A stretch of DNA of 64,000 bases from Mesorhizobium sophorae. Lineage in GTDB: Bacteria > Pseudomonadota > Alphaproteobacteria > Rhizobiales > Rhizobiaceae. Within the stretch, counting starts at the first letter, position 1; each line of letters begins with the position of its first letter. The notes beneath the pieces are model-generated. The model searched no databases and had not been told where the DNA came from. It saw only the letters and a program-made list of their open reading frames with translations. The stretch covers positions 806,001 to 870,000 of the forward strand of contig NZ_NNRI01000022.1 of the NCBI RefSeq assembly GCF_002270415.1, written 5' to 3'. Made by a program: the position numbers and the translations under genes. Positions 1 to 64,000 of the stretch are shown here, piece after piece.

Positions 1-966
1 CATCTGGGCATAGACGATCACCGGCCAGTGCCAGAGATAGAGCGAATAGGAGAGCGCGCCGATCCATTGCAGGGGCGGCAGCGACAGAGCGGCGACCGGG
101 CCAAATGCCTGCCAGTTGGTCCGCCCGTTGGCCCACATGGCGGCCTGCTCCTCGCCAGCCCCGCTCAACAGCACCAGCACCGTGCCGGCAACCGGCAGCA
201 GCGCCAGGTAGCCGGGAAAGGGCAGGTCTTCGCTCAGCCACAGATAGGCCGCCGCGATCAGCGCCAGGCCGAGCCAGCCGAGTGCAGCGCGCAGCCACGG
301 ACGATGCAGCAGGAACGTCACTGGGACCAGCGTCGCCAGGCCGCCGGCGGCGAACTCCCAGGCACGCAGCGGCGAGAAATAGAAAGCCCATGCCGGTGCG
401 GTGCTGGTCAGCCAGGCGCAGGCGACGAAGGAGGCGAGGCCGGCGACGCCGATCACGGCCACGGCCGTTCGCCGGCCGGGACGCAGCCAGGCCGCCAGCA
501 GAAGCAGCGCCGGCCAGGCCAGGTAGAACTGCTCCTCCACGGACAGCGACCAGAAGTGGATGAAGGGATTGCTGGTGGCATCAGTGGCGAAATAGTCGAA
601 CGACCAGCGCAACAGCCACAGATTGATGGCGTAGGCGGAGGCGAACATGGCGCCGCGCGAATAGAGCGCCTGCTCCTGCGGCGACAGGATGAAATAGCCG
701 GCCGCAAGCGTCGCCAGGATGACGAACAGTGCCGCCGGCAAAAGGCGCCGCGCGCGCCTGGCATAGAAGCGCCAGAGGTCGAGCCTGCCGGTGTCGCCGA
801 TCTCCTGCATGAGGTGGGTGGTGATCAGCCAGCCGGAGATGACGAAGAATATGTCGACGCCGGCAAAGCCGCCGGGCAGGCCGGCGAGGCCGAAATGATA
901 GGCGACGACGCCGCCGACGGCGAGCGCGCGCAATCCCTGTATGTCCGGCCGGAACGATGCTGCCAA
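1..966 (-). CDS. Acyltransferase 3 (OafA/YrhL-like) family membrane protein, 3' end outside window
   Basis: Integral membrane O-acyltransferase that probably adds acetyl or similar groups to a surface polysaccharide. All 322 codons to the window edge stay open. The N-terminus has the family signature FRPDIQGLRALAV, then DIFFVISGWLIT and a FYARRARRLLPA segment, followed by many hydrophobic helices; SYSLYLWHWPVIV lies at the window edge. I chose a TTG start at 966 because AAGGAG (972-977) sits 5 bases upstream and the product then begins directly at the signature; no ATG fits. The gene continues beyond base 1, so a C-terminal SGNH domain cannot be excluded. It lies 7 kb from the exopolysaccharide locus and could modify that polymer (inference). 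Confidence 0.9.
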   Translation of the reverse strand, partial: MAASFRPDIQGLRALAVGGVVAYHFGLAGLPGGFAGVDIFFVISGWLITTHLMQEIGDTGRLDLWRFYARRARRLLPAALFVILATLAAGYFILSPQEQALYSRGAMFASAYAINLWLLRWSFDYFATDATSNPFIHFWSLSVEEQFYLAWPALLLLAAWLRPGRRTAVAVIGVAGLASFVACAWLTSTAPAWAFYFSPLRAWEFAAGGLATLVPVTFLLHRPWLRAALGWLGLALIAAAYLWLSEDLPFPGYLALLPVAGTVLVLLSGAGEEQAAMWANGRTNWQAFGPVAALSLPPLQWIGALSYSLYLWHWPVIVYAQM

Positions 967-1145
967 GACGGCTCCTTCGTGCAAGCCCACCTCTTGGCCC
1001 ACCGCCTGTCCCAGCCCGTCGCAAGTGTCGGCCGGGCGGGTTGACATCGCAATGCAACAAATCTTTCGCAGTGCAACATGGCAAGAAAAGGGAGGTCCTC
1101 TCCCACCGGCCGCGCCGCGCCGTCAGCCGCTCCGGATCTGGTGCA

Positions 1146-1886
1146 TCAGGCCTCGCGCGCGAGGCTGGCCACCAGATGATCGACGTCGGGGTCATCGAGC
1201 CTGACGATGTGAGCCATCCTTATCGCCTGTTTCAGGCTGATCCTGGTGACGTCCCGCCGCATGATGACCGACACGAAGGTTGGCCCTGATCCAGTTAGGA
1301 CGATGGCCCTGCCGACCAGGACCGGCTCCGAGATGGGGGCCCATTGCACGGCTATGATCGACGGCTCGCCGGTCGGGCGGCTGTTGATGCCGCTGAAATA
1401 GATCCAGTTCAGGCGCGAGATCACCACGCCGTAGTGGTTGCCGGGCGCCCGTGCTCCGCCCTGGTCGTCGCCTGGGCCCCACCGCGTCACGCGCCTGAAG
1501 GTAACCAGCTCGGTCTCACGCTGCACGAAGGTGATCGAGCGCATCAGAAGGGCGGGGCGGCCGGGGACCGAAAAATAGGTGAAATAGGTGCCACCGGCGA
1601 TGGCCGGCGAGGGGGGATGCACCATGGTCTCATACAGTCTCTGGCGCAGCGATGCGTGGCTGTCGCTGGCCGCCATGGCAGCGGGCTCGCGATACAGCTC
1701 GTTCTCGTCGATCTTGAAGAAGCTGCAGATCAGCCTGGCGGTGGCTTTGTTCGGAATGGCCTGGCCTTGCAGATAGCGCTCGAACTGGGTGCGGTTGATG
1801 CCAAGCTCACGGCACACCGCACTCACGGAAGCGTGGCGTTGGACCAGCCGCCTGAGATTGGCGGCGAGATTCTCGCGAATTGGCAC
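1146..1886 (-). CDS. XRE-family helix-turn-helix transcriptional regulator
   Basis: 246-residue DNA-binding protein. Residues 1-65 form a Cro/CI-type helix-turn-helix, with VSAVCRELGINRTQFERYL as the binding helices. The remaining 180 residues resemble no ligand domain I can name; they look alpha/beta with several aromatic-rich strands and may sense a ligand. It sits 180 bases upstream of the acyltransferase on the same strand, so co-transcription is possible but not shown. The target is unknown. Confidence 0.85.
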   Translation of the reverse strand: MPIRENLAANLRRLVQRHASVSAVCRELGINRTQFERYLQGQAIPNKATARLICSFFKIDENELYREPAAMAASDSHASLRQRLYETMVHPPSPAIAGGTYFTYFSVPGRPALLMRSITFVQRETELVTFRRVTRWGPGDDQGGARAPGNHYGVVISRLNWIYFSGINSRPTGEPSIIAVQWAPISEPVLVGRAIVLTGSGPTFVSVIMRRDVTRISLKQAIRMAHIVRLDDPDVDHLVASLAREA

Positions 1887-2108
1887 GACATCGCCCCCGC
1901 GACGTACGGATGCTTATTCAAGCGATAACTTATATTTTGCCAAACTCGCATGCGGCGACGGTTTCGCGAAGAGGGACTTTGGGCCAATAGCGCGGCCGGT
2001 CCGGTGACACGAAGACAGTACGGTTTTGACAGTTTGGCTATGCAAGCCAGCCAAATGGGCGTAATCCAGTGCCAAGAGCGACCTGGATCGGCCACTCGAC
2101 ATCCTGTG

Positions 2109-2414
2109 ATGGAGGGCGGTTTGGATCACACCGGCCTGGTCGAGCTTCTGGACTATACGCAAGCGCAATTGAGCAAGATACGCCAGGCGGTGGCCGCGAG
2201 CGATCACGCCGGCGCCATGTTCACCATCGATTGCCTTATCGGGGCGGCGGCCGAACAGACGAAATGCAAGCTCGCAAGCCTGGAGCATGCCGGATTGCCA
2301 ATTGGCAGAGATGAACCGGTTGGCCGGAACAGGGCGGCGGATGACTATGAAGTCGGTGCGACACGGCCCGGCAAAGTGACATCATCGGGCAAGCCGGCGG
2401 CGCGGCGCCCTTGA
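2109..2414 (+). CDS. Hypothetical 101-residue protein
   Basis: Small unknown protein. The N-terminal 60 residues (LVELLDYTQAQLSKIRQAV, then FTIDCLIGAAAEQTKCKLAS) look like a two-helix globular segment. The C-terminal 40 residues are polar and low in complexity. The reading frame stays open farther upstream, but the protein-like part begins at the ATG at 2109, or at the GTG three bases earlier; no clear ribosome-binding site decides between them. Its stop codon abuts the stop of the convergent Crp/Fnr gene with no gap. Function unknown. Confidence 0.5.
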   Translation: MEGGLDHTGLVELLDYTQAQLSKIRQAVAASDHAGAMFTIDCLIGAAAEQTKCKLASLEHAGLPIGRDEPVGRNRAADDYEVGATRPGKVTSSGKPAARRP

Positions 2415-3152
2415 TCAGTCGGCATCGATCTCGCCGACCAGCCTGATATATTCGGCCTCGGCTTCGCCGTAACTGCCATTGGCGAGTTCTTCCAATCCGG
2501 CGCGGTCGCGGATGACGATTTCGCCGCGCCGCGAACGGATCAGCGCGCGGCCTTCCAGCAACTGGAGGGCAACGGTGACGCCTGGCCGTCGAACGCCAAG
2601 CATGATGGCCAGGAATTCGTGCGTGATGGCCAGGGTTTCGCCAGGCACCCGGTCGTCGCACATGAGCAGCCACCGCGCCAGCCGCTCCTCGAGCTTCAGC
2701 CTTGCGTTGACGAGCGCGGTGCAACCGGCCTGCGTCTGTAGCGCGTTGACGAAGCGCAGCAGGAACATCCGCAAGGTCGCACTTGCCGCAAGGGCTGCAT
2801 TGAAAGGGCCGGCTTCGATGCGGATGGCTTCGCCCTCGAGCTGCACATAGCAGGCATGCACCGCACGGTCGTCGCCCATCACCAGCGAAGATCCCGTCAT
2901 GCCTTCGAAGCCGATGAAGCCCACTTCGGCCTCGTGGCCGCTGGTCGTGCTGGCGACCACCGAACCGATGCCCCGTTCGATGAAGTAGACGGCTTCGATC
3001 GGAATATTGGGGCTCACCAGTATCTGGCGCAAAGGCAGGTCGCAGCGCTGCATATGGGGCTCGAGCAGCGCCAGGTCATCCACCGGCATGCGCCGCAATA
3101 GTTGGTTTCGATATTGATGGTTTTTGCCCCGATCAGTCATGGCACGGCCCAA
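2415..3152 (-). CDS. Crp/Fnr-family transcriptional regulator
   Basis: 245 residues. Residues 20-140 are a cyclic-nucleotide-binding-like beta-roll (EAVYFIERGIGSVV, then EVGFIGFEGMTGSSLVMG). Residues 150-225 form a winged helix with the recognition segment LAIMLGVRRPGVTVAL. No N-terminal cysteine cluster is present, so it is not an FNR-type oxygen sensor; it resembles the short rhizobial Crp/Fnr paralogues that respond to unknown signals. A second possible start lies 12 bases downstream at 3140. The long upstream gap holds a perfect inverted repeat, see 3334-3354. Confidence 0.88.
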   Translation of the reverse strand: MGRAMTDRGKNHQYRNQLLRRMPVDDLALLEPHMQRCDLPLRQILVSPNIPIEAVYFIERGIGSVVASTTSGHEAEVGFIGFEGMTGSSLVMGDDRAVHACYVQLEGEAIRIEAGPFNAALAASATLRMFLLRFVNALQTQAGCTALVNARLKLEERLARWLLMCDDRVPGETLAITHEFLAIMLGVRRPGVTVALQLLEGRALIRSRRGEIVIRDRAGLEELANGSYGEAEAEYIRLVGEIDAD

Positions 3153-3571
3153 TGCAGGGCAAGAGCCATCCGATCTCCCAGCCGTCCGCGCCCCGTATCA
3201 ACGTGCCGACGATCGCCCGTATATAGGGAGTTTGAAGGAAAAAACCCAGGAATGCGGTATGAAATTCGATGCACGGCGACCCCCACCAATGTTCGCATAC
3301 GCAAAGTTCGACCTGAACGTTAGTGTCGGAAACGTACCAAACACGTCTTGGTACAAAACCGACATATCCCTTGAGAATGCCGGATCACGGCGACGGTCGA
3401 TAAAATCTGCCGGCTAACGACAAGAGCGCCATGTCACGTCTGGTCATCCGTTCGAGGCGTGGCTGATGACTCGCGTCTTTATTCGGCAGGCGGGAAAGTG
3501 TACGATTTTTACGGTTGGCGGCGCGGACACCGTCAGGCAAGTGGCCGCTGCTCCAAGAGAGAGAGCTTCTC
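3153..3571 (+). other. Intergenic region, divergent promoters
   Basis: 419 bases between the Crp/Fnr gene and the small gene at 3572, which point away from each other. No convincing coding frame is visible. It is less GC-rich than its flanks and contains one strong inverted repeat, annotated separately. Confidence 0.6.
3334..3354. promoter_or_regulatory. Perfect 7-7-7 inverted repeat, candidate operator
   Basis: GTACCAA and its exact reverse complement TTGGTAC are separated by 7 bases, giving a 21-base dyad with the geometry of a dimeric regulator site. It lies 180 bases upstream of the Crp/Fnr gene and 220 bases upstream of the gene at 3572. It does not match the usual Crp consensus, so the binding protein is unknown. 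Confidence 0.5.
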
Positions 3572-3787
3572 ATGTCGAGCCTCAACAAGCGCCATCCCGG
3601 CTTCTATCCTTCCGATCTGAAACTGTGCCAACGCGTCTTCGATCAGGTCTGCTCCGAACGCAAACTTGACCCGAGGTCATCGGAGCCGGACGTGCAGCGG
3701 CTCGCAGCCACGGTGTTCTCGCTGTTCGAGAATGGCTGCAGCAATGAAACCGAGTTGCTTGAGAGTTTCAGGCGGACCCGCCAGTGA
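3572..3787 (+). CDS. Small conserved-looking hypothetical protein
   Basis: 71 residues, beginning MSSLNKRHPGFYPSDLKLC and rich in charged helices. The frame is open upstream, but this ATG follows a purine-rich AAGAGAGAGAG stretch at suitable distance and the protein-like sequence starts here. There is no signal peptide or membrane segment. I recall similar short proteins in rhizobia, without known function. It is probably cytosolic. Confidence 0.65.
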   Translation: MSSLNKRHPGFYPSDLKLCQRVFDQVCSERKLDPRSSEPDVQRLAATVFSLFENGCSNETELLESFRRTRQ

Positions 3788-3923
3788 CCGAAGTCCGGGT
3801 CATGTCCTCGGACACCAGGGTGGCATCGAATTGCGAGGCCAGCACAAGCATCGGCCCGGGATTGATCGAGTTCCGGATCGAATGGCGCGCCAACCGGACA
3901 GCGCCAAAAACGGCCGCCCTCCG

Positions 3924-4955
3924 TCAGTTCTTATCCACCGGCTTCGAACGCATCCTCGACACCGTCTCGCGCTCGGCGCGTTTAGAGCGCAGTGGCGGCA
4001 GGCCGCGATCGACCAGGTCCATGTCCTCCAGCACCATGTCGCCCATGCGCTTGAACGCGATGTCGAGCGCGCCGGCGCGGTGGGCCGAGCGCAGGAAACC
4101 GGGCAGGGCACGCACCGGATGGTCTTGCGCCAGCGGCTCTTCCGGAAAGACATCGCTGGCGGCGACGATGCGGCCGCTTTTCACCGCCGCCATCAGGGCG
4201 GGAAAATCGACGACGCCGGCCCGGCTGAGCAGGATGAAGGCCGCGCCCTCGCGCATGCTCGCAAAGGCATCGGCGCCGAGAAATCCCTGGTTCTCGCTGG
4301 TCACCGAAGCGACGACGAAGACGAAGTCGCTCTGCGACAGCACCTCGTCGAGCGAGGCCGGCTCGACGCCGTTGTCGATCAGGATCGACGGCGGCAGCCA
4401 GGGATCGAAGACTTTTGTGCGGGTGCGGAAGCCCGACAGCAGCCGGTTCAGCGCGCGGCCGAGATCGCCGAAACCGACGATGCCGACATCGGCCCCCGAC
4501 AGCAACCGGGCTGTCCGGTTGCCGTCGCCGCCCCACAGCTCCTTGCCCTGGCGAAAGGCGAGGTCGGCGTCGACGATGTCGCGGGCAAGGTTGAGCGCCA
4601 TGGCAAGGCCAAGCTCGGCCACCGGCTCGGCGAAGACCAGGCCGGTGGTGACGACATGGATGCCGTGCGCAAACAGTGTCTCGTAGGGCATGTTGTTGAT
4701 CAGGTTGGTCTCGACGTTGAAGACGCAGCGCAGGGCCTTCATCTTGTCCAGCGTTTCAGGCGCGATCGGCGGCTGGCCGACGATGTAGCGGGCTTCGGCC
4801 AGCACATCGGCCGGCAATTTTGCGACGCCATCGGGTGTCGTCTCGACGATACGGTATGTTTTCCGGAAGCGTGCCAATTGCGGGGACGTGAAGATGAGGT
4901 CGAGCGTGCGCGGTTCCGGCGCGCTGATGACCAGCGGCAAGGTGCTATCTGACAT
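3924..4955 (-). CDS. D-isomer-specific 2-hydroxyacid dehydrogenase
   Basis: 343-residue NAD(P)-dependent oxidoreductase that would interconvert a 2-hydroxyacid and a 2-oxoacid. The Rossmann motif VGIVGFGDLGRAL is near residue 160. The catalytic triad is recognisable: Arg in LLSRAGVVD, Glu in DVFPEEPL and His in LRSAHRAGAL. The substrate cannot be read from sequence. It is divergent from the LacI regulator at 5149, across 193 bases with operator-like palindromes, so regulation by that protein is likely. Confidence 0.9.
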   Translation of the reverse strand: MSDSTLPLVISAPEPRTLDLIFTSPQLARFRKTYRIVETTPDGVAKLPADVLAEARYIVGQPPIAPETLDKMKALRCVFNVETNLINNMPYETLFAHGIHVVTTGLVFAEPVAELGLAMALNLARDIVDADLAFRQGKELWGGDGNRTARLLSGADVGIVGFGDLGRALNRLLSGFRTRTKVFDPWLPPSILIDNGVEPASLDEVLSQSDFVFVVASVTSENQGFLGADAFASMREGAAFILLSRAGVVDFPALMAAVKSGRIVAASDVFPEEPLAQDHPVRALPGFLRSAHRAGALDIAFKRMGDMVLEDMDLVDRGLPPLRSKRAERETVSRMRSKPVDKN

Positions 4956-5062
4956 GGCAATTTCCTCCGGGCGCGAACCTCATTGCACATTTTTAGTTTG
5001 CACATATCGTTATCCCGTTGCACACTTTTGGGCGACACGCACGGAGACAAAATACCTCCGAT

Positions 5063-5093
5063 TAAACGATTTACAATCGCGAAAAATCGATTT
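5063..5093. promoter_or_regulatory. Paired LacI-type operator palindromes
   Basis: Two A/T-armed dyads with a central CG lie in the divergent promoter region: TAAACGATTTA at 5063-5073 and the perfect palindrome AAATCGATTT at 5084-5093, about 20 bases centre to centre. LacI-family sites typically have a CG-centred dyad. Three TTGCACA direct repeats at 4983, 4998 and 5018 lie closer to the dehydrogenase and may be a second kind of site. Confidence 0.55.
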
Positions 5094-5148
5094 ACTCGAT
5101 TGGCGGCGGGCGAAAAATGCTGACGTCCGCGCCTCGTGAGGAGGACCA

Positions 5149-6228
5149 ATGGCGCATAGGCAGGGCCAGCGGCGGCGTCCGTCGATCCACGACGTGGCAA
5201 GCCATGCCGGCGTGTCGGCCGCCACCGTCTCCAAGGTCATGGCCGGTGTCACCACGGTGAAGCCCGAGAATGCCCAGCGCGTCTTCGATGCCGTCGAGCT
5301 TTTGGGCTACCGCGTCGATCCGCTGGCCTCCGACATGCGGCGGGCCAAGCGCCGCATCATCGGTGCGATCATGCCCGAGTTCGAGAGCGAGTTTTTTGGC
5401 CAGATGGTCACCCAGCTCGAAAGCCTGGCCGAGCAGCGCGGATATACGCTGGTGGCCGCATCGAGCCGTGAATCAGAGGTGCGCGAAAAAGAAATCCTCG
5501 AACGCATGCATGACTGGAGGGTGGCCGGCGTCGTGCTGGCGCCGGTGCGCAACGAGCACGGCCCGGCGGCCGGGTTCATGAAGGCCAACGGCATGACCGG
5601 CGTGCTGATCGACCGTGTGCTGTCGGACGACGCCTTCGACACCGTGTCGGCCGACAGTGCGGCGGCCAGTGCCGAGGTGGCGCGCGAACTGATCGGCAAG
5701 GGCCACCGCCATATCCTGGTTGTCGGCCTTGGCGAACAGGCAGCCACGATGCACGCCCGCCTCGACGGCTTTCGCGGCACCGCGTTGGCGCTGGCGCCGG
5801 ATGTGCGCATCGACGTCGTGCTTGCCGAAGGCGATGTCGAACCGCTCAGGTCGCAATTGCGCGACTATTTCGATCAAGGCGAAGGTGGGGGCGGGGGCCA
5901 ACGTCCGAGCGCCGTCTATTCGCTGTTCCTCAAGGGCACGCTTGTGGCGCTGTCCGAGTTCCGCCGGCGTGGCTGGCATTGCCCCAACGACATTTCGCTG
6001 GTCGGCTTCGACGACGCCGAGTGGATGCAGGTGACATGGCCGGCCATCGCCGCGGTGGTGCAGCCGGTGCGGCAGATCGCGGGCCACGCCATGGACGCAC
6101 TGTTTGCCAGGATTGAAGGCGGGGCGGGGCCGCCGAGAGCACGGCTCGAGCCTTGCCAGGTTTTGATGCGGGAATCCGTTGGCTTGCCAGGCAACCGCCT
6201 GCATTCCGGGGGAGGAAACCGACAGTAG
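5149..6228 (+). CDS. LacI-family transcriptional regulator
   Basis: 359 residues. The N-terminal helix-turn-helix (SIHDVASHAGVSAATVSKV, residues 12-30) and hinge are followed by a periplasmic-binding-protein-like sensor from residue 65 (IIGAIMPEFESEFFGQM). The C-terminal core has VGFDDAEWMQVTWPAI, typical of the family. A glycine run (EGGGGGQR) near residue 245 looks like a flexible loop. The ATG at 5149 follows GAGGAGG. It probably represses the divergent 2-hydroxyacid dehydrogenase and itself; the effector sugar or acid is unknown. Confidence 0.93.
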   Translation: MAHRQGQRRRPSIHDVASHAGVSAATVSKVMAGVTTVKPENAQRVFDAVELLGYRVDPLASDMRRAKRRIIGAIMPEFESEFFGQMVTQLESLAEQRGYTLVAASSRESEVREKEILERMHDWRVAGVVLAPVRNEHGPAAGFMKANGMTGVLIDRVLSDDAFDTVSADSAAASAEVARELIGKGHRHILVVGLGEQAATMHARLDGFRGTALALAPDVRIDVVLAEGDVEPLRSQLRDYFDQGEGGGGGQRPSAVYSLFLKGTLVALSEFRRRGWHCPNDISLVGFDDAEWMQVTWPAIAAVVQPVRQIAGHAMDALFARIEGGAGPPRARLEPCQVLMRESVGLPGNRLHSGGGNRQ

Positions 6229-6298
6229 CCAGTGTCGGCAGGCAGTTGCGCTGCACCTGGCCCTGGCGGCCTGCATGGGAGGCAATCGCCGCTACCGG

Positions 6299-6529
6299 CT
6301 ACAGCGGCGCCGTTGCGCTGGAAATCTTCACCAAGCGCTCCGCGGCCTCGACCAGACGCCGTTGCGCGGTTTGTATCCTGCTGCGCAGCGCGATGTTCTC
6401 GGCCAGCATTTCTTCCGTGCGTTGAATCGCGAGCTCGGTCCGGTTGATGCGCTGCCTGGCATTGGCAACTTCCAAGGCCAAAATATCGGCCACCATCCCG
6501 TGACCGTGGGGTTCCATGGTGTTTGTCAT
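6299..6529 (-). CDS. Small coiled-coil hypothetical protein
   Basis: 76 residues, almost entirely helical with heptad-like hydrophobics (ADILALEVANARQRINRTEL, then MLAENIALRSRIQTAQRRL). No cysteines, signal peptide or membrane segment. Such short proteins can be oligomerisation or adaptor modules. It ends 70 bases from the convergent LacI gene and lies 92 bases downstream of the flavoprotein stop on the same strand. Function unknown. Confidence 0.6.
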   Translation of the reverse strand: MTNTMEPHGHGMVADILALEVANARQRINRTELAIQRTEEMLAENIALRSRIQTAQRRLVEAAERLVKISSATAPL

Positions 6530-6621
6530 AAGTTTCTAACACCTGACGGGCGATATCGTTCCCGCCTCCTGCGCACACGCGCGCCAAGCATGCAAGGCTG
6601 GGGTGATCCGGGCGGGGTGTT

Positions 6622-7818
6622 CTATGACGCTTCGCCGGCGACAGCATTTGCCCGCCGCAGGCCCAAATGCCGTATCTTGCGGCCGACGATCATCAGCTGG
6701 CGCGCGGTGTTGTTGCGCAGGCGGCGGATGCGCCATTCCAGCCCTGTGCCGGTGGTGATCTCCTTGGCATAGTAGCTCACCCGCATGCCGTTCTCATCGG
6801 AGGCGATTTTGATCGGGTCGTCATAGAAGGCGCAGATCTTGTCAGCCGCCATGCCTGGTGTTTCGAGCCAGCGCGGAATGTGAACCGAATGGAGCCGATC
6901 GACATCGGTCATCACCCGCTCGATGCCGACGCCCGGCGTCGGGCATGTGGTCCAGAAGGCGTCGCCGATGAAGACGACACCATCGCGGCGATGGCCTTGC
7001 GTCGTGGTCAGATTGATCTGCCTGACCTCGACAGGGCCTGCCATCTCGAAGTTCCCGCATTGCGCTGATATTTCGGGCATCAGCTCGCAAAGCATCTTTT
7101 GCGGGTCCTGGCGAAACGCCCTTGTCCACGGCTCGGCCACCAGCCGGTAGACGAACATGTTCGCCCGCATCTTGTTGCCGATCGGAAAGACGCTGATGTA
7201 GGCGACACGGTCCCCGGCCCGTTTGGCGTAGCAGGTGACGGACTGATAGGCGAAGTCACGCGGCGCGATGGCGAGATCGAAGCCGATCGACAGCGAAAAT
7301 GCCTTGGATTCTTCTATGCGGTTCACGCCGATGGCGCGCCGCACCGCTTCGCTGTAGCCGGTGGCTACCACCAGAAGCCGCGCGTCGATGACGGAGCCGT
7401 CGGTGAGCACAAGCCGCTGCTTGTCCGGTCCGGTGGTGATCTCGGCGACTTTGCCCACCGTCAACGGAACTTGCGGCGGCAGCGCGTCGCGTAGGCCGTT
7501 GATCAGCGCGCCATAGGAAAATCCAAACTCGCGATGCATTTCACGCGCGAACAATTGTCCGAGGCGAAAGACGTGGACCTCGTCCATCGGGGTGACGAGA
7601 GGCAGGAGCGTCGCGTCGAGGCCCAGCCTCTCGAACTGCTGCATCTGCTTCGTGCCGATCTTCTCAGCCCTGAACTCATCGTGATGGACGCGGTGCGGAT
7701 CGATCAACGCCACCTTGCGCCCGGCTTTTCCAAGCACCGTCGCCAAGGTGGTTCCGGCCAGCCCGGCGCCGACAATCGCCACGTCGACTTCGGCTGGGCC
7801 AGCCTCTTCGATAGTCAT
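6622..7818 (-). CDS. FAD-dependent monooxygenase/oxidoreductase
   Basis: 398-residue flavoprotein of the group A hydroxylase (PHBH-like) fold. The FAD-binding GxGxxG is in VAIVGAGLAGTTLA near the N-terminus, and the second FAD motif is VFIGDAFWTTCPTPGVGI. It probably hydroxylates or epoxidises an organic substrate using NAD(P)H. I preferred the ATG at 7818, preceded by AAAGG about 8 bases away; in-frame ATGs at 7842 and 7857 would add 8 or 13 polar residues. It follows the gene at 7937 on the same strand, so a shared transcript with the exopolysaccharide locus is possible. Confidence 0.85.
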   Translation of the reverse strand: MTIEEAGPAEVDVAIVGAGLAGTTLATVLGKAGRKVALIDPHRVHHDEFRAEKIGTKQMQQFERLGLDATLLPLVTPMDEVHVFRLGQLFAREMHREFGFSYGALINGLRDALPPQVPLTVGKVAEITTGPDKQRLVLTDGSVIDARLLVVATGYSEAVRRAIGVNRIEESKAFSLSIGFDLAIAPRDFAYQSVTCYAKRAGDRVAYISVFPIGNKMRANMFVYRLVAEPWTRAFRQDPQKMLCELMPEISAQCGNFEMAGPVEVRQINLTTTQGHRRDGVVFIGDAFWTTCPTPGVGIERVMTDVDRLHSVHIPRWLETPGMAADKICAFYDDPIKIASDENGMRVSYYAKEITTGTGLEWRIRRLRNNTARQLMIVGRKIRHLGLRRANAVAGEAS

Positions 7819-7936
7819 TTTGCCGCCCTTTCTGCTGGTCATCTTCCTGCTCTGCAATCTGTGGTAGAAAATACGTCCGGACCCAAATCAACCTCAAGCA
7901 ACCTGCGGGCGCGACTGGTAGTAACCAATGTTTAGG

Positions 7937-9436
7937 TTAATACCGCCCGCCTCGTTGCTTCCAGCGCGGTGCGATCGCCGAGCCGTCGATGAACTCGAAA
8001 CCACCCGCCTCGTTGAGCGTGTGGAGCTTGCGTCCATCCCATAGCGCACCTGGATTTAAGATCGTCTCAACAACCTGCTCCATGCCGATCAAATCAAGGT
8101 GAGAGATGCGTGCGATGCCGAGCGCCGCGCCATAGCTCCTGCGACAGTCCTGCACCGGGCGCAGCAACTGATCGCCTCGTTTCACCATGCGGCCGGCCGG
8201 CCGCGCCGAGGCGATGTCGATCAGCACGGGATTGTTCGGGTGCGGCGTCCAGGGGCCGCGAAAATCCGGCGCCGACCACAGATGCAGCGTGTCGGAGAAG
8301 GCGCCTCGACCGTCCCGGACAGTGGCGAACATCCACCAGCTGCCGCCGTGCTCGACCAGGGTGGCGTCGCTGGCGACGACGCCGGACAACAGTGTCGCCT
8401 CCTTGACCCAGCCGCCGGGAAAGGCAGTCGCCCGGTAAAGATCGACCGTGCCGTTGGCGCAGCTTTCCGGAACCATCCAGACCTCGCCGTCGCGCTCGAA
8501 GACGAAGGGGTAGGAGAGATGGTAGGGCAGTTCCAGCACCGGCTCAGGGCGGCCAACCGGGCCGGCTGGACCGAACGGCACAGCCGAGATGATGGCCTTG
8601 CCGAGCCGGTGGATATAGTCCTCGACGAACAGGGTCAGCTGACCCTGATACAGGATCGGGAACGGATCGGCGTAGAAGCGGCTGCCATCGTCCGGCAGCA
8701 CCTGCCAGCCCGATGCCGTATGGGCGCGCAGGTCGAACAGATCCCGGCCCTTGGTTTGGCGCCAGCCGACCTTCCAGTGCGGCGCGTTGTAGCAAAGATG
8801 GTAGATCTTCTGGACGATCCGCCGCGCCAGCGCCTTGGCCGCCCTGACGCCAAGCTTGCCGGCCGAGGGCATCGGCGGCAGGGCACCAGCCTGCGCCGGC
8901 TCGGGCAGTGCCGGCACGGCCGACGCTGCGCCCGACATCGCCGCGACGATCAGGCTTGCCGTCCGCGCCAGCATGTCCTGGAAGGACGCCAGCGCGATGC
9001 CGCCATATTCGGTTCCCAGGCGCCCGGCGGCAATCGCAGCCCCGTTTTCCTCGACGCGGGCGAGTGGCGTCTGGCCGGCGAGGATCAAGGCGAGCAGGGC
9101 GGCTTCCCCGCTGGCGCCGCCATAGGTGACGTGCCAGATCCGTGGGCCTTCGAGCTGAACGTCACCGCAGAGGTCGACGACCAGATCGACCGAAGCGGGC
9201 GGCGCGCCATAGCGGGCGAGCGCCGAGCGCGGCAAGCGCTTTGCCAGCCCATCGCGGGGCAGGCCATGGATTGCCGTTTCAAGTTGGAACAAGGCCTCAG
9301 CGCTGCGCGGGATACCGCCGCCAGCCGGCCGGGCATCGACGGACAGCTCGACATTCGCGAGTGCGGCCAGGCGTTGAGCGAGCAGGACATGGAAGCCACG
9401 GACGCAATCGCCGTCCACGCGCAGGCTTAGCCGCAT
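7937..9436 (-). CDS. Glucosamine inositolphosphorylceramide transferase 1-like (GH43/68-type propeller) protein
   Basis: 499 residues. The C-terminal 270 residues look like a five-bladed beta-propeller of the plant GINT1/GIPC type: GSRFYADPFPILYQG, HLSYPFVFERDGEVWMVPES, ASDATLVEHGGSWWMFAT and the W/Y-rich strands that follow. The N-terminal 200 residues resemble the formyltransferase-like region often fused to it in bacterial polysaccharide clusters. The family is linked to sugar transfer during surface glycan synthesis, but the bacterial reaction is not settled. It is divergent from the Wzc-like gene, which supports a role in the same polymer. Start ATG 9436 preferred over GTG 9445. Confidence 0.75.
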   Translation of the reverse strand: MRLSLRVDGDCVRGFHVLLAQRLAALANVELSVDARPAGGGIPRSAEALFQLETAIHGLPRDGLAKRLPRSALARYGAPPASVDLVVDLCGDVQLEGPRIWHVTYGGASGEAALLALILAGQTPLARVEENGAAIAAGRLGTEYGGIALASFQDMLARTASLIVAAMSGAASAVPALPEPAQAGALPPMPSAGKLGVRAAKALARRIVQKIYHLCYNAPHWKVGWRQTKGRDLFDLRAHTASGWQVLPDDGSRFYADPFPILYQGQLTLFVEDYIHRLGKAIISAVPFGPAGPVGRPEPVLELPYHLSYPFVFERDGEVWMVPESCANGTVDLYRATAFPGGWVKEATLLSGVVASDATLVEHGGSWWMFATVRDGRGAFSDTLHLWSAPDFRGPWTPHPNNPVLIDIASARPAGRMVKRGDQLLRPVQDCRRSYGAALGIARISHLDLIGMEQVVETILNPGALWDGRKLHTLNEAGGFEFIDGSAIAPRWKQRGGRY

Positions 9437-9697
9437 GTTGAACACCTGGCATCTTCGTGGCCGACGTCAGAACATGGGACACTGGTGTCGGCCCGGTTGA
9501 AGTGTTGCCCCATTTTCGTCCGTCTCTCGTTCAGCTGCGCGGTGTCAACACCCCAGTACGTTAACCTAAGCAAACTCCGTGCCAAAATTCATGCGGGTTC
9601 CAAACATAATTAATAATGTTTTAACAATTGGAGTAATAGCTAGGTTCATGCCCGCGATTTGGTCTTGCAGGCAAATGGAGTATTGTAGGAGGCAGCT

Positions 9698-11806
9698 ATG
9701 CTATCATTTCTGCCCATGGTGCCTCAGCAATACTCTCCGGAAGCAGGATCGGTGGAACCAGCGGGATCATACGCACCCTCGACCGTCGAGCTTGGCGATC
9801 TGAAGCGCATTCTGGTCCGCCGCCGTCTCTGGATCATCGGCACCACCGTACTGCTGACGCTCGCAACCCTGCTCTACGGCCTCCTCACACCGCCGCTGTA
9901 CAGCTCCGTGGCGGAAATCATCATCGATCCGCAAGACCTGCAAGTGGTCACCAACAATATCAATCCGAGCGGGCTGGCGCCCGATGGCGGCATCACACAG
10001 GTTGAAAGCCAGGTCAGCGTCGTCCAGTCGACGGGCGTGCTGCAGCGGGCGATCGCGGCGACCAAACTGACCGAGGATCCGGAATTCAACGGGCAGGGCA
10101 TGCTGTCGCGCGCCCTCGGTTCCGGTTCGGCCGCCACCGACAGGACGGTGGCAACGCTCGACGCCCTGCGCCGGCGCCTGGCGGTGAAGCGGGCGGACAA
10201 GGTCCTGGTCATCGATGTGATCGTCACCGCCAAGAGCCCCGACAAGGCGGCACTTCTGGCCAACGCCATCGCACAAGCCTATCTGGCCGACCAGGCGAGC
10301 GCGCGCGCGCAAGCCGCCACCGATGCGTCGAAGGCGATCACCGCGCGGCTGGACGAACAGCGCAAGCGCGTTCAGCAGGCCGAGAATGCCGTCGAGGCCT
10401 ACAAGTCCGCCAACAACATGGTGATGGCGGCGGGCAATCTGGTCAGCGACCAGGAACTGACCGAGCTCAACACGCAGCTTTCGGCGGCGCAAAGCCGCAC
10501 CGCGACGCTGAAGGCGCAGGTCGACCAGATGCGCAAGCAGAGCGGCACGTCCGATGCAACCTCGGAAGCGATGCGCTCGTCGGTGATTTCGAGCCTGCGG
10601 TCGCAGGAAGCAACACTTGTCGACCAGGTCTCGCAGCTTGGCACGGAACTGGGGCCGCGCCATCCGTCGATGATTGCCGCGCTGCAGCAACTGCGTGACA
10701 CGCGGCAGCTGATCGCGCGCGAACTCGGCCGGATCCAGACGGCCACCGAGACCGATTACGAGCGGGCGGTTGCCAACCAGCAGGCGCTGGAAACGAAAGT
10801 CGCCAGCCTCAAGAACAAATCGCTCGACACAGACCAGGCATCTGTGCGGCTGCGCGAATTGCAGCGCGATCTCGAGGCGGTGCGTTCCGTCTACGCAACC
10901 TACCTGCAGCGGGCACAGGAAACGCGCGAGCAGATCAACGTCGACAGCACCAATGCTCGCGTCATTTCGGACGCCATGCCCGCCCAGAAAAAAAGCTGGC
11001 CGCCACTGGGGCTGCTTTTGTTTGGCGCCGTGTTTGGCGGATTGGGGCTGGGCACCGGCCTGGCGCTGATTGCGGAATACTCCTCGCCGACGGTGCTTTC
11101 CAGCGCCCAGATGCAATTCACGATCGATGCCCCCGTGCTTGGCATCCTGCCGGCGGGAGCGAAGGCGGGACGGCGCTGGTGGCCTTTCGGCTCAAGCCCG
11201 ACCGTCGCGACCAGCCAGAAGACGGATGCCGTCGTCGGCCTTGCGCTCCGGCGCATGTTCAGCTCGGGCCGGCGTCCGCCGGATTGGCCGCTGGTGCCGT
11301 CGATCCTGGTGACGTCGCCGCCGGAAGACGGCCAGCAACGCAACAGGATCGCGCGACTGCTCGCCAACGCAGCGGCGGCCAGGGGCAGCCGGGTCCTGTT
11401 CGTCGATACCAACACCGGCAATGGCCAGAAGGACCCGCAGCCCGGGATACTCGATGTGCTGCGCGGTGAATATGCGTTTGAAGCCGTCAGCCGGTACGCC
11501 CCAGGCAGCAACGTCGCCCTTTTGGGCAGGGGCCGACCGAAGGCGATCTTCCAGGAAGCGCACGGCGTCTACTTCGCGCAGCATATGCTGGCCCAGGCGA
11601 GCCGGAGTTTCGAACTCGTTGTCGTCGATGGCGGCGCGCTCGCCGAGAATCTCAATGCCTCGCCGCTTGTCGCTATGGTCGACGAGATCGTGCTCGTCGC
11701 CAGGCTGAACGCCACGCCGATGCGCGATGTGACCGCGACGATGCAGGCAATTTCCGTCATGGGGCGGTTGCCGACAGGCGCATTGCTGGTCGACGAGGTG
11801 GCCTGA
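9698..11806 (+). CDS. Wzc/ExoP/GumC-like polysaccharide chain-length and export protein with degenerate kinase domain
   Basis: 702-residue inner-membrane polysaccharide co-polymerase. An N-terminal membrane helix (LWIIGTTVLLTLATLLYGLL, about 44-63) precedes a Wzz domain, a long periplasmic coiled coil (about 195-420) and a second helix (LGLLLFGAVFGGLGLG). The C-terminal cytosolic BY-kinase-like domain keeps the Walker A' strand RVLFVDTNT and a Walker B-like FELVVVDGG, but at the P-loop it reads VTSPPEDGQQRNRIA, without GK(S/T), and no tyrosine-rich tail follows. It should organise chain length and export but not phosphorylate itself. AGGAGG lies 5 bases before the ATG. One base separates it from the polymerase gene. 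Confidence 0.92.
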   Translation: MLSFLPMVPQQYSPEAGSVEPAGSYAPSTVELGDLKRILVRRRLWIIGTTVLLTLATLLYGLLTPPLYSSVAEIIIDPQDLQVVTNNINPSGLAPDGGITQVESQVSVVQSTGVLQRAIAATKLTEDPEFNGQGMLSRALGSGSAATDRTVATLDALRRRLAVKRADKVLVIDVIVTAKSPDKAALLANAIAQAYLADQASARAQAATDASKAITARLDEQRKRVQQAENAVEAYKSANNMVMAAGNLVSDQELTELNTQLSAAQSRTATLKAQVDQMRKQSGTSDATSEAMRSSVISSLRSQEATLVDQVSQLGTELGPRHPSMIAALQQLRDTRQLIARELGRIQTATETDYERAVANQQALETKVASLKNKSLDTDQASVRLRELQRDLEAVRSVYATYLQRAQETREQINVDSTNARVISDAMPAQKKSWPPLGLLLFGAVFGGLGLGTGLALIAEYSSPTVLSSAQMQFTIDAPVLGILPAGAKAGRRWWPFGSSPTVATSQKTDAVVGLALRRMFSSGRRPPDWPLVPSILVTSPPEDGQQRNRIARLLANAAAARGSRVLFVDTNTGNGQKDPQPGILDVLRGEYAFEAVSRYAPGSNVALLGRGRPKAIFQEAHGVYFAQHMLAQASRSFELVVVDGGALAENLNASPLVAMVDEIVLVARLNATPMRDVTATMQAISVMGRLPTGALLVDEVA

Positions 11807-11807
11807 C

Positions 11808-13154
11808 ATGGCGTCGGGCTGGAGCGGAACAGCCTCGAATTTCGGCGCTGCCGCGCCCCGCGCCGGCACCTCGGTCGATGCGGTGACCCAGTTTGGACTG
11901 ATCGCAGCCGTGCTGGTGCTGTTCGCCGTCTCGGGCGGCATGCTGTGGCTGCTGGGCTACAATTACGACGGCCTGTCAGGCAGCGCGGCGACCAAGATAC
12001 ATCCCTCCACCTATCTCATCATTCTGCTGTTTGCCTGGCGTTCGTGCACGTTCGGCAATCCGGTCGGCTATTGCGTCCACGTCGCCGACAGGCGGCCCGC
12101 CACGGCACTGATGAGCGTCATCGCCGTCGTGCTCCTGGTCGTCGTCATCGTCAGGCAACGTCCAGGCATGGCCGGCATGATCGACACTTTCGTGGCCTCC
12201 GGGCTGCTGGTGCTCATGCTCGGCGAGGATGACGAATGGACGTTCGCCCGGCTGCCCACCGTCATTCATGCGGTCATGACGGTCAATGGGCTGCTCGCCC
12301 TTGTCGAATTCGCCACCAAGACACTGGTGTTTCCCTATCGTTTCGATGGCGAGGTGTTTGCCACCGATCCGCGCTCGAGCGCGCTGCAGGGGCATCCGCT
12401 GGTCAATGCCACGGTGACGTCGATCTACGTGCTTGCCCTTTTGAGTGGCTCAAGATCGCTGCCGGCTCCGCTGCGGCTGGCGATGATCGGCCTGCAGTGC
12501 GCGGCGCTCGTTGCGTTTGGCGGCCGGTCGGCGATGGTGGTGACTATACTCCTCGGCGGCAGCTATTTGCTCTTCCACGGCTTTCGCAAATTGCGCACGG
12601 GACGCGTCAACCTGCTCGGCGCCGCTTTGGCGATGATGCTGGCCGCGCTGCTGCCGGTTGCCATCGCCGTATTGGCCTCGCAGGGCTTTTTCGATGCGCT
12701 GCTCGGCCGCTTCGTGTCGGATGGCGGCAGTGCCAATGCCCGCGTCGAGATGTTCGAGATCTTCAACTATCTGGAACTGCGCGATGTGATCGTCGGGCCG
12801 AGTGTCGATCTCGTCGAGAGCCTGCGTCGGATCAACGGCCTGGAATGGGGTATCGAGAACCCATTCGTCCGCATGACGGTCTACCAGGGCGCCTTCTTCA
12901 CCCTTTTGATGATGTCCAGCTTCGGGCTGTTCATGCATGAGGTGGCGCGCCGCTGCCATCCTGGCGTCTGGCTGCCGGTGGTGGGCTGGCTCCTTCTTCT
13001 CAACACCTCGGAAAGCATCTCCTCCAAAACCACGCTGCTCACCAAGGTCGCGGTGCTGTGCCTTGCCCTTTACCGGCCGGCGCGGTCGGTGATCAGGCCG
13101 ATCGGCGCGGTTCGTCCTTTCGCGGAAACGCAGAACCGCTCCACATCTTTTTGA
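11808..13154 (+). CDS. VpsF/Wzy-like polysaccharide polymerase
   Basis: 448-residue polytopic membrane protein with about 10 to 11 hydrophobic helices. The segment ALQGHPLVNATVTSIYVLAL resembles the VpsF family of exopolysaccharide proteins, which are related to O-antigen polymerases. It would join repeat units on the periplasmic face. A larger soluble stretch between the later helices (residues about 300-350) is where Wzy-type polymerases carry their active loop. It starts one base after the Wzc-like stop, so the two are surely co-transcribed. Confidence 0.85.
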   Translation: MASGWSGTASNFGAAAPRAGTSVDAVTQFGLIAAVLVLFAVSGGMLWLLGYNYDGLSGSAATKIHPSTYLIILLFAWRSCTFGNPVGYCVHVADRRPATALMSVIAVVLLVVVIVRQRPGMAGMIDTFVASGLLVLMLGEDDEWTFARLPTVIHAVMTVNGLLALVEFATKTLVFPYRFDGEVFATDPRSSALQGHPLVNATVTSIYVLALLSGSRSLPAPLRLAMIGLQCAALVAFGGRSAMVVTILLGGSYLLFHGFRKLRTGRVNLLGAALAMMLAALLPVAIAVLASQGFFDALLGRFVSDGGSANARVEMFEIFNYLELRDVIVGPSVDLVESLRRINGLEWGIENPFVRMTVYQGAFFTLLMMSSFGLFMHEVARRCHPGVWLPVVGWLLLLNTSESISSKTTLLTKVAVLCLALYRPARSVIRPIGAVRPFAETQNRSTSF

Positions 13155-13420
13155 TGCAATTGCGGGCGGACAGCTGTTTCACAACGCTCAATCAACTGGC
13201 TGGTGCCAATGGTCGAGAAGGGGCGCCAGAGGAACGTCCAGGTACATCCTCGGTTGGGATTGTGGGGCCGAGAGCGGTCGGTCGGCTTTTGCGTTCCGAT
13301 TGGCGAAAGTCGTCCTTCGGGTCACCATGACGACGTTTCAGATAGCCCATTTAGATGGACCCGTTGCCATCCGTTGGTTCAACGGGCTTAGGTTATACTG
13401 GCCCGAAGGTGGAGGAGCGC

Positions 13421-13747
13421 ATGCCGGGGCAGTTTGCAATCGGGGTCATCGGCTACGTTCTCGCAGTAAACTTGCTGGCGTATGCCACCATGGCGTTCGA
13501 TAAGGCTATGGCCAAGAACGGTTCCCAACGCATTTCAGAGTCGACGCTTCTTACACTCGCCATCATTGGCGGTAGCATCGGGACTGTGATCGCGCAAAAA
13601 ACGATCCGGCACAAGACGCGCAAGGAGCCGTTCCGCTCCAGGCTCGCTCGCATCCTACTGCTCCAAGTCCTCGCGGCAATCGCGATTGAAGTGGGATTGC
13701 TCTTTCCGGGATCGCCCGAAACGCTCTCGCAATTCCTCGCATTCTGA
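13421..13747 (+). CDS. DUF1294 family small membrane protein
   Basis: 108 residues with two or three hydrophobic helices. The central block MAFDKAMAKNGSQRISES, then GGSIGTVIAQKTIRHKTRKE, matches the DUF1294 pattern (DK...R..E, GG..G, RHKTRK). The function of this family is unknown. The ATG at 13421 follows GGTGGAGGAGCGC; the frame is open farther upstream but that part is not protein-like. It begins a block of genes unrelated to polysaccharide synthesis that interrupts the locus. Confidence 0.8.
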   Translation: MPGQFAIGVIGYVLAVNLLAYATMAFDKAMAKNGSQRISESTLLTLAIIGGSIGTVIAQKTIRHKTRKEPFRSRLARILLLQVLAAIAIEVGLLFPGSPETLSQFLAF

Positions 13748-13932
13748 GGCGAATTCGTGGGCCGACAGCGGAATGGCGGCTTCTGGCGTCCGAAGAACGA
13801 TAGCGGACGTTCAGCCCGGTGGAACCAAGGGGTCTGAAGCTGGCCCAAAGCGGCTGTTCTCTGACTAGTTGCGCATAGACGCGAGTGCTACGCTCCAGCA
13901 AACCCACGTGACGTCTTAGTCCAGGAGGCATC

Positions 13933-15681
13933 GTGGCGCGCCCGGAACGAAAGCTTGTGGCGGTTTTGGCAGCGGACGTAGCTGGCTACTCGCGTTTGAT
14001 GGGAGCTGATGAGGCCGGGACTCTCTTCCATCTAAAGGCACTGCGCGCCGAAGTGATCGATCCAAAGATCGCGCAATTCAACGGTCGGCTGGTCGGCACC
14101 GCGGGCGACAGTCTGCTGATCGAGTTTCCCAGTGCTGTCGATGCGTTGCAGTTCGCAGTCGAGACGCAAGAACGCATAACGGCACGCAATACGGATCTTC
14201 CTGAAGACCGGCGCATGGCCTTCAGAATGGGTGTTAACGCCGGCGAGGTTATTCTGGATGAGACGACGATCTACGGTGACTGCGTAAACGTGGCAGCCAG
14301 GCTGGAAAAGGTCAGTGAGCCCGGAGGTGTCGTCATTGGACGCAGCGTCTATGATCAAGTGAAGGGAAAGATTCCCTATACGCTCGTCGACCTAGGCGAG
14401 CATACGATGAAGAACATTGCTGAGCCTGTGCGTGCCTACCGGGTTCAAACAGAAGCGCGGGATGATCCAGAACCTTCAGCGTCAATTGCTTCAGCAGAGG
14501 ATTTGCCGCTCCCGTTCAAGCCATCGGTGGCAGTGCTGCCTTTCACAAACATGTCGGTGGACCCCGAGCAGGATTATTTCTCGGATGGAATAGCCGAGGA
14601 TCTCATCACCGAGCTCAGTCGCAGTCAGAGTCTGTTCGTGATCGCGCGCAATTCCTCGTTCGTTTTCAAGGGTCAATCCGTAAACATCACCGAGGTCGGA
14701 AGGAAGCTCGGTGTACGGTACGTCGTCGAGGGAAGCGTTCGAAAGGCGGCTGCACGCGTCAGGATCACTGCGCAGTTGATAGAAGCGGCCACTGGCAATC
14801 ACGTCTGGGCCGAGCGCTACGATCGAGACCTCGAGGACCTTTTCGCCGTTCAAGACGAGGTGACGGAGAGGATCGCCTGGGCACTGGTCGGCAAGGTAGG
14901 TGCTGCTGAGATCGTTCGAACCAGGCAAACGCAAACGAGCCTCAGCGCATATGACGCGTTCTTGCGCGGCGTCGATGCTATGCACCAATTCACCGAGAAG
15001 GACACCGTCTCTGGTGTCGAGTTCCTAAAGCTGGCTCTTGGCTGGGAGCCTGATTCAGCGCGGGTGCATGCATGCCTCGCAGACGCCTATGCGACCCTCT
15101 CCGCTTTCAGAGCCGACGGAGACATGAAGGCGTTGGCCATGCAGTCGGCCTTGCGGGCTATCGAACTCGGCGACGCCAGCGGATTGGCAGAGGCGGTCGT
15201 CGCCGCTCTGCATGGATGGAAAGGGGAGTTCGAGGCTGCCGAGACTCATGGGCAACGCGCGCTCGCGATGGGCCCGACAAACCCGGGCGTACTCATCTGG
15301 GTCGGATATATCTGCCTTTGGAGTGGTCAACTTACGAAGGCCCGCGAGATCGGCGAGCGGCTCAGACGGCTGAGTCCGCTCGAACACCGCGATGTCCACG
15401 AGCTACTCGCATTCGCTTACTATCTGCTCGGTGAATATGAGGCTTCGCTGGATTCGTTCCGCCGTTGGGACAACAACAACTATGATCGCGGGTTCGCCAA
15501 CCTGGCTGCGTGTCTGGGACAGCTCGGACGCAACAACGAGGCAATATCGGCTTGGGGCAGGTGCCTCGAGCGCAAGCCTGGTTTCACTCTAGGCGACTAC
15601 AAGCGCGGCTCTCCATATCGCCGTCAGGAGGATGTGGAGCACTGGCTGGATGGCCTGCGCAAAGCAGGCATTGCGGACTGA
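13933..15681 (+). CDS. Class III adenylate/guanylate cyclase with TolB-like and TPR domains
   Basis: 582 residues, probably cytosolic. Residues 5-165 are a class III nucleotide cyclase domain: Asp15 (AADVAGYSRLM) and Asp59 (AGDSLLIEF) are the metal ligands, and YGDCVNVAARLE is the family signature. Residues 195-330 are the FlgO/TolB-like module (SVAVLPFTNMSVDPEQDYF, then DGIAEDLITELSR), and the rest is TPR-like helices. This arrangement is greatly expanded in rhizobia. GTG start with AGGAGG 5 bases upstream. Base composition and codon use look less GC-biased than the flanking polysaccharide genes. The signal sensed is unknown. Confidence 0.93.
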   Translation: MARPERKLVAVLAADVAGYSRLMGADEAGTLFHLKALRAEVIDPKIAQFNGRLVGTAGDSLLIEFPSAVDALQFAVETQERITARNTDLPEDRRMAFRMGVNAGEVILDETTIYGDCVNVAARLEKVSEPGGVVIGRSVYDQVKGKIPYTLVDLGEHTMKNIAEPVRAYRVQTEARDDPEPSASIASAEDLPLPFKPSVAVLPFTNMSVDPEQDYFSDGIAEDLITELSRSQSLFVIARNSSFVFKGQSVNITEVGRKLGVRYVVEGSVRKAAARVRITAQLIEAATGNHVWAERYDRDLEDLFAVQDEVTERIAWALVGKVGAAEIVRTRQTQTSLSAYDAFLRGVDAMHQFTEKDTVSGVEFLKLALGWEPDSARVHACLADAYATLSAFRADGDMKALAMQSALRAIELGDASGLAEAVVAALHGWKGEFEAAETHGQRALAMGPTNPGVLIWVGYICLWSGQLTKAREIGERLRRLSPLEHRDVHELLAFAYYLLGEYEASLDSFRRWDNNNYDRGFANLAACLGQLGRNNEAISAWGRCLERKPGFTLGDYKRGSPYRRQEDVEHWLDGLRKAGIAD

Positions 15682-15733
15682 CGGATGACCGATGAACAAT
15701 CAGGCGGTTCGCCGGAAGCGCAACTGCCGTCAA

Positions 15734-16831
15734 TTACTGACCCGTGACGATCTTAGTCCAAGTGCGCGTCGCCACGCGCTGCGTCTTCGGGTCGTACGGA
15801 AAGACGTTGAAAAGCTTCTTTAGCGTGGCATCGTCAGGATAGATCGAGCGGTCGCCGAGAATGCTTCTTTCAACGAATTTTTGTGAAGCCTTGTTGCCAT
15901 TGGCAAAGAATACATAATTTGTGTTCTTGGCGGCGACTTCAGGCTTCATGAGGTAGTTGATGAAGGCATCCGCTTCGTCCACGTGCGGTGCATCTGCCGG
16001 GATTGCCAGTTGATCGAACCACATCACAGTGCCTTCCCGGGGGATCGAGTAGGCGATTGTGACGCCGTTACCGGCTTGAGCGGCACGATCGCGCGCCTTC
16101 AGGACGTCGCCCGACCAGCCGATCGCCAGGCAGATGTCGCCGTCCGCCAAAGCATTGATGTACTCGGATGACTCGATTTTGCGGACGTCGGGACGGATAC
16201 GCATCAATGCCTCTTCGGCCTTGCCGAAGTCTTCCGGCGAGGTGCTCTCGGGGTTCAGCCCAAGATAATTCATCGTGATGGGCAGGATTTCGGTGGGCGA
16301 ATCGACCACGTAGACTCCGCAGTCGGCGAGCTTCTTCAGCTTCTCGGGATCGAAGAAGAAATCCCAACTGTCGAGTCTGTCGACACCAAGCGCGGCTTTG
16401 ATCTTCGAGGTGTTGTACCCCAAACCGACCGTGCCCCACATGTAGTTCACCGAATATTGGTTGCCTGGGTCGTACTTGGCGGTGCGCTGGGCGATGACGT
16501 CCCACAAATTGGCGATGTTGGGCAACTTCGACCTGTCCAGCTTCTGGAAGACGCCGGCCTCGACCTGGCGGGCCAGGAAACTGGCGCTTGGCACGACGAC
16601 GTCGTAGCCGGAGCCGCCGGTAAGCAGCTTGGTATCGAGGATCTCATTGGAGTCAAAGACGTCGTACACGACCTTTATACCCGTGTCCTTGGTGAAGTCG
16701 TCGATAACCGAGGGATCCAGGTAGTCCGACCAGTCGTAAAGGTTGACGACCTTGTCGGCGGCGTGCGCGGGCAGGGTCATGGCCCCTGCGAGCAACGATG
16801 CAGCCGACCAAAGAAGCGCCTTGCAAATCAT
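15734..16831 (-). CDS. Polyamine ABC transporter substrate-binding protein (PotD/PotF-like)
   Basis: 365-residue periplasmic solute-binding protein with a signal peptide cut after LPAHA (residue 24). The mature start KVVNLYDWSDYLDPSVIDDF is diagnostic of the putrescine/spermidine family, as are SGYDVVVPSASFLARQ and NYMWGTVGLGYN. It would capture putrescine or related amines for import. No permease or ATPase genes adjoin, so it either works with a transporter encoded elsewhere or has a sensory role. It is convergent with the cyclase gene. Confidence 0.93.
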   Translation of the reverse strand: MICKALLWSAASLLAGAMTLPAHAADKVVNLYDWSDYLDPSVIDDFTKDTGIKVVYDVFDSNEILDTKLLTGGSGYDVVVPSASFLARQVEAGVFQKLDRSKLPNIANLWDVIAQRTAKYDPGNQYSVNYMWGTVGLGYNTSKIKAALGVDRLDSWDFFFDPEKLKKLADCGVYVVDSPTEILPITMNYLGLNPESTSPEDFGKAEEALMRIRPDVRKIESSEYINALADGDICLAIGWSGDVLKARDRAAQAGNGVTIAYSIPREGTVMWFDQLAIPADAPHVDEADAFINYLMKPEVAAKNTNYVFFANGNKASQKFVERSILGDRSIYPDDATLKKLFNVFPYDPKTQRVATRTWTKIVTGQ

Positions 16832-17077
16832 GTGCTCACCATTGGCTGCAGTCCTGAAGCTGCGAGCGCCGTACGTTGTATACAGCCACGCACGGCTGCA
16901 ATATTAGCACATGCTGAAAAGAATCGGAGTTGTCTGCTCAACGACTGACATGCGGCGCAGAGCGTTCGACCTCCTGGCCCGTGGCAAGGAGCCCGGTGAC
17001 GCAGCCGAGTTGGCGGATCATATCTGCCGAGTGCCGTTCCCACCTCCGATGACGTGGTCACGAAAGCGAGCCGTTCC

Positions 17078-17461
17078 TTATGGGGTTTCGTAGAGTTCCA
17101 GCGGCAATCCATCCGGGTCGCTGAAAAAGGTAAACCGTTGCTCTGTATATGGGTCGATCCGGATTGGCTCGACGGGAACGCCGGCGGCCTCCAGGCGCAT
17201 GATTACCGGATCAAGATTCGCCACGGCAAATGCCAGGTGTCTCAGGCCTGTTGCCTCAGGACGGGACGGCCGCATCACTGGTGCAGGGAAGGAGAACAAT
17301 TCCAGCTGGACGGACCCGATCCGCAGATCGGCCTTCCATGACTGACGCTCCTCCCGGTAGACCTCCCGGATCAGATCGAGGCCGAGGAGTTCGACGTAGA
17401 ACCGTCGCGACCGATCGTAGTCGGTGCAGATGAGCGCGACGTGGTGAATGGCGTTCAGCAT
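17078..17461 (-). CDS. VOC/glyoxalase I-like metalloprotein (YaeR/SMU1112c type)
   Basis: 127-residue vicinal-oxygen-chelate protein. The likely metal ligands are all present: His7 (IHHVALI), Glu54 (VQLELFSFP), His75 (GLRHLAFAV) and Glu122 (LPLELYE). HHVALICTDYDRSRRFYVEL and FSDPDGLPLELYE are typical of the YaeR branch. It may detoxify an aldehyde or act on an unknown small substrate. The frame stays open upstream, but the family begins at this ATG. No strong Shine-Dalgarno is seen. Confidence 0.85.
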   Translation of the reverse strand: MLNAIHHVALICTDYDRSRRFYVELLGLDLIREVYREERQSWKADLRIGSVQLELFSFPAPVMRPSRPEATGLRHLAFAVANLDPVIMRLEAAGVPVEPIRIDPYTEQRFTFFSDPDGLPLELYETP

Positions 17462-17629
17462 GCCACGAACTCTAGCCAAGCTGGGATTTGAGGCCAAGGT
17501 CGCCATCGGGTGCGCGGCATTTTGTTGATGTCGCCGTTCGCCAGGATCGCCTCGTCCATACGATTTTTCATCTGCGCCCAATCGGCGGCATGATGTTGCC
17601 GCCGACGCGCTTGAGACCCGCGCGCGGCT

Positions 17630-17863
17630 CTACTGGTCCGAAAACTTCACGCTCACGCCGCGCTGGCGAAAATAAGCCTGCATCAACTTGCGGCCCGAGC
17701 GGTTGTTCTGCGCCAACTTGGTCGGATCGAACACCGCCTGTTTTACCCCTTCTCGTGTCAGCGCCGCCTTCAGCGTCGCGATATGTGCGTCGATGTCGGC
17801 ATTGTCCGCCCGGAGCGAGACATAGATACTTTCGGTCGCCTGGGCCACGGTCGGTTCGTTCAC
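17630..17863 (-). CDS. Small hypothetical protein, GTG start
   Basis: 77 residues with a helix-rich, protein-like composition (ADIDAHIATLKAALTREGV) and a basic C-terminus (NNRSGRKLMQAYFRQRGVSV). The GTG at 17863 is preceded by AAAGGA 8 bases upstream, which decided the start; the frame is open farther upstream but is not protein-like. There is no membrane segment. Function unknown. It lies between the glyoxalase gene and the GH5 gene, all on this strand. Confidence 0.55.
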   Translation of the reverse strand: MNEPTVAQATESIYVSLRADNADIDAHIATLKAALTREGVKQAVFDPTKLAQNNRSGRKLMQAYFRQRGVSVKFSDQ

Positions 17864-18125
17864 TGGTGTCGTCCTTTGGTTGGTTGAGCGGCGGCTACCA
17901 CAGTTTCGCGGCTCTGGCGATACCGATGAGATTGAAGTCGTCTCTACCGGCATAGCGCGATCCTGGCGCATCCCGACCCCCAAGATGGTCGCTGGAGATG
18001 TCTGCTTTCGGGCAACCGCAAAATTGGACACTACGTCCAACTTGCGGCGCAAAGTTGCCGTTCGCGTCATGGAAGACGTAAGTCGGCTTGGCGTCGAACT
18101 TGTTCGGAGTGATTGGTTTTTTTTC

Positions 18126-19382
18126 CTAGTCCGCCGGCATGGTCAGGCCAAGTGCCGCGATGATATCCGGGTCGAGGGCCCGCGTGTTGTCGTCCATCAT
18201 CCCCATGCCGTCGAAGAGATTCCAGAATGCCCAGCCAAAGCCGAGATCCTCGCCGCCCTGGCGCACATCGGCGATGTAGCGTGCCCGATCGGGATTGGGC
18301 GCCGCCACATAGCGAGCGTCGGTGCGCAGCGCGCCGAATTCGCCCATGATGATGCGCTCCGGCGCAAGGCCGTGACTGTCACCCCAGGTGCGAACCTGGC
18401 GGAGATATTTGTCGACAAAGCGCCGGTCGGGCTGGGCGTCGAAATAGACCTTCAGCACGCGCTCGGTTTCCGCATAATAGGCTTCCTTGGCCTCATCCGT
18501 GGTTTCGGTATCCTGCGCCATGCGCGCCCTGACCGACGCCAGCGTCGCTTCCAACGAGCCGGCGGACGCCGGCCACGGCACGTTGTTGAGCGCACGGTAG
18601 ACGGGCTCGCGCATCCACGGCGCACCCTGATGGCTGAACAGATAGGGCTCATAGAAGTGGAAGGTGAACAGGATCGGCTCGAACGGCGACAGCGGCGCCG
18701 GATCTAGCGCGGTCAGCCCGCCGACCATCGAGCCGCAGCCTCCGGTGACCACCAGCGGCAAGGTTGCAGCCGATGCCCTTGCCGCGGTCAGAAGCGCGAG
18801 CTGGACCTGCGACCAGACGTCCGAAGCGCAGGCCTGCGGCGGCTCGTTGACGGCTTCGAGCGCCACCTTGCCGGGTTGGAAGCGCTCCAGCCTGCCGGCA
18901 AGTTCGCCGACCAGCCCGCGATAGAGATCGAAGGCGGGCGCGGTGACGCTGGCGACCATGCGGTCAGGATTCCAATAGTGGGTGGCGCCGTTGGCCTGCA
19001 CGTTGATGATGATGCCGAGGCCCGCATCGAGGGTGGCGCTGACTGCCGCGTCCAGCATGTCCAGCAACAGGGCGCGCGTGGTGGCGTCGGCCGCCAGGAA
19101 CGGGCCGGGATCGACCGGCAGGCGGATGAAATCGAGCCCCGTGTCGCGCAACCGGCGCAGGTCGTTGGCGGTCGGAACCGGCCGCTGCGGCTGGAAGGGC
19201 GGCCAGCCGTAGTCGGTGCGCGGCGTCGGGAATTCACGTGTCAGCGAGAACCAGGGCCAGGCATTGACGCCGCGCCTGAAGGGAGGCTCGGCGGCGCGGG
19301 CGAATTGCGCGATCGGGAGAGAGCCAAGTGCCGCGGTCGACAGCGCCGTCCGCAGCACCCGCCGGCGCGACCAGCCTGTCAT
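18126..19382 (-). CDS. Tat-exported GH5-family glycoside hydrolase (cellulase fold)
   Basis: 418 residues. The N-terminus SRRRVLRTALSTAALGSLP looks like a twin-arginine signal, with cleavage near residue 30. The (beta/alpha)8 enzyme has the GH5 catalytic pair: acid/base Glu180 in EAVNEPP and nucleophile Glu348 in IIMGEFGA. It probably trims or hydrolyses a beta-linked polysaccharide in the periplasm, as endoglycanases in exopolysaccharide clusters do. It overlaps the upstream glycosyltransferase gene by 4 bases (ATGA), indicating translational coupling. Confidence 0.9.
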   Translation of the reverse strand: MTGWSRRRVLRTALSTAALGSLPIAQFARAAEPPFRRGVNAWPWFSLTREFPTPRTDYGWPPFQPQRPVPTANDLRRLRDTGLDFIRLPVDPGPFLAADATTRALLLDMLDAAVSATLDAGLGIIINVQANGATHYWNPDRMVASVTAPAFDLYRGLVGELAGRLERFQPGKVALEAVNEPPQACASDVWSQVQLALLTAARASAATLPLVVTGGCGSMVGGLTALDPAPLSPFEPILFTFHFYEPYLFSHQGAPWMREPVYRALNNVPWPASAGSLEATLASVRARMAQDTETTDEAKEAYYAETERVLKVYFDAQPDRRFVDKYLRQVRTWGDSHGLAPERIIMGEFGALRTDARYVAAPNPDRARYIADVRQGGEDLGFGWAFWNLFDGMGMMDDNTRALDPDIIAALGLTMPAD

Positions 19383-20548
19383 GCAGTGCCGGGCGATGCG
19401 CGATTGGCCGCGACGGCGTCGTCGGCGGTGACACCGAGAAGCCGATAGGCTTCACGCTCATAGGCAGCCAGGACATCCTCCCAGCGGAAGGCTTCGCGGG
19501 CGCGGGCCCTTGCCGCGATGCCGCAATTCCTGACCAGGGCGTCATCGTCCTGCGTCTGTTGCATCCGCTCGGCGCAACTGTCGGTGTCGGTGAAGTAGAT
19601 CGCGGCGGCACCCGCGGTCCAGCGATTGAACGGATTGTCGTGCGCGATCACCATGTTGCCGGCCGCCAGCGCCTCGACCAGCGACGGGTTGGTGCCGCCG
19701 ACGGTGTGGCCATGCAGATAGGCTCGTGCGTGATAGCGCAGTGCCTTCACCGTCGCCTGGTCGTAGATGGCGCCCGGCAGAACAACCGATCCGTTCGCCG
19801 CCTTGCGGACGGCGACATGATAGGGGATTTCGTCCGACAGCGTCCCGAGCACCACCAGCTTCGTGTCGCGCTTGCGGCTGCAAAAGGCTTCGACGATCGG
19901 CAGGATGTTGTTGTCGGGTTCGATGCGCGCGATCGAGATCAGATAGCGCCCCGGCTCCAGGCCCAGCGCCCGGACCGGCGCCTCGGGCGCCGATGTCACC
20001 GGATCGGCGCCATAAGCGATGGTGGCGATGGCGCTACGCGGCCGTCGCGTCGCCAGATGGTCTGCGATGGCAGGATGATCGGCGACCAGACGATGCGAGG
20101 CCCAGGCGCCGATCCATTCGTTGAGCCAGAACCAGCTGCGCGCCGCCATCCCCCATTTGGGGCGTCGCCACTCGATGCCGTCCATATTGGTGAAGATCTT
20201 GCGCCCCTTCAGCCTGAGCCAGGTCAGGAAAACCGCGCCGTTGTAGCCGAGCACCAGGCAGACACCCGGCCGCCTGGCGGCGTCGCGCACGCATTGCCAA
20301 TCGAATTCCAAGGTCGCACGCGGCCCTTTCGAGGCAACCTGGACGTGGATGAGTTCGATACCGCGCCAGGTTTCGCTGCGCACCCTCTGGTCGATCCGCT
20401 CGACCTCCTCCTGGCAATAGACGCCGACCTTCCAGCCGCGCCCGGCAAGAAAAAATGCCAGTCTTTCGGCGAAGGTTTCAAAGCCGCCATGGGCCGCGGG
20501 TATGCCGCGCGTCCCCAGGATCAGAATGGCAGGCGTCTCTGGTTTCAT
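19379..20548 (-). CDS. Glycosyltransferase with DUF1972 N-terminal domain (rhamnosyltransferase-like)
   Basis: 389 residues, GT-B fold. The N-terminus ILILGTRGIPAAHGGFETFA is the DUF1972 signature seen in beta-1,4-rhamnosyltransferases and related enzymes. NMDGIEWRRPKWG and the C-terminal GGTNPSLVEALAAGN (donor nucleotide site) support this. It would add a sugar to the lipid-linked repeat unit at the inner membrane. Two starts are possible; ATG 20548 is preferred because the family motif begins 10 residues later, while ATG 20620 would add 24 unconvincing residues. Confidence 0.9.
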   Translation of the reverse strand: MKPETPAILILGTRGIPAAHGGFETFAERLAFFLAGRGWKVGVYCQEEVERIDQRVRSETWRGIELIHVQVASKGPRATLEFDWQCVRDAARRPGVCLVLGYNGAVFLTWLRLKGRKIFTNMDGIEWRRPKWGMAARSWFWLNEWIGAWASHRLVADHPAIADHLATRRPRSAIATIAYGADPVTSAPEAPVRALGLEPGRYLISIARIEPDNNILPIVEAFCSRKRDTKLVVLGTLSDEIPYHVAVRKAANGSVVLPGAIYDQATVKALRYHARAYLHGHTVGGTNPSLVEALAAGNMVIAHDNPFNRWTAGAAAIYFTDTDSCAERMQQTQDDDALVRNCGIAARARAREAFRWEDVLAAYEREAYRLLGVTADDAVAANRASPGTA

Positions 20549-20862
20549 GGCCGCTGGCACTTTCGGAACTTTATATATTAGCGATTGCTGCATCATCAAA
20601 ATCGGATGGGCAACTTCCATGCCATCCGACGATTTCGGCGTTCGGGCGGATGATCATCGCGCGGGTTGTAAAAAAACTGTATTGAACCCCGTGGTTGTTT
20701 CATTATCGGTCAACCCTTCTGTGCGTATCTGTGTCGAAACGAGGCATTGCCAGGGATTGGGCGTCCGCCAGTCGGGCGGATCAATCAGGCATGGTTCTTG
20801 CGAAAAGGTTCCCGCATTCCAGCGCCTGGTGCGATGGCTGCGGCACCTGGCGGGATACAAAG
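20549..20862. other. Intergenic region between divergent glycosyltransferase genes
   Basis: 314 bases, AT-richer near 20570-20600 (TTTATATATTAGCG) and 20670-20710, consistent with back-to-back promoters for the two halves of the polysaccharide locus. No clear operator or coding frame was found. Confidence 0.5.
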
Positions 20863-22032
20863 ATGCGGATTGCCTGCGTTCATCAGGGCTATGAACTCTA
20901 TGGTTCCGATCGCAGCTTCGCGGAGAGCGTTGCTGCGCTGCGCGCCGCGTTTCCGTCCGCCGACATCGAGGTGGTGCTGCCGCGCAGCGGGCCGATCGTG
21001 CAGATCCTGGAACACCATGCCAGCCGCATCGTCGTCGAGCCGCTCTGGGTGCTGAGGCGCCAGGCCATCCTGCGGCTGGCGACGGTCGAGATGGCGCGAT
21101 TGCCGATGGCCGTGCTTCGGGCCTGGCGGCGCCTCCGGGATTGCGATCTCACCTACGTCAACACCTCGATCGTGGCCGACTATGCGCTGGCCGCGCGCCT
21201 TCTCCCCGACAAGGCCATCCTGCATATCCACGAGATCCCCGAAGGCGTCATGCGCAGGATACTCGTCGGCCTGATGCGCTGGAGCCATGCGGATCTCATC
21301 TTCAACTCGCGCGCGACACGCGCCGTGTTCGGCGATCCCAAGGTCTCGCGCACGCATGTCGTCTACAACGGTGTCGCTGGGCCGGCGGCGGCCGAACCAA
21401 TGACTTATGACGGCAAGCGCCCTTTGCGGGTGCTGCTGCTCGGCCGGGTCAACAGGATCAAGGGCCAGGAGATTCTGCTCCAGGCGATCGCTTCGATGTC
21501 ACCGGAATTGCGGTCGAGGATCGAGGTGCGGCTGGTCGGCGGTGCCTTCGAAAACGTAGAGCGCGAACGCGCGCTGGCCGAACTGGTCGAAAGCATGGGC
21601 CTGGCCGAACGGGTCAGCGTGTTGCCGGTCGTAACGGACCCCTCGGCGCATTACCGCTGGGCCGACATCGTCACCGTGCCGTCGCGGCGTCCCGAATCGC
21701 TGGGGCGCGTCGCCATCGAGGCGATGGCCTATGGCCGTCCGCCGCTGGTGTCTGCCATTGGCGGCCTGGTGGAAGTGGTCAGCGATGGCGAGACCGGCTG
21801 GCATGTTCCGCCCGGCGACCCTGCCGTCCTTGCCGACAAATTGCGGGAGATCGTCCTTCGGCCAGATGCCTGGCGTGGGTTCGTCGCCGCGGGACGGTTG
21901 CGATACGAGGAGATTTTCAGCGAGCCGGTCGCGGCGGCGGCGATCGCGGCGATCGCTAGCGACAAGTTGAGGGCGGCGCTGGCGAAGCCTGGCCGGGCGC
22001 ATGCCGCCCGCGAAGCGGAGACCAGTCCGTGA
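20863..22032 (+). CDS. Family 4 glycosyltransferase
   Basis: 389 residues, GT-B fold. The start MRIACVHQGYELYGSDRSF is a typical GT4 acceptor-side opening with its glycine loop. The nucleotide-sugar half begins at RPLRVLLLGRVNRIKGQEIL, and the E-x7-E-like donor motif is in SRRPESLGRVAIEAMAYG. It is predicted to be cytosolic or peripheral on the inner membrane and to transfer one sugar of the exopolysaccharide unit. The frame is open 168 bases farther upstream, but the fold begins at this ATG. Its last codons overlap the flippase start by 4 bases. Confidence 0.92.
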   Translation: MRIACVHQGYELYGSDRSFAESVAALRAAFPSADIEVVLPRSGPIVQILEHHASRIVVEPLWVLRRQAILRLATVEMARLPMAVLRAWRRLRDCDLTYVNTSIVADYALAARLLPDKAILHIHEIPEGVMRRILVGLMRWSHADLIFNSRATRAVFGDPKVSRTHVVYNGVAGPAAAEPMTYDGKRPLRVLLLGRVNRIKGQEILLQAIASMSPELRSRIEVRLVGGAFENVERERALAELVESMGLAERVSVLPVVTDPSAHYRWADIVTVPSRRPESLGRVAIEAMAYGRPPLVSAIGGLVEVVSDGETGWHVPPGDPAVLADKLREIVLRPDAWRGFVAAGRLRYEEIFSEPVAAAAIAAIASDKLRAALAKPGRAHAAREAETSP

Positions 22033-23342
22033 AGTTCGTGTTTCCAGGCCATCTGCTGCGGCGCCTTGTGCTGATGATCGGCGGCGAGGCCATACAGAGC
22101 GGCTTTCACTTCGCGCTGAACATCACCCTGCTGCACGAGCTGTCGGCGGAAGGCTACGGCATCTTCGCCATCGCGATGGTGATGGGGGGCGTTGGCCTGT
22201 CCTACATCAGATCACTGACCGCCGTCCCGGCCAGCATTTGGATGGGCAAGAGCACCAACAGGGCCGGTGTCGACGCGCACGACGTGACGTTTGGAGGGGC
22301 CGCGGTGGTCGTCGCGTCGATCATGGGCGCCGTGACCGCGCTGCTGATGCTGCTGTGGGGTGACGCGGGCAGTATCGCCGCCGGTTGCTTCGTAGGGGCG
22401 TGGTCGCTGCGCAGCCATATGCGCACGGCATTCTTCGCGCGCCGCCAACAGATGGTGGTCAGCATAAGCGATTTCGCCTTCACGGTTGCCGGTGCCGCAA
22501 TGGCCGCGCTGGCGATCTGGATGGCGCCGAACGTGCTGCAAATGGTGTTTTATGCCCTTGCAGCGGCCAATGTGATCGGCATGGCGGTCCTTGCTCGCCT
22601 GGCGCCCCGTCCGCTTCGCGTCAGTTTCCGAGCGCCCGTGCGGCGACGCTATGCCAGGCTCTGGCGCCAACTGCGCTGGTCGGGATTCAGTGCGACGACC
22701 ACCAACATCCAGGGTCAGTGCCTGGCGCTGCTGGTCGCGGGTATTGCCGGTCCGGCGGCCTATGCGCCCATCGCGGCGGTTATCGTCCTGTTTGCCCCAC
22801 TGCGCATCGTCAGCCTGGCCTTTGTGAACATGCTGCAGCCCGAGCTTGCGAAGATGATGGGGAACAATGAAGTCAGGCGCGTGTGGATGCATGCCAAGCT
22901 ATGGTCGCTTGTCATGGGGCTCGGCAGCCTGGTTTACGGAGCCTGCATCCTGTTTGTCCTGCCGACGATAAAATCCCAGTCGCTCGCGGGAGCTTCGGTC
23001 AGCGTCATTGGCCTTCTCGCCGTGGCGAACTTCGTACCGATCATGCTCTACATCATGCCGCGCATCGTCCTCGAGATACTCGGCGAATTCCGGGTCGTGG
23101 CGTTCATCACAACGGCCGGCGCGGTCGTTGGTCTGGTCTTGATCGCAATCCTGCTCGCTATCGCTTCCCCGTCATGGTCGCTTGCAGGTGCCGCGGTCTC
23201 CGAGACCGTCGTGCTCGTGGCCTCATGGTATTTCGCTCACCGCCACATACTCGCGCTTGAGGGCGCGGATGGCCGGCATGACAGCCAGCCGAAATCGTGG
23301 CGACGCACCGAACCCGCCCCGCTCGCCACGGGAAAAAGGTAG
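22029..23342 (+). CDS. Wzx-like polysaccharide flippase (MOP superfamily)
   Basis: 437-residue polytopic membrane protein with roughly 12 hydrophobic helices arranged as in lipid-linked oligosaccharide flippases, with arginines concentrated in the cytosolic loops. It would move undecaprenyl-linked repeat units across the inner membrane. GTG start inside the GTGA overlap with the preceding glycosyltransferase stop, so translation is coupled. It is followed after 3 bases by an acyltransferase gene. Confidence 0.88.
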   Translation: MKFVFPGHLLRRLVLMIGGEAIQSGFHFALNITLLHELSAEGYGIFAIAMVMGGVGLSYIRSLTAVPASIWMGKSTNRAGVDAHDVTFGGAAVVVASIMGAVTALLMLLWGDAGSIAAGCFVGAWSLRSHMRTAFFARRQQMVVSISDFAFTVAGAAMAALAIWMAPNVLQMVFYALAAANVIGMAVLARLAPRPLRVSFRAPVRRRYARLWRQLRWSGFSATTTNIQGQCLALLVAGIAGPAAYAPIAAVIVLFAPLRIVSLAFVNMLQPELAKMMGNNEVRRVWMHAKLWSLVMGLGSLVYGACILFVLPTIKSQSLAGASVSVIGLLAVANFVPIMLYIMPRIVLEILGEFRVVAFITTAGAVVGLVLIAILLAIASPSWSLAGAAVSETVVLVASWYFAHRHILALEGADGRHDSQPKSWRRTEPAPLATGKR

Positions 23343-23345
23343 GAG

Positions 23346-24590
23346 ATGGACGTGTCGATCCAGACGTTGACGACTGCGCCGCCCGATGCGCCGACCGCTG
23401 GAGCGCCAGCACCGGCCGGGCAATCTATCGATGCTTCCCGAAGCATTGCGGGGGGAACCTACACGGCGCGGCTGCACACCAGTCTCGAGGCCGTCAAGCC
23501 GCTCTGGCTTCAATGCCAGGCGAATGGGACGTGCTCCGCCCATCAGCTCCATGCATGGGTCGAGGGGATCGTCAAACGGCTGGTGCCTGACGGCGCCGAG
23601 CTGCTCATCGTCGAGGTGACCGACGCCGGGACCGGCGAATTCAAGATGCTGGTGCCGCTGATGCGGCGATCGAGGCTCGGACATCGGGTCATCGAATGGC
23701 TGAGCTGCGGCGTCTGCGATTATTCAGCGCCGCTTCTCTCGGACAGGAGCCAGTGGACCCCGCAGGCTGCCGAAGCCGCGTGGGCGGCGGTCCGATCCAT
23801 CCTGCCGCGCGCGGACCGCATCCACATCACCGGAATTCCACGGCAAGTCTATGGAGTGCCCAATCCACTGGCGCTGCTGGCGGTCGCGCAAGAATCCAGC
23901 CTGATCACATCCGGCCTCGTGCTGGATGGCGACCCGGCGACCCTCATCAAGCGCCATGGCAGACCGTCCTTCGTCAAAACCTACTACAAGGACTGGCGCC
24001 GGCTCGAACGGCACGGCACCGTGGATATGATCGAGGCCAACACGCCGGCCTTGATAGAGCTCGTCTTCGGCGCCCTGGTCGAGATGCGGCTTAAGCGGTT
24101 TCGCCAACTGGGGCGTTTCGATCTCCTGGCGCAGCCGGCGGTTGTCGATTTCTACCGAAACGCAGCGCTCCAGGGCCTGTCCGACGGATCGGTGCGGATC
24201 TTCGGACTGCGGGTCGGCGAGGATTGGGTCTCTGTCCAGTATATGCTGGTCCGGCAAGGCACATTGCATGCCCTGCTGATCGGAATGGACCTGGAGGTGG
24301 TGCCCAACGCCTCACCGGGCCTGGGGCTCATGGGCGAACTGATGGGGTGGGGACTGCGGCAGGGGTTCGACTATTTCGACCTATCGGTGGGCAGCCAGCC
24401 TTATAAGGAACAGTTCGGCGCCGTGAGTTCGGTTTTGGCCAAGATCGACGAAACGCTGACGCCGCTCGGCAAGGGCGTAGCAGCCGTCGCTTCGCTTCGC
24501 GATCGGGCCGAGCTTTTCGTGCGGTCTCATCCGCGGCTGCTCAAAACCGCCCAGGGCGTAGTGCGCGGCTTGCGAAGGTCGAAGGGCTGA
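23346..24590 (+). CDS. BioF2/FemAB-like GNAT acyltransferase, copy 1
   Basis: 414 residues. The C-terminal 200 residues carry the Acetyltransf_6 pattern: LVEMRLKRFRQLGR, then FYRNAALQGLSDGSVRIFGL and FDYFDLSVGSQPYKEQFG. Such proteins transfer acyl or aminoacyl groups and are common in exopolysaccharide clusters. GGTAGGAG precedes the ATG. It shares long near-identical stretches with the gene at 24747, so the two are tandem duplicates. It probably decorates the polymer; the donor is unknown. Confidence 0.85.
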   Translation: MDVSIQTLTTAPPDAPTAGAPAPAGQSIDASRSIAGGTYTARLHTSLEAVKPLWLQCQANGTCSAHQLHAWVEGIVKRLVPDGAELLIVEVTDAGTGEFKMLVPLMRRSRLGHRVIEWLSCGVCDYSAPLLSDRSQWTPQAAEAAWAAVRSILPRADRIHITGIPRQVYGVPNPLALLAVAQESSLITSGLVLDGDPATLIKRHGRPSFVKTYYKDWRRLERHGTVDMIEANTPALIELVFGALVEMRLKRFRQLGRFDLLAQPAVVDFYRNAALQGLSDGSVRIFGLRVGEDWVSVQYMLVRQGTLHALLIGMDLEVVPNASPGLGLMGELMGWGLRQGFDYFDLSVGSQPYKEQFGAVSSVLAKIDETLTPLGKGVAAVASLRDRAELFVRSHPRLLKTAQGVVRGLRRSKG

Positions 24591-24746
24591 GGGCGGCCGC
24601 ATTTTGCGCTTGTTCCATATCAAAGAGGCTCGCGTTGATGCGCCTGTCTGGTCTGGAAGAACGCGGGTGGGCGGGGTCCATGCGGCTGAAAACAGGATCG
24701 CCGGCGACCGCGTCCGATCGCGGCGGGAGAAAGGTGGGAGGCAAAT

Positions 24747-25964
24747 ATGTCGAGCCAGGCAATGCGGATGGCACCGATATCGGCGGCGCAGCCTTCTGCT
24801 CCCGCCGCCAGCGCCGATACCTCCGAACGTGTCTACACGGCGCGGCTGCACACCAGCCTCGAGGCGGTCAAGCCGCTTTGGCTAGAGTGGCAGGCCAACG
24901 GCATCTGCACCGCCCATCAGCATTACGCCTGGGCCGAAGGGATCGCCACGCGGCTGATGCCCAAGAGTGCGGAACTGCTCGTCGTCGAGGTGAGCGATGC
25001 CGCGACCGGCGAGCCCAAAATGCTGGTGCCGCTGATGCGGCGCCGGGCCTACCGCCACTATGTGGTCGAATGGCTGAGCTGCGGCGTCTGCGACTATTCC
25101 GCGCCGCTGCTGGCGGATGCCAGCCCGTGGACCAGGCAGGGCGCTGAAGCCGCCTGGGCGGCGGTCTGTTCGGTGCTGCCGCCGGTGGATCGCATCCACA
25201 TCGCCGGTATCCCGCAGCAGGTCTTTGGCGTGGCCAATCCGCTGGCTCTGCTTTCGGCGACGCGCGATTCCATCCAGGTTACCTCCGGCCTGGTCTTGCA
25301 CGGCGACCCCGAGGGTCTCATCAAGCGCATCTGCAGGCCGTCCTTCGCCAAGGACTTCCGCAAGCACTGCCGCCGCTTTGAACAACTGGGCGGCCTCAGC
25401 CTGGTAGAGGCCGACACGCCCGCCCTGACGGAGGAGCTCTTCGGCACGCTGCTTGAGCTGCGGCTGAAGCGCTTTCGCGAGCTTGCGCGTTTCGATCTCC
25501 TGACGCGGCAATCGGCCGTCGATTTCTACCTGAACGCGGCCCTCCAGGGCCTGTCCGACGGATCGGTACGGCTCTTTGGACTGCGCGTCGGGCAAGCCTG
25601 GCTTGCCTCCATGCTCGTGCTGGCCAGAAAAGGCACTCTTCATGGCATCCTGCTTGCGATCGACAAGGATGCGGTCGCCAATGTGTCACCCGGCCTGACG
25701 ACGATTGGCAAGCTGATGATGTGGGGGCGCGAGCGGGGGTTCGATTACTTCGATCTGTCGGTCGGCGGTCAGGGCTACAAGGAACATATCGGTGCCGCGA
25801 ATTCGGTTCTGTCAGAGATCTGCGAACCGATGACGCTGCGGGGCTGGGGTGCGAATGCCGCCATTTTGTATCGCAGCCGGGCCGAGCGTTACGTGCGCTT
25901 GAGACCGCGGCTGCTCAAGGCCGTCCAGAGCGTAGCGCGCGGCTTGCGGCGATTGAAGGACTGA
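24747..25964 (+). CDS. BioF2/FemAB-like GNAT acyltransferase, copy 2
   Basis: 405 residues, clearly paralogous to the preceding gene. Shared blocks include TARLHTSLEAVKPLWL, VEWLSCGVCDYSAPLL, AALQGLSDGSVR and GFDYFDLSVG. The N-terminal 30 residues, an Ala/Pro-rich stretch, differ. GGGAGG lies 5 bases before the ATG. Divergence is greatest in the middle (residues 170-215), the part most likely to bind substrate, which suggests different acceptors. Last gene of the exopolysaccharide operon. Confidence 0.85.
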   Translation: MSSQAMRMAPISAAQPSAPAASADTSERVYTARLHTSLEAVKPLWLEWQANGICTAHQHYAWAEGIATRLMPKSAELLVVEVSDAATGEPKMLVPLMRRRAYRHYVVEWLSCGVCDYSAPLLADASPWTRQGAEAAWAAVCSVLPPVDRIHIAGIPQQVFGVANPLALLSATRDSIQVTSGLVLHGDPEGLIKRICRPSFAKDFRKHCRRFEQLGGLSLVEADTPALTEELFGTLLELRLKRFRELARFDLLTRQSAVDFYLNAALQGLSDGSVRLFGLRVGQAWLASMLVLARKGTLHGILLAIDKDAVANVSPGLTTIGKLMMWGRERGFDYFDLSVGGQGYKEHIGAANSVLSEICEPMTLRGWGANAAILYRSRAERYVRLRPRLLKAVQSVARGLRRLKD

Positions 25965-26074
25965 ACGCGGTTGTCCGCGAAATTGACAGGACAGCGCGTC
26001 TCCGTCATCCTTGAGCCCAGTCGCCAGGCCGTGGATCGCGGCCATGTGGTGTCAGGGCGACCGAGGGCAGCGTC

Positions 26075-26299
26075 ATGTTCAGTCCCGTCATCGGCCAGAA
26101 TGCCAAGCGCGCCGCGGTGCGCGAGGCGCTCGACCGCCACAAGGTCTACATCACCGCGCAGAGTTTTTCGGCCGGCGCCTACCAGGCGCGCGTGCTGGTC
26201 GACGGCGAGGCCTACTGGGTCGACGAATTCCGGCTCGCCCAACTGAAGCGAGGCCTGTCGCCAGCCGAGCTCGAGTTGACGCCGGCCACCGACGATTGA
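26075..26299 (+). CDS. Small hypothetical protein
   Basis: 74 residues, compact and protein-like (RAAVREALDRHKVYITAQSF, then VLVDGEAYWVDEFRLAQLK), with no membrane segment or cysteines. GAGGG lies 9 bases before the ATG. It stands alone between the exopolysaccharide operon and ligD, and 85 bases separate it from the ligD start, so it may share the ligD transcript. Function unknown. Confidence 0.6.
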   Translation: MFSPVIGQNAKRAAVREALDRHKVYITAQSFSAGAYQARVLVDGEAYWVDEFRLAQLKRGLSPAELELTPATDD

Positions 26300-26384
26300 G
26301 CCGCACGAAGAGCACGGCGGTCGCTAACGTGCCCCTCCTTCCGGCAAAAGCATGGATGCCACCCGCCAGCGGTCGCGTCTGACC

Positions 26385-28877
26385 ATGCCAACGCCACCCA
26401 AGCTCAAAGCCTATCGCGCCAAGCGCGAATTCTCGAAAACGCCGGAACCCGCCGGCGGGCTCGTCGCCGGCGAAGGCAACCGCTTCGTCGTCCACAAGCA
26501 TCACGCTACCGCCGATCACTATGATCTGCGCCTGCAGGTCGGCGGCGTGCTGAAGAGCTGGGCGGTGCCGCGCGGGCCTTCGCTCAATCCGGCCGACAAG
26601 CGGCTGGCGGTCGAGACCGAGGATCATCCGCTGGAATACATCGACTTCGAGGGCGTCATTCCCGAAGGCGAATATGGCGGCGGGCCGATGATCGTCTGGG
26701 ACACCGGCAGCTGGGCGCCGATGGACGATGTCGAGAAGAGCCTGCGGACCGGCGCCTTCAAGTTTCGGCTTGCCGGCGAGAAGCTCAATGGCGGCTGGAT
26801 GCTGACCAGGCTCAAACCAAAACCCGGCGAGGACGAGAACAAGAAGAACTGGCTGCTGTTCAAGGAGCGCGACCTTGCCGCCGACACCGCGCTCGACATT
26901 CTGGAAGCGCGGCCGGAAAGCGTGAAGTCCGGCAGGCGCATCGAGGAGTTGGCGGCGCCCGCGAAGCCGGCGGCCAAGCCCGAACAGGGTTCGCTGAAGC
27001 CCGGCACGCTGCCGGGTGCATTCAAGGCCCAGGCACTCAGCCGCATCGAGCCGCAGCTGGCGACGCAGGCGTCAAAGCCGCCCGATGGCGAGGATACCAA
27101 CGAGGTCTGGCTGCACGAGATCAAATTCGACGGCTACCGCACCATGGCGCATCTGAGCGACGGCATGGTCAAGCTGATCACGCGCGGCGGCATCGACTGG
27201 ACGAAGCGCTATGGCGACCTGCCGCATGCCTTCGCCAAACTGCCGTGCCGCGACGCCATCATCGACGGCGAGATCGTCGTGCTCGACGCCAAGGGCATCA
27301 GCCGTTTCGCGCTGTTGCAGGAAGCGCTGGCCGGAGGCGCCGGCAGCAGACTGCATTTCTATGCCTTCGATCTGCTTCATCTCGACGGCTGGGACCTGAC
27401 CAAGGCGCCGCTGGTCCGGCGCAAGGCGCTGCTGGCACAGATGTTGTCCGGCCTCGGCGCCAATTCCGCCATCCAGTTCTCCGACCATGTCGAAGGCTCG
27501 GGCCAGGGACTCTACGACCAGGCGTCTGAACTCGGGCTGGAGGGCGTCGTCTCCAAGCGCGCCACCGCGATCTACCAGAGCGGCCGCACCAAGAGCTGGA
27601 CCAAGACCAAGGCGCTGGCGACCGGCGACTTCGTCATCGCCGGCTACACCACCTCCGCCGCGGCCGAGGGGCTGGCAGCCCTGGGGCTTGCCGAGTTCGA
27701 GGACGGCGAACTGCACTATCGCGGCAAGGTCGGCACCGGCTTCGATACCGGGACCGCCGCCGAATTGCTGGCCAGGCTGGGGCCGCTCACATCAGGCGCG
27801 ACGGCGCCCGAAGGGGTGCCGCGCGAGATCATGCGCGAGATGCACTGGGTGCGTCCGCTGTTTTCGGCGCATATCCACTATGCCAACCGCACCGCGGACA
27901 ATGCGCTGCGCCACGCGGTGTTTCGCGGCTTGAGGGATGTCGGCCTGTCGACGCCAGTGTCGGCCAAGCGCAAGCGGCTGATCTCGGAGGCCGACCTCGC
28001 CACCATCTGGGTGACCAACCCGACGCGGCGGCTGTTCGGCAAGACCGGGCCAACCAAGCTCGACATCGCCGTCTACTACGCGCTGGTCGGCGATTTCATG
28101 CTGCCGCACATTCTGGGACGGCCGGTGTCGCTGGTGCGCTGCCCGACCGGCCTGCCTAAGGACTGCTTCTTCCAGCGCCATGCCTTCACCGGCATGCCGC
28201 CCTCGGTGGTGACCTTCGAGGCAACCAATTCCGAGGGCGAGACAAAGTCCTATCTCTCGGTCGAAGGCGCCAAGGGCTATCTGGCGCTGGCGCAGTTCGG
28301 CGTCGTCGAATTCCACACCTGGGGCACGCATCGCACCAGCCTCGACAAGCCCGACCAGATCGTCTTCGACCTCGACCCGGGCGACGGGATTTCGTGGCGC
28401 GAGGTGGTCGAGGCGGCGGTGCATATCAAGGCTGAGCTCGAGGGGCTGGGGCTGGTGCCCTTCGCCAAGACCTCGGGCGGCAGCGGCATCCACATCACCG
28501 TGCCGGTGACCGGCAAGCAGAACTGGAAGAAACTGCACCAGGCAACCAGCGCGATTTCCACGCATCTGGCGGCAACCGCGCCCGACACCTTCACCACCAC
28601 CATGGGCAAGGACAACCGCAGGAAGCGCATCTTCATCGACTATCACCGCAATGCACGCGGCCACACCTCGGCCGCCCCCTATTCGCTGCGCGCCCGCACC
28701 AACCTGCCGGCCTCGACACCGGTGAGCTGGGCGGATCTGGAGTCGATCGATGCACCGCAGGATTTGAACTATTCTTCGCTGCCGGGGCTCTTGGCGACAT
28801 CCGGCGATCCATGGGCGGAGATCGATGAGTTCGCGCGGGATTTGCCCCTTCAGAAGTTGGGTTCCTCGCGCCCATGA
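26385..28877 (+). CDS. ligD: ATP-dependent DNA ligase D (phosphoesterase-ligase-polymerase)
   Basis: 830-residue multifunctional non-homologous end-joining enzyme. Domain order is 3'-phosphoesterase (about 25-175; HKHHATADHYDLRLQ), ATP-dependent ligase (about 215-400) with adenylated Lys247 in the EIKFDGYR motif, OB fold (about 405-515), and archaeo-eukaryotic primase-like polymerase (about 560-825; VFDLDPGDG near 662, GSGIHITVP). It repairs double-strand breaks with Ku, encoded 200 bases downstream. The ATG at 26385 begins the family-typical lysine-rich start (LKAYRAKREFSKTPEP); ATG 26352 would add 11 residues. Confidence 0.96.
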   Translation: MPTPPKLKAYRAKREFSKTPEPAGGLVAGEGNRFVVHKHHATADHYDLRLQVGGVLKSWAVPRGPSLNPADKRLAVETEDHPLEYIDFEGVIPEGEYGGGPMIVWDTGSWAPMDDVEKSLRTGAFKFRLAGEKLNGGWMLTRLKPKPGEDENKKNWLLFKERDLAADTALDILEARPESVKSGRRIEELAAPAKPAAKPEQGSLKPGTLPGAFKAQALSRIEPQLATQASKPPDGEDTNEVWLHEIKFDGYRTMAHLSDGMVKLITRGGIDWTKRYGDLPHAFAKLPCRDAIIDGEIVVLDAKGISRFALLQEALAGGAGSRLHFYAFDLLHLDGWDLTKAPLVRRKALLAQMLSGLGANSAIQFSDHVEGSGQGLYDQASELGLEGVVSKRATAIYQSGRTKSWTKTKALATGDFVIAGYTTSAAAEGLAALGLAEFEDGELHYRGKVGTGFDTGTAAELLARLGPLTSGATAPEGVPREIMREMHWVRPLFSAHIHYANRTADNALRHAVFRGLRDVGLSTPVSAKRKRLISEADLATIWVTNPTRRLFGKTGPTKLDIAVYYALVGDFMLPHILGRPVSLVRCPTGLPKDCFFQRHAFTGMPPSVVTFEATNSEGETKSYLSVEGAKGYLALAQFGVVEFHTWGTHRTSLDKPDQIVFDLDPGDGISWREVVEAAVHIKAELEGLGLVPFAKTSGGSGIHITVPVTGKQNWKKLHQATSAISTHLAATAPDTFTTTMGKDNRRKRIFIDYHRNARGHTSAAPYSLRARTNLPASTPVSWADLESIDAPQDLNYSSLPGLLATSGDPWAEIDEFARDLPLQKLGSSRP

Positions 28878-28897
28878 AACGGGGCGAGGCACCCAAG

Positions 28898-28986
28898 TCC
28901 ATCGACGGTCCTGACAATTTGAATTATTCTCCGCCCTCGACCCTGTGCCGACCTAAAAGATTTCGTCAGGGATTTGCCTGTATTGT
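28898..28986 (+). pseudogene. Decayed remnant of a second ligD 3' end
   Basis: Just after the ligD stop, the DNA encodes SIDGPDNLNYS, closely matching SIDAPQDLNYS near the LigD C-terminus. After a gap of about 23 bases and a frame change comes DFVRDLPV, matching EFARDLPL from the last LigD residues. Order and spacing follow the ligD tail, with an internal deletion. This is best explained as the eroded end of an older or duplicated ligD copy. Confidence 0.7.
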
Positions 28987-29080
28987 GCGGGGTCGGTGTA
29001 GGATTTCAGTGGCGTCGCTCGTCCTTCGGACGAACAGCGCTGCACCGATGTGACAGTGCATGGCCGCGTAGGAGTGTTTC

Positions 29081-29986
29081 ATGGCGCCCAGGGCAAGTTG
29101 GAAAGGTTACCTCAAGCTCAGCCTCGTCAGCTGTCCGGTGCGGCTATACCCCGCCACCAGCGCGAGCGAACGCATCAGTTTCAACCAGCTGCACAAGAAG
29201 ACCCACAACCGCATCAACATGAAGCCGGTCGATCCCGAACTGGGGCTGGTCGAGCGTTCGGATCTGGTCAAGGGCTACGAATACGAGGACAAGCAGTACA
29301 TCATCATCGATGACGCAGACCTCGACGCGGTGCGCATCGAATCCAACCACACGATGAACATCGAGGCCTTCGTCGACGAGGGCGAGGTCGACGTCATCTA
29401 TCAGGACGCGCCCTACTACATGGCGCCCGACGGCGCGATGGCGGAGGAAACCTTCGCCGTGCTGCGCGAAGCGATGCGCAAATCCGGCAAGCTGGCCATC
29501 GCCCGGCTGGTGCTGTCCAGCCGCGAGCGGGTGGTGACGATCGGTGCGCGCGAGAACGGCATGTTCGTGTGTACGTTGAGAAACCCGAACGAAGTGCGTG
29601 GAACGGCTGAATATTTTGGCAACATTCCAGCCGGCAAGCCCGACGCGGAAATGCTGCAATTGGCCGAAGCGCTCATCAAGCAGAAGGAAACCACCTTCGA
29701 TCCGAAGAATTATGAGGACCGCTATGAGATCGCGCTGATGACGATGATCCGCGAGAAGCTGAAGGGCCACAAGCCAATCATCGCGGCGGCCCCCGAACGC
29801 GGCAATGTCATCAATCTGATGGATGCGCTGAAGGCCAGCCTGTCGCAATCGAAGCCGCCGGCCAAGTCGAAAAGCAAGGCCGACGAGGTCGCCAAGCCCG
29901 CGACCAAGAAGGCGGCAGCGGGCGGCGCTGTTGAAAATCCGCTGAAGGCCAATCTGCTGAAGGCGGTCGGCAAGAGCAAGAAATGA
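29081..29986 (+). CDS. ku: Ku protein, non-homologous end joining
   Basis: 301-residue bacterial Ku that would form a homodimeric ring on DNA ends and recruit LigD. The core (SWKGYLKLSLVSCPVRLYPA, KGYEYEDKQYIIIDDADLD, LARLVLSSRERVVTI-like strand) spans residues 5-250. The C-terminal 50 residues are rich in lysine and alanine, as in other bacterial Ku tails that bind DNA and LigD. The ATG at 29081 follows a GGAG. The stop overlaps the next gene by 4 bases. Confidence 0.96.
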   Translation: MAPRASWKGYLKLSLVSCPVRLYPATSASERISFNQLHKKTHNRINMKPVDPELGLVERSDLVKGYEYEDKQYIIIDDADLDAVRIESNHTMNIEAFVDEGEVDVIYQDAPYYMAPDGAMAEETFAVLREAMRKSGKLAIARLVLSSRERVVTIGARENGMFVCTLRNPNEVRGTAEYFGNIPAGKPDAEMLQLAEALIKQKETTFDPKNYEDRYEIALMTMIREKLKGHKPIIAAAPERGNVINLMDALKASLSQSKPPAKSKSKADEVAKPATKKAAAGGAVENPLKANLLKAVGKSKK

Positions 29987-31110
29987 CGGCACAAGCCGTC
30001 CTGGTCCCGGGGGCCGTCTTCGGCGCGATCGGCGCGCTGGCGGCGTTTCCGCTCAGGCTCGCGGCACGCGAGGTCGAGCGCCAGCACGGCCAGTTGCGGC
30101 GCGGCGTCACCAGGCGCACCACGCATGTCGTGTTCGGCCGCTCCGTGCTGGCCAGGGCCGGGCTTGCCAAGAACGGCGACGCCGAGATCGAGCGCCGCGT
30201 CGCTGCCGAGCGCATGGCCGGCCGTGTTCTGATCAGCGAGAATGGTTTCTTGCGCATGCTCGGGCTGATGAAGGCGCCGGAGGCGTCCTCGCTGTCGAGG
30301 CAATCGCTGATCGAACAGTCGCGGCTGCCAGGCGCCGACCTTGACCTGTTGTCGCTGTTCGATGCCTTCGAACATGACGGCGAACCCTATTCCTTCCGCG
30401 ACCTGATCCTGGCCCGCAAATATGCCGGGCTGGTGGCCGGCGGGGCGACGTGGGGCGCGATCGCGCGTTCCGTCCATCGCTCCGGGCCGGTGGCTTCGCT
30501 GACCGCCAAGTCGCTCAATGTCGGCTCGCAGCATGGGCGGCCCGACGCAATCTATCTCGAGGGCGGCCAGAGCGAGCTCGACGGGCAATTGCTGTTCGAT
30601 CTGGGCACCGCCGGTTCAGCTGGCGACGACACGCTGGAAGAGCTGTTCGAGGAGGCCGAAGCGGCTGAGGAGGGCGGCGACCATGACGGGGCAGCCGCGC
30701 TCTACCAGCGCTGTCTGGCCATCGACCCGGGCGATGCCTTTGCCGCCTTCAACCGCGCCAACTGCCTGCGCGCCGGCGGCCACGCGAGGGACGCCGCGCA
30801 CGATTATGCCCGTGCGATAAAGCTCGACCCGGTCTTCGTCGAGGCATGGTTCAATCTGGCAGGGCTGATGAGCGAGCAAGGCCGCGAAGCCTCGGCGCGA
30901 AGGCATCTGCAGAAGGCCATCGCGCTAGACAAGACCTATGCCGATCCGGTGTTCAACCTCGCCCGGCTGGAATTCGACGCCGGCAATTTGCCGGAGGCGC
31001 GCCGCAACTGGGCGCGCTATCTCGAACTGGATAGCGATTCCGAATGGGCGCGGGTTGCGGCCAAGGGGGTGCAGTTCGTGGATATGCAACTGGCGCGGAC
31101 GGCTGGGTGA
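29983..31110 (+). CDS. BRCT-like / MerR-like HTH / TPR protein coupled to Ku
   Basis: 375 residues. Residues 1-100 have a BRCT-like pattern (GAVFGAIGALAAFPL, RRTTHVVFGRSVL, then VLISENGFLRMLG). Residues 125-165 (YSFRDLILARKYAGLVAGGA) resemble the MerR-type winged HTH. From about 205 onwards are four TPR-like repeats ending in ARYLELDSDSEWA. It overlaps ku by 4 bases (ATGA), so both are translated together. A cytosolic scaffold or regulator of end joining is the reasonable inference; the domain assignments are by eye. Similar proteins are, as I recall, usually named only tetratricopeptide repeat protein. Confidence 0.85.
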   Translation: MTAQAVLVPGAVFGAIGALAAFPLRLAAREVERQHGQLRRGVTRRTTHVVFGRSVLARAGLAKNGDAEIERRVAAERMAGRVLISENGFLRMLGLMKAPEASSLSRQSLIEQSRLPGADLDLLSLFDAFEHDGEPYSFRDLILARKYAGLVAGGATWGAIARSVHRSGPVASLTAKSLNVGSQHGRPDAIYLEGGQSELDGQLLFDLGTAGSAGDDTLEELFEEAEAAEEGGDHDGAAALYQRCLAIDPGDAFAAFNRANCLRAGGHARDAAHDYARAIKLDPVFVEAWFNLAGLMSEQGREASARRHLQKAIALDKTYADPVFNLARLEFDAGNLPEARRNWARYLELDSDSEWARVAAKGVQFVDMQLARTAG

Positions 31111-31134
31111 GGGGATTGATGCTGGCGCTTGAAC

Positions 31135-31289
31135 ACCCCCCTCTGTCCTGCCGGACATCTCCCCCGCAAGGGGGGAGATTGGATGTCGCCACCGCTTTCC
31201 CCAATCGCCAACGTTGGACATTGAGCGGAACGTCAAAGCTGCCGATCTCCCCCCTTGCGGGGGAGATGTCCGGCAGGACAGAGGGGGGT
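31135..31289. repeat. Perfect 45-bp inverted repeat with 65-base loop
   Basis: The 45 bases at 31135-31179 recur exactly as reverse complement at 31245-31289. Each arm itself contains a smaller hairpin (ATCTCCCCC, GCAA, GGGGGGAGAT). I recall this CTGTCCTGCCGGACATCTC-type element as a dispersed intergenic repeat in Mesorhizobium. It sits between the Ku-partner gene and the hydrolase gene, so it could act as a terminator or RNA-stabilising structure. Confidence 0.9.
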
Positions 31290-31324
31290 TGGACGGAACA
31301 CGACCTCTCGGGGAAGGCCGCCCT

Positions 31325-31969
31325 ATGACCACCTTCCTCTTCGACGGCCCCGAGACCGCCCCCGTCGCCATCCTGCTCGCGCATGGCGCCGGCGCGTCGA
31401 TGGATTCTCCCTCGATGACGGCCACCGCCAAGTCGCTGGCGGCGACTGGCTTCCAGGTCGCGCGCTTCGAATTCCACTACATGGCAGCCCGCCGCTACGG
31501 GCATCGCAAGCCGCCGCCGCGGGCCGAGACGGTGAACCCGGAATATGTCAAGGCGATCGCCGACCTCAGGACGAAGGGCGTAACCGGCCCACTCATCATC
31601 GGCGGCAAGTCGATGGGCGGGCGCGTCGCCTCGATGGTCGCCGACGAGATGTTTGCCAAGGGCGAGATATCGGGCCTGCTGTGCCTCGGCTATCCCTTTC
31701 ATCCGCCGGCCAAGCCCGAGCAATTGCGGACCAAACATCTCGCCAACCTGAAGACGCCGACGCTGATCTTCCAGGGCACACGTGACGAGTTCGGGACGCA
31801 GGACGAGGTCGCGACTTACGCGCTTTCCGACCAGATCGAAATCGTTTGGCTGGAGGATGGCGACCATGATCTCAAACCGCGCAAGAGCGTTTCAGGATTT
31901 TCGGCGGCCGAACACTTGAAGACGCTGGCCGAGGCTGTGAAGGCGTGGACGGGCCGGATCGTTTCCTGA
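31325..31969 (+). CDS. Alpha/beta hydrolase (KANL3/Tex30-like)
   Basis: 214-residue serine hydrolase. The nucleophile elbow is GGKSMGG (Ser96), the acid is Asp154 in GTRDEFG and the base His181 in DGDHDLKPRK; the oxyanion region is LLAHGAGASMDSP. This is the small alpha/beta hydrolase family related to Tex30 and dienelactone hydrolases; its substrate is unknown. The cytosolic protein starts at the ATG at 31325, shortly after the inverted repeat, and is followed after 4 bases by exonuclease III. Confidence 0.87.
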   Translation: MTTFLFDGPETAPVAILLAHGAGASMDSPSMTATAKSLAATGFQVARFEFHYMAARRYGHRKPPPRAETVNPEYVKAIADLRTKGVTGPLIIGGKSMGGRVASMVADEMFAKGEISGLLCLGYPFHPPAKPEQLRTKHLANLKTPTLIFQGTRDEFGTQDEVATYALSDQIEIVWLEDGDHDLKPRKSVSGFSAAEHLKTLAEAVKAWTGRIVS

Positions 31970-31973
31970 GCCG

Positions 31974-32750
31974 ATGAAAATCGCCTCCTTCAACATCAAC
32001 AACGTCAACAGCCGGCTGGAGAACCTGCTGGCATGGCTGGCGACGGCAAAGCCTGATGTCGTGTGCCTGCAGGAACTGAAGGCGCGCGACACGCAGTTTC
32101 CGCGTTCGGCATTGGCCGCGGCCGGCTATGGCGCGGTGTGGAAGGGCGAGCCGACCTGGAACGGCGTCGCCTTACTGGCGCGGGCCTCGGAACCGGTGCT
32201 GACCCGCGATGCCTTGCCGGGCGACGATGCCGACAAGCAGAGCCGCTACATCGAGGCGGCGGTGGACGGCATCGTCATCGCTTGCCTTTATGCGCCGAAC
32301 GGCAACCCTCAGCCCGGCCCGAAATTCGCCTACAAGCTCGCCTGGCATGAACGGCTGGAGGCACACGCCGAGCAGCTGTTGGACACCGGCCTACCGGTGG
32401 TGCTGGCCGGCGACTACAACATCGTGCCCGAGCCGCGCGACATCTACGCCACCCGCTCCTATGACGACAACGCGCTGGTGCAGCCGGAAAGCCGGGCGTC
32501 CTTCGCCCGCCTGATCGAGCAGGGCTGGACGGATGCCCTGCGCAAGAAGCACCCGAAGGAGACGCTCTATACGTTCTGGGATTATCGCCGAAACCGCTGG
32601 CCGCGCGACGCGGGGCTCAGGCTCGACCATATCCTGCTGTCGAAGACACTGTCGCGCCGTCTCACCGCCGCCGGGATCGACCGCGAGGTGCGCGGGCAAG
32701 ACGGCGCCAGCGACCATGCGCCGGTCTGGGTGGAGCTCAGGTCAGCTTGA
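31974..32750 (+). CDS. xth: Exodeoxyribonuclease III / AP endonuclease
   Basis: 258 residues. It cuts at abasic sites and removes 3' blocking groups in base excision repair. Family signatures: MKIASFNINNVNSRL, the metal-binding Glu34 in CLQELKA, the GDYNIVPEPRDIY loop, RLDHILLS and the catalytic SDHAPVWVEL at the C-terminus. It is four bases downstream of the hydrolase gene, so the two form an operon. Together with ligD and ku it makes this region a DNA repair neighbourhood. Confidence 0.95.
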   Translation: MKIASFNINNVNSRLENLLAWLATAKPDVVCLQELKARDTQFPRSALAAAGYGAVWKGEPTWNGVALLARASEPVLTRDALPGDDADKQSRYIEAAVDGIVIACLYAPNGNPQPGPKFAYKLAWHERLEAHAEQLLDTGLPVVLAGDYNIVPEPRDIYATRSYDDNALVQPESRASFARLIEQGWTDALRKKHPKETLYTFWDYRRNRWPRDAGLRLDHILLSKTLSRRLTAAGIDREVRGQDGASDHAPVWVELRSA

Positions 32751-32871
32751 TGGGAACCTCGACGCCGCCGCTTTCGCATGCGCCATTTTGCGAACACCTT
32801 TTCCACTGGTAATCTCGTGAACTGAACTTTGCGGCGTGGGGCGAAGCCTGCGATGGCGCCGAGGGGGGCCG

Positions 32872-34482
32872 ATGAACAGAGTCGTCGACAGGCTGATTGC
32901 AATCATCCTGCTGGTGGTGGCCGTGGCTTGCGTCTGGCGCGCCTGGCTGGTGCTTGGCGATGCAGTCGTCGTCTGGCGCGGTGTCTCGCCTTCCGCCGAG
33001 GCTTCCGCCTCCATCCGGTTGGCCGCATTGGTGGTGGCGGCACTCGCTTGCCTGATTGGCGCTCTGCTGTTCTGGGCAGGTCGTCTGCCGGGGCGCCCGA
33101 ACCATCAGGCCGGCGCGCCGCTGTTCGGCCGTGCGGCGGAAGTGCAAGACACCGGCAGGCCCGGCCTGCGCAAGGTGTTTCTCGCCCTGCCATTGGTTGT
33201 GCTTGCGGTGCTGGCCGTCGACCGGTTCGGCCCCTGGCATGATCGCGGTGGCGAAATTGCCAGCCAGCCCGGCGAACCCAAGCCCAACGAACCCAAGCAG
33301 AATGAACCCAAGCCTGCCGAGCCGAAGGGGCAGGACGTCGCCAGTGCGCCGCCGGTCCAGGAACCGGCAGTTCCACCGGCAGCCACGCCGCCGGCGCCAT
33401 CTCCGCCCGCCCCACCACCGGAAGCGGTCAACCCGCCCGCGGCCCTAGAGCCGCTGACTCCGCCCGCGCTCGCGCCGCCAACGCCGCCTACGCCCGTTCC
33501 GGCACCGCCGGAGGTCGCTGTGATCCCGCCACCGACCGTCGCGCCTCTGCCCCCACCTCCGCCACCGCTGCCGACCGAGCCCGAGGGTCATCGCGACGCT
33601 GTCGTCTGGCTGGCCGTGGCGACCGACGGGCACTCGATCATGAGCGCTTCCACCGACCACACGATCAAGCTCTGGGACATCGCCGGCAAGCATCTGATCC
33701 GCACCCTCGGCGCCCACAAGGATATGGTGCGCACGGCGCTGTTCATGCCCGATGGCGTCAGCGCGCTGACCGCCGGCGACGACGGCGAGATGGTGCAGCG
33801 GAAACTTTCCGACGGCGCTGTGCTGCATGTCTTTTCGGCGGGCGAGAATGGCGGTGTGAACAAGCTGGCGATCAGCCCGGACGGCAAGCGTGCCGTGACC
33901 GGCCACGAGACCGGCAACGTCATCGTCTGGGACCTAGAAAAGGGCACCGTGCTGCATGTGATGAGCGGGCACGACTGGTCGGTCAGCGCTGTCGCCGTCT
34001 CGCCCGACGGCACTCGCGCCGTCTCGGGCAGCATCGATGGCACTCTCAAACTCTGGGACATCGACAGCGGCAAGCAGCTGCGCAGCTGGCATGGGCATGA
34101 GCATGGCACCTATGGCGCCGTGTTCACCGCCGACGGCCATCATCTAATCACCGGCAGCGGCGACTACACGATCAAGCTCTGGGACCTCGACAGCGGCCGC
34201 GAAGTGCGCCGCTTCGATGGCCATGAGGGCACCGTCTACACGTTGGCGCTGTCGGCCGACGGCAAGCGCCTGGTCTCCGGTTCGCTCGACGGCACGGCGC
34301 GCCTGTGGGACATGGAAACCGGCAATCAGGTCGCCATGTTCGACAGCCAGAGCGGCCCGATCTATGCGGTGGCCTTCGCCGCCGACGGCACGGTGCTGAC
34401 CGGCGGCTACGACCGTACCATCCGCGACTGGCCGGCCGCAGGCGGCGACGGCGTGGTGCTGTTTGCAGGGGCGCCGGGGTGA
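32872..34482 (+). CDS. Membrane-anchored seven-repeat WD40 protein
   Basis: 536 residues. Three hydrophobic helices lie in the first 130 residues (LIAIILLVVAVACVWRAWLV; LVVAALACLIGALLFW; LPLVVLAVLAVDRF). A Pro/Glu/Lys-rich linker (NEPKQNEPKPAEPK, then Pro-Ala-rich) follows to about 240. Seven WD40 repeats (GHRDAVVWLAVATDGH to the last TIRDWPA) should close a single propeller, which after three helices would lie outside the cytosol if the N-terminus is inside. Such propellers are protein-interaction platforms; the partner is unknown. The ATG at 32872 follows GAGGGGGG. Confidence 0.9.
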   Translation: MNRVVDRLIAIILLVVAVACVWRAWLVLGDAVVVWRGVSPSAEASASIRLAALVVAALACLIGALLFWAGRLPGRPNHQAGAPLFGRAAEVQDTGRPGLRKVFLALPLVVLAVLAVDRFGPWHDRGGEIASQPGEPKPNEPKQNEPKPAEPKGQDVASAPPVQEPAVPPAATPPAPSPPAPPPEAVNPPAALEPLTPPALAPPTPPTPVPAPPEVAVIPPPTVAPLPPPPPPLPTEPEGHRDAVVWLAVATDGHSIMSASTDHTIKLWDIAGKHLIRTLGAHKDMVRTALFMPDGVSALTAGDDGEMVQRKLSDGAVLHVFSAGENGGVNKLAISPDGKRAVTGHETGNVIVWDLEKGTVLHVMSGHDWSVSAVAVSPDGTRAVSGSIDGTLKLWDIDSGKQLRSWHGHEHGTYGAVFTADGHHLITGSGDYTIKLWDLDSGREVRRFDGHEGTVYTLALSADGKRLVSGSLDGTARLWDMETGNQVAMFDSQSGPIYAVAFAADGTVLTGGYDRTIRDWPAAGGDGVVLFAGAPG

Positions 34483-34528
34483 ATGGCGCGCCCGAGGAGC
34501 GGCCGGAGCCATTGCGGGGCGGGGTCAG

Positions 34529-35013
34529 CTACAGCTTCACGCCATGATCGGGTTCGAAACGATGCAGGACCTCGCGTGCTTCAATATCGACCTCTTCTCG
34601 TCTGTCATCTTCGCTGGGATGATCCGCTAATCGGCGCAGATCCTCCTCCAGGCCGCGAAGAACGTCCATCGGCAATCTTTGCACGATCGAGTTGATGCAG
34701 TGCCACTTTTGAGTTCCATCCTTTCCCTGAAGGATACGTGAGACCGGATTGATCAGCGGTGTCCCCAAAGTGACAAGGAAATCAGCGATGGGACTAGCCA
34801 CCGGCCATCGGCAGTCCACTCCAACAGTTGGTCCAAAATCGGCGCAACCGCCGGATAGCCCGCTTCGACAATCAGAGCGATTGAGTCAAGATCGTGCTTG
34901 TCGCGTGGGAGCAGGCTCTGTGGGTCAATCATACAAGTCGCTTTCCGCCCATAATCTCTACGCTTTTTGAGTGCTCGAAGATTGCTGTCAATGGCCACAC
35001 GCCTGTCAACCAT
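34529..35013 (-). pseudogene. Frameshifted DUF5071-family gene
   Basis: Two overlapping minus-strand frames encode consecutive parts of one protein. The first (35013 downwards) gives LLPRDKHDLDSIALIVEAGY and ends AVAPILDQLLEW. The second continues CRWPVASPIADFLVTLGTPL to EEVDIEAREVL. Together they follow the DUF5071 pattern. Around 34810-34820 only 8 bases separate the LLEW and WPVA motifs, where I recall about 15 in the family, so a 7-base deletion is likely. It may be a real lesion or a sequence error. Confidence 0.7.
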
Positions 35014-35049
35014 CCTTGACCCTCTCGCCGCCCACGCTATGTTCGCGCC

Positions 35050-35601
35050 ATGTCAGCATCCAGCCTCGCGGACAAAGCGCCGCTCATCGTGATCGACCTT
35101 CAGACCGGCATGTTCGACGGCGTGCACGAGCCGCCGATCCATGAGGCGTCAGCCATTGCCGAGCGTGCCCGGGCGGTGATCGACTGGGCGCGGCGCGGCG
35201 GGCGCAAGGTCGCCTTTGTCAGGCATGACGGACCGGCGGGCGATCCGCTGGCGCCGGGTGAACCCGGTTGGCCGGTGTGGCCCGCTCTCGGCCAGGCCGT
35301 GGACCAGCCGACTTTCGCCAAGAGCGTCGGCAATGCCTTCAGCAATGCAGCCCTTGGCGAATGGGTCGCCGGGCAGGGCGCCGGTGCTGTCGTGCTGCTG
35401 GGCGCGCAGACCGATTTTTGCGTGGCTGCGACCGTCAAGGGCGCGATGGCCAGAGGGCTTGGCGTCACCGTGGTCTCCGATGCGCACAGCACATTGGACA
35501 GCGCCAGTGAGAGCGCCCGGCAGATCATCACCCGCCACAACGATGAATTCGCCGAGGCCGGCGTCAATCTGGTGACGACGAAGGCACTGGTCGGCGGCTG
35601 A
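35050..35601 (+). CDS. Isochorismatase-family cysteine hydrolase
   Basis: 183 residues, Rossmann-like hydrolase. The catalytic triad is visible: Asp16 (LIVIDLQTGMF), Lys91 (FAKSVGNAF) and Cys124 (GAQTDFCVAATVKGA). Members hydrolyse amides such as nicotinamide, N-carbamoyl compounds or pyrimidine-derived ureas, and the substrate here cannot be told. Cytosolic. It stands alone between the damaged DUF5071 gene and small unknown genes. Confidence 0.92.
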   Translation: MSASSLADKAPLIVIDLQTGMFDGVHEPPIHEASAIAERARAVIDWARRGGRKVAFVRHDGPAGDPLAPGEPGWPVWPALGQAVDQPTFAKSVGNAFSNAALGEWVAGQGAGAVVLLGAQTDFCVAATVKGAMARGLGVTVVSDAHSTLDSASESARQIITRHNDEFAEAGVNLVTTKALVGG

Positions 35602-35632
35602 AGCTGTAACGAATTTGGCGGCAGGCTGATCG

Positions 35633-35788
35633 TCACTTCGCGCGACAACTTGTCCAGCACTGCGGATCGGACGAGACCGCCAGGTGCCTGCCGTGGTCGA
35701 CGCGGACGGGGGGGCGCATTGTTGGGATGGCTCGGGCGCCCGCGTCAACCAGGGCGGCTCGTACCGCCGCATTGACATCATTGCACAT
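35633..35788 (-). CDS. Possible 51-residue protein
   Basis: The sequence has coding-like composition: NDVNAAVRAALVDAGARAIP, then RVDHGRHLAVSSDPQCWTSC near the end, where a CxxxC pair and histidine could bind metal. No strong ribosome-binding site is seen, and there is no membrane segment. It is convergent with the isochorismatase gene. Function unknown; it could be a chance frame. Confidence 0.38.
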   Translation of the reverse strand: MCNDVNAAVRAALVDAGARAIPTMRPPVRVDHGRHLAVSSDPQCWTSCRAK

Positions 35789-35981
35789 CGCCCGCCGGCC
35801 GACACTTCCGCGAAAGCGGAATAGGCCGGGACTAAAGTGCAGATTCGGCGTCCTGGTCATCACGGCGTGAGACAGTTTCTCTTTCTTGCCGCATCGAATG
35901 ATTTTCCTCAACCCAAACTGGCCGGCGGGTCGCTGTCGATTCGAAAAGGCGGCTGGATGTTCCGCCGAGCGCGCAGCCCGA

Positions 35982-36188
35982 TCAGTTTGCCGCGCTGCGA
36001 TCGGTCGCCTGAATCGATCGGGCGGGAAGGGACGACAGCGCACGTTGATCCGACGGCTGCTCGTTGAGGTAGAGCGCGCCGCCCAGGACGAGAAACACCA
36101 TTCCCACCGCCATCAATCCCACCATCAGCACGGCAATCGCCGTGACCGGGCCGTTGCCTGTTTTGACGACGGTGGATCGATGCGGCAT
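35982..36188 (-). CDS. Small single-pass membrane protein
   Basis: 68 residues with one clear membrane helix (AIAVLMVGLMAVGMVFLVLG, about 16-35), a basic N-terminus (PHRSTVVK) and a polar tail, so probably N-in. GAGGACAGAACG precedes the ATG at 36188; the frame remains open upstream, but that part is unlike protein. It has no recognisable family. Lone gene on this strand. Confidence 0.55.
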   Translation of the reverse strand: MPHRSTVVKTGNGPVTAIAVLMVGLMAVGMVFLVLGGALYLNEQPSDQRALSSLPARSIQATDRSAAN

Positions 36189-37058
36189 CGTTCTGTCCTC
36201 CCGATATGGATCCGGCGGCGCCGGCGATATCGCGACAAACGACAGCCAAAGCGAGATGTTCCCTTCTCCGGACGTCAATCCGGGCCACATCGGCCGTTTG
36301 CGTTTTCGCCTAGGACCAAGGTCTTAGGTGCCAGCCGCAAAGGTCCGGGGGGCCCTGTTCGGTTCCGGCAATGTGCATTGGACGTTCCGGTATTTTAGTC
36401 AAACGCGATATAATGACGCGGTCGTTTCGCGTGGTCAGGATCGGGAAAAAACTTAGCCGGCCAAGCGTCTTCGCCGCAATCGTGGCACCTAAAATGGCCC
36501 CGCTGGCAGCCCTGACGTCACAGGCACAGCGCGGCAACGGCCGCCACCACCGCCGCCACGGGGGCGCAGTATGCCAAGGCTGGAACCAAGCGCCGGCGCT
36601 TCGCGTTTTGAGTTTGACCTGTGAGGACTGCCACCTCCGGCCACACCGTCTAAGGCCCGCTTTGCTCCCAGCAAGGCGGGCCTCTTTCTTGTCGGAGCTT
36701 CCGGCGAAAACAAGAAAGGCGGCTGGAACGACACGGTGCGCTCTACGTTGGCTAGGCAATGAAAATATTGAGGCCGATCCAGCGCCGGTGGCGACGACCT
36801 TTGAAGCCCATGCCATGGGGCGTTCTCCGGTGATCCGTGTAGCTGTTGGCAGTTCTGTGTGCAATTCAGCACCCATCTGCATAATTTATCTACGAAATCC
36901 GGAAGCTTTTGTGCCTCTTGGACCGATAGCTGGATCAACAAGCGCCAATATCAGGTCGATTTCGTGATGCTTTCAATTCGGTAATTGAAATGGAACCTCA
37001 CGGTGGCGGCGGAGTTTTCATCCAGGGCGGAGTTCCGATGAATACAATGGAGGCTATG
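36189..37058. other. 870-base region without a convincing gene
   Basis: No frame here has clear protein-like composition or a good start site. Visible structure: a strong plus-strand terminator at 36653-36690 with no annotated gene upstream of it, and an AT-richer stretch at 36840-36990 preceding the secreted-protein gene. An unannotated small RNA ending at the terminator is possible. Confidence 0.5.
36653..36690 (+). terminator. Strong orphan intrinsic terminator
   Basis: AGGCCCGCTTTGCT, loop CCC, AGCAAGGCGGGCCT: a 14-bp stem with one mismatch, followed by CTTTCTT. No protein gene on the plus strand lies within 1 kb upstream, so it may end a small RNA. Confidence 0.75.
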
Positions 37059-37361
37059 ATGAAACATTATCTTTCGAGTGCTGCGGCCGCGATCGTCCTG
37101 ATGGGCGGCATTGGCGTGGCGATGGCTGAACACGTCGTTGTCGTCCAGCCGGAGCAGGAGACGGTCGTTCGCCAATACATCAAGAAGGAGCCGCTTGCGT
37201 CGGTGAACCTGCTGGGCGTCGAACTCAAGCTTGGCTCGTCGGTGCCCGACACGGTCGAATTGCGTCAGGTGCCCGACGTCAAATATCGCGTCGCCGTGAT
37301 CAATGACCAGACCGTCCTGGTCGATCCAGAGACACGCCAGATCGTCCAAGTCCTGCACTGA
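37059..37361 (+). CDS. Secreted DUF1236-like small protein
   Basis: 100 residues with a signal peptide (LSSAAAAIVLMGGIGVAMA, cleavage near residue 22). The mature part VRQYIKKEPLASVN, then GSSVPDTVELRQVP and ETRQIVQVLH, matches the DUF1236 pattern common in periplasmic proteins of rhizobia. Function unknown. Several ATGs are clustered; the one at 37059 has GGAGG 5 bases upstream and begins directly at the signal peptide. An intrinsic terminator follows at 37422. Confidence 0.82.
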   Translation: MKHYLSSAAAAIVLMGGIGVAMAEHVVVVQPEQETVVRQYIKKEPLASVNLLGVELKLGSSVPDTVELRQVPDVKYRVAVINDQTVLVDPETRQIVQVLH

Positions 37362-37421
37362 GTGAGGCCCGACGCGTAGGCCGACACACCGGGATTGCCC
37401 GCGTTGGGTTGTCTTGGGAGG

Positions 37422-37463
37422 AGCCCGTCACCAGACATTCGCGTCGGTGGCGGGCTTTCCTTT
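37422..37463 (+). terminator. Intrinsic terminator
   Basis: AGCCCGTCACC pairs with GGTGGCGGGCT (11 bp, one G-U) across a 13-base loop, followed by TTTCCTTT. It is positioned 60 bases after the secreted DUF1236-like gene and before the convergent yghU stop. Confidence 0.7.
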
Positions 37464-37483
37464 GAGGCAGGTTTTGCCGTGGT

Positions 37484-38350
37484 CTATTCGGCGGCCAGCT
37501 TGTCCTGCGTGTTCGTCTCAAAATCGCGGGCGTCGTGGCGCTCATGCAGCTGCATGGCGGGTTCACCGAAGGCGCGGTTGACCATGCGGCCGCGCTTGAC
37601 CGCGGGGCGGGCGTCGATCGCCTTGGCCCAGCGCTGCACATGCTGGTAGTCGTTCACGGACAGGAACTCGCCGGAATCATTGTACATGCGGCCGAGCGCC
37701 AGCCCGCCATACCAGGGCCAAACCGCCATGTCGGCGATGCTGTAGTCCTTGCCACCGAGATATTCGGACTCGGCAAGCCGACGGTCGAGCACGTCCATCT
37801 GGCGCTTCACCTCCATGGAGAAGCGGTCGATGGCATACTCGAACTTCTCCGGCGCATAGGCGTAGAAATGGCCGAAGCCGCCGCCCAGATAAGGTGCCGA
37901 ACCCATCTGCCAGAACAGCCAGGACAGCACCTCGGCGCGGGCCGGCTGTTCGGTCGGCAGGAATTCGCCGAATTTTTCGGCGAGATAGACGAGGATCGAG
38001 CCGGATTCGAAGATGCGCACCGGGGTCTTGCCGCTGCGGTCCATCAAGGCGGGAATCTTTGAATTGGGATTGACCTCGACGAAGCCGCTGCCGAACTGGT
38101 CGCCATCGTTGATGCGGATCAGCCAGGCATCATATTCGGCGCCCTTGTGGCCGCGCGCCAGAAGTTCCTCCAACATGACGGTCACCTTGACGCCGTTCGG
38201 CGTCGCCAGCGAATAGAGCTGCAGCGGGTGTTTGCCGACTGGCAGGTCCTTGTCGTGCGTCGGCCCGGCGATCGGCCGGTTGATGCTGGCAAAGGCGCCG
38301 CCATTCGCCTTGCTCCAGGTCCATACTTTCGGCGGGGTGTAGTCGGTCAT
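37484..38350 (-). CDS. yghU: Glutathione-dependent disulfide-bond oxidoreductase YghU
   Basis: 288-residue glutathione S-transferase-fold protein. The N-terminal extension before the thioredoxin fold (PPKVWTWSKANGGAFASINR), together with GPTHDKDLPVGKHPLQLYSL, is diagnostic of YghU, which binds two glutathiones and reduces organic disulfides and hydroperoxides. VNPNSKIPALMD and IFESGSILVYLAE are the glutathione site. Cytosolic stand-alone gene, expected full length. Confidence 0.94.
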   Translation of the reverse strand: MTDYTPPKVWTWSKANGGAFASINRPIAGPTHDKDLPVGKHPLQLYSLATPNGVKVTVMLEELLARGHKGAEYDAWLIRINDGDQFGSGFVEVNPNSKIPALMDRSGKTPVRIFESGSILVYLAEKFGEFLPTEQPARAEVLSWLFWQMGSAPYLGGGFGHFYAYAPEKFEYAIDRFSMEVKRQMDVLDRRLAESEYLGGKDYSIADMAVWPWYGGLALGRMYNDSGEFLSVNDYQHVQRWAKAIDARPAVKRGRMVNRAFGEPAMQLHERHDARDFETNTQDKLAAE

Positions 38351-38591
38351 CTCGGGGCCTCGTGGGGAAGGATGGGCAGGTCGCCCTACAACTAGGGTTT
38401 CAGAGGGGGAAGTTCAACTTGCGTTGAACTATTGTTGACGGAGGCTCCGTTTTCCCTTCCCCTGGTGGGGTGATCAGCCGGATCGCGAAGCGAATTCATC
38501 ATGCCAGTGGCCGCGCGAACCGCTTCTCACCCCTTGCACCATCTCCCTTGCGGCATACCTATAGAATTATCACCTATCCAGGAATGACAGC

Positions 38592-39497
38592 ATGACCATC
38601 AATCCCAATCCGCGCTCGGTCGTTGCCGTGCGGGCCACCGTTCCGGAGGATGCCTTCACGGCGGGTGCCCTTGGCACGCTCAGGGAAGGCAGCGGTGTCG
38701 TCATCCGCAACGACGGGCTGGTGCTGACCATCGGCTATCTCATCACCGAAGCGGAAGAGGTCTGGCTGACCAGTCATGACGGCCGCGTCATCCCGGCGCA
38801 CGCGCTTGCCTATGACCAGGAATCGGGCTTCGGCCTGGTGCAGGCGCTGGCGCCGCTCGGCCTGCCGGCGGTGGCGCTGGGCGATGCCGGCAAGGCCAGG
38901 ATCGGCGACGCCGTGGTGCTGGCCGACGGCGTCGGCCAGTCGGTGCAGGCCAGGATCGTCACCAAGCAGGAATTCGCCGGCTATTGGGAGTATCTGCTCG
39001 ACGAGGCGATCTTCATCGCGCCCGCGCACCCGTCCTGGGGTGGTGCCGGGCTGTTCGGCGCCGACGGCTCGCTGCTCGGCATCGGTTCGCTGCGGCTGCA
39101 GATGAGCCGCAACGGCGAGGTCGCCGATATAAACATGGTCGTGCCGATCGACCTTTTGCCGCCCATTCTCGACGATCTCCTGACGCGCGGCCATGTGGCC
39201 AGGCCACCGCGCCCGTGGCTCGGCGCCTTGTCGGCCGAAAGCGACGGCAAGGTGGTGGTGATGAGCGTGACCGAAGGCGGCCCGGCCGCCAAAGCCGGCC
39301 TGCGGCAGGGCGACATCATTTCCGACATCCGTGACGGCGCGGTCGATGGGCTGGCCGATTTCTATCGCAAGCTGTGGGAGAGCGGCTCGGCCGGCGCGGA
39401 GATCCCGATGCGGGTGCTGCGCGATGGCCGCGAAACCTGGCTGCGCGTCAAATCGGCCGACCGCGGCAGTTTCCTCAAGAAGCCGCAGCTGCAGTAG
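38592..39497 (+). CDS. Trypsin-like/PDZ (HtrA-related) protein lacking the catalytic triad
   Basis: 301 residues. A chymotrypsin-fold domain (about 8-185; GSGVVIRNDGLVLTIGYLI) is followed by a PDZ domain (about 190-285; VVVMSVTEGGPAAKAGLRQG). Compared with DegP, the His position is Tyr49 (TIGYLI for TNNHVV), the Asp position is Gly79 (ESGFGL) and the Ser position is Trp149 (HPSWGGAG for GNSGG). It is therefore probably not a protease but a binding or chaperone-like protein. No signal peptide is seen, so it is probably cytosolic. AGGAATGACAGC precedes the ATG. Confidence 0.88.
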   Translation: MTINPNPRSVVAVRATVPEDAFTAGALGTLREGSGVVIRNDGLVLTIGYLITEAEEVWLTSHDGRVIPAHALAYDQESGFGLVQALAPLGLPAVALGDAGKARIGDAVVLADGVGQSVQARIVTKQEFAGYWEYLLDEAIFIAPAHPSWGGAGLFGADGSLLGIGSLRLQMSRNGEVADINMVVPIDLLPPILDDLLTRGHVARPPRPWLGALSAESDGKVVVMSVTEGGPAAKAGLRQGDIISDIRDGAVDGLADFYRKLWESGSAGAEIPMRVLRDGRETWLRVKSADRGSFLKKPQLQ

Positions 39498-39536
39498 GCA
39501 TCGGCTGGGGCATTTCGTTGCATCCCAGTCGGCCGC

Positions 39537-39998
39537 TCACCGCGCCAGCGGGCTGTCCCAGACGACAAACAACAGCGCTTTCAGCTGGGCAAAGCGTTCT
39601 GGTCCGAGTTCGGTGCGCCACTCTTCCTCGATGTCGCGCAGGATATCGACCATTTTCCAGAAGGCGGCGTGTCCGCGTTCGGTGGACCGCACCACGCGCG
39701 CACTGCCTTCGCCCGGAATGTCGGAGCGCATGAGATAGCCGTAACCTTCGAGACTGCTGAGCAGCTGGTTGATGGCCTGCTTGCTCATGCCTGCGCGCTC
39801 GGCGATGGTGCCCGGGCGCGCGCCGTCCGGCCCGGGAAACTGCAGCACCGCCATATGCGGCAGGCGCAATTCGTCGAAGCCGGCGGCGTTGAGCTCCTTG
39901 ATCAGCCGGCGCTGGATCGCCTGGGCCGGCACGCGCAGCAGCGCGCCGATCAGCAGGTCCTCGGTCTTGGTCTGCAGAACTTCAGCGGATGTGGCCAT
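39537..39998 (-). CDS. MarR-family winged-helix regulator
   Basis: 153 residues, all helical with a winged helix in the middle (PGTIAERAGMSKQAINQLLS, then MRSDIPGEGSARVVRSTERG as the wing). It probably acts as a dimeric repressor. Divergent from the cupin gene, with only 65 bases between, and two GTAAA/TTTAC dyads in the gap. The ligand is unknown. Confidence 0.9.
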   Translation of the reverse strand: MATSAEVLQTKTEDLLIGALLRVPAQAIQRRLIKELNAAGFDELRLPHMAVLQFPGPDGARPGTIAERAGMSKQAINQLLSSLEGYGYLMRSDIPGEGSARVVRSTERGHAAFWKMVDILRDIEEEWRTELGPERFAQLKALLFVVWDSPLAR

Positions 39999-40008
39999 TG
40001 ACGATCCG

Positions 40009-40047
40009 GTAAATTGAGTTTACTCATAGGCGGTAAATGTAATTTAC
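40009..40047. promoter_or_regulatory. Two palindromic operators, probable MarR sites
   Basis: GTAAATTGAGTTTAC at 40009-40023 and GTAAATGTAATTTAC at 40033-40047, 24 bases centre to centre, each a dyad of GTAAA(T) arms. They occupy most of the gap between the MarR and cupin genes, the usual layout for autoregulation plus control of the neighbour. Confidence 0.7.
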
Positions 40048-40063
40048 TCGGGGAGCTTATGCA

Positions 40064-40537
40064 ATGCCAGCCTTGGATCTTCAGGTCAATCCAGCCAACG
40101 AAACCATCGGTACCAAGGGGCTGTCGGTTCGCTTCCTGGTGTCAGGCGACAGTTCGAACGGCAGCGTCGCCGCCTTCGAACTGATGGTGCCCGGCGCGCA
40201 ACGGCTGCCGGCGCCGGCGCACAGCCACGACCACTACGAAGAGACGATCTACGGCGTCGACGGGGTGTTGACCTGGACCGTCGACGGCAAGGCGATCGAG
40301 GTCGGGCCAGGTGAGGCGCTGTGCATTCCACGCGGCGCCGTTCACCGGTTTGACAACAATGGCACCAGGGATGCCAAGGCGCTTTGCGTCATCACCCCGG
40401 CGGCGATCGGCCCGGACTATTTTCGCGAGGCCTTTGCGGTGCTCAATGCTGCCGCCGGCGGCCCGCCGGACAAGCTCAAAATGATGGACATCATGCGCCG
40501 GCACGGATTGACGCCGGCGGCGCCGCCACCGAACTGA
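40064..40537 (+). CDS. Cupin-domain protein
   Basis: 157 residues. A single cupin barrel has motif 1 HSHDHYEETIYGVDGVLTWT and motif 2 PGEALCIPRGAVHRFDNNG, with histidines and glutamate that should bind one metal ion. Cytosolic; it may be a dioxygenase, isomerase or binding protein. Its control by the divergent MarR regulator is suggested by the shared palindromes. Substrate unknown. Confidence 0.88.
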   Translation: MPALDLQVNPANETIGTKGLSVRFLVSGDSSNGSVAAFELMVPGAQRLPAPAHSHDHYEETIYGVDGVLTWTVDGKAIEVGPGEALCIPRGAVHRFDNNGTRDAKALCVITPAAIGPDYFREAFAVLNAAAGGPPDKLKMMDIMRRHGLTPAAPPPN

Positions 40538-40558
40538 AGCCGGTCAAAGAGACGCCGG

Positions 40559-41170
40559 TCACCCGTCGCAAGCGCTGAAATCAGCACCCAGGTTCCAGTC
40601 CTTGAAGGCGACGGTCCGGCCTTCCACCGAGACAGTCCTGTGCTTCGAGCTGCCGTCAGGCTGCGTCTTGCTGCTGGTGCCCTTGCCGGTCAGCACGTTG
40701 TACTCACAGGCGCTGGCGACATTATCCTGCTGGAAGTCCTCGTAGTCATAGGCAAAACCGGCGACGATGAAGGCACCGTTGCGCCAGGCGATGGTCAGCG
40801 TCATGTTGGTCCGCTGGCCGCCGATCGGCATCGCCGGCAGATAGAACTTGATCGACCCGTTCGGCAGCATCGTCAGTTCCGGCTCGGTGTCTGAATTTTC
40901 GTAGCCCGGCCGGTCGTAACCGTTCCATTCGCCGAGGATCTGCTCGTGCACGATTTCGACGGGCTTGAGGTAATTGTGCTCCTTGTCCCTGAGGAAGAAG
41001 TGGATGTCCATCGGATTGCCGGGCTGGGTCTCGACGACCATGGCAAGGTCGACGGCGCCGTCGCCGTTGAAGTCGCCGGTCACCGCCGTGATGATTTTCA
41101 GGGTGTCGATCGGTTCGCCGAGGGCAGCTGTGGGCAACAGCATCGCCAGGGCGAAGAGCAGAGATTTCAT
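40559..41170 (-). CDS. Periplasmic hypothetical protein with FG-GAP-like calcium motif
   Basis: 203 residues with a signal peptide (KSLLFALAMLLPTAALG, cut near residue 18). After it, VTGDFNGDGAVDLAMVVE is an FG-GAP/dockerin-like D-x-N-x-D-G calcium loop. Two cysteines (SACEYN and the C-terminal SACDG) may form a disulfide. The frame is open far upstream, but this ATG begins the signal peptide. Function unknown; probably soluble in the periplasm. Confidence 0.75.
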   Translation of the reverse strand: MKSLLFALAMLLPTAALGEPIDTLKIITAVTGDFNGDGAVDLAMVVETQPGNPMDIHFFLRDKEHNYLKPVEIVHEQILGEWNGYDRPGYENSDTEPELTMLPNGSIKFYLPAMPIGGQRTNMTLTIAWRNGAFIVAGFAYDYEDFQQDNVASACEYNVLTGKGTSSKTQPDGSSKHRTVSVEGRTVAFKDWNLGADFSACDG

Positions 41171-41261
41171 GATGTGTTCCCAAGCGTGTGGAACAGGACC
41201 ATCGCAGGTCTGCGAGATTTCGACAGCGGGTGGAGGAAAATATTTTCGGCCGAGGGGCGGC

Positions 41262-41606
41262 CTAGTCGCGTTGCGCACTCGCAAACACCACCAGGTTCCC
41301 GTCGGGGTCGCGCAGGCGCATGATGTAGAAATCGTCGGCTTCCTCGATCGGGCCGGGCTTGAGGCCTGCATCCATCAGCCGCTGCCGCTCGGGCGCCAGC
41401 GGCAGCACGCCGAGCGTCAGCGTGCTGGTACCGGCCTTGTCCCTGTCCTCGAAGAGCTGCACCTCAGCGCTGTCGCTGAACTGCCATTCGGCCAGGCCCG
41501 GCATCGGCCGGCGCAGCGGCGCCTTGCCGAACAGCTTTGCATACCAGCCGATGCTCGATTCGAGGTCGGCGCAGCTGACATGGGCGAAAATGGTCTGGAT
41601 TGTCAT
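41262..41606 (-). CDS. VOC-family (glyoxalase/bleomycin resistance-like) protein
   Basis: 114 residues with the paired beta-alpha-beta units of the vicinal oxygen chelate fold: AHVSCADLESSIGWYAKLFG and IMRLRDPDGNLVVFAS. The canonical metal residues are only partly kept, so it may not be a metalloenzyme. GGAGG lies 6 bases before the ATG at 41606. Gene lies between a secreted unknown protein and the YdeI-family gene. Confidence 0.85.
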   Translation of the reverse strand: MTIQTIFAHVSCADLESSIGWYAKLFGKAPLRRPMPGLAEWQFSDSAEVQLFEDRDKAGTSTLTLGVLPLAPERQRLMDAGLKPGPIEEADDFYIMRLRDPDGNLVVFASAQRD

Positions 41607-41810
41607 CGGGAACCTCCATCCGGCGGTTGCACTGAAGCCGGAACGCGGCGATGGGTGGTGCGTTCCATCGTCATCCGCCAGCAGGCTTTGCTGCTGCCGA
41701 AAACTGACAGGGGGCCATATCACGATGCTGACGGATGATGTTTGGCACGATGCTGGAGGCAAGATGACGGTGATCCGAGCGGCAAGCGCAGCGAGCGGGC
41801 AGGCCGGCTG

Positions 41811-42410
41811 ATGGCGCCGGTCAAGGTCGATCCCGACAAGGTCAGGGAGTTCCCGGACGCGGCCAGCTTCCACGCCTGGCTCGGCAAGCACCACGCTGCG
41901 GAAACCGAGGTGTGGATCAAGATCCACAAGGTGGGGTCGGGGCTGAAGTCGATCACGCCGAAGGAGGCCATCGACGTGGTGCTGTGCTTCGGCTGGATCG
42001 ACGCGGTGCGCAAGGGGCTCGACGACAACAGTTTCTTGCAGCGCTACACGCCGCGCGGCAGGAAGAGCATCTGGAGCCTGATCAACATCGACAATGTCGC
42101 GCGGCTGGTCGAGGAGGGTCGCATGACCGAGCATGGGCTGAGACAGGTCGAGGCAGCCAAGGCCGATGGCCGCTGGGCGCGCGCCTACGGCAGCGGCAAG
42201 GAGATGAAAATCCCCGATGACCTGCAGGCAGCCATAGATGCCGAACCCAAGGCGAAAGAGATGCTGGCAAAGCTCAGCGCACAGAACCGCTTCGCGCTTG
42301 CCTTCCGCACCCACAACATGAAGACCGAAGCTGGCCGCAAGAAGAAGATCGAGACCTTCGTCGCGATGCTGAAGCGCGGCGAGACGATCCATCCGCAGGG
42401 CAAGAAGTAA
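41811..42410 (+). CDS. YdeI/OmpD-associated-family protein
   Basis: 199 residues. FPDAASFHAWLGKHHAAETE, then EAIDVVLCFGWIDAVRKGLD, RYTPRGRKSIWSLIN and the Lys-rich C-terminus are characteristic of the YdeI family, linked in other bacteria to stress and antimicrobial-peptide tolerance. Cytosolic. The frame is open upstream, but conserved sequence begins close to this ATG. No operon partner is evident. Confidence 0.88.
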   Translation: MAPVKVDPDKVREFPDAASFHAWLGKHHAAETEVWIKIHKVGSGLKSITPKEAIDVVLCFGWIDAVRKGLDDNSFLQRYTPRGRKSIWSLINIDNVARLVEEGRMTEHGLRQVEAAKADGRWARAYGSGKEMKIPDDLQAAIDAEPKAKEMLAKLSAQNRFALAFRTHNMKTEAGRKKKIETFVAMLKRGETIHPQGKK

Positions 42411-42459
42411 TCCTTTCAGGCGCCGCACTGCCGGCGCTTTGCGTTTAGCCGCACCCGTT

Positions 42460-42645
42460 TCACACTTTCTCGGAATTGCTCCAGCCACGGTGGGTATTGG
42501 CCGCCTCGGGCTTTCGGGTGCCATGCAGTCGATCAAGGCGCTGATTAAGGCCGGCTGCGTCAGATCGAGGTCGATTCGCCGCGGCCGAGAAGGACCCTGT
42601 CTCCGCCACTCGCGGGAACGTTCGCAATCCCGATACGATGTCCAC
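42460..42645 (-). pseudogene. LysR-regulator N-terminal remnant
   Basis: MDIVSGLRTFPRVAETGSFS plus AAANR is an unmistakable LysR helix-turn-helix start, but the recognition helix is degraded after it (RPRSDAAGLNQRLDRLHGTR) and the frame stops after 61 residues. No effector domain is present downstream, where the YdeI gene lies. It is divergent from the AhpD-like operon and may be the lost former regulator of that operon. Confidence 0.72.
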
Positions 42646-42702
42646 TATTCGACATAAACCTTATGTCCCGCATCCCAGGCGGGAGGCGCTTTACAGGATT
42701 AT

Positions 42703-42736
42703 GGATATCATATATCCTTAAGGATATTAAATGTCC
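42703..42736. promoter_or_regulatory. Overlapping GGATAT-N3-ATATCC repeats, probable Rrf2 operators
   Basis: GGATATCATATATCC at 42703-42717 and GGATATTAAATGTCC at 42722-42736, 19 bases apart, with the 16-base palindrome ATATCCTTAAGGATAT spanning both. They lie just before the ribosome-binding site of the AhpD-like gene. The same 6-3-6 dyad occurs upstream of the Rrf2 gene at 45229. Confidence 0.75.
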
Positions 42737-42752
42737 TCAAAAGGAGAGAGCA

Positions 42753-43232
42753 GTGACACAGCGCCTGAACGTCGCCCAACAATCGCCTGAGCTATTCAAG
42801 CAGCTTCTCGACTTCAGCATGGCCGAGGCGCGCAGCGTGATCGAAGAGAAGATCCGCGATCTGGTCCATATCCGGGCGTCCCAGATCAATGGCTGCGCCT
42901 TCTGCCTCGACATGCATGTCAAGGAAGCAAAGATCCACGGCGAGAGCGAGTTGCGGCTCTACCATGTCGCCATCTGGCGGGAATCAAACCTTTTCATTCC
43001 TCGTGAACGCGCCGCCCTTGCCTGGACTGAAGCCGTCACGAAGCTCCCCGAGGGCGGTATTCCGGACGAACTCTACGAGCGGGTGCGTGGGCAGCTTTCG
43101 GAAAAGGAAATCTCCGACCTGACCTTCTCGATCATGGCCATCAACGCCTGGAACCGTGCTAACGTCGCCTTCAAGACCGTGCCCGGCTCTGCGGATAAAC
43201 TCTACCGCCTCGACAAGGCAGGCCTGAACTAA
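42753..43232 (+). CDS. AhpD-like carboxymuconolactone decarboxylase-family protein
   Basis: 159 residues. The redox-active AhpD core RASQINGCAFCLDMHVKEA has Cys48, Cys51 and His55, so a disulfide-based peroxidase or reductase role is more likely than true decarboxylase activity. GTG start, chosen because AGGAGA lies 7 to 8 bases upstream; an earlier in-frame ATG would place the operators inside the gene. First gene of a likely operon with the NmrA-like and cupin genes. Probably controlled by the Rrf2 regulator. Confidence 0.93.
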   Translation: MTQRLNVAQQSPELFKQLLDFSMAEARSVIEEKIRDLVHIRASQINGCAFCLDMHVKEAKIHGESELRLYHVAIWRESNLFIPRERAALAWTEAVTKLPEGGIPDELYERVRGQLSEKEISDLTFSIMAINAWNRANVAFKTVPGSADKLYRLDKAGLN

Positions 43233-43299
43233 CCCCGCCCTTTTTACAGACCCATCAATCGATGCGGCGCGACGTGGCGGCCGCTAACGGAGAAGTCTT

Positions 43300-44052
43300 A
43301 TGAAAATCGTCATCATCGGGGGCACTGGTCTCATCGGTTCCAAGACAGTCGAACGCCTGCGCAAGCAGGGCTGTGAGGTGATCGCCGCCTCCCCGAATAC
43401 CGGTGTCAACACCATCACCGGCGAAGGTCTGAAGGAAGCGCTCGCGGGCGCCGAGGTCGTGATCGACCTCGCCAACTCACCCTCTTTCGAGGACAAGGCC
43501 GCGATGGAGTTCTTCGAGACGTCGGGCCGCAATCTGCTCGCGGCGGACAAGGCTGCCGGCGTCAAGCATCACATCGCGCTCTCGGTCGTCGGAACCGAAC
43601 GCCTGCAGGACGTCGGCTATTTCCGTGCCAAACTCGCCCAGGAAAAGCTGATTAAGGCGTCCGGCATTCCCTACACCATCGTTCACTCCACGCAGTTCAT
43701 GGAGTTCTTGGCCGGCATCGCCCAATCGGGTACGGTCGGCGACGCCGTACATCTGTCGCCGGCCTATGTACAACCCATCGCGTCCGATGACGTCGCCGAC
43801 GTCATGGCCGGTATCGCGCTCGCCGCGCCGATCAACGGCATGATCGAGATTTCCGGTCCGGAGCGTGTGCGAATGAGCGAGCTCGTCGCCCGCTACCTGA
43901 AGGCTGCCGGCGATCCTCGCACGGTCGTGACTGATCCGGATGCGCTCTATTTCGGCGCGAGGCTGAACGACACGTCGCTCGTCTCCGACAACAATCCCCG
44001 TCTCGGCCGCATCACCTTCGAGCAGTGGTTTGCCACCTCGGCGCGGAAATGA
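43300..44052 (+). CDS. NAD(P)H-binding NmrA-like atypical SDR
   Basis: 250 residues. The Rossmann motif is MKIVIIGGTGLIGSKTVERL; HHIALSVVGTERLQDVGYFR and YTIVHSTQFMEF are typical of NmrA/SDR-a proteins, in which the usual Tyr-x3-Lys may be absent and the protein may act as a redox sensor. It follows the AhpD-like gene by 67 bases and precedes the cupin gene by 56, all on one strand. Confidence 0.9.
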   Translation: MKIVIIGGTGLIGSKTVERLRKQGCEVIAASPNTGVNTITGEGLKEALAGAEVVIDLANSPSFEDKAAMEFFETSGRNLLAADKAAGVKHHIALSVVGTERLQDVGYFRAKLAQEKLIKASGIPYTIVHSTQFMEFLAGIAQSGTVGDAVHLSPAYVQPIASDDVADVMAGIALAAPINGMIEISGPERVRMSELVARYLKAAGDPRTVVTDPDALYFGARLNDTSLVSDNNPRLGRITFEQWFATSARK

Positions 44053-44108
44053 CCGTCACGATGCGCCGCAGCGCAGCGTTCCACTCAACGCATGAAAGGA
44101 GTTTCGAA

Positions 44109-44528
44109 ATGATCAAATCAATCGTCGCCGCCCTTATCGTCACGGCTGCCTTGGCAAGCCCGGCCGCAGCCGAGGACACAGGCGGGAAGGCCGCGAAAGT
44201 CACGCTCGTCTATGAGCATGAACTGCCGAATGTCCCCGGCAAGAGCATCAAGGGCATTCTGGTCGAATATGGTCCCGGCGGTCACTCGGAAGCGCACACC
44301 CATCCGACCTCCGCCTTCATCTATGCGACGGTTCTGGAAGGCTCCATCCGCAGCCAGGTCAATGATGGCCCGGTCAAGGTCTACAAGGCCGGCGAGAGCT
44401 TTTCGGAGCTGCCGGGTGACCGCCACAGTGTGAGCGAGAACGGCAGCAAGACCAAGCCAGCGAAACTACTGGCAGTCTTCGTGGTCGACACCAACCAGAA
44501 AGAACTGACCTATCCGGTCAAGAAGTAG
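44109..44528 (+). CDS. Secreted cupin-domain protein
   Basis: 139 residues with a signal peptide (VAALIVTAALASPAAAED, cut near residue 21). Single cupin barrel with HSEAHTHPTSAFIYATVLEG and PGDRHSVSENGS providing metal-binding histidines. Expected in the periplasm. AAAGGAG is 8 bases before the ATG at 44109. Last gene of the putative Rrf2-controlled operon. A metal-dependent oxygenase or binding function is possible. Confidence 0.9.
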   Translation: MIKSIVAALIVTAALASPAAAEDTGGKAAKVTLVYEHELPNVPGKSIKGILVEYGPGGHSEAHTHPTSAFIYATVLEGSIRSQVNDGPVKVYKAGESFSELPGDRHSVSENGSKTKPAKLLAVFVVDTNQKELTYPVKK

Positions 44529-44554
44529 ACCGACCAGACAAGTAGGCCGAAGAG

Positions 44555-44577
44555 GCCGGGCACCTGGTGTCCGGCCG
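44555..44577. terminator. Hairpin between convergent genes
   Basis: GGCCGGGCACC faces TGTCCGGCC, giving about 9 bp of stem with a short loop, located between the cupin stop and the convergent Rrf2 stop. It lacks a U-tract, so it is a weak or factor-assisted terminator at best. Confidence 0.4.
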
Positions 44578-44700
44578 TTCCGGTAGACGGAAATCATGTC
44601 GGCGAGGCCATGTTGGGTGCGTGGCATCCTCAGGGTGCCCGATGGCCCGCCTGTTGTCTGTAAGAAGGACTAGCCATCCGTCACGATCTGCCATTTCCAT

Positions 44701-45189
44701 TCATCCGGCGCGCTCCAGCACCCATTCAAAGCTGCTCTTCCAGAGTTCGGCTGGAATCTCCTGCGCCAGGGCCTCGGTGAGATCGGAAAGCTTGACGCTG
44801 CGCAATTTTGCACGCCATGCCTCGTCGGCTTCCCACATGATGCGCGACACCGCGCAAGGGCTGCTTTCGCAATAGTCCTGCGGACGGCATGGGTTGTTTG
44901 CGCGGATGTTATTGCACACGAACGTCGGCGTCTTGCCCTCGACCGCTTCGACAATATCCAGGAAGGTCAGTTCAGCCGGTGTCCGCGCCAATCGATATCC
45001 ACCTGACGGACCCAGCGTCGTATGGACAAGGCCCGCCTGCGACAGGCTTTGCAGGGCCTTGGATAGATACTCCTTGGGAAGGCCGTGGAACTCGGCAAGC
45101 GCTTTTGTCGAGAGATAGCGCCCGGCAGGCAGGCCTGCGAGAATAGCGCAGCAGTGCAGCGCCCATTCGACTTGGCTTTTCAGGATCAT
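44701..45189 (-). CDS. Rrf2-family transcriptional regulator with four-cysteine cluster
   Basis: 162 residues. The N-terminal winged helix has the Rrf2 pattern (EWALHCCAILAGLPAGRYLS, then GLPKEYLSKALQSLSQAGLV and GPSGGYRLAR). Cys92, Cys101, Cys107 and Cys112 lie where IscR, NsrR and RirA bind an iron-sulfur cluster; the extra fourth cysteine is notable. It should sense redox, nitric oxide or iron. An operator-like dyad upstream matches those before the AhpD-like operon, so it probably represses itself and that operon. Confidence 0.93.
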   Translation of the reverse strand: MILKSQVEWALHCCAILAGLPAGRYLSTKALAEFHGLPKEYLSKALQSLSQAGLVHTTLGPSGGYRLARTPAELTFLDIVEAVEGKTPTFVCNNIRANNPCRPQDYCESSPCAVSRIMWEADEAWRAKLRSVKLSDLTEALAQEIPAELWKSSFEWVLERAG

Positions 45190-45228
45190 CGATGAATTCC
45201 GGGGTCGATACTGACCGAGCTTTATTAA

Positions 45229-45243
45229 GGATACAAAATATCC
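45229..45243. promoter_or_regulatory. GGATAC-AAA-ATATCC dyad upstream of Rrf2 gene
   Basis: Same 6-3-6 geometry and nearly the same bases as the repeats at 42703-42736. It lies 40 bases upstream of the Rrf2 start, as expected for an autoregulatory site. Confidence 0.7.
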
Positions 45244-45329
45244 CTATTCTCCTGCGGTGTAAACAGACGGGTTCCCGGTCCCGCTTGAGTGGGGTTTCAG
45301 CATCGTCCGCAGGGCAAGAGGTAAGCCGT

Positions 45330-45959
45330 TCAGGCCCCGGAATGCGGGTCAATGCTGTAGGGATGGACCGGATAGCCGGGACCGATGGCGTCGCGTACGC
45401 GGCCAATCCACCCCATGACCGCCGGATAGTCCGCCAGCGAGAAGCCGCAATCCTCGGCGCGATGGCTGTAGGCATAGACGGCGATATCGGCGATCGTGAA
45501 GTCGTTTCCGACGAGAAACGGGGTGTCGCCAAGGCTGCGGTTCATGGCGGCGAGGGTGCGGGCTCCGGCTTCGCGCTTGCCTGCAACCATGCCCTGGTTG
45601 CGCTCGAGGCGTCCGGTCAAGGTCCAGAAGCGCAGCGAGCCGATGACCGGTTCGACATTGTATTGTTCGAAGAACAGCCACTGCATGACTTTGGCGCGCT
45701 GATAGCGGTCCGCCGGCAGAAGGGGCGTCCCTTCGGCGAGGTAAGTCAGGATCGAATTGGATTCGGCGATGGCGCTGCCCTCTTCGAGCTGGAGCACCGG
45801 TACGGCACCGGCAGGATTGAGTTCAAGGAAGGCGTCGGTGTGGCTCTCGCCCTCGAAAATCGAGACCTTGCGACTGTCATAGGGGATCTTGAGCAGCCCG
45901 AGCAGAACCCGGACCTTCCAGCCATTCTGCGATGGGAGATAATCATGAAGCTTGAGCAT
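45330..45959 (-). CDS. Glutathione S-transferase
   Basis: 209 residues. The thioredoxin-like N-terminal domain (MLKLHDYLPSQNGWKVRVLL, LELNPAGAVPVLQ, IAESNSILTYLAEG) carries the cis-proline and glutamate-serine glutathione site. The helical C-terminal domain has the N-capping FTIADIAVYAYSH. It conjugates or reduces electrophiles. Cytosolic; upstream of the Rrf2 gene on the same strand, 140 bases apart. Start chosen at the fold's beginning. Confidence 0.92.
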   Translation of the reverse strand: MLKLHDYLPSQNGWKVRVLLGLLKIPYDSRKVSIFEGESHTDAFLELNPAGAVPVLQLEEGSAIAESNSILTYLAEGTPLLPADRYQRAKVMQWLFFEQYNVEPVIGSLRFWTLTGRLERNQGMVAGKREAGARTLAAMNRSLGDTPFLVGNDFTIADIAVYAYSHRAEDCGFSLADYPAVMGWIGRVRDAIGPGYPVHPYSIDPHSGA

Positions 45960-46120
45960 GGCTGGTCCTCGTGATGGATCAACCATCGCATGGCGTGCCG
46001 CCCGGCCACCACCCGATTCCTGCACGCCATCGCATGAAGACTGCGATCCCAGCCACCTAATAAATCACTTCCGCTCGTGCCATCTTTCTCCCGAAGCAAT
46101 CGACATCCCGGGAGCAGCAC

Positions 46121-46818
46121 ATGAACACGCAATCCAGCAAGGTCGCGCTGGTTACCGGCGCCAATCGCGGCATCGGGCTCGAGACCGGGCGCCAGCTGGC
46201 GAAGCTCGGCTTCACCGTTCTGCTCGGCGTGCGCGACCTCGCCAGAGGCGAAGCGGCGGCACGAGGCCTCGACGGCCATGTCGAGGCCATCGCGTTCGAT
46301 GTCGCGGCGCCTGACGCAGCGGCACTGGCGGCGGCGGATGTCGAGCGCCGCTTCGGCCGTCTCGACGTGCTGATCAACAACGCCGCGATCCACTACGACA
46401 CCGGTTCGCGGGCGTTGCTGCCGGACTGGAAGGTGATCCGCGAGGCGTTCGAGACAATGTCTTTGGCGCCTGGCGGGCCGCGTCCGCCTTCGCGCCGCTG
46501 CTCAAGGCCGGTGGCCATGGCAGGCTGGTCAACGTTTCTTCCGAGGGTGGTTCGCTGGCCTCGATGGGGGCGGGGGCGCCGGCCTATTCGACATCGAAGG
46601 CGACCCTCAACGCGCTGACCTGCGTGCTGGCGGCCGAACTGCACGGCGCCGGCGTGCTGGTCAACGCCGTCTGCCCCGGCTGGGTCGCCACCGACATGGG
46701 GGGGCCGGGCGGGCGCCCGGTGGCGCAAGGAGCAGCGGGCATCGTCTGGGCGGCGACCTTGGCGGATGACGGTCCGACCGGCGGTTTCTTTCGCGACGGC
46801 AAAAGGCTGCCGTGGTGA
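46121..46818 (+). pseudogene. SDR-family oxidoreductase with one-base frameshift
   Basis: A short-chain dehydrogenase: VALVTGANRGIGLETGRQL, LDVLINNAAIHYDT, and in a second frame APAYSTSKATLNALT and VNAVCPGWVATDMGG. At 46456-46458 the bases GAGACAATGTC should read GAGACAAATGTC to keep frame (ETNVFGAWRAA), so one A is missing. The 5' part starts normally with GGGAGCAGCAC before the ATG. It is otherwise intact, so the lesion may be recent or a sequencing error in a short A-run. Confidence 0.85.
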
Positions 46819-46966
46819 GGATCCCGGACGCGGGCATGATCGGCGGAGCACAGATTCAACCGCTGTCTGGTTTCGGACGGCTCACTTGTTGAATCGTTGA
46901 ACCGCTGTAAGGTCTTGATTTCACGCAGTTCCGGGCGGAATGCCAGCTTTCGAAAAACCGCGCAAG

Positions 46967-46999
46967 AAAAAAGCCGCCCTCGCTTTTGCGAGTGGCGGC
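46967..46999 (-). terminator. Intrinsic terminator for the 47134 gene
   Basis: GCCGCC-CTCGC, loop TTTT, GCGAG-TGGCGGC with one bulged base. On the minus strand the stem is followed by TTTTTTCTTG, so it ends transcripts coming from the gene at 47134-47433. A weaker CTTT tail on the other strand makes it partly bidirectional. Confidence 0.75.
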
Positions 47000-47133
47000 C
47001 TTTCCCTGGGAGGAAGTCAGAGAGAAGGGCGATCAATAAGCCTTGGCGAGCTTGCTGCCGTCCTTCTTGTGGGGGGTGCTTCTTGACGTGTTGAAAGCCT
47101 GGGCTTCAAAAAACTGGTTTCATAGATCTGATC

Positions 47134-47433
47134 TCACTCAGCCTCATCGTCCGGTGTCACCCCAAGCAGCTCCAGAGCGTTGGCCAGCGTCCTGATGCCT
47201 TGCGCCTGCTTGCGCTCGGCACAGAAGCGGATGGCTGTCTTCTGCAGTGTCGTTGCCTCGGCGACCTCGGCTGTCTCGGCTTTGGTCTGGATGACTTCGT
47301 CGAGTTGATGACTGAGCCGGTCGCAGTGCTCGCTGCGGGTGATGGCGGCTTTTGCTTCCGACGGTCCGATCGCGGTGACGGCAAGCGACATGCCGAGCAG
47401 GGCACCCGTCCATCCGTTCAAACCTCGTTGCAT
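47134..47433 (-). CDS. Small periplasmic helical protein
   Basis: 99 residues. A signal peptide (GALLGMSLAVTAIGPSEA, cut near residue 30) precedes a helical, charged domain with two cysteines (SEHCDRLSHQL and IRFCAERKQA) that could form a disulfide hairpin. No known family. The ATG at 47433 or the one at 47445 may start it. Followed downstream by an intrinsic terminator. It is divergent from the ABC-F gene. Confidence 0.7.
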   Translation of the reverse strand: MQRGLNGWTGALLGMSLAVTAIGPSEAKAAITRSEHCDRLSHQLDEVIQTKAETAEVAEATTLQKTAIRFCAERKQAQGIRTLANALELLGVTPDDEAE

Positions 47434-47688
47434 TGCCGGTGACATCCGTTGGCGTTGTGCCGCGACCATTCCGGCCGCCGCGGGATGCTTATGCCAGCCG
47501 ATCTTTTCGCCAGTTTTTCCGAACTGTTGAATCTTGTTTCTGGATTGTGTCCGGGGACGGTCTTGGTTTCTCCCACAAGAAGGAGGGAAGTGCTGCCGCT
47601 GCGGCGCTTGCGCCTCTTCCTCTGGCGCCCGCCATCGCGTATGGCCCCGGGGAAAATCCTTCCAAGTTCCAAGCCCCCCGGAAATCGC

Positions 47689-49311
47689 ATGATCAGACTG
47701 GAAAGCATCAGCAAGCAGAATGGCCGTCAGCTTGTCTTCATCGAAGCGTCGGCGGCGCTGCAGAAGGGCGAGAAGGTCGGCCTCGTCGGCCCCAACGGCG
47801 CTGGCAAGACGACGCTGTTTCGCATGATCACCGGGCAGGAACAGCCCGACGAAGGCCAGGTGCAGGTCGATCGCGGTGTCACCATCGGTTATTTCAGCCA
47901 GGATGTCGGCGACATGGAAGGCCACAGCGCTGTGGCCGAAGTGATGAACGGCGCCGGGCCGGTGAGCGACGTGGCGGCCGAGATGGCCGCACTCGAGGCC
48001 GCCATGGCCGACCGCGACCAGGCCGACCAGATGGACGACATCATCGCCAGATATGGCGAGGCGCAGCACCGTTTCGAGGAGCTCGATGGCTATGCGCTGG
48101 ACGGCCGCGCGCGTGAGGTGCTCGATGGCCTGGGTTTCAGCCAGGAGATGATGGACGGCGATGTCGGCAAACTCTCCGGCGGCTGGAAGATGCGCGTGGC
48201 GCTGGCCCGCATCCTTCTGATGCGGCCCGACGCCATGCTGCTCGACGAGCCGAGCAACCATCTCGACCTCGAAAGCCTGATCTGGCTGGAATCCTTCCTG
48301 AAGAACTATGACGGCGCATTGCTGATGACCTCGCACGACCGCGAGTTCATGAACCGCATCGTCAACAAGGTGGTCGAGATCGACGCAGGTTCGCTGACCG
48401 CCTATTCCGGCAATTACGAATTCTATCAGCAGCAGCGGGCGATCGCCGACAAGCAGCAGCAGGCGCAGTTCGAGCGCCAGCAGGCGATGCTGGCCAAGGA
48501 GATCGCCTTCATCGAGCGCTTCAAGGCGCGCGCCTCGCATGCCGCGCAGGTGCAGAGCCGGGTGAAGAAGCTCGACAAGATCGACCGCGTCGAGCCGCCC
48601 AAGCGCCGCCAGACGGTGTCGTTCGACTTCCAGCCGGCGCCCCGCTGCGGCGAGGATGTCGTGACGCTGAAGAGCGTCCACAAGGGTTATGGCAGCCGCA
48701 GCATCTATGAAGGGCTCGATTTCCAGGTCCGCCGCCGCGAGCGCTGGTGCATCATGGGCGTCAATGGCGCCGGCAAGTCGACGCTGTTGAAGCTGGTCGC
48801 CGGTGCTTCCGAGCCCGACGCCGGCACGGTGGCGCGCGGCCCAAGCGTCAAGATGGGTTATTTCGCCCAGCACGCCATGGAATTGCTGGAAGGCGAGCGT
48901 ACCGTGTTCCAGACGCTGGAGGACGCGTTCCCGCAGGCCGGCCAGGCGCCGCTCAGGGCACTCGCCGGCTGCTTCGGCTTTTCCGGCGACGAAATCGAGA
49001 AGAAATGCCGGGTGCTGTCAGGCGGCGAGAAGGCGCGGCTGGTGATGGCGCTGATGCTGTTCGACCCGCCCAACCTGCTGGTGCTGGACGAGCCGACCAA
49101 CCATCTCGACATCGCCACCAAGGAGATGCTGATCACCGCACTCTCCCAGTACGAAGGCACCATGCTCTTCGTATCGCACGACCGGCATTTCCTGGCGGCA
49201 CTTTCCAACCGCGTGCTGGAACTGACGCCCGAAGGCATCCACACCTATGGCGGCGGCTATACGGAGTATGTCGAGCGGACGGGGCAGGAAGCGCCGGGGC
49301 TCAGGAGCTAA
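47689..49311 (+). CDS. ABC-F family ATPase
   Basis: 540-residue cytosolic protein with two ABC modules and no membrane segment. Walker A is GLVGPNGAGKTTL and GVNGAGKSTL; signatures LSGGWKMRVAL and LSGGEKARLVM; Walker B MLLDEPSNHLD and LVLDEPTNHLD. Between the modules is the charged P-site linker (about residues 230-300) that reaches into the ribosome. ABC-F proteins act on stalled or antibiotic-bound ribosomes. The frame is open upstream, but the family begins at this ATG. Confidence 0.94.
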   Translation: MIRLESISKQNGRQLVFIEASAALQKGEKVGLVGPNGAGKTTLFRMITGQEQPDEGQVQVDRGVTIGYFSQDVGDMEGHSAVAEVMNGAGPVSDVAAEMAALEAAMADRDQADQMDDIIARYGEAQHRFEELDGYALDGRAREVLDGLGFSQEMMDGDVGKLSGGWKMRVALARILLMRPDAMLLDEPSNHLDLESLIWLESFLKNYDGALLMTSHDREFMNRIVNKVVEIDAGSLTAYSGNYEFYQQQRAIADKQQQAQFERQQAMLAKEIAFIERFKARASHAAQVQSRVKKLDKIDRVEPPKRRQTVSFDFQPAPRCGEDVVTLKSVHKGYGSRSIYEGLDFQVRRRERWCIMGVNGAGKSTLLKLVAGASEPDAGTVARGPSVKMGYFAQHAMELLEGERTVFQTLEDAFPQAGQAPLRALAGCFGFSGDEIEKKCRVLSGGEKARLVMALMLFDPPNLLVLDEPTNHLDIATKEMLITALSQYEGTMLFVSHDRHFLAALSNRVLELTPEGIHTYGGGYTEYVERTGQEAPGLRS

Positions 49312-49325
49312 GGGGCGCCAAGCCA

Positions 49326-52010
49326 CTACCCCGCGGCCAGCCACTTGCGAGACTGGGCGAAGGTCTTGAAGGCCTTCGCCTCCATCGGGCGGCCAAGAAA
49401 GTAACCTTGCAGGATATCGCAACCAAGCTCCTTCAGGATGCGCGCGTGCTCCATCGTCTCTACGCCCTCGGCAACCACTTCGATGCCGAGCGATTTGCCG
49501 ATCTCGATGATCGACGACACCAGCTGCCGCTGCGCCATTGAGCCAGTGATGGGCGTGACCAGTTGGCGGTCGATCTTGAGGCGACGCGGCCGCAACTTGA
49601 GCAGGGAGACGATCGAGGCATAGCCGGTGCCAAAATCGTCGATCTCGATGTCGATGCCGAGCTCCTTGATGTGCTCGATGTTCCAGGTGACCAGATCGTC
49701 GTTCTCGTCGAGGAAGATGGACTCCACCAGCTCGAACGACACGGTTCCTTCCTTGATGGCGAGCTCGCGCAAACCCTTGATCAGGTCCTTGTCCTCCAGG
49801 CGCCTGGCCGAGACGTTGACCGAGACACGCGGGATGTTGAGATGGCTGCGCGACCAGCGCTCGAAATTCTCCAGCGCATCCTTGAGGACGATGCGGTCGA
49901 TCAGCGCCACGACATTGAGCTCTTCGGCCACCTTGAGATAGGCGTCGGGGGCCAGGATGCCACGCCGCGGGTGCTTCCAGCGCGACAACGCTTCGACGCC
50001 GACGATCTCGAGCGTCCTGGCGTCGAACTGCGGCTGGTAGTAGGCGACGAATTCATCCCGCTCCAGCCCGCCCAGGATCTCGTCGGCGACCTGCTTGGTC
50101 CGCACGATCTCGCTCTGCAGTTCCTCGTTGAAGAACTCGTAGCGGTTGCGGCCACGGCCTTTCGCCCGGTAAAGCGCGAGATCGGCGTTGACGAGCAACT
50201 GCTTTGCGTCGACGCCGCTGTTGGCGGCAATGCCGATGCTGACCCCGAACCGGCACTGATGGCCCCGATAGTAGACAGGCTGGCGCATCTCCTCGATGAT
50301 GCGGTCGGCGAGTGCCGAGAGCGCGTCGTCGTCACGCCCATGGCTTACCACGACGAACTCGTCGCCGCCGATGCGCGCAACGAAATCGCCAGAGCCGGCA
50401 TTGGCCTTGATGACCTTCGAGGCATGCATCAGCATCGCGTCGCCCGCTGCGTGCCCGAGCGTGTCATTGATCTGCTTGAAGCGGTCGAGGTCAAGATGCA
50501 GCAGCGCCATGCGGTCGTGTTGGCCGGTTTCGGCCAGCATCTCGTCGAGATAGCGGCGGTTGGGCAGGCCTGTCAGTGAATCGTGCAGCGCCACATGCTC
50601 GATATGCGCCTTGGCAAGCTTCAGCTCGGCGTTCTTCGATTCCGACAGCTGGCGCTCGCGAATGAGGTTCTCGTTGAGCAGGACGTCGCTGGTCACATCC
50701 CATTCGGCGCCGATCAGCTTGGGCGTGCCGCCGATGTCCTGGAAGAAGCTGGCGCGCGTGCGCACATGACGGACGGCGCCGTCGGGGCGCAGGAGCCGGT
50801 ATTGCGAGAAGTAGGGGCCTTTTGTCGTCGCGGCCGAATCGAAGTCCTGCTTTGCCCGCTCGATGTCCTCTGGGTGGATCGCCAGCGCCCAGTCGTTATA
50901 GCCTCGTGGCTTGCCGTCGGCCGGCCTGCCATAGATTTCGTTGACGCGGTCGTCCCACAGCAGTTCGTTGGTGGCGAGGTCGTGCTCCCAAACGCCGATG
51001 CCCGAGGCGTCCAGCGCCAGCTCCAGGCGACCGGACAGGCGCCTCAACTCGGCGTCATTCCTTTGCCTTTCGCCAAACAGCCGCCCGGCCACGAGAATCG
51101 GCAGTACCACCAGCGCGCCGGCAAGTGCCATGAGTGCCCGCAAGGTCCACTGATTTTTCGGAGCCGCTGGCCAGCCATTCTTGGGGATGGCCGAAATTTG
51201 CCAGGAACCCGAAGGCAGCTGCACGTCGGCCGCTACGGGATTGCCGGCGACGACCGTGCCGTTGCCGAAGAAACGTTCGCCCCCGCCGCCCAACGCATCC
51301 TTGCCGGTCAGCGCGACATCGATGTCGAGAGCGGGGTCGGCCAGTCCGCTTGCCGCGTAGAGCCGGTCGACATCGACGACTGCCGAGACGATGCCCCAGA
51401 AGCGGTCGCCGCCTCCCGCCGTCGGCACGAAGACCGGGATGCGACCGATGAAGCCGCGCCCGCCTTGCGCCAGTTTGACCGGTCCGGCAAATACCAGCAC
51501 GCGCTGGTCGCGCGCCCGAAGCGCTGCCAGGCGTTGCTCCTCGTTCTTGCGGTAGTCGAGCCCGATTGCCTTCTCGTTGCCTTCCATCGGGTACATCAGC
51601 GAGATGACCAGGTCGGGCGCGCCGGCGATGTTGTGCAATTGCGATTTCTGCTCGAACAGATTGCCTGCGAGCGACGCAAATCTCTGCTGGCCCATGTAGG
51701 GCTCTGTAACGATGGCCGAGACGAGCCCCTGAACAAGCTGGAGATTGCCGTTTATGTTGCCTTCGAGCTTGGCGCGGATGACGTTGACCTTAGCCAGCAC
51801 ATCGGCGCGCGCCAGTTGGTCGGAGACCTTCCTGTTCTGCTGGTCGGCAACGACGGCGCAGACCATGAGCACAACAAAGGCTATTGCCGCCGGCAAGTTG
51901 GCGGAAGAAAAAACGGCCTGTCTCAAGCGGCCGAGACTGTATCGCGTTGTGGCCAATTCGACCCGGGTACCTTTGCTGGACAATAGCTCGTCGGTCGATC
52001 CTACTGCCAA
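49326..52010 (-). CDS. CHASE-PAS-GGDEF-EAL cyclic-di-GMP protein
   Basis: 894 residues. A membrane helix near 38-56, a periplasmic CHASE-like sensor (about 60-300), a second helix (LMALAGALVVLPILVAGRLF), a PAS domain (about 325-450), a GGDEF domain with intact RIGGDEF and an EAL domain with EALSRW and DDFGTGYAS. Both catalytic motifs are intact, so it may make or degrade cyclic di-GMP depending on signal. Convergent with the ABC-F gene, 14 bases apart. Could influence exopolysaccharide output (inference). Confidence 0.95.
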   Translation of the reverse strand: MAVGSTDELLSSKGTRVELATTRYSLGRLRQAVFSSANLPAAIAFVVLMVCAVVADQQNRKVSDQLARADVLAKVNVIRAKLEGNINGNLQLVQGLVSAIVTEPYMGQQRFASLAGNLFEQKSQLHNIAGAPDLVISLMYPMEGNEKAIGLDYRKNEEQRLAALRARDQRVLVFAGPVKLAQGGRGFIGRIPVFVPTAGGGDRFWGIVSAVVDVDRLYAASGLADPALDIDVALTGKDALGGGGERFFGNGTVVAGNPVAADVQLPSGSWQISAIPKNGWPAAPKNQWTLRALMALAGALVVLPILVAGRLFGERQRNDAELRRLSGRLELALDASGIGVWEHDLATNELLWDDRVNEIYGRPADGKPRGYNDWALAIHPEDIERAKQDFDSAATTKGPYFSQYRLLRPDGAVRHVRTRASFFQDIGGTPKLIGAEWDVTSDVLLNENLIRERQLSESKNAELKLAKAHIEHVALHDSLTGLPNRRYLDEMLAETGQHDRMALLHLDLDRFKQINDTLGHAAGDAMLMHASKVIKANAGSGDFVARIGGDEFVVVSHGRDDDALSALADRIIEEMRQPVYYRGHQCRFGVSIGIAANSGVDAKQLLVNADLALYRAKGRGRNRYEFFNEELQSEIVRTKQVADEILGGLERDEFVAYYQPQFDARTLEIVGVEALSRWKHPRRGILAPDAYLKVAEELNVVALIDRIVLKDALENFERWSRSHLNIPRVSVNVSARRLEDKDLIKGLRELAIKEGTVSFELVESIFLDENDDLVTWNIEHIKELGIDIEIDDFGTGYASIVSLLKLRPRRLKIDRQLVTPITGSMAQRQLVSSIIEIGKSLGIEVVAEGVETMEHARILKELGCDILQGYFLGRPMEAKAFKTFAQSRKWLAAG

Positions 52011-52142
52011 ACGCTTAAATTTAACCTTCCAGGCCAGCCTGAAGTTTCAGCATCGTGCCTATGCCGGCATTTCAGCCCGCAGGCTGAACCAATGCATAGC
52101 GGGCTGACGCCGGTTGGACTTCTTCACGGTCAATGCCGGCCG

Positions 52143-53036
52143 CTAAAGGTTCGCCTTAGTGAAGATGCGCGATGCCCAGTCGAGGAAGACGCGAAGCCGC
52201 GGCGAGAGCTGCCTGTTTTGCGGGTAAAGCGCTGACAGCGGTGTCGGCGAGGGCGGGTAGTCGGCCAGCACCTCGACGAGCGTCCCATCGGCAAGGTCCT
52301 TCTCGAAGCGATAGCGCGGTGCCTGGATGAGGCCAAGTCCAAGCCGTGCCAGATCGGCGGCGGTGTCGGAATTGTTGGCCGCAACGCGGCCCGGCAACCG
52401 GACCTCGCGGGCCTTGCCGGCGACGGTGAATTCGAATGGCAGGGTCTCGCCGGTGCGCGACGAGACGAAGCCCACAGCCTGGTGACCATCCAACGCATCG
52501 GGGGAGATCGGCATGCCGTGGCGCTCCAGATAGGCAGGACTGGCGCAGGTGATCTCGCGGATCATCGCCAGGCGCCGCATGATCATGCCGCTGTCGGGCG
52601 GCTCGCCGACACGTATCACGCAGTCGACGCCCTCGCGCACGAGATCGACCAGCCTGTCGCTCTGGCCGATCTGCAGGTCGATGCGGGAATAGCGGGCGAG
52701 AAACTCGGGCAGGCGCGGCAACAGGAATGTGCGGGTGAGCAGCGTGCTGGCGTCGATGCGCAGCAGCCCGTAGGGCTCGGCATTGCGGAAGGCGGCCTCG
52801 GCATCCTCGATCTCGGCGAGGATGGACAGGCAGCGCCGATAATAGGCTTCGCCGTCCTGCGTGGCGTTGACCTGCCGCGTCGTTCGCTCCAGCAGGCGCG
52901 CGCCGAGATGCTCTTCGAGCCGCCGGATCGCTTCTGTCGCTGTTGAGCGCGGCAGGCCGAGATCTGCCGCCGCGGCGGTGAAGCTGCGTCGCTCCAGGAC
53001 GCGGATGAAGAGCCGCATGGTGTCCAGACGATCCAT
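52143..53036 (-). CDS. LysR-family transcriptional regulator
   Basis: 297 residues. The N-terminal HTH is MDRLDTMRLFIRVLERRSFT with AAAADLGLPRSTATEAIRRL as the recognition part; the two-lobed co-inducer domain covers residues 90-295. An in-frame ATG 30 bases upstream is less likely since the family starts at MDRL. It is divergent from the SDR-SDR-tautomerase operon across about 100 bases, so it probably controls that operon. Ligand unknown. Confidence 0.94.
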   Translation of the reverse strand: MDRLDTMRLFIRVLERRSFTAAAADLGLPRSTATEAIRRLEEHLGARLLERTTRQVNATQDGEAYYRRCLSILAEIEDAEAAFRNAEPYGLLRIDASTLLTRTFLLPRLPEFLARYSRIDLQIGQSDRLVDLVREGVDCVIRVGEPPDSGMIMRRLAMIREITCASPAYLERHGMPISPDALDGHQAVGFVSSRTGETLPFEFTVAGKAREVRLPGRVAANNSDTAADLARLGLGLIQAPRYRFEKDLADGTLVEVLADYPPSPTPLSALYPQNRQLSPRLRVFLDWASRIFTKANL

Positions 53037-53138
53037 GGTCTTTGTTCGCAGTTTCCGAATAGTCATGTCAATAGGCGGCTGATTATCCGGAAGATGGCTT
53101 GGCCTATATCCGTGTCACCAACAACGCGGAGACCTTCC

Positions 53139-53897
53139 ATGACAAATCAGCAGACAGATACAGGCACTCAAACCAGAGCGGCGATTGTGACCGGCGCCTC
53201 CAAGGGCATCGGTGCCGCCATCGCGCGGCGGCTCGCCGGCGACGGTGTCGCCGTCGTCGTCAACTATGCGCGGGGACGCGCGGAGGCCGAAGAGCTTGTC
53301 CGGGCGATCGAGGCCGACGGCGGCAAGGCGATCGCCGTGCAGGCCGATATCGCCGATCCGGCGGGCCTCACGAGGCTGTTCGATGCCGGCGAGAAGGCGT
53401 TCGGCGGCATCGACATCCTCGTCAACAATGCCGGCATCATGAAGACGTCACCGATCGCCGAGACCGATGACGCCTTGTTCGACATGCAGGTCGCGATCAA
53501 TCTCGGCGGTGTGTTCCGCGGCATGCGGGAAGGTGCGCGCCGGCTTCGCGACGGCGGTCGTATCATCAACTTCTCAAGCAGCGTCGTCGGCCTCTACCAG
53601 CCGGGTTACGGCGTCTACGCCGCCACCAAGGCAGGCGTCGAGGCGATGACCCACATCCTGGCCAAGGAGCTTGGCGCGCGCCGCGTCACCGTCAACGCGG
53701 TGGCGCCCGGACCGATCGAGACCGCCCTGTTCACGGACGGCAAGAGCCAGGCGCAAATCGAGGCCATCGGCAAAATGATCCCGCTCGGCCGGCTCGGCCA
53801 GCCCGAAGACATCGCCGGGCTGGTGTCGTTCCTGGCCGGGCCGGATAGCGGTTGGGTCAACGGGCAAATCATCCGCGCCAATGGCGGCGTGGTCTGA
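53139..53897 (+). CDS. SDR-family oxidoreductase (3-oxoacyl-ACP reductase-like)
   Basis: 252-residue classical short-chain dehydrogenase. NAD(P)-binding AAIVTGASKGIGAAIARRL, the NNAG motif, and catalytic Ser, Tyr and Lys (NFSSSVVGLYQPGYGVYAAT) are all present, with the C-terminal DSGWVNGQIIRANGGVV. Cytosolic, probably tetrameric. Substrate unknown. First gene of an operon with another SDR and a tautomerase, probably controlled by the divergent LysR. Confidence 0.94.
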   Translation: MTNQQTDTGTQTRAAIVTGASKGIGAAIARRLAGDGVAVVVNYARGRAEAEELVRAIEADGGKAIAVQADIADPAGLTRLFDAGEKAFGGIDILVNNAGIMKTSPIAETDDALFDMQVAINLGGVFRGMREGARRLRDGGRIINFSSSVVGLYQPGYGVYAATKAGVEAMTHILAKELGARRVTVNAVAPGPIETALFTDGKSQAQIEAIGKMIPLGRLGQPEDIAGLVSFLAGPDSGWVNGQIIRANGGVV

Positions 53898-53907
53898 GGA
53901 GACAATC

Positions 53908-54801
53908 ATGCAACAGACAATTTTGATCACAGGCGCTTCCAGCGGCTTCGGCGCGATGACGGCGCGGGCGCTCGCAAGCGCGGGCCACACGGTCTATGCA
54001 TCGATGCGCGACCCGGCGGCGCGCGGCGGTGCTGCGGCAGCCGAGATGGAAAAGTTCGCTCGTGATGAGGGCGTGGCGCTCAAGCCCATTGCGCTCGATG
54101 TGACCTCGGACACCTCGGCCGAGGCGGCGGTCCGGCTGATCGTCGGCGAGGCCGGCCGGCTCGACGTGCTGATCCACAATGCCGGGCACATGGGGTTCGG
54201 ACCGACCGAGGCTTTCGCGCCCGAACAGCTGGCGCAGCTCTATGACGTCAACGTCGTCGGCACGCAGCGTGTCAACCGTGCGGCCTTGCCACATATGCGC
54301 TCTCTTAGCCGGGGCCAGATGATCTGGGTCGGCTCGAGCAGCACGCGGGGCGGCACGCCGCCCTTCCTCGCGGCCTATTTCGCGGCCAAGGCCGGCATGG
54401 ATGCACTGGCGCAGAGCTATGCGCTGGAACTCGCCCGCTTCGGCATCGAGACGACCATCGTCGTGCCGGGCGCCTTCACCAAGGGCACGGAGCATTTTCA
54501 TCATGCGGCAGCGCCGGCGGATGCGGAGCGCGCCGCGCACTACTGGTCTGGCCCCTACGCCGGCGTCGATCAGCAGGTGCTGAAGGGGCTGGCCGCACTT
54601 GAGCCGGCGGATGCCGACCCGGCTGATATCGCGGCGGCCATCGTCGACCTCGTGGCGATGCCGCACGGAAGGCGCCCGCTGCGCCTGCACGTCGACCCCG
54701 CTGACGATGGTGCGGCGGTTGTCAATGGCGTCGCCGATCGCGTCCGCGCGCAACTCATGGAACGGATCGGCCTTGCCGACCTGCTCCATCCCCAAGCCTG
54801 A
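53908..54801 (+). CDS. SDR-family oxidoreductase
   Basis: 297 residues. TILITGASSGFGAMTARALA is the cofactor loop, HNAG the structural motif, and Tyr-x3-Lys is in AAYFAAKAGMDAL; WVGSSSTRGG supplies Ser. The C-terminal part beyond 200 is longer than in the preceding SDR and may form a lid. GAGGAGA lies about 8 bases before the ATG. It is 10 bases after the previous gene. Confidence 0.93.
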   Translation: MQQTILITGASSGFGAMTARALASAGHTVYASMRDPAARGGAAAAEMEKFARDEGVALKPIALDVTSDTSAEAAVRLIVGEAGRLDVLIHNAGHMGFGPTEAFAPEQLAQLYDVNVVGTQRVNRAALPHMRSLSRGQMIWVGSSSTRGGTPPFLAAYFAAKAGMDALAQSYALELARFGIETTIVVPGAFTKGTEHFHHAAAPADAERAAHYWSGPYAGVDQQVLKGLAALEPADADPADIAAAIVDLVAMPHGRRPLRLHVDPADDGAAVVNGVADRVRAQLMERIGLADLLHPQA

Positions 54802-54832
54802 AATCCAACCTCAAAGACCAAGGAAAACGATC

Positions 54833-55045
54833 ATGCCATTCGCCAACATCAAGATGCCGCAGGAGGCTCTCTCCAAGGCGCAGAAGGAAGACCTCATCCA
54901 TCGAACCACGGCAATGTTCGTCGACTTTTTCGGCGAAGGCGTCCGACCCTACACGATGGTGCTGGTGGAGGAAGTCGCCGATGGCGGCTATGGCCGTGCC
55001 GACGAAGCCTTCGTCGTGCCAGAGGCCTATCGCGCGAAGGAGTAG
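54833..55045 (+). CDS. 4-oxalocrotonate tautomerase-family protein
   Basis: 70 residues. After removal of Met, Pro1 would be the catalytic base (MPFANIKMPQEAL). The single beta-alpha-beta unit matches 4-OT-type subunits, which assemble into hexamers or dimers and interconvert keto and enol forms. AAGGAAAA precedes the ATG. Last gene of the LysR-linked operon, so it may act on the product of the two dehydrogenases. Confidence 0.88.
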   Translation: MPFANIKMPQEALSKAQKEDLIHRTTAMFVDFFGEGVRPYTMVLVEEVADGGYGRADEAFVVPEAYRAKE

Positions 55046-55098
55046 CGCCCGAACCGCGCCTTACCTTGGGCAGCTGCCCGGATCACGGCTGAAGTTCA

Positions 55099-55135
55099 CT
55101 CCGTCTCGGCCTTGCCTAGACGGAGGGTGCCTTTT
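55099..55135 (+). terminator. Hairpin between convergent genes
   Basis: CTCCGTCT and AGACGGAG form an 8-bp stem with an 11-base loop, followed by a CTTTTC stretch, downstream of the tautomerase gene and before the convergent gene at 55160. Confidence 0.5.
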
Positions 55136-55159
55136 CGCAAACAGAGGCCTTCGTCGCGC

Positions 55160-56053
55160 TTACTTGCCGGCCATGTGATCGGCAAGCTCCTGGGCTTGGG
55201 CGAGAAGCGCTGGGAAGACCGGCTCGCCCGGCAGGTGCTGGCCCATGCAGGCACGATAGTCGGCGTCACCTTTCTCCCAGGCGGCATTGGCGGCATCATA
55301 CGCCTTTTGGTCCTTGAGGTCCGAGGCTTGGTAGGCCTCCTGGAACTTCTGGGCGGCGGCGTCCGCCGAGGCCCACAAGGCGTCGCAGGCGGCGATCTTC
55401 GGAACAGGCGGTGCCGCGGGGGCCGAGGCGATCATGACGCTGTTGCCCTTGACGAGCGTGACGATGACCTGCTGGTCGGGGTTCGGTCCTATGTCCTGCG
55501 CCCAGCCGCCGAGCCGCGCAAAGGCGATGTCGGCGCCTTCAGGCTTCTTCAGCGGAAAGTCGAGCGTCCCCGTGAACGCGGCGTCGCTGTTGATCGCCTG
55601 GGTGTAGAAGGCATCGAGCTTTAGTGCCGCATCGACGCCGGTGGGCAGTCTGAAGCTCGTATCCATCTCGGCGGCTCTGGACTGGAGCCACCGCTCGAGA
55701 AGCCCCCGCGTCGTTGCCACCAGGCTCGGGCCGTCGTCGCCTTTGGTGTAGCGCAACCCGTCCAGCATGCCGAACCCGATATCGGCATCGCTCAGGCTTT
55801 CGAGATTGATCGTGCCGGTTGCCGGAAAACCTGAAACCGCCAAGGGGCCGAGAAGGACTGAAAGCCGCTTTTCCAGATCGGCCAGCGCTTTCGTCCCGGC
55901 GGCATCCAGCGCTTCCACGGGTTCGTTCGCGCTTTCCAGCGCTGCGATAGCGGAAATCGCCTTGTCGCGTGCGGCGATATAGTCGTCCTCCGGCGAGGCC
56001 GCGAAAGCGGCTCCGGTCGCGAGTGCGAAAACGATCATCCAGACCAACCGCAT
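55160..56053 (-). CDS. Secreted hypothetical protein
   Basis: 297 residues with a signal peptide (VWMIVFALATGAAFAASPED, cut near residue 18). The mature protein is alpha/beta with two repeated helical blocks; the last third has SDLKDQKAYDAANAAWEKGD and two cysteines (IAACDALWA, YRACMGQ). No known family. GGGGG lies 7 bases before the ATG at 56053. Periplasmic function unknown. Confidence 0.72.
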   Translation of the reverse strand: MRLVWMIVFALATGAAFAASPEDDYIAARDKAISAIAALESANEPVEALDAAGTKALADLEKRLSVLLGPLAVSGFPATGTINLESLSDADIGFGMLDGLRYTKGDDGPSLVATTRGLLERWLQSRAAEMDTSFRLPTGVDAALKLDAFYTQAINSDAAFTGTLDFPLKKPEGADIAFARLGGWAQDIGPNPDQQVIVTLVKGNSVMIASAPAAPPVPKIAACDALWASADAAAQKFQEAYQASDLKDQKAYDAANAAWEKGDADYRACMGQHLPGEPVFPALLAQAQELADHMAGK

Positions 56054-56190
56054 GACATAACCCCCTTTATGGCGATCGACAGATTGGGAGCCATCGAGTA
56101 GCTTTGCGGCTATTGCGCGGCAGTACCGTCGACGCCAAGCATTGTATGCGTCGGCCGGCCCTCCGCTGGCGCTCCGGGCGTTCGTTGTTC

Positions 56191-56229
56191 GGAAAGCCAA
56201 GCAATTGGCTTTCCGTCCGCTTTGCGGAC
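56191..56229. repeat. Two adjacent perfect hairpins
   Basis: GGAAAGCCAA-GCAA-TTGGCTTTCC (10-bp stem, 56191-56214) is directly followed by GTCCGC-TTT-GCGGAC (6-bp stem, 56215-56229). They begin 7 bases beyond the stop of the acyl-CoA synthetase gene, on its downstream side. They may terminate or protect that mRNA; there is no U-tract. Confidence 0.65.
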
Positions 56230-56235
56230 CACGCC

Positions 56236-57894
56236 TCACCCCTTCCGCTTCTCCACCTCCGCCTTCCTCAGCAAGAAGCGCTGGATCTTGCCGCTCGGCG
56301 TCTTCGGCAATTCGGTGACGAAGTCGATTTCGCGCGGATAGGCGTGGGCCGAGAGCCGCTTGCGGACATGCTGCGCCAGTTCCTCGGCCAGTTCCGGGCT
56401 GCCGCGAAACGAAGATGCAAGGATGACGAAGGCCTTGACGATCTCGGTGCGCTGCGGGTCGGGCACGCCGACAACCGCTGCCTCGTTGACCGCCGGGTGT
56501 TCGATGAGCGCGCTTTCGACGTCGAACGGACCGATGCGATAGCCCGACGAAGTGATGACGTCGTCGGCGCGGCCGATGAAGCTGATCGACCCGTCTGGCT
56601 CGAACTCGACCGTGTCGCCGCTGCGGTAATAGCCGCCCGAAATCGCCGGAGTTTCCGCCTGGTGATAACCGTCGAACCAGCGCAGCGGCGAGTTGGCGAT
56701 GTCGACGGCAAGGATGCCGGGCTGGTTCGGGCCGAGCTCCTGGCCGGCCTCGTCCAGCACGACGATGCGGTAGCCCGGCATGGCAAAGCCGGCCGAGCCC
56801 GGGCGCACCGGGTGCGACAGGCCGTGATGGTTGTTGACCAACATGCCGTTCTCGGTCTGGCCGTAGTGGTCGTGGATCGGCACGCCAAGATGGGCGTCGA
56901 ACCAGCGGATGACTTCCGGGTTGAGCGGCTCGCCGGCGCTGCTCACCACGCGCAGCCGGCCCTTGATGCGGGCGGCGGCCGCCGCGCCTTCGGCCAGCAA
57001 AAGTCGGAAGGCGGTCGGCGATCCGGCGAGGCTGGTGACGCCGAGGCGCTCGATGATGTCGTAGGTGCTGTTGGCGGTGAAGGCGCCTTCGTTGAAGGTC
57101 GTGGCGATGCCGAGCAGCAAGGGGCCGGTGATCGCGTAATACAGACCGTAGGCCCAGCCGGGATCGGCGATGTTCCAGAAGACGTCGTCGGGCCGCAAAC
57201 CGATCGCATCGCGCATATAGGCGCCGAACGCCAGCAGCGCGCGCAGCGGCACCGGCACGCCCTTGGGCAGGCCTGTCGTGCCCGAGGTCGACATCATCAT
57301 GAACAGGTCGTCGCCTTTGCGCATGACCGGCTCGCAGGACGTCGAGGCGGCGGCAAACGCGGCGCGGAAATCGATGTCGCCCCCCGGCAAGGCTTCACCC
57401 GGGGCAAGGATGGTCGCCACGCGGGGGCAATCCTCCACCTCGTCGAGCTTGCCGCGGTTGGCTGTGTTGGTGACGACGAGTTTGGCGCCGCTGGTCTTCA
57501 GCCGGTGCTCGATGGCCTTCGGGCCGAAGGCGGTGAACAGCGGCTGATAGACCGCGCCGATGCGCCAGGTGCCGAGGATGAGCGCCACCAGGTCGGGAAT
57601 GCGCGGCAGCATGCCGGCAACGACATCGCCGGGGCGCACGCCCACTTCCTTGAGTATGTTGCCGACGCGCGCCGACATATCGCGAAGATCATCGAAGCTG
57701 AATTCCCGCAGCTCGCCATTGGCGGAGATCGCGCGCAGCGCCAGCCGGTTTTGCCCGGCGTGGCGATCGCAGCATTCGACGCAGGCATTGATGCCGGTCG
57801 AGGGGTCGCCATGAAGGCGCGCGACTTCATCCTCGATACGAAAGCGCTGAACGGCATCCGCGTAGCGCGGCAAGCCGGCCGAAGCTCCAACCAT
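56236..57894 (-). CDS. AMP-forming acyl-CoA/acetyl-CoA synthetase-like protein
   Basis: 552-residue ANL-superfamily enzyme that would activate a carboxylic acid to acyl-AMP and then acyl-CoA. Motifs: MMMSTSGTTGLPKGVPVP (P-loop), HDHYGQTENGML (A5), GGYYRSGDTVEFEPDGSISF with the hinge Asp/Gly region, and the catalytic Lys in ELPKTPSGKIQRFLLR. The chain length of the substrate is unclear; it resembles medium-chain acyl-CoA synthetases more than Acs (no clear acetate-specific Trp). Lone gene. Confidence 0.93.
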   Translation of the reverse strand: MVGASAGLPRYADAVQRFRIEDEVARLHGDPSTGINACVECCDRHAGQNRLALRAISANGELREFSFDDLRDMSARVGNILKEVGVRPGDVVAGMLPRIPDLVALILGTWRIGAVYQPLFTAFGPKAIEHRLKTSGAKLVVTNTANRGKLDEVEDCPRVATILAPGEALPGGDIDFRAAFAAASTSCEPVMRKGDDLFMMMSTSGTTGLPKGVPVPLRALLAFGAYMRDAIGLRPDDVFWNIADPGWAYGLYYAITGPLLLGIATTFNEGAFTANSTYDIIERLGVTSLAGSPTAFRLLLAEGAAAAARIKGRLRVVSSAGEPLNPEVIRWFDAHLGVPIHDHYGQTENGMLVNNHHGLSHPVRPGSAGFAMPGYRIVVLDEAGQELGPNQPGILAVDIANSPLRWFDGYHQAETPAISGGYYRSGDTVEFEPDGSISFIGRADDVITSSGYRIGPFDVESALIEHPAVNEAAVVGVPDPQRTEIVKAFVILASSFRGSPELAEELAQHVRKRLSAHAYPREIDFVTELPKTPSGKIQRFLLRKAEVEKRKG

Positions 57895-58066
57895 CGCTGC
57901 ATCCCTCCGTGGCGGCGTCCCCGTGGACCATCGTCATTGGCGACAGGATAGCCAAGATCGCACTCATGGTCGATGAGGTGATCGCCGCGAGGCCTGGTGC
58001 AAACGGGGCAGGGGCTCGCCTTCCCGCTTCGGGCGCCAGGATCGCGCCGAGGGGTATCCACTGGCC

Positions 58067-59209
58067 CTAGAGGCCGAACCAGCGCGAGCGGCGGCTCGAT
58101 CCAAAAGTCTCTTTGTCAGCGCGCAGCGCCACCGAGGGCTCGTGGTAGGTGCCGGTTGGTGCTGGGCCTGAGAAGAAATCGACCTCGACCTTGCCGATGC
58201 GGCCGCCGCCGAACTCGATATAGCAGGTGCCGAAGCCATCATAGAGCGAGCCGCTGCCGCTCTGGCGCAGTTTTGCGATGAGCCCGGCAGCGACGGCGCG
58301 CGCCGCACCCTCGGCGAACACGCCGGCCTTGGGCGTGCCGGTGTTGGCGCCGTCGCCGACGGCATAGACGTTCTCGTATCTTGTTTCGAGCGTACGCGGA
58401 TTGACCGGGATCCAGCCGTTCTCGGCCATGCCGCTTTCCAGCACCACTGGCGGCACGCGATGCTTGGGAACACCGAGGAAGAGATCGAACGGCATTTCCG
58501 TGCCGTCGTCGAGCACCGCCACATTGCGGGCATTGTCGACTGAGGCGGCGCGCCTGCCGGGGACGAACTTGATGTCGCGTTCGGCAAAGGCCGCCAGCAG
58601 CGCTCGCGAGGTATCGGGCGAGGGTGGTACCGGGCTGCCCAGCGGCAGCACCAGGGCGATCTCGCAGGCCTCGCGCACGCCCTGCCTGACCAGATAGTCG
58701 TGCAGCATCAGCACACATTCGCTGGGTGCCGGCGGGCACTTGTAAGGTGCCCCGCAGACGCCGACCATCGCCTTGCCTTTTCTGAAGGTCGGCAGCACGT
58801 CGCGCAGCCGCTCCGCCCCCGCCACGGTGTAGAACTCGTTGGTTCCCGAAAGCCCTGGCGTGGCGTCGAAATCATATTCGGCACCCAGCGCGACGACGAG
58901 GTGGTCGGCGTCGAACACGCCGTCATTGGTGGTCACCCGGCGCCTTTCGGGATCGATCGAGGTTATCGTGCGCTTCAGCATCCTGACGCCGGGCTTGGCG
59001 TAGCTTTTGTAGGGTAGGCGCACGGCCTGCGGCGTGTTCAGGCCGAACATCACGTCCAGCTTGGAAAAGCCGAACACGAAGGAATCGCTCTGGTCGATCA
59101 GCGTCACTTCGATGCTGTCGCCCATCGCTTCGGAAAGCAGTGTCGTCAGTTCCAGGCCGCCGAAACCAGCTCCCAGCACGACGATACGCGGTTTGCTTGC
59201 AGTGTTCAT
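58067..59209 (-). CDS. SQR/NDH-2-like FAD-dependent oxidoreductase
   Basis: 380 residues. RIVVLGAGFGGLELTTLLSE binds FAD, and ENVYAVGDGANTG is the second FAD motif. Cys152 and Cys158 (VCGAPYKCPPAPSEC, also Cys165) fit the sulfide:quinone reductase and flavocytochrome c sulfide dehydrogenase family, which move sulfur-derived electrons. No strong transmembrane helix is present, so it is likely peripheral. It precedes the peroxiredoxin gene in the order of coordinates but both run leftward; 117 bases separate them. Confidence 0.87.
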   Translation of the reverse strand: MNTASKPRIVVLGAGFGGLELTTLLSEAMGDSIEVTLIDQSDSFVFGFSKLDVMFGLNTPQAVRLPYKSYAKPGVRMLKRTITSIDPERRRVTTNDGVFDADHLVVALGAEYDFDATPGLSGTNEFYTVAGAERLRDVLPTFRKGKAMVGVCGAPYKCPPAPSECVLMLHDYLVRQGVREACEIALVLPLGSPVPPSPDTSRALLAAFAERDIKFVPGRRAASVDNARNVAVLDDGTEMPFDLFLGVPKHRVPPVVLESGMAENGWIPVNPRTLETRYENVYAVGDGANTGTPKAGVFAEGAARAVAAGLIAKLRQSGSGSLYDGFGTCYIEFGGGRIGKVEVDFFSGPAPTGTYHEPSVALRADKETFGSSRRSRWFGL

Positions 59210-59326
59210 CTTTGTTCCCCACCAATATATCCCGGTTGATCGATCATTCCCGTCGTGGCGGCGGGACTTCCCGTGTCCTCGCCGCCAAAATGTTGGCCGT
59301 CCAAGTCCAGGTAGGCTTGGCCGATG

Positions 59327-59992
59327 TCAGGTCAGGACTGGCTGCGGCACGATGCGGATGTAGGGCTTCGGCTCCTTCCAACCTTGCGGGTAGAGTTGCT
59401 TCGCTTCGTCGTTCGACACCGATCCCGCGATGATGACGTCGTCGCCTGGCTTCCAGTTGACCGGCGTCGCCAGGCGGTGCTTGGCCGTCAGCTGCAGGGA
59501 GTCCACCACGCGCAGCACCTCGTCGAAGTTGCGGCCCGTCGTCATCGGGTAGGATATCACCAGCTTGATCTTCTTGTCCGGACCGATGACATAGACATTG
59601 CGCACCGTCTGGTTGTCGGCGGCGGTGCGTCCGTCGGCGCTGTTGCCGGCCGACGCCGGCAACATGTCGTAGAGCTGCGAGATGGCGAGCGTCGGGTCGC
59701 CGATCATCGGGAAGTTCGGCGCCATGCCTTGCGTCTCGGCGATGTCCTTGGCCCAGCCAGCGTGCTTCTCGACGGGGTCGACCGAGAGGCCGATGACCTT
59801 GACGCCGCGCTTGTCGAACTCGGGCTTGAGGCGCGCCATGTAGCCGAGTTCGGTCGTGCACACCGGCGTGTAGTCCTTGGGGTGGGAGAACAGGATGCCC
59901 CAGCCCTTGCCCAGCCATTCATGGAAACTGATCGTGCCTTCGGTGGTCTCGGCGGTGAAGTCGGGGGCGATGTCTGCGATACGGAGTGACAT
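59327..59992 (-). CDS. 1-Cys peroxiredoxin (Prx6 type)
   Basis: 221 residues. The peroxidatic Cys45 lies in PKDYTPVCTTELG and is the only cysteine, making it a 1-Cys enzyme of the Prx6 class, with the usual C-terminal extension (WKPGDDVIIAGSVSNDEAKQ). It reduces hydrogen and organic peroxides. AGGAAG lies 5 to 8 bases before the ATG at 59992. It is divergent from the SARP-type regulator at 60126, and is transcribed toward the SQR-like gene. Confidence 0.95.
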   Translation of the reverse strand: MSLRIADIAPDFTAETTEGTISFHEWLGKGWGILFSHPKDYTPVCTTELGYMARLKPEFDKRGVKVIGLSVDPVEKHAGWAKDIAETQGMAPNFPMIGDPTLAISQLYDMLPASAGNSADGRTAADNQTVRNVYVIGPDKKIKLVISYPMTTGRNFDEVLRVVDSLQLTAKHRLATPVNWKPGDDVIIAGSVSNDEAKQLYPQGWKEPKPYIRIVPQPVLT

Positions 59993-60125
59993 GGTTGCTT
60001 CCTTTCCGGTTGGAATTCGATTGCGGGGGCAAATTAGGAAATCTATGTTCCGCGAGCGTTCCCCGACGCTCCGTGGTTGGTGACGGCTCTGGCGCCCCAG
60101 GGCTGGCTTTCCTGATGGTGCCTGT

Positions 60126-61829
60126 ATGCGCGTTTCGATCCATCTGCTCGGCCGCTTCGCCGTCAGCGTCGATGGTCGCCCGATCCCGGCGGCCGACTGG
60201 CGGCGCGACCGCGCCTCGGCCCTGGTCAAGCTGCTGGCGCTCAGGGCTGCCCACCGCATCCACCGCGAGCAGGCCATGGAAATTTTCTGGCCCGACGCCG
60301 ATCCCGAGGCGGCCGGCGCCAATCTGCGCAAGGCCATTCATTTCGCGCGCCGCGCGCTGGGAGCCCACGACCTGATCGAGGTGAGCAACGACATCGTCTC
60401 GCTTGCCCCGCATGCCGAGCTCGAGATCGATACCGAAAGCTTCGAGGCCGCCGCCAAGGCGGCGCTGCGCGGTGGTGACCGGAGCGCCTATGAGCGCGCC
60501 GCCGACCTTTATGGTGGCAGGCTTTTGCCGGACGATCTTTTCGTCGAGTGGCTCGACACACCGCGCGCGCAATCACAGCAGCGCTACAGCGATCTTTTGC
60601 GCGCCGGCGGCCTATGGCAGCGCCTGATCGCGCTCGACCCTGCCGACGAGCAGGCCCAGTGCGCGCTGATGCAGGCGGCACTCGATGCCGGCAACCGTGT
60701 CGAGGCCATCCGCCAGTTCAACCAGCTGCGCGACAACCTGCACGCCGAACTCGGCGTTGGGCCGAGTGCGGCGACCATCGCCCTTTACGAGAAGGCGCTG
60801 GCCCTCTCCGGCGCCGCGACCGTCAACCCGTCGGAGCGCATCCGCACCTCGCTCGCCTGGGGCCTGGTGCATTTGCAAAGCGGCGAGTTCGACAAGGCAA
60901 GCGAGATCGCCAGGCACACCCGCGACCTGGCGCTCGGTGCCGACCTGCCGCGCGAAGTCGGCGAGGCGAGCGCGCTGCTCGGCATCGCCTCGATGATGCG
61001 GGCGCAGTGGCCGCAACTGTTCCGCACCGAATTCATCGAATGGGTTCGCGCCAAACCGGCCTTCGTGCAGCATGTGTTCGATGGCCACCTTTGCCTATCC
61101 GAATTCTGCCTCTGCAGCGCCTCGGGCCATGCCGAAGTCGCGGGCCTTGCCCGCGAACTGCTCACCGTGGCCGAGGAGGCCGGATCGAATGCCGGTCGCG
61201 GGCTTGCCTGCCTGCTTCTGGGCGAGGCGGCGCTGTTTTCGGGCGACCTCGACGAGGCCGAGCGCCACCTGACCGAGGCCGAGCGGCTGCTGCTCGAGGC
61301 GGACGCGGTGGCCGGCCGCGTGCTCGCCATAGAGCGGCTGGCCGAGATCGCGCTGGAGCGCGGCCAGAAATGGCGCGCCAGCCGGCTCATCCAACGCGGT
61401 CTCACCGACGCCGAACGCTCATGGCTGTCGCCGCACCTGATCATGCGCATGCAGGCGCTGGCCGTGCGGGCGGCGGCGACACCCAAGATGGTGGCGCAGG
61501 AGATCCTCGCCGGCGACCGGCTGTTGACCCACGGCGCCTGCCAGCCCTGTTCGATGGCGCTGCGCACGGCCTCTGCGATCGCGCTTGCCGAGGCGGGCGA
61601 ACTGGACCAGGTCGACCGCCGCCTGAACGACGCCGAGCGCATCGCCGGCATGTGGCATGGCGGTCCCTGGGCGGCCGCCCTCTGGGAAGCGCGCGGTGTG
61701 CAGCGGCGGGCGCAGAACCACGAGATCCGCGCGCTCGCCGCCTTCGACGAGGCGGCCTCGCGCTATCAGGAACTCGGCCGCCCGCGCGACCAGGCCCGAT
61801 GCCTTGCCCGCATGGGCTCCGAGGGTTGA
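60126..61829 (+). CDS. SARP/BTAD-type transcriptional regulator with TPR domain
   Basis: 567 residues. Residues 1-95 are an OmpR-type winged helix as in SARP proteins (MRVSIHLLGRFAVSVDGRPI). A bacterial transcriptional activation domain follows (about 100-230; LYGGRLLPDDLFVEW, then GNRVEAIRQFNQLRDNLHAE). The rest is TPR-like helical repeats, without an ATPase domain. SARP proteins are best known in actinobacteria and are scarcer in rhizobia. It may activate the divergent peroxiredoxin gene across 133 bases (inference). Confidence 0.9.
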   Translation: MRVSIHLLGRFAVSVDGRPIPAADWRRDRASALVKLLALRAAHRIHREQAMEIFWPDADPEAAGANLRKAIHFARRALGAHDLIEVSNDIVSLAPHAELEIDTESFEAAAKAALRGGDRSAYERAADLYGGRLLPDDLFVEWLDTPRAQSQQRYSDLLRAGGLWQRLIALDPADEQAQCALMQAALDAGNRVEAIRQFNQLRDNLHAELGVGPSAATIALYEKALALSGAATVNPSERIRTSLAWGLVHLQSGEFDKASEIARHTRDLALGADLPREVGEASALLGIASMMRAQWPQLFRTEFIEWVRAKPAFVQHVFDGHLCLSEFCLCSASGHAEVAGLARELLTVAEEAGSNAGRGLACLLLGEAALFSGDLDEAERHLTEAERLLLEADAVAGRVLAIERLAEIALERGQKWRASRLIQRGLTDAERSWLSPHLIMRMQALAVRAAATPKMVAQEILAGDRLLTHGACQPCSMALRTASAIALAEAGELDQVDRRLNDAERIAGMWHGGPWAAALWEARGVQRRAQNHEIRALAAFDEAASRYQELGRPRDQARCLARMGSEG

Positions 61830-61934
61830 CGGCAAGGAATCGGTTCCTCGTCCTATGACGGATGGCGCGTGGGCTGGTCTCACCCGCGAGGGCCTGTATG
61901 ATCGCAACGGGAATGCCTGGGAGGAGGCTCGCTC

Positions 61935-63491
61935 ATGCGGCTGGATCAGAATCTCCGTCATTGGAGGATTTGGGCACTCATCGCCGCCATGGTGCTTTGG
62001 CCGCAGGCGGCGCCGGCCGACGGCATCACGCCGGAGCGGATCACGGCTGCCCTGCCCAAGCTTGAAGCGCTCGCCGAAGCCGCCATTGCGGACGGTGCCG
62101 TACCCGGCCTCGCCATCGCCGTCGTGCACGATGACCAGGTGATCTTCCTTAAGGGGTTCGGCCATCGCGAGGCCGGCAAGCCCGAGGTCGTCGACGCCGA
62201 CACGGTGTTCCAGATCGCATCGCTTTCCAAGCCGGTCTCCGCCACCGTCGTGGCGGCGCTGGTCAGCGACGGGATCGTGTCCTGGGATTCGAAGATCGCC
62301 GACCTCGATCCGGCCTTCCGCCTGGCCGATCCCTATCCGGCCAGCCAACTCACCGTCCGCGACCTGTTTTCGCATCGCAGCGGGCTCCCGGGCACGGCCG
62401 GCGACGACCTCGAGGACATTGGCTACGACCGTGCCGAAATCCTGCATCGCCTGCGGTTCGTCCCGGCATCGTCGAGCTTTCGCGCCGGGTATTCCTACAG
62501 CAATTTCGGATTGACGGAGGGTGCCGTGGCGGCCGCGACGCCGACAGGCAAGCCGTGGGAGGCGGTGGCCGAGGAGAAGCTCTACCGTCCGCTTGGCATG
62601 GCCTCGACCAGTTCGCGCCATCCGGACTTCGTCAAGCACGCGAACCGCGCCGCGCTTCACGTCAGGGTCGATGGCGCCTGGGCCGCGAAGATAGAGCGCG
62701 ATCCGGATGCGCAGGCGCCTGCCGGCGGCGTCAGTTCCACGGCACGTGACCTCTCGCAATGGGTGCGCCTCATCATCGGCAACGGCGTCTACGCCGGCAA
62801 GACACTGATTGCCGCTGATGCGCTGGACCAGACGCATGTTCCGCTGATGGCGCGCGGCAACAATCCCGTTTCCGGCGGTGCCTCGTTCTACGGCCTCGGC
62901 TGGAATGTCGAATTCGGCCGGCACGGCCTGAGCTGGGGCCACGCCGGCGCCTTCAGCGTCGGCGCGCGCACCCTGGTGACAGTCTTCCCGAAGGAGAACC
63001 TTGGCATCGTTATCATCACCAACGCCTTTCCGACGGGCCTGCCGGAGGGATTGTCCGATAGCTTCGCCGATCTCGTCTTCGACGGCACGGTCGAGAAGGA
63101 CTGGGTGAAGGAGTGGGACGATATCTATGCAGGCCTGTTCGGCCCGGCGGTGGCGGCAGCCAAGGCCACCTATGCAGCGCCACCTTCCCCGGCGAGGCCG
63201 GCTGGACCGGCCAGCGCCTATGCCGGCCGCTACGCCAACGACTTCGTCGGCGACGCAATCGTATCGAAAGCGGGAGACGACCTCGTGCTGAGGGTAGGCC
63301 CGGCTGCAGCCCGGTCCTATTCATTGACCCATTTCGACGGCGACATTTTCCTGACCTTTCCAGATGCCGAGACCCCTGACAGGCCCTCAGGCGTGGGTTT
63401 TGTCGTCGGCCCCGACGGCAAGGCGTCGGCCATGACCATAAGCTTCCTCGACGACAATCATCTCGGCACTCTTCAACGTGTGGGTGACTGA
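61935..63491 (+). CDS. Serine hydrolase, beta-lactamase/class C penicillin-binding fold
   Basis: 518 residues with a signal peptide (about 1-29). Ser96-x-x-Lys99 (ASLSKPVS), Tyr188-Ser-Asn (YSYSNFG) and GHAGAF take the roles of the SxxK, YxN and KTG-like motifs. The C-terminal 110 residues form a beta-rich extra domain (YAGRYANDFVGDAI). Candidates are an esterase, D-aminopeptidase or a peptidoglycan-type hydrolase; beta-lactamase activity is not implied. AGGAGG is 7 bases before the ATG. Confidence 0.9.
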   Translation: MRLDQNLRHWRIWALIAAMVLWPQAAPADGITPERITAALPKLEALAEAAIADGAVPGLAIAVVHDDQVIFLKGFGHREAGKPEVVDADTVFQIASLSKPVSATVVAALVSDGIVSWDSKIADLDPAFRLADPYPASQLTVRDLFSHRSGLPGTAGDDLEDIGYDRAEILHRLRFVPASSSFRAGYSYSNFGLTEGAVAAATPTGKPWEAVAEEKLYRPLGMASTSSRHPDFVKHANRAALHVRVDGAWAAKIERDPDAQAPAGGVSSTARDLSQWVRLIIGNGVYAGKTLIAADALDQTHVPLMARGNNPVSGGASFYGLGWNVEFGRHGLSWGHAGAFSVGARTLVTVFPKENLGIVIITNAFPTGLPEGLSDSFADLVFDGTVEKDWVKEWDDIYAGLFGPAVAAAKATYAAPPSPARPAGPASAYAGRYANDFVGDAIVSKAGDDLVLRVGPAAARSYSLTHFDGDIFLTFPDAETPDRPSGVGFVVGPDGKASAMTISFLDDNHLGTLQRVGD

Positions 63492-63520
63492 CCGTCAAAT
63501 CGAACAGTGCCGGCGGCAGC

Positions 63521-64000
63521 TCAAGGCGCCGGGCCGTACTGGAGCAGTTTGAAGCAATCGCCGTTGCCCGACTTCGCCTGCGTCAGGAAGGGTTTGGACC
63601 GGTCGATCCATTCCTGATGCGACCTCGCATCGGCTTCGATCGCATCGACCGGTGCAAGGCCAACGAAGCTGCGCCCGTGGCTGAAGAGCCAGCACGCACG
63701 GCCGAGAAATCGCCTGCTGCGCTGGCGCAGGAGATCGGCATCGTAGAAGACGTCAAGCACCTCGTGCTTGATCTTGCGCCCCGTTTCAGGATTGGCGATC
63801 GCAAGCTCGACCGGCTGGCCGCCGATCGCATCCTGCAGGTCCTTGTAGTCGAGGGCGAGCTGGGTGGTGGCATATTTGATCTCGCTCTCGTCACGCACGA
63901 TGTCGAACCATAGCGTGGGATCGAGCTCGTTGACGACGAACGACGATTCAAAATCGCGCGACAGGTTGAGGACGTCGAAGTCGCGGACGTCGATGTCGCG
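63521..64000 (-). CDS. Hypothetical protein, 5' end outside window
   Basis: 160 codons of a protein that continues past the right window edge. The visible part includes VRDFDVLNLSRDFESSFVVN, LWFDIVRDESEIKYATTQLA and a C-terminal FLTQAKSGNGDCFKLLQYG. It has no recognised family. The frame is open to the window edge, so the true start lies beyond. It is convergent with the serine hydrolase gene. Confidence 0.7.
   Translation of the reverse strand, partial: RDIDVRDFDVLNLSRDFESSFVVNELDPTLWFDIVRDESEIKYATTQLALDYKDLQDAIGGQPVELAIANPETGRKIKHEVLDVFYDADLLRQRSRRFLGRACWLFSHGRSFVGLAPVDAIEADARSHQEWIDRSKPFLTQAKSGNGDCFKLLQYGPAP

Follow-up and report, generated by a model that had tools for sequence, protein, structure and literature searches.

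Directly downstream of ku, the window (the whole 64,000-nucleotide stretch of Mesorhizobium sophorae DNA analysed here) carries a gene for a 375-residue protein with BRCT-like, MerR-like HTH and TPR parts, which we call the partner. It is probably a dedicated NHEJ accessory protein of certain bacterial Ku lineages that acts at DNA ends; this function is an inference that rests only on genomics. Bacterial NHEJ is commonly presented as a matter of Ku and LigD, as the first-pass annotation had it and as the available portion of PMC1378119 bears out, with further proteins involved only under certain circumstances (PMC9638933, available in part). The locus contains the following features.

26352-28877, + strand: ligD, DNA ligase D (3'-phosphoesterase, ligase, primase-polymerase; Pfam PF13298, PF01068, PF04679, PF21686)
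29081-29986, + strand: ku (PF02735, E 4e-44)
29852-29872, + strand: KPPAKSK motif in the C-terminal tail of Ku (Ku residues 258-264), a candidate docking peptide (motif counts)
29983-29986, + strand: ATGA, the partner start overlapping the ku stop by four bases
29983-31110, + strand: Ku-coupled BRCT / MerR-like HTH / TPR protein of 375 aa, the partner
30004-30276, + strand: BRCT-like domain, partner residues 8-98 (PDB profile matches to LigA/RFC1; predicted strand/helix order)
30292-30486, + strand: MerR-like winged HTH, partner residues 104-168 (predicted helices; hhalign to the sister family)
30574-30606, + strand: conserved linker motif ELDGQLLFDLG, partner residues 198-208 (alignments)
30631-31101, + strand: TPR superhelix, partner residues 217-373 (Pfam TPR, Foldseek, VIA-align)
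31325-31969, + strand: alpha/beta hydrolase, downstream of the partner (PF20408, E 5.3e-70)
31974-32750, + strand: xth, exonuclease III-like (PF03372, E 1e-31; the gene at the same place is annotated xth in L099)

The partner reading frame begins within the stop codon of ku, and the four-base overlap reported in the first-pass annotation is therefore real. The protein is single-copy in its own genome; 12 other matches, taken at E values up to 1, begin no earlier than residue 207, within the TPR part. The nearest named relatives of the locus belong to Mesorhizobium. Of 67 named loci that extend far enough, 64 have the hydrolase downstream of the partner and 64 have xth there. The five genes from ligD through ku, partner and hydrolase to xth may form one unit; what the hydrolase would do in repair is unexplained.

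Alignment of the ligD-ku gap (28878-29080) with 21 relatives revealed that Mesorhizobium keeps AATTTGAATTATTC and ATTTCGTCAGGGATTTGCC, which look like what is left of a ligD 3' end, and that a short hairpin (TCGTCC-TTC-GGACGA) stands ahead of ku in most Mesorhizobium rows. In L064 the letters of the stem differ and pairing looks largely retained; the hairpin is possibly a leader or attenuator of ku. The window has no GGAAC-type -35 pattern ahead of either ligD or ku; among 27 of 66 loci listed, three show one ahead of ku and none ahead of ligD. Between the partner and the hydrolase lie two copies of a CCCCCTCTGTCCTGCCGGACATCTCCCCC-type repeat in opposite orientations (31134-31180 and 31244-31292). 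Downstream of xth lies a large open reading frame (32836-34482, + strand) with a stretch rich in proline and repeats that, judged by eye, are WD-like.

The C-terminal part of the partner meets the definition of TPR repeats, tandem 34-residue helix pairs, by Pfam, by model and by Foldseek, as had been proposed. Many Pfam TPR models scored above cut-off, the best stretches falling within residues 220-361, and the TPR part matched 2fo7 both in Foldseek (E 7.6e-9) and in VIA-align (Z 19.9, rmsd 1.2, 136 aligned). The AlphaFold model was built from a 31-row alignment (mean pLDDT 74.5, pTM 0.47); single-sequence structure prediction was poor (pLDDT 46.6). When the full model was used for structure searches, all of the 50 matches listed by Foldseek and of the 50 listed by VIA-align fell on the TPR part.

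The first 216 residues of the window protein had no Pfam match. A profile of residues 8-98 (22 rows) matched solved BRCT domains among PDB sequences, those of LigA (9vse, 3.3e-6), RFC1 (2ebu, 3.7e-6) and DNA ligase (2owo, 8.7e-6), and single members matched the Pfam models weakly (PTCB-BRCT in 3/16 members, best 9e-4; BRCT in 4/22, best 0.0015). In the AlphaFold model the order over residues 12-92 is strand-helix-strand-strand-helix-strand-helix (E12-16, H24-33, E37-40, E48-51, H54-59/H65-78, E82-84, H86-92; block pLDDT 64-86). Comparison by hhalign with 22 bacterial BRCT stretches taken as LigA gave 98.3%, the HTH-part control giving 0.2%; with the unsorted 29 rows, four of them not BRCT, the values were 97.3% and 0.1%. 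Because the LigA-type rows had been found with a related profile, the PDB search serves as the independent test. The BRCT-like N terminus of the first-pass annotation is supported by this search (E about 4e-6 for LigA/RFC1) and by the topology. A prediction without a BRCT or HTH fold, which would have spoken against that annotation, was not obtained, and the model displays both element orders.

The canonical BRCT phosphate pocket has a Ser/Thr, and not every BRCT has one; the Thr before the invariant Gly and the GSK stretch have a role in phosphate binding. This Thr was found in 25/25 other bacterial BRCT stretches, whereas the residue before the Gly was V, I, L or Y in 22/22 partner rows, S/T in 0/22, and no clear equivalent of the GSK stretch was seen. 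The consistent absence of the pocket Ser/Thr makes classical phosphate reading by the partner unlikely and, judging from these residues, we do not claim its BRCT as the phosphate-reading type.

For the HTH, the model predicts helices at residues 106-113, 117-125, 138-152 and 157-165, with a wing. None of the scanned members of the window's own family (the alpha form; 16 scanned in one set) matched MerR_1 directly. Of the two proteins scanned from a BRCT-less sister family (the beta form, described below), one matched MerR_1 (PF13411) at 8.3e-10 and the other lay exactly at the cut-off. Aligning the two families by hhalign over the HTH, the linker and the GQLLFDL motif gave 97.5%, and the ELDGQLLFDLG linker motif is akin to SGQLLLDF in the sister family. 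The window-family segment thus looks like a MerR-type winged HTH only indirectly, through the sister alignment and the model helices. The MerR-like HTH of the first-pass annotation stands on this footing, but its start is near residue 104, not 110.

Searching PDB with the HTH and linker gave aminopeptidase P as best profile match (0.06), which was judged chance and rejected as a relative; with the whole sister profile, all of the 60 matches listed covered the TPR part. Pfam, NCBIfam and PADLOC returned TPR and nothing else useful for the whole window protein. Scans of the sister family brought up MerR_1 in Pfam, a weak mad1 match across the HTH in PADLOC (4.5e-5) and nothing at cut-off in NCBIfam. 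No curated family seen in these three collections names the BRCT/HTH/TPR architecture. Partner and sister genes are annotated as 'tetratricopeptide repeat protein', 'TPR repeat-containing protein' or, once, 'MerR family transcriptional regulator', so that the first-pass statement that similar genes are named only as TPR proteins holds for the annotations examined, with that one exception.

Many soil bacteria carry the partner gene, and it was consistently found with ku. In 297 genomes of the window's order, a single-protein query matched the partner in 16, including the window's, and it lay directly 3' of ku in 16/16. ku was present in 121 of the 297, 105 of these having no match to the query, and partner occurrence was accordingly 16/121 in ku-positive against 0/176 in ku-negative genomes (Fisher p 3e-7). 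In this sample the partner is optional for ku and ku is not optional for the partner. Named genomes yielded 73 loci, one of which (L097) is a TPR match; in the remaining 72, ku was adjacent in 71, the exception (L083) being cut by a contig end. A gene mostly away from ku in relatives would have refuted the first-pass annotation, and these counts (16/16 and 71/72) show the opposite. The named loci are mostly from Mesorhizobium, with three from Sinorhizobium and one from Devosia. Partner-linked ku loci occur in Sinorhizobium meliloti (L087, L098), a species for which end-joining assays have been reported and sku2 is given as the more relevant ku copy (PMC10932983, in the portion available).

In the class sample 23/289 genomes matched: the window's own locus, L101-L109 (HTH present), L110 and L124 adjoin ku, the L124 partner being cut after 31 residues by a contig end, while L111-L123 (E 3e-8 to 6e-4) show similarity in the BRCT part alone and lack ku within flanks of about 1.5 kb. 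At L110 (1460-2143, + strand) a 228-aa open frame beside ku encodes a BRCT-TPR version without HTH; an assembly error is not excluded. In the phylum sample 41/398 genomes matched, of which 10 lay beside ku (nine from the window's genus, its own included, and one from its family) and overlap the order sample. Of the other 31, weak matches, 20 were inspected (L134-L153, E 2e-6 and worse); these cover the BRCT part and none is beside ku. Most of the L111-L123 and L134-L153 matches lie in long reading frames taken as LigA without a family search.

By profile, the partner was absent from 30 fetched unlinked alpha ku loci, which were the highest-scoring ku matches and not a random draw. The alpha form also matched 87 plasmid records, two of which (H12, H19) were inspected. 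In viral contigs and phages no HTH-bearing homologue was found, and two TPR-part matches (L265, L266) had no ku in the sequence examined. The samples comprise Pseudomonadota only, and loci from genome searches extend about 1.5 kb to each side. These searches scored limited candidates per genome and could miss distant copies away from ku. Similar MerR-TPR proteins may also occur in Myxococcota and Acidobacteriota.

The sister family came from a search with the HTH and linker profile, which matched 10/299 genomes: nine of the window's genus, and G787, of the same phylum and, as far as kinship shows, a different class. Its two loci encode HTH-TPR proteins of about 270 aa without BRCT, directly 3' of ku. 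tblastn detected 33 plasmid records in Cupriavidus, Paraburkholderia, Caballeronia, Variovorax and Burkholderia, and since these genera hold the plasmid matches we take G787 and its order as Burkholderiales. ku was immediately upstream of the sister gene in 10/10 plasmid records inspected. In the order of G787, 11/140 genomes carry 12 HTH-bearing loci, 12/12 of them beside ku. ku occurs in 24/140 genomes, 13/24 of them without a sister partner; the latter was thus present in 11/24 ku-positive and 0/116 ku-negative genomes (Fisher p 4e-10).

At a threshold of 1e-20, 33/140 genomes of this order matched, 11 holding the HTH-bearing loci and 22 not, and 19 inspected matches from those 22 (L216-L234) had neither HTH nor ku. 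One of them, L216 (5e-38, internal stop), is TPR sequence from a genome that lacks ku; it is perhaps a remnant and is the nearest thing to a counter-example of the linkage. In the class of G787, 5/124 genomes matched, the seed included, with three unsplit genes beside ku; a further gene is broken across two contigs, and its HTH half adjoins ku. The family therefore extends beyond Hyphomicrobiales, and BRCT is an optional N-terminal part. By these counts the partner shows the genetic association with ku/ligD expected of an NHEJ factor.

The association is tightest with ku itself. Among 90 partner loci with a ku match, 73 keep the four-base overlap (34 ATGA, 39 GTGA), and in the remaining 17 the spacing runs from an overlap of 1 base to a gap of 97. 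This count includes many Mesorhizobium and one gene counted twice (L001 and L009), and start sites were chosen by closeness to the window's start. The position of ligD is less constant. L105, L193 and L202 have the order ku, partner, ligD; at sister loci ligD lies before, after or on the opposite strand while the partner stays 3' of ku; and in L200 and L201 no ligD was found within the 8.3-kb stretch around ku and partner. Given these two loci and the variable position elsewhere, the fixed tie is to ku.

Linked Ku proteins also cluster. In a 96-protein Ku tree (quick method, LG+G4), one branch separates the 22 linked beta Ku from the rest (support 83), a single group holds 24/27 linked alpha Ku (support 86), and the linked/unlinked label shows four changes. 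Several genomes (G787, G928, G930, G955, G972, G202) have unlinked Ku paralogues as well. Ku tails are basic, of low complexity and rich in Lys/Pro/Ala, the first two properties being shared by linked and unlinked proteins alike. The motif KP[PA]A[KRQEP][SG] was present in 20/27 linked alpha tails vs 1/30 unlinked, shuffles of the linked tails giving a mean of 0.1 and a maximum of 2. It was missing in L024, L104 and L105, outside the main clade, in L107-L110, inside it, and in all beta tails (0/22). Because the motif tracks a Ku clade and is absent outside it, shared descent is not excluded.

The charge of the partner follows its architecture. Net charge of the alpha BRCT was +3 to +10 (mean +7.5), as compared to a mean of +0.5 for 25 other bacterial BRCT stretches. 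The alpha HTH was acidic (-7 to +2, mean -2.0), with the wing EHDGEPY in the window's family, whereas the HTH of 12 aligned sister proteins carried +4 to +12 (mean +8.3). The TPR part averaged about -10 in both forms. Positive charge is therefore placed on BRCT where present and on HTH where BRCT is absent. The acidic character of the window HTH makes DNA binding by it doubtful. Classical reading of phosphorylated ends, given the missing pocket residue, is likewise doubtful, which refines the first-pass suggestion that the protein could read protein or DNA ends.

In the mechanism that we hold most probable, the partner, made by translational coupling with Ku, would use its acidic TPR superhelix to grip the basic C-terminal tail of Ku. 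Its basic N-terminal module, BRCT in Alphaproteobacteria and the MerR-like HTH in the sister family, would touch DNA near the end, and the partner might then stabilise synapsis or the complex of Ku with DNA, or else gate LigD. That the partner binds Ku, contacts DNA or affects joining is inference, with no experiment and no predicted complex behind it. Counting against an accessory role, most ku-positive genomes sampled lack the partner, and operon partners can be co-regulated without touching. In addition, the reported partners of the C-terminal arm of M. tuberculosis Ku are DNA and LigD (PMC9638933, in its available part); the tail may therefore have other partners, which could leave no room for the TPR.

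An unlikely alternative, yet the strongest of three, is that the protein is a MerR-like regulator of the ku/ligD cluster, its HTH on the ku or ligD promoter and its TPR (and BRCT) sensing damage or a partner. Autoregulators often lie in the operon under their control, both scanned sisters reach MerR_1, the HTH is strongly basic in the 12 aligned sisters, and the annotation of one sister calls it a MerR family regulator. The window family fits this poorly, however, with its mean HTH charge of -2 and acidic wing. Upstream of ku, 22 aligned sequences showed no evident MerR-type operator (a weak test), and the clearest conserved dyad there is a short-loop hairpin. Moreover, the partner keeps its place 3' of ku while ligD moves, and L110, subject to the assembly caveat, has apparently lost the HTH and is still beside ku.

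Less probable again is that the protein has no action at the DNA end and, as a TPR scaffold or chaperone, folds Ku, stabilises it or titrates its tail. The acidic TPR facing a basic Lys/Pro/Ala-rich tail would suit such a protein, as would translational coupling, which suits obligate partners, but the conserved basic BRCT or HTH module and the placement of charge on one or the other would be left unexplained. We regard it as very improbable that ku, ligD and the partner merely spread jointly on plasmids or megaplasmids with no functional tie. Plasmid records are indeed frequent (87 for the alpha and 33 for the beta form), but co-transport does not account for immediate 3' adjacency in two groups of Proteobacteria, for the four-base overlap in 73/90 loci, for a ku-partner arrangement that does not vary while the order and distance of ligD do, or for the clustering of linked Ku on the tree. 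An NHEJ accessory protein acting with Ku at the DNA end remains our preferred reading.

The partner resembles several known proteins in part. With the BRCT of LigA and RFC1 it shares the sequence profile, the hhalign match (98.3%, LigA-type) and the order of strands and helices; unlike them it has no enzyme attached and is strongly basic (+7.5 vs +0.5). MerR family proteins have a dimerising coiled coil and an effector domain C-terminal to the HTH, and their operator lies in a long-spacer promoter. The likeness to MerR_1 (PF13411) consists of helices with a wing in the model, sisters at the Pfam cut-off and the hhalign value of 97.5%, but the window version is acidic and no promoter site has been shown. 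We do not file the partner as a classical MerR regulator because a linker and then TPR replace the coiled coil and effector domain. Lig4, Pol lambda/mu and TdT are eukaryotic NHEJ proteins with BRCT that work with Ku. The parallel is one of kind, BRCT with Ku; in contrast to them, the best profile matches of the partner are LigA and RFC1 and it has no catalytic domain, and the two are likely of independent origin. We know of no link between Sir2 and the partner gene family. Mycobacterial Sir2, a different protein by name, has been reported as an extra participant in bacterial NHEJ (PMC3102665, in the part available).

No description of the partner gene was found in the open-access literature searched; subscription papers were not covered. 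A survey of bacterial NHEJ that deals with ku-ligD proximity contains neither 'BRCT' nor 'TPR' in its available text (PMC7719229), the text of PMC8656161 contains neither 'accessory' nor 'operon', and the accessible portion of PMC5124664 has nothing on the gene.

We tentatively suggest, at somewhat less than even confidence, that a large proteobacterial branch of NHEJ is three-part, comprising Ku, LigD and an adaptor that binds the Ku tail and carries an exchangeable head for contacting DNA (BRCT or MerR-type HTH), a counterpart in kind to the eukaryotic BRCT/scaffold factors. If the accessory role is true, a third gene, translationally coupled to ku and conserved across two proteobacterial groups, would alter the list of NHEJ parts, would raise the question of why a partner accompanies some Ku paralogues of a genome and not others, and would offer a simple model for a BRCT-type module joining a Ku complex. 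The partner may also be relevant where Ku and LigD serve as genome-editing tools, and it could be a third player, so far overlooked, in a break-repair pathway that is generally described in terms of two proteins.
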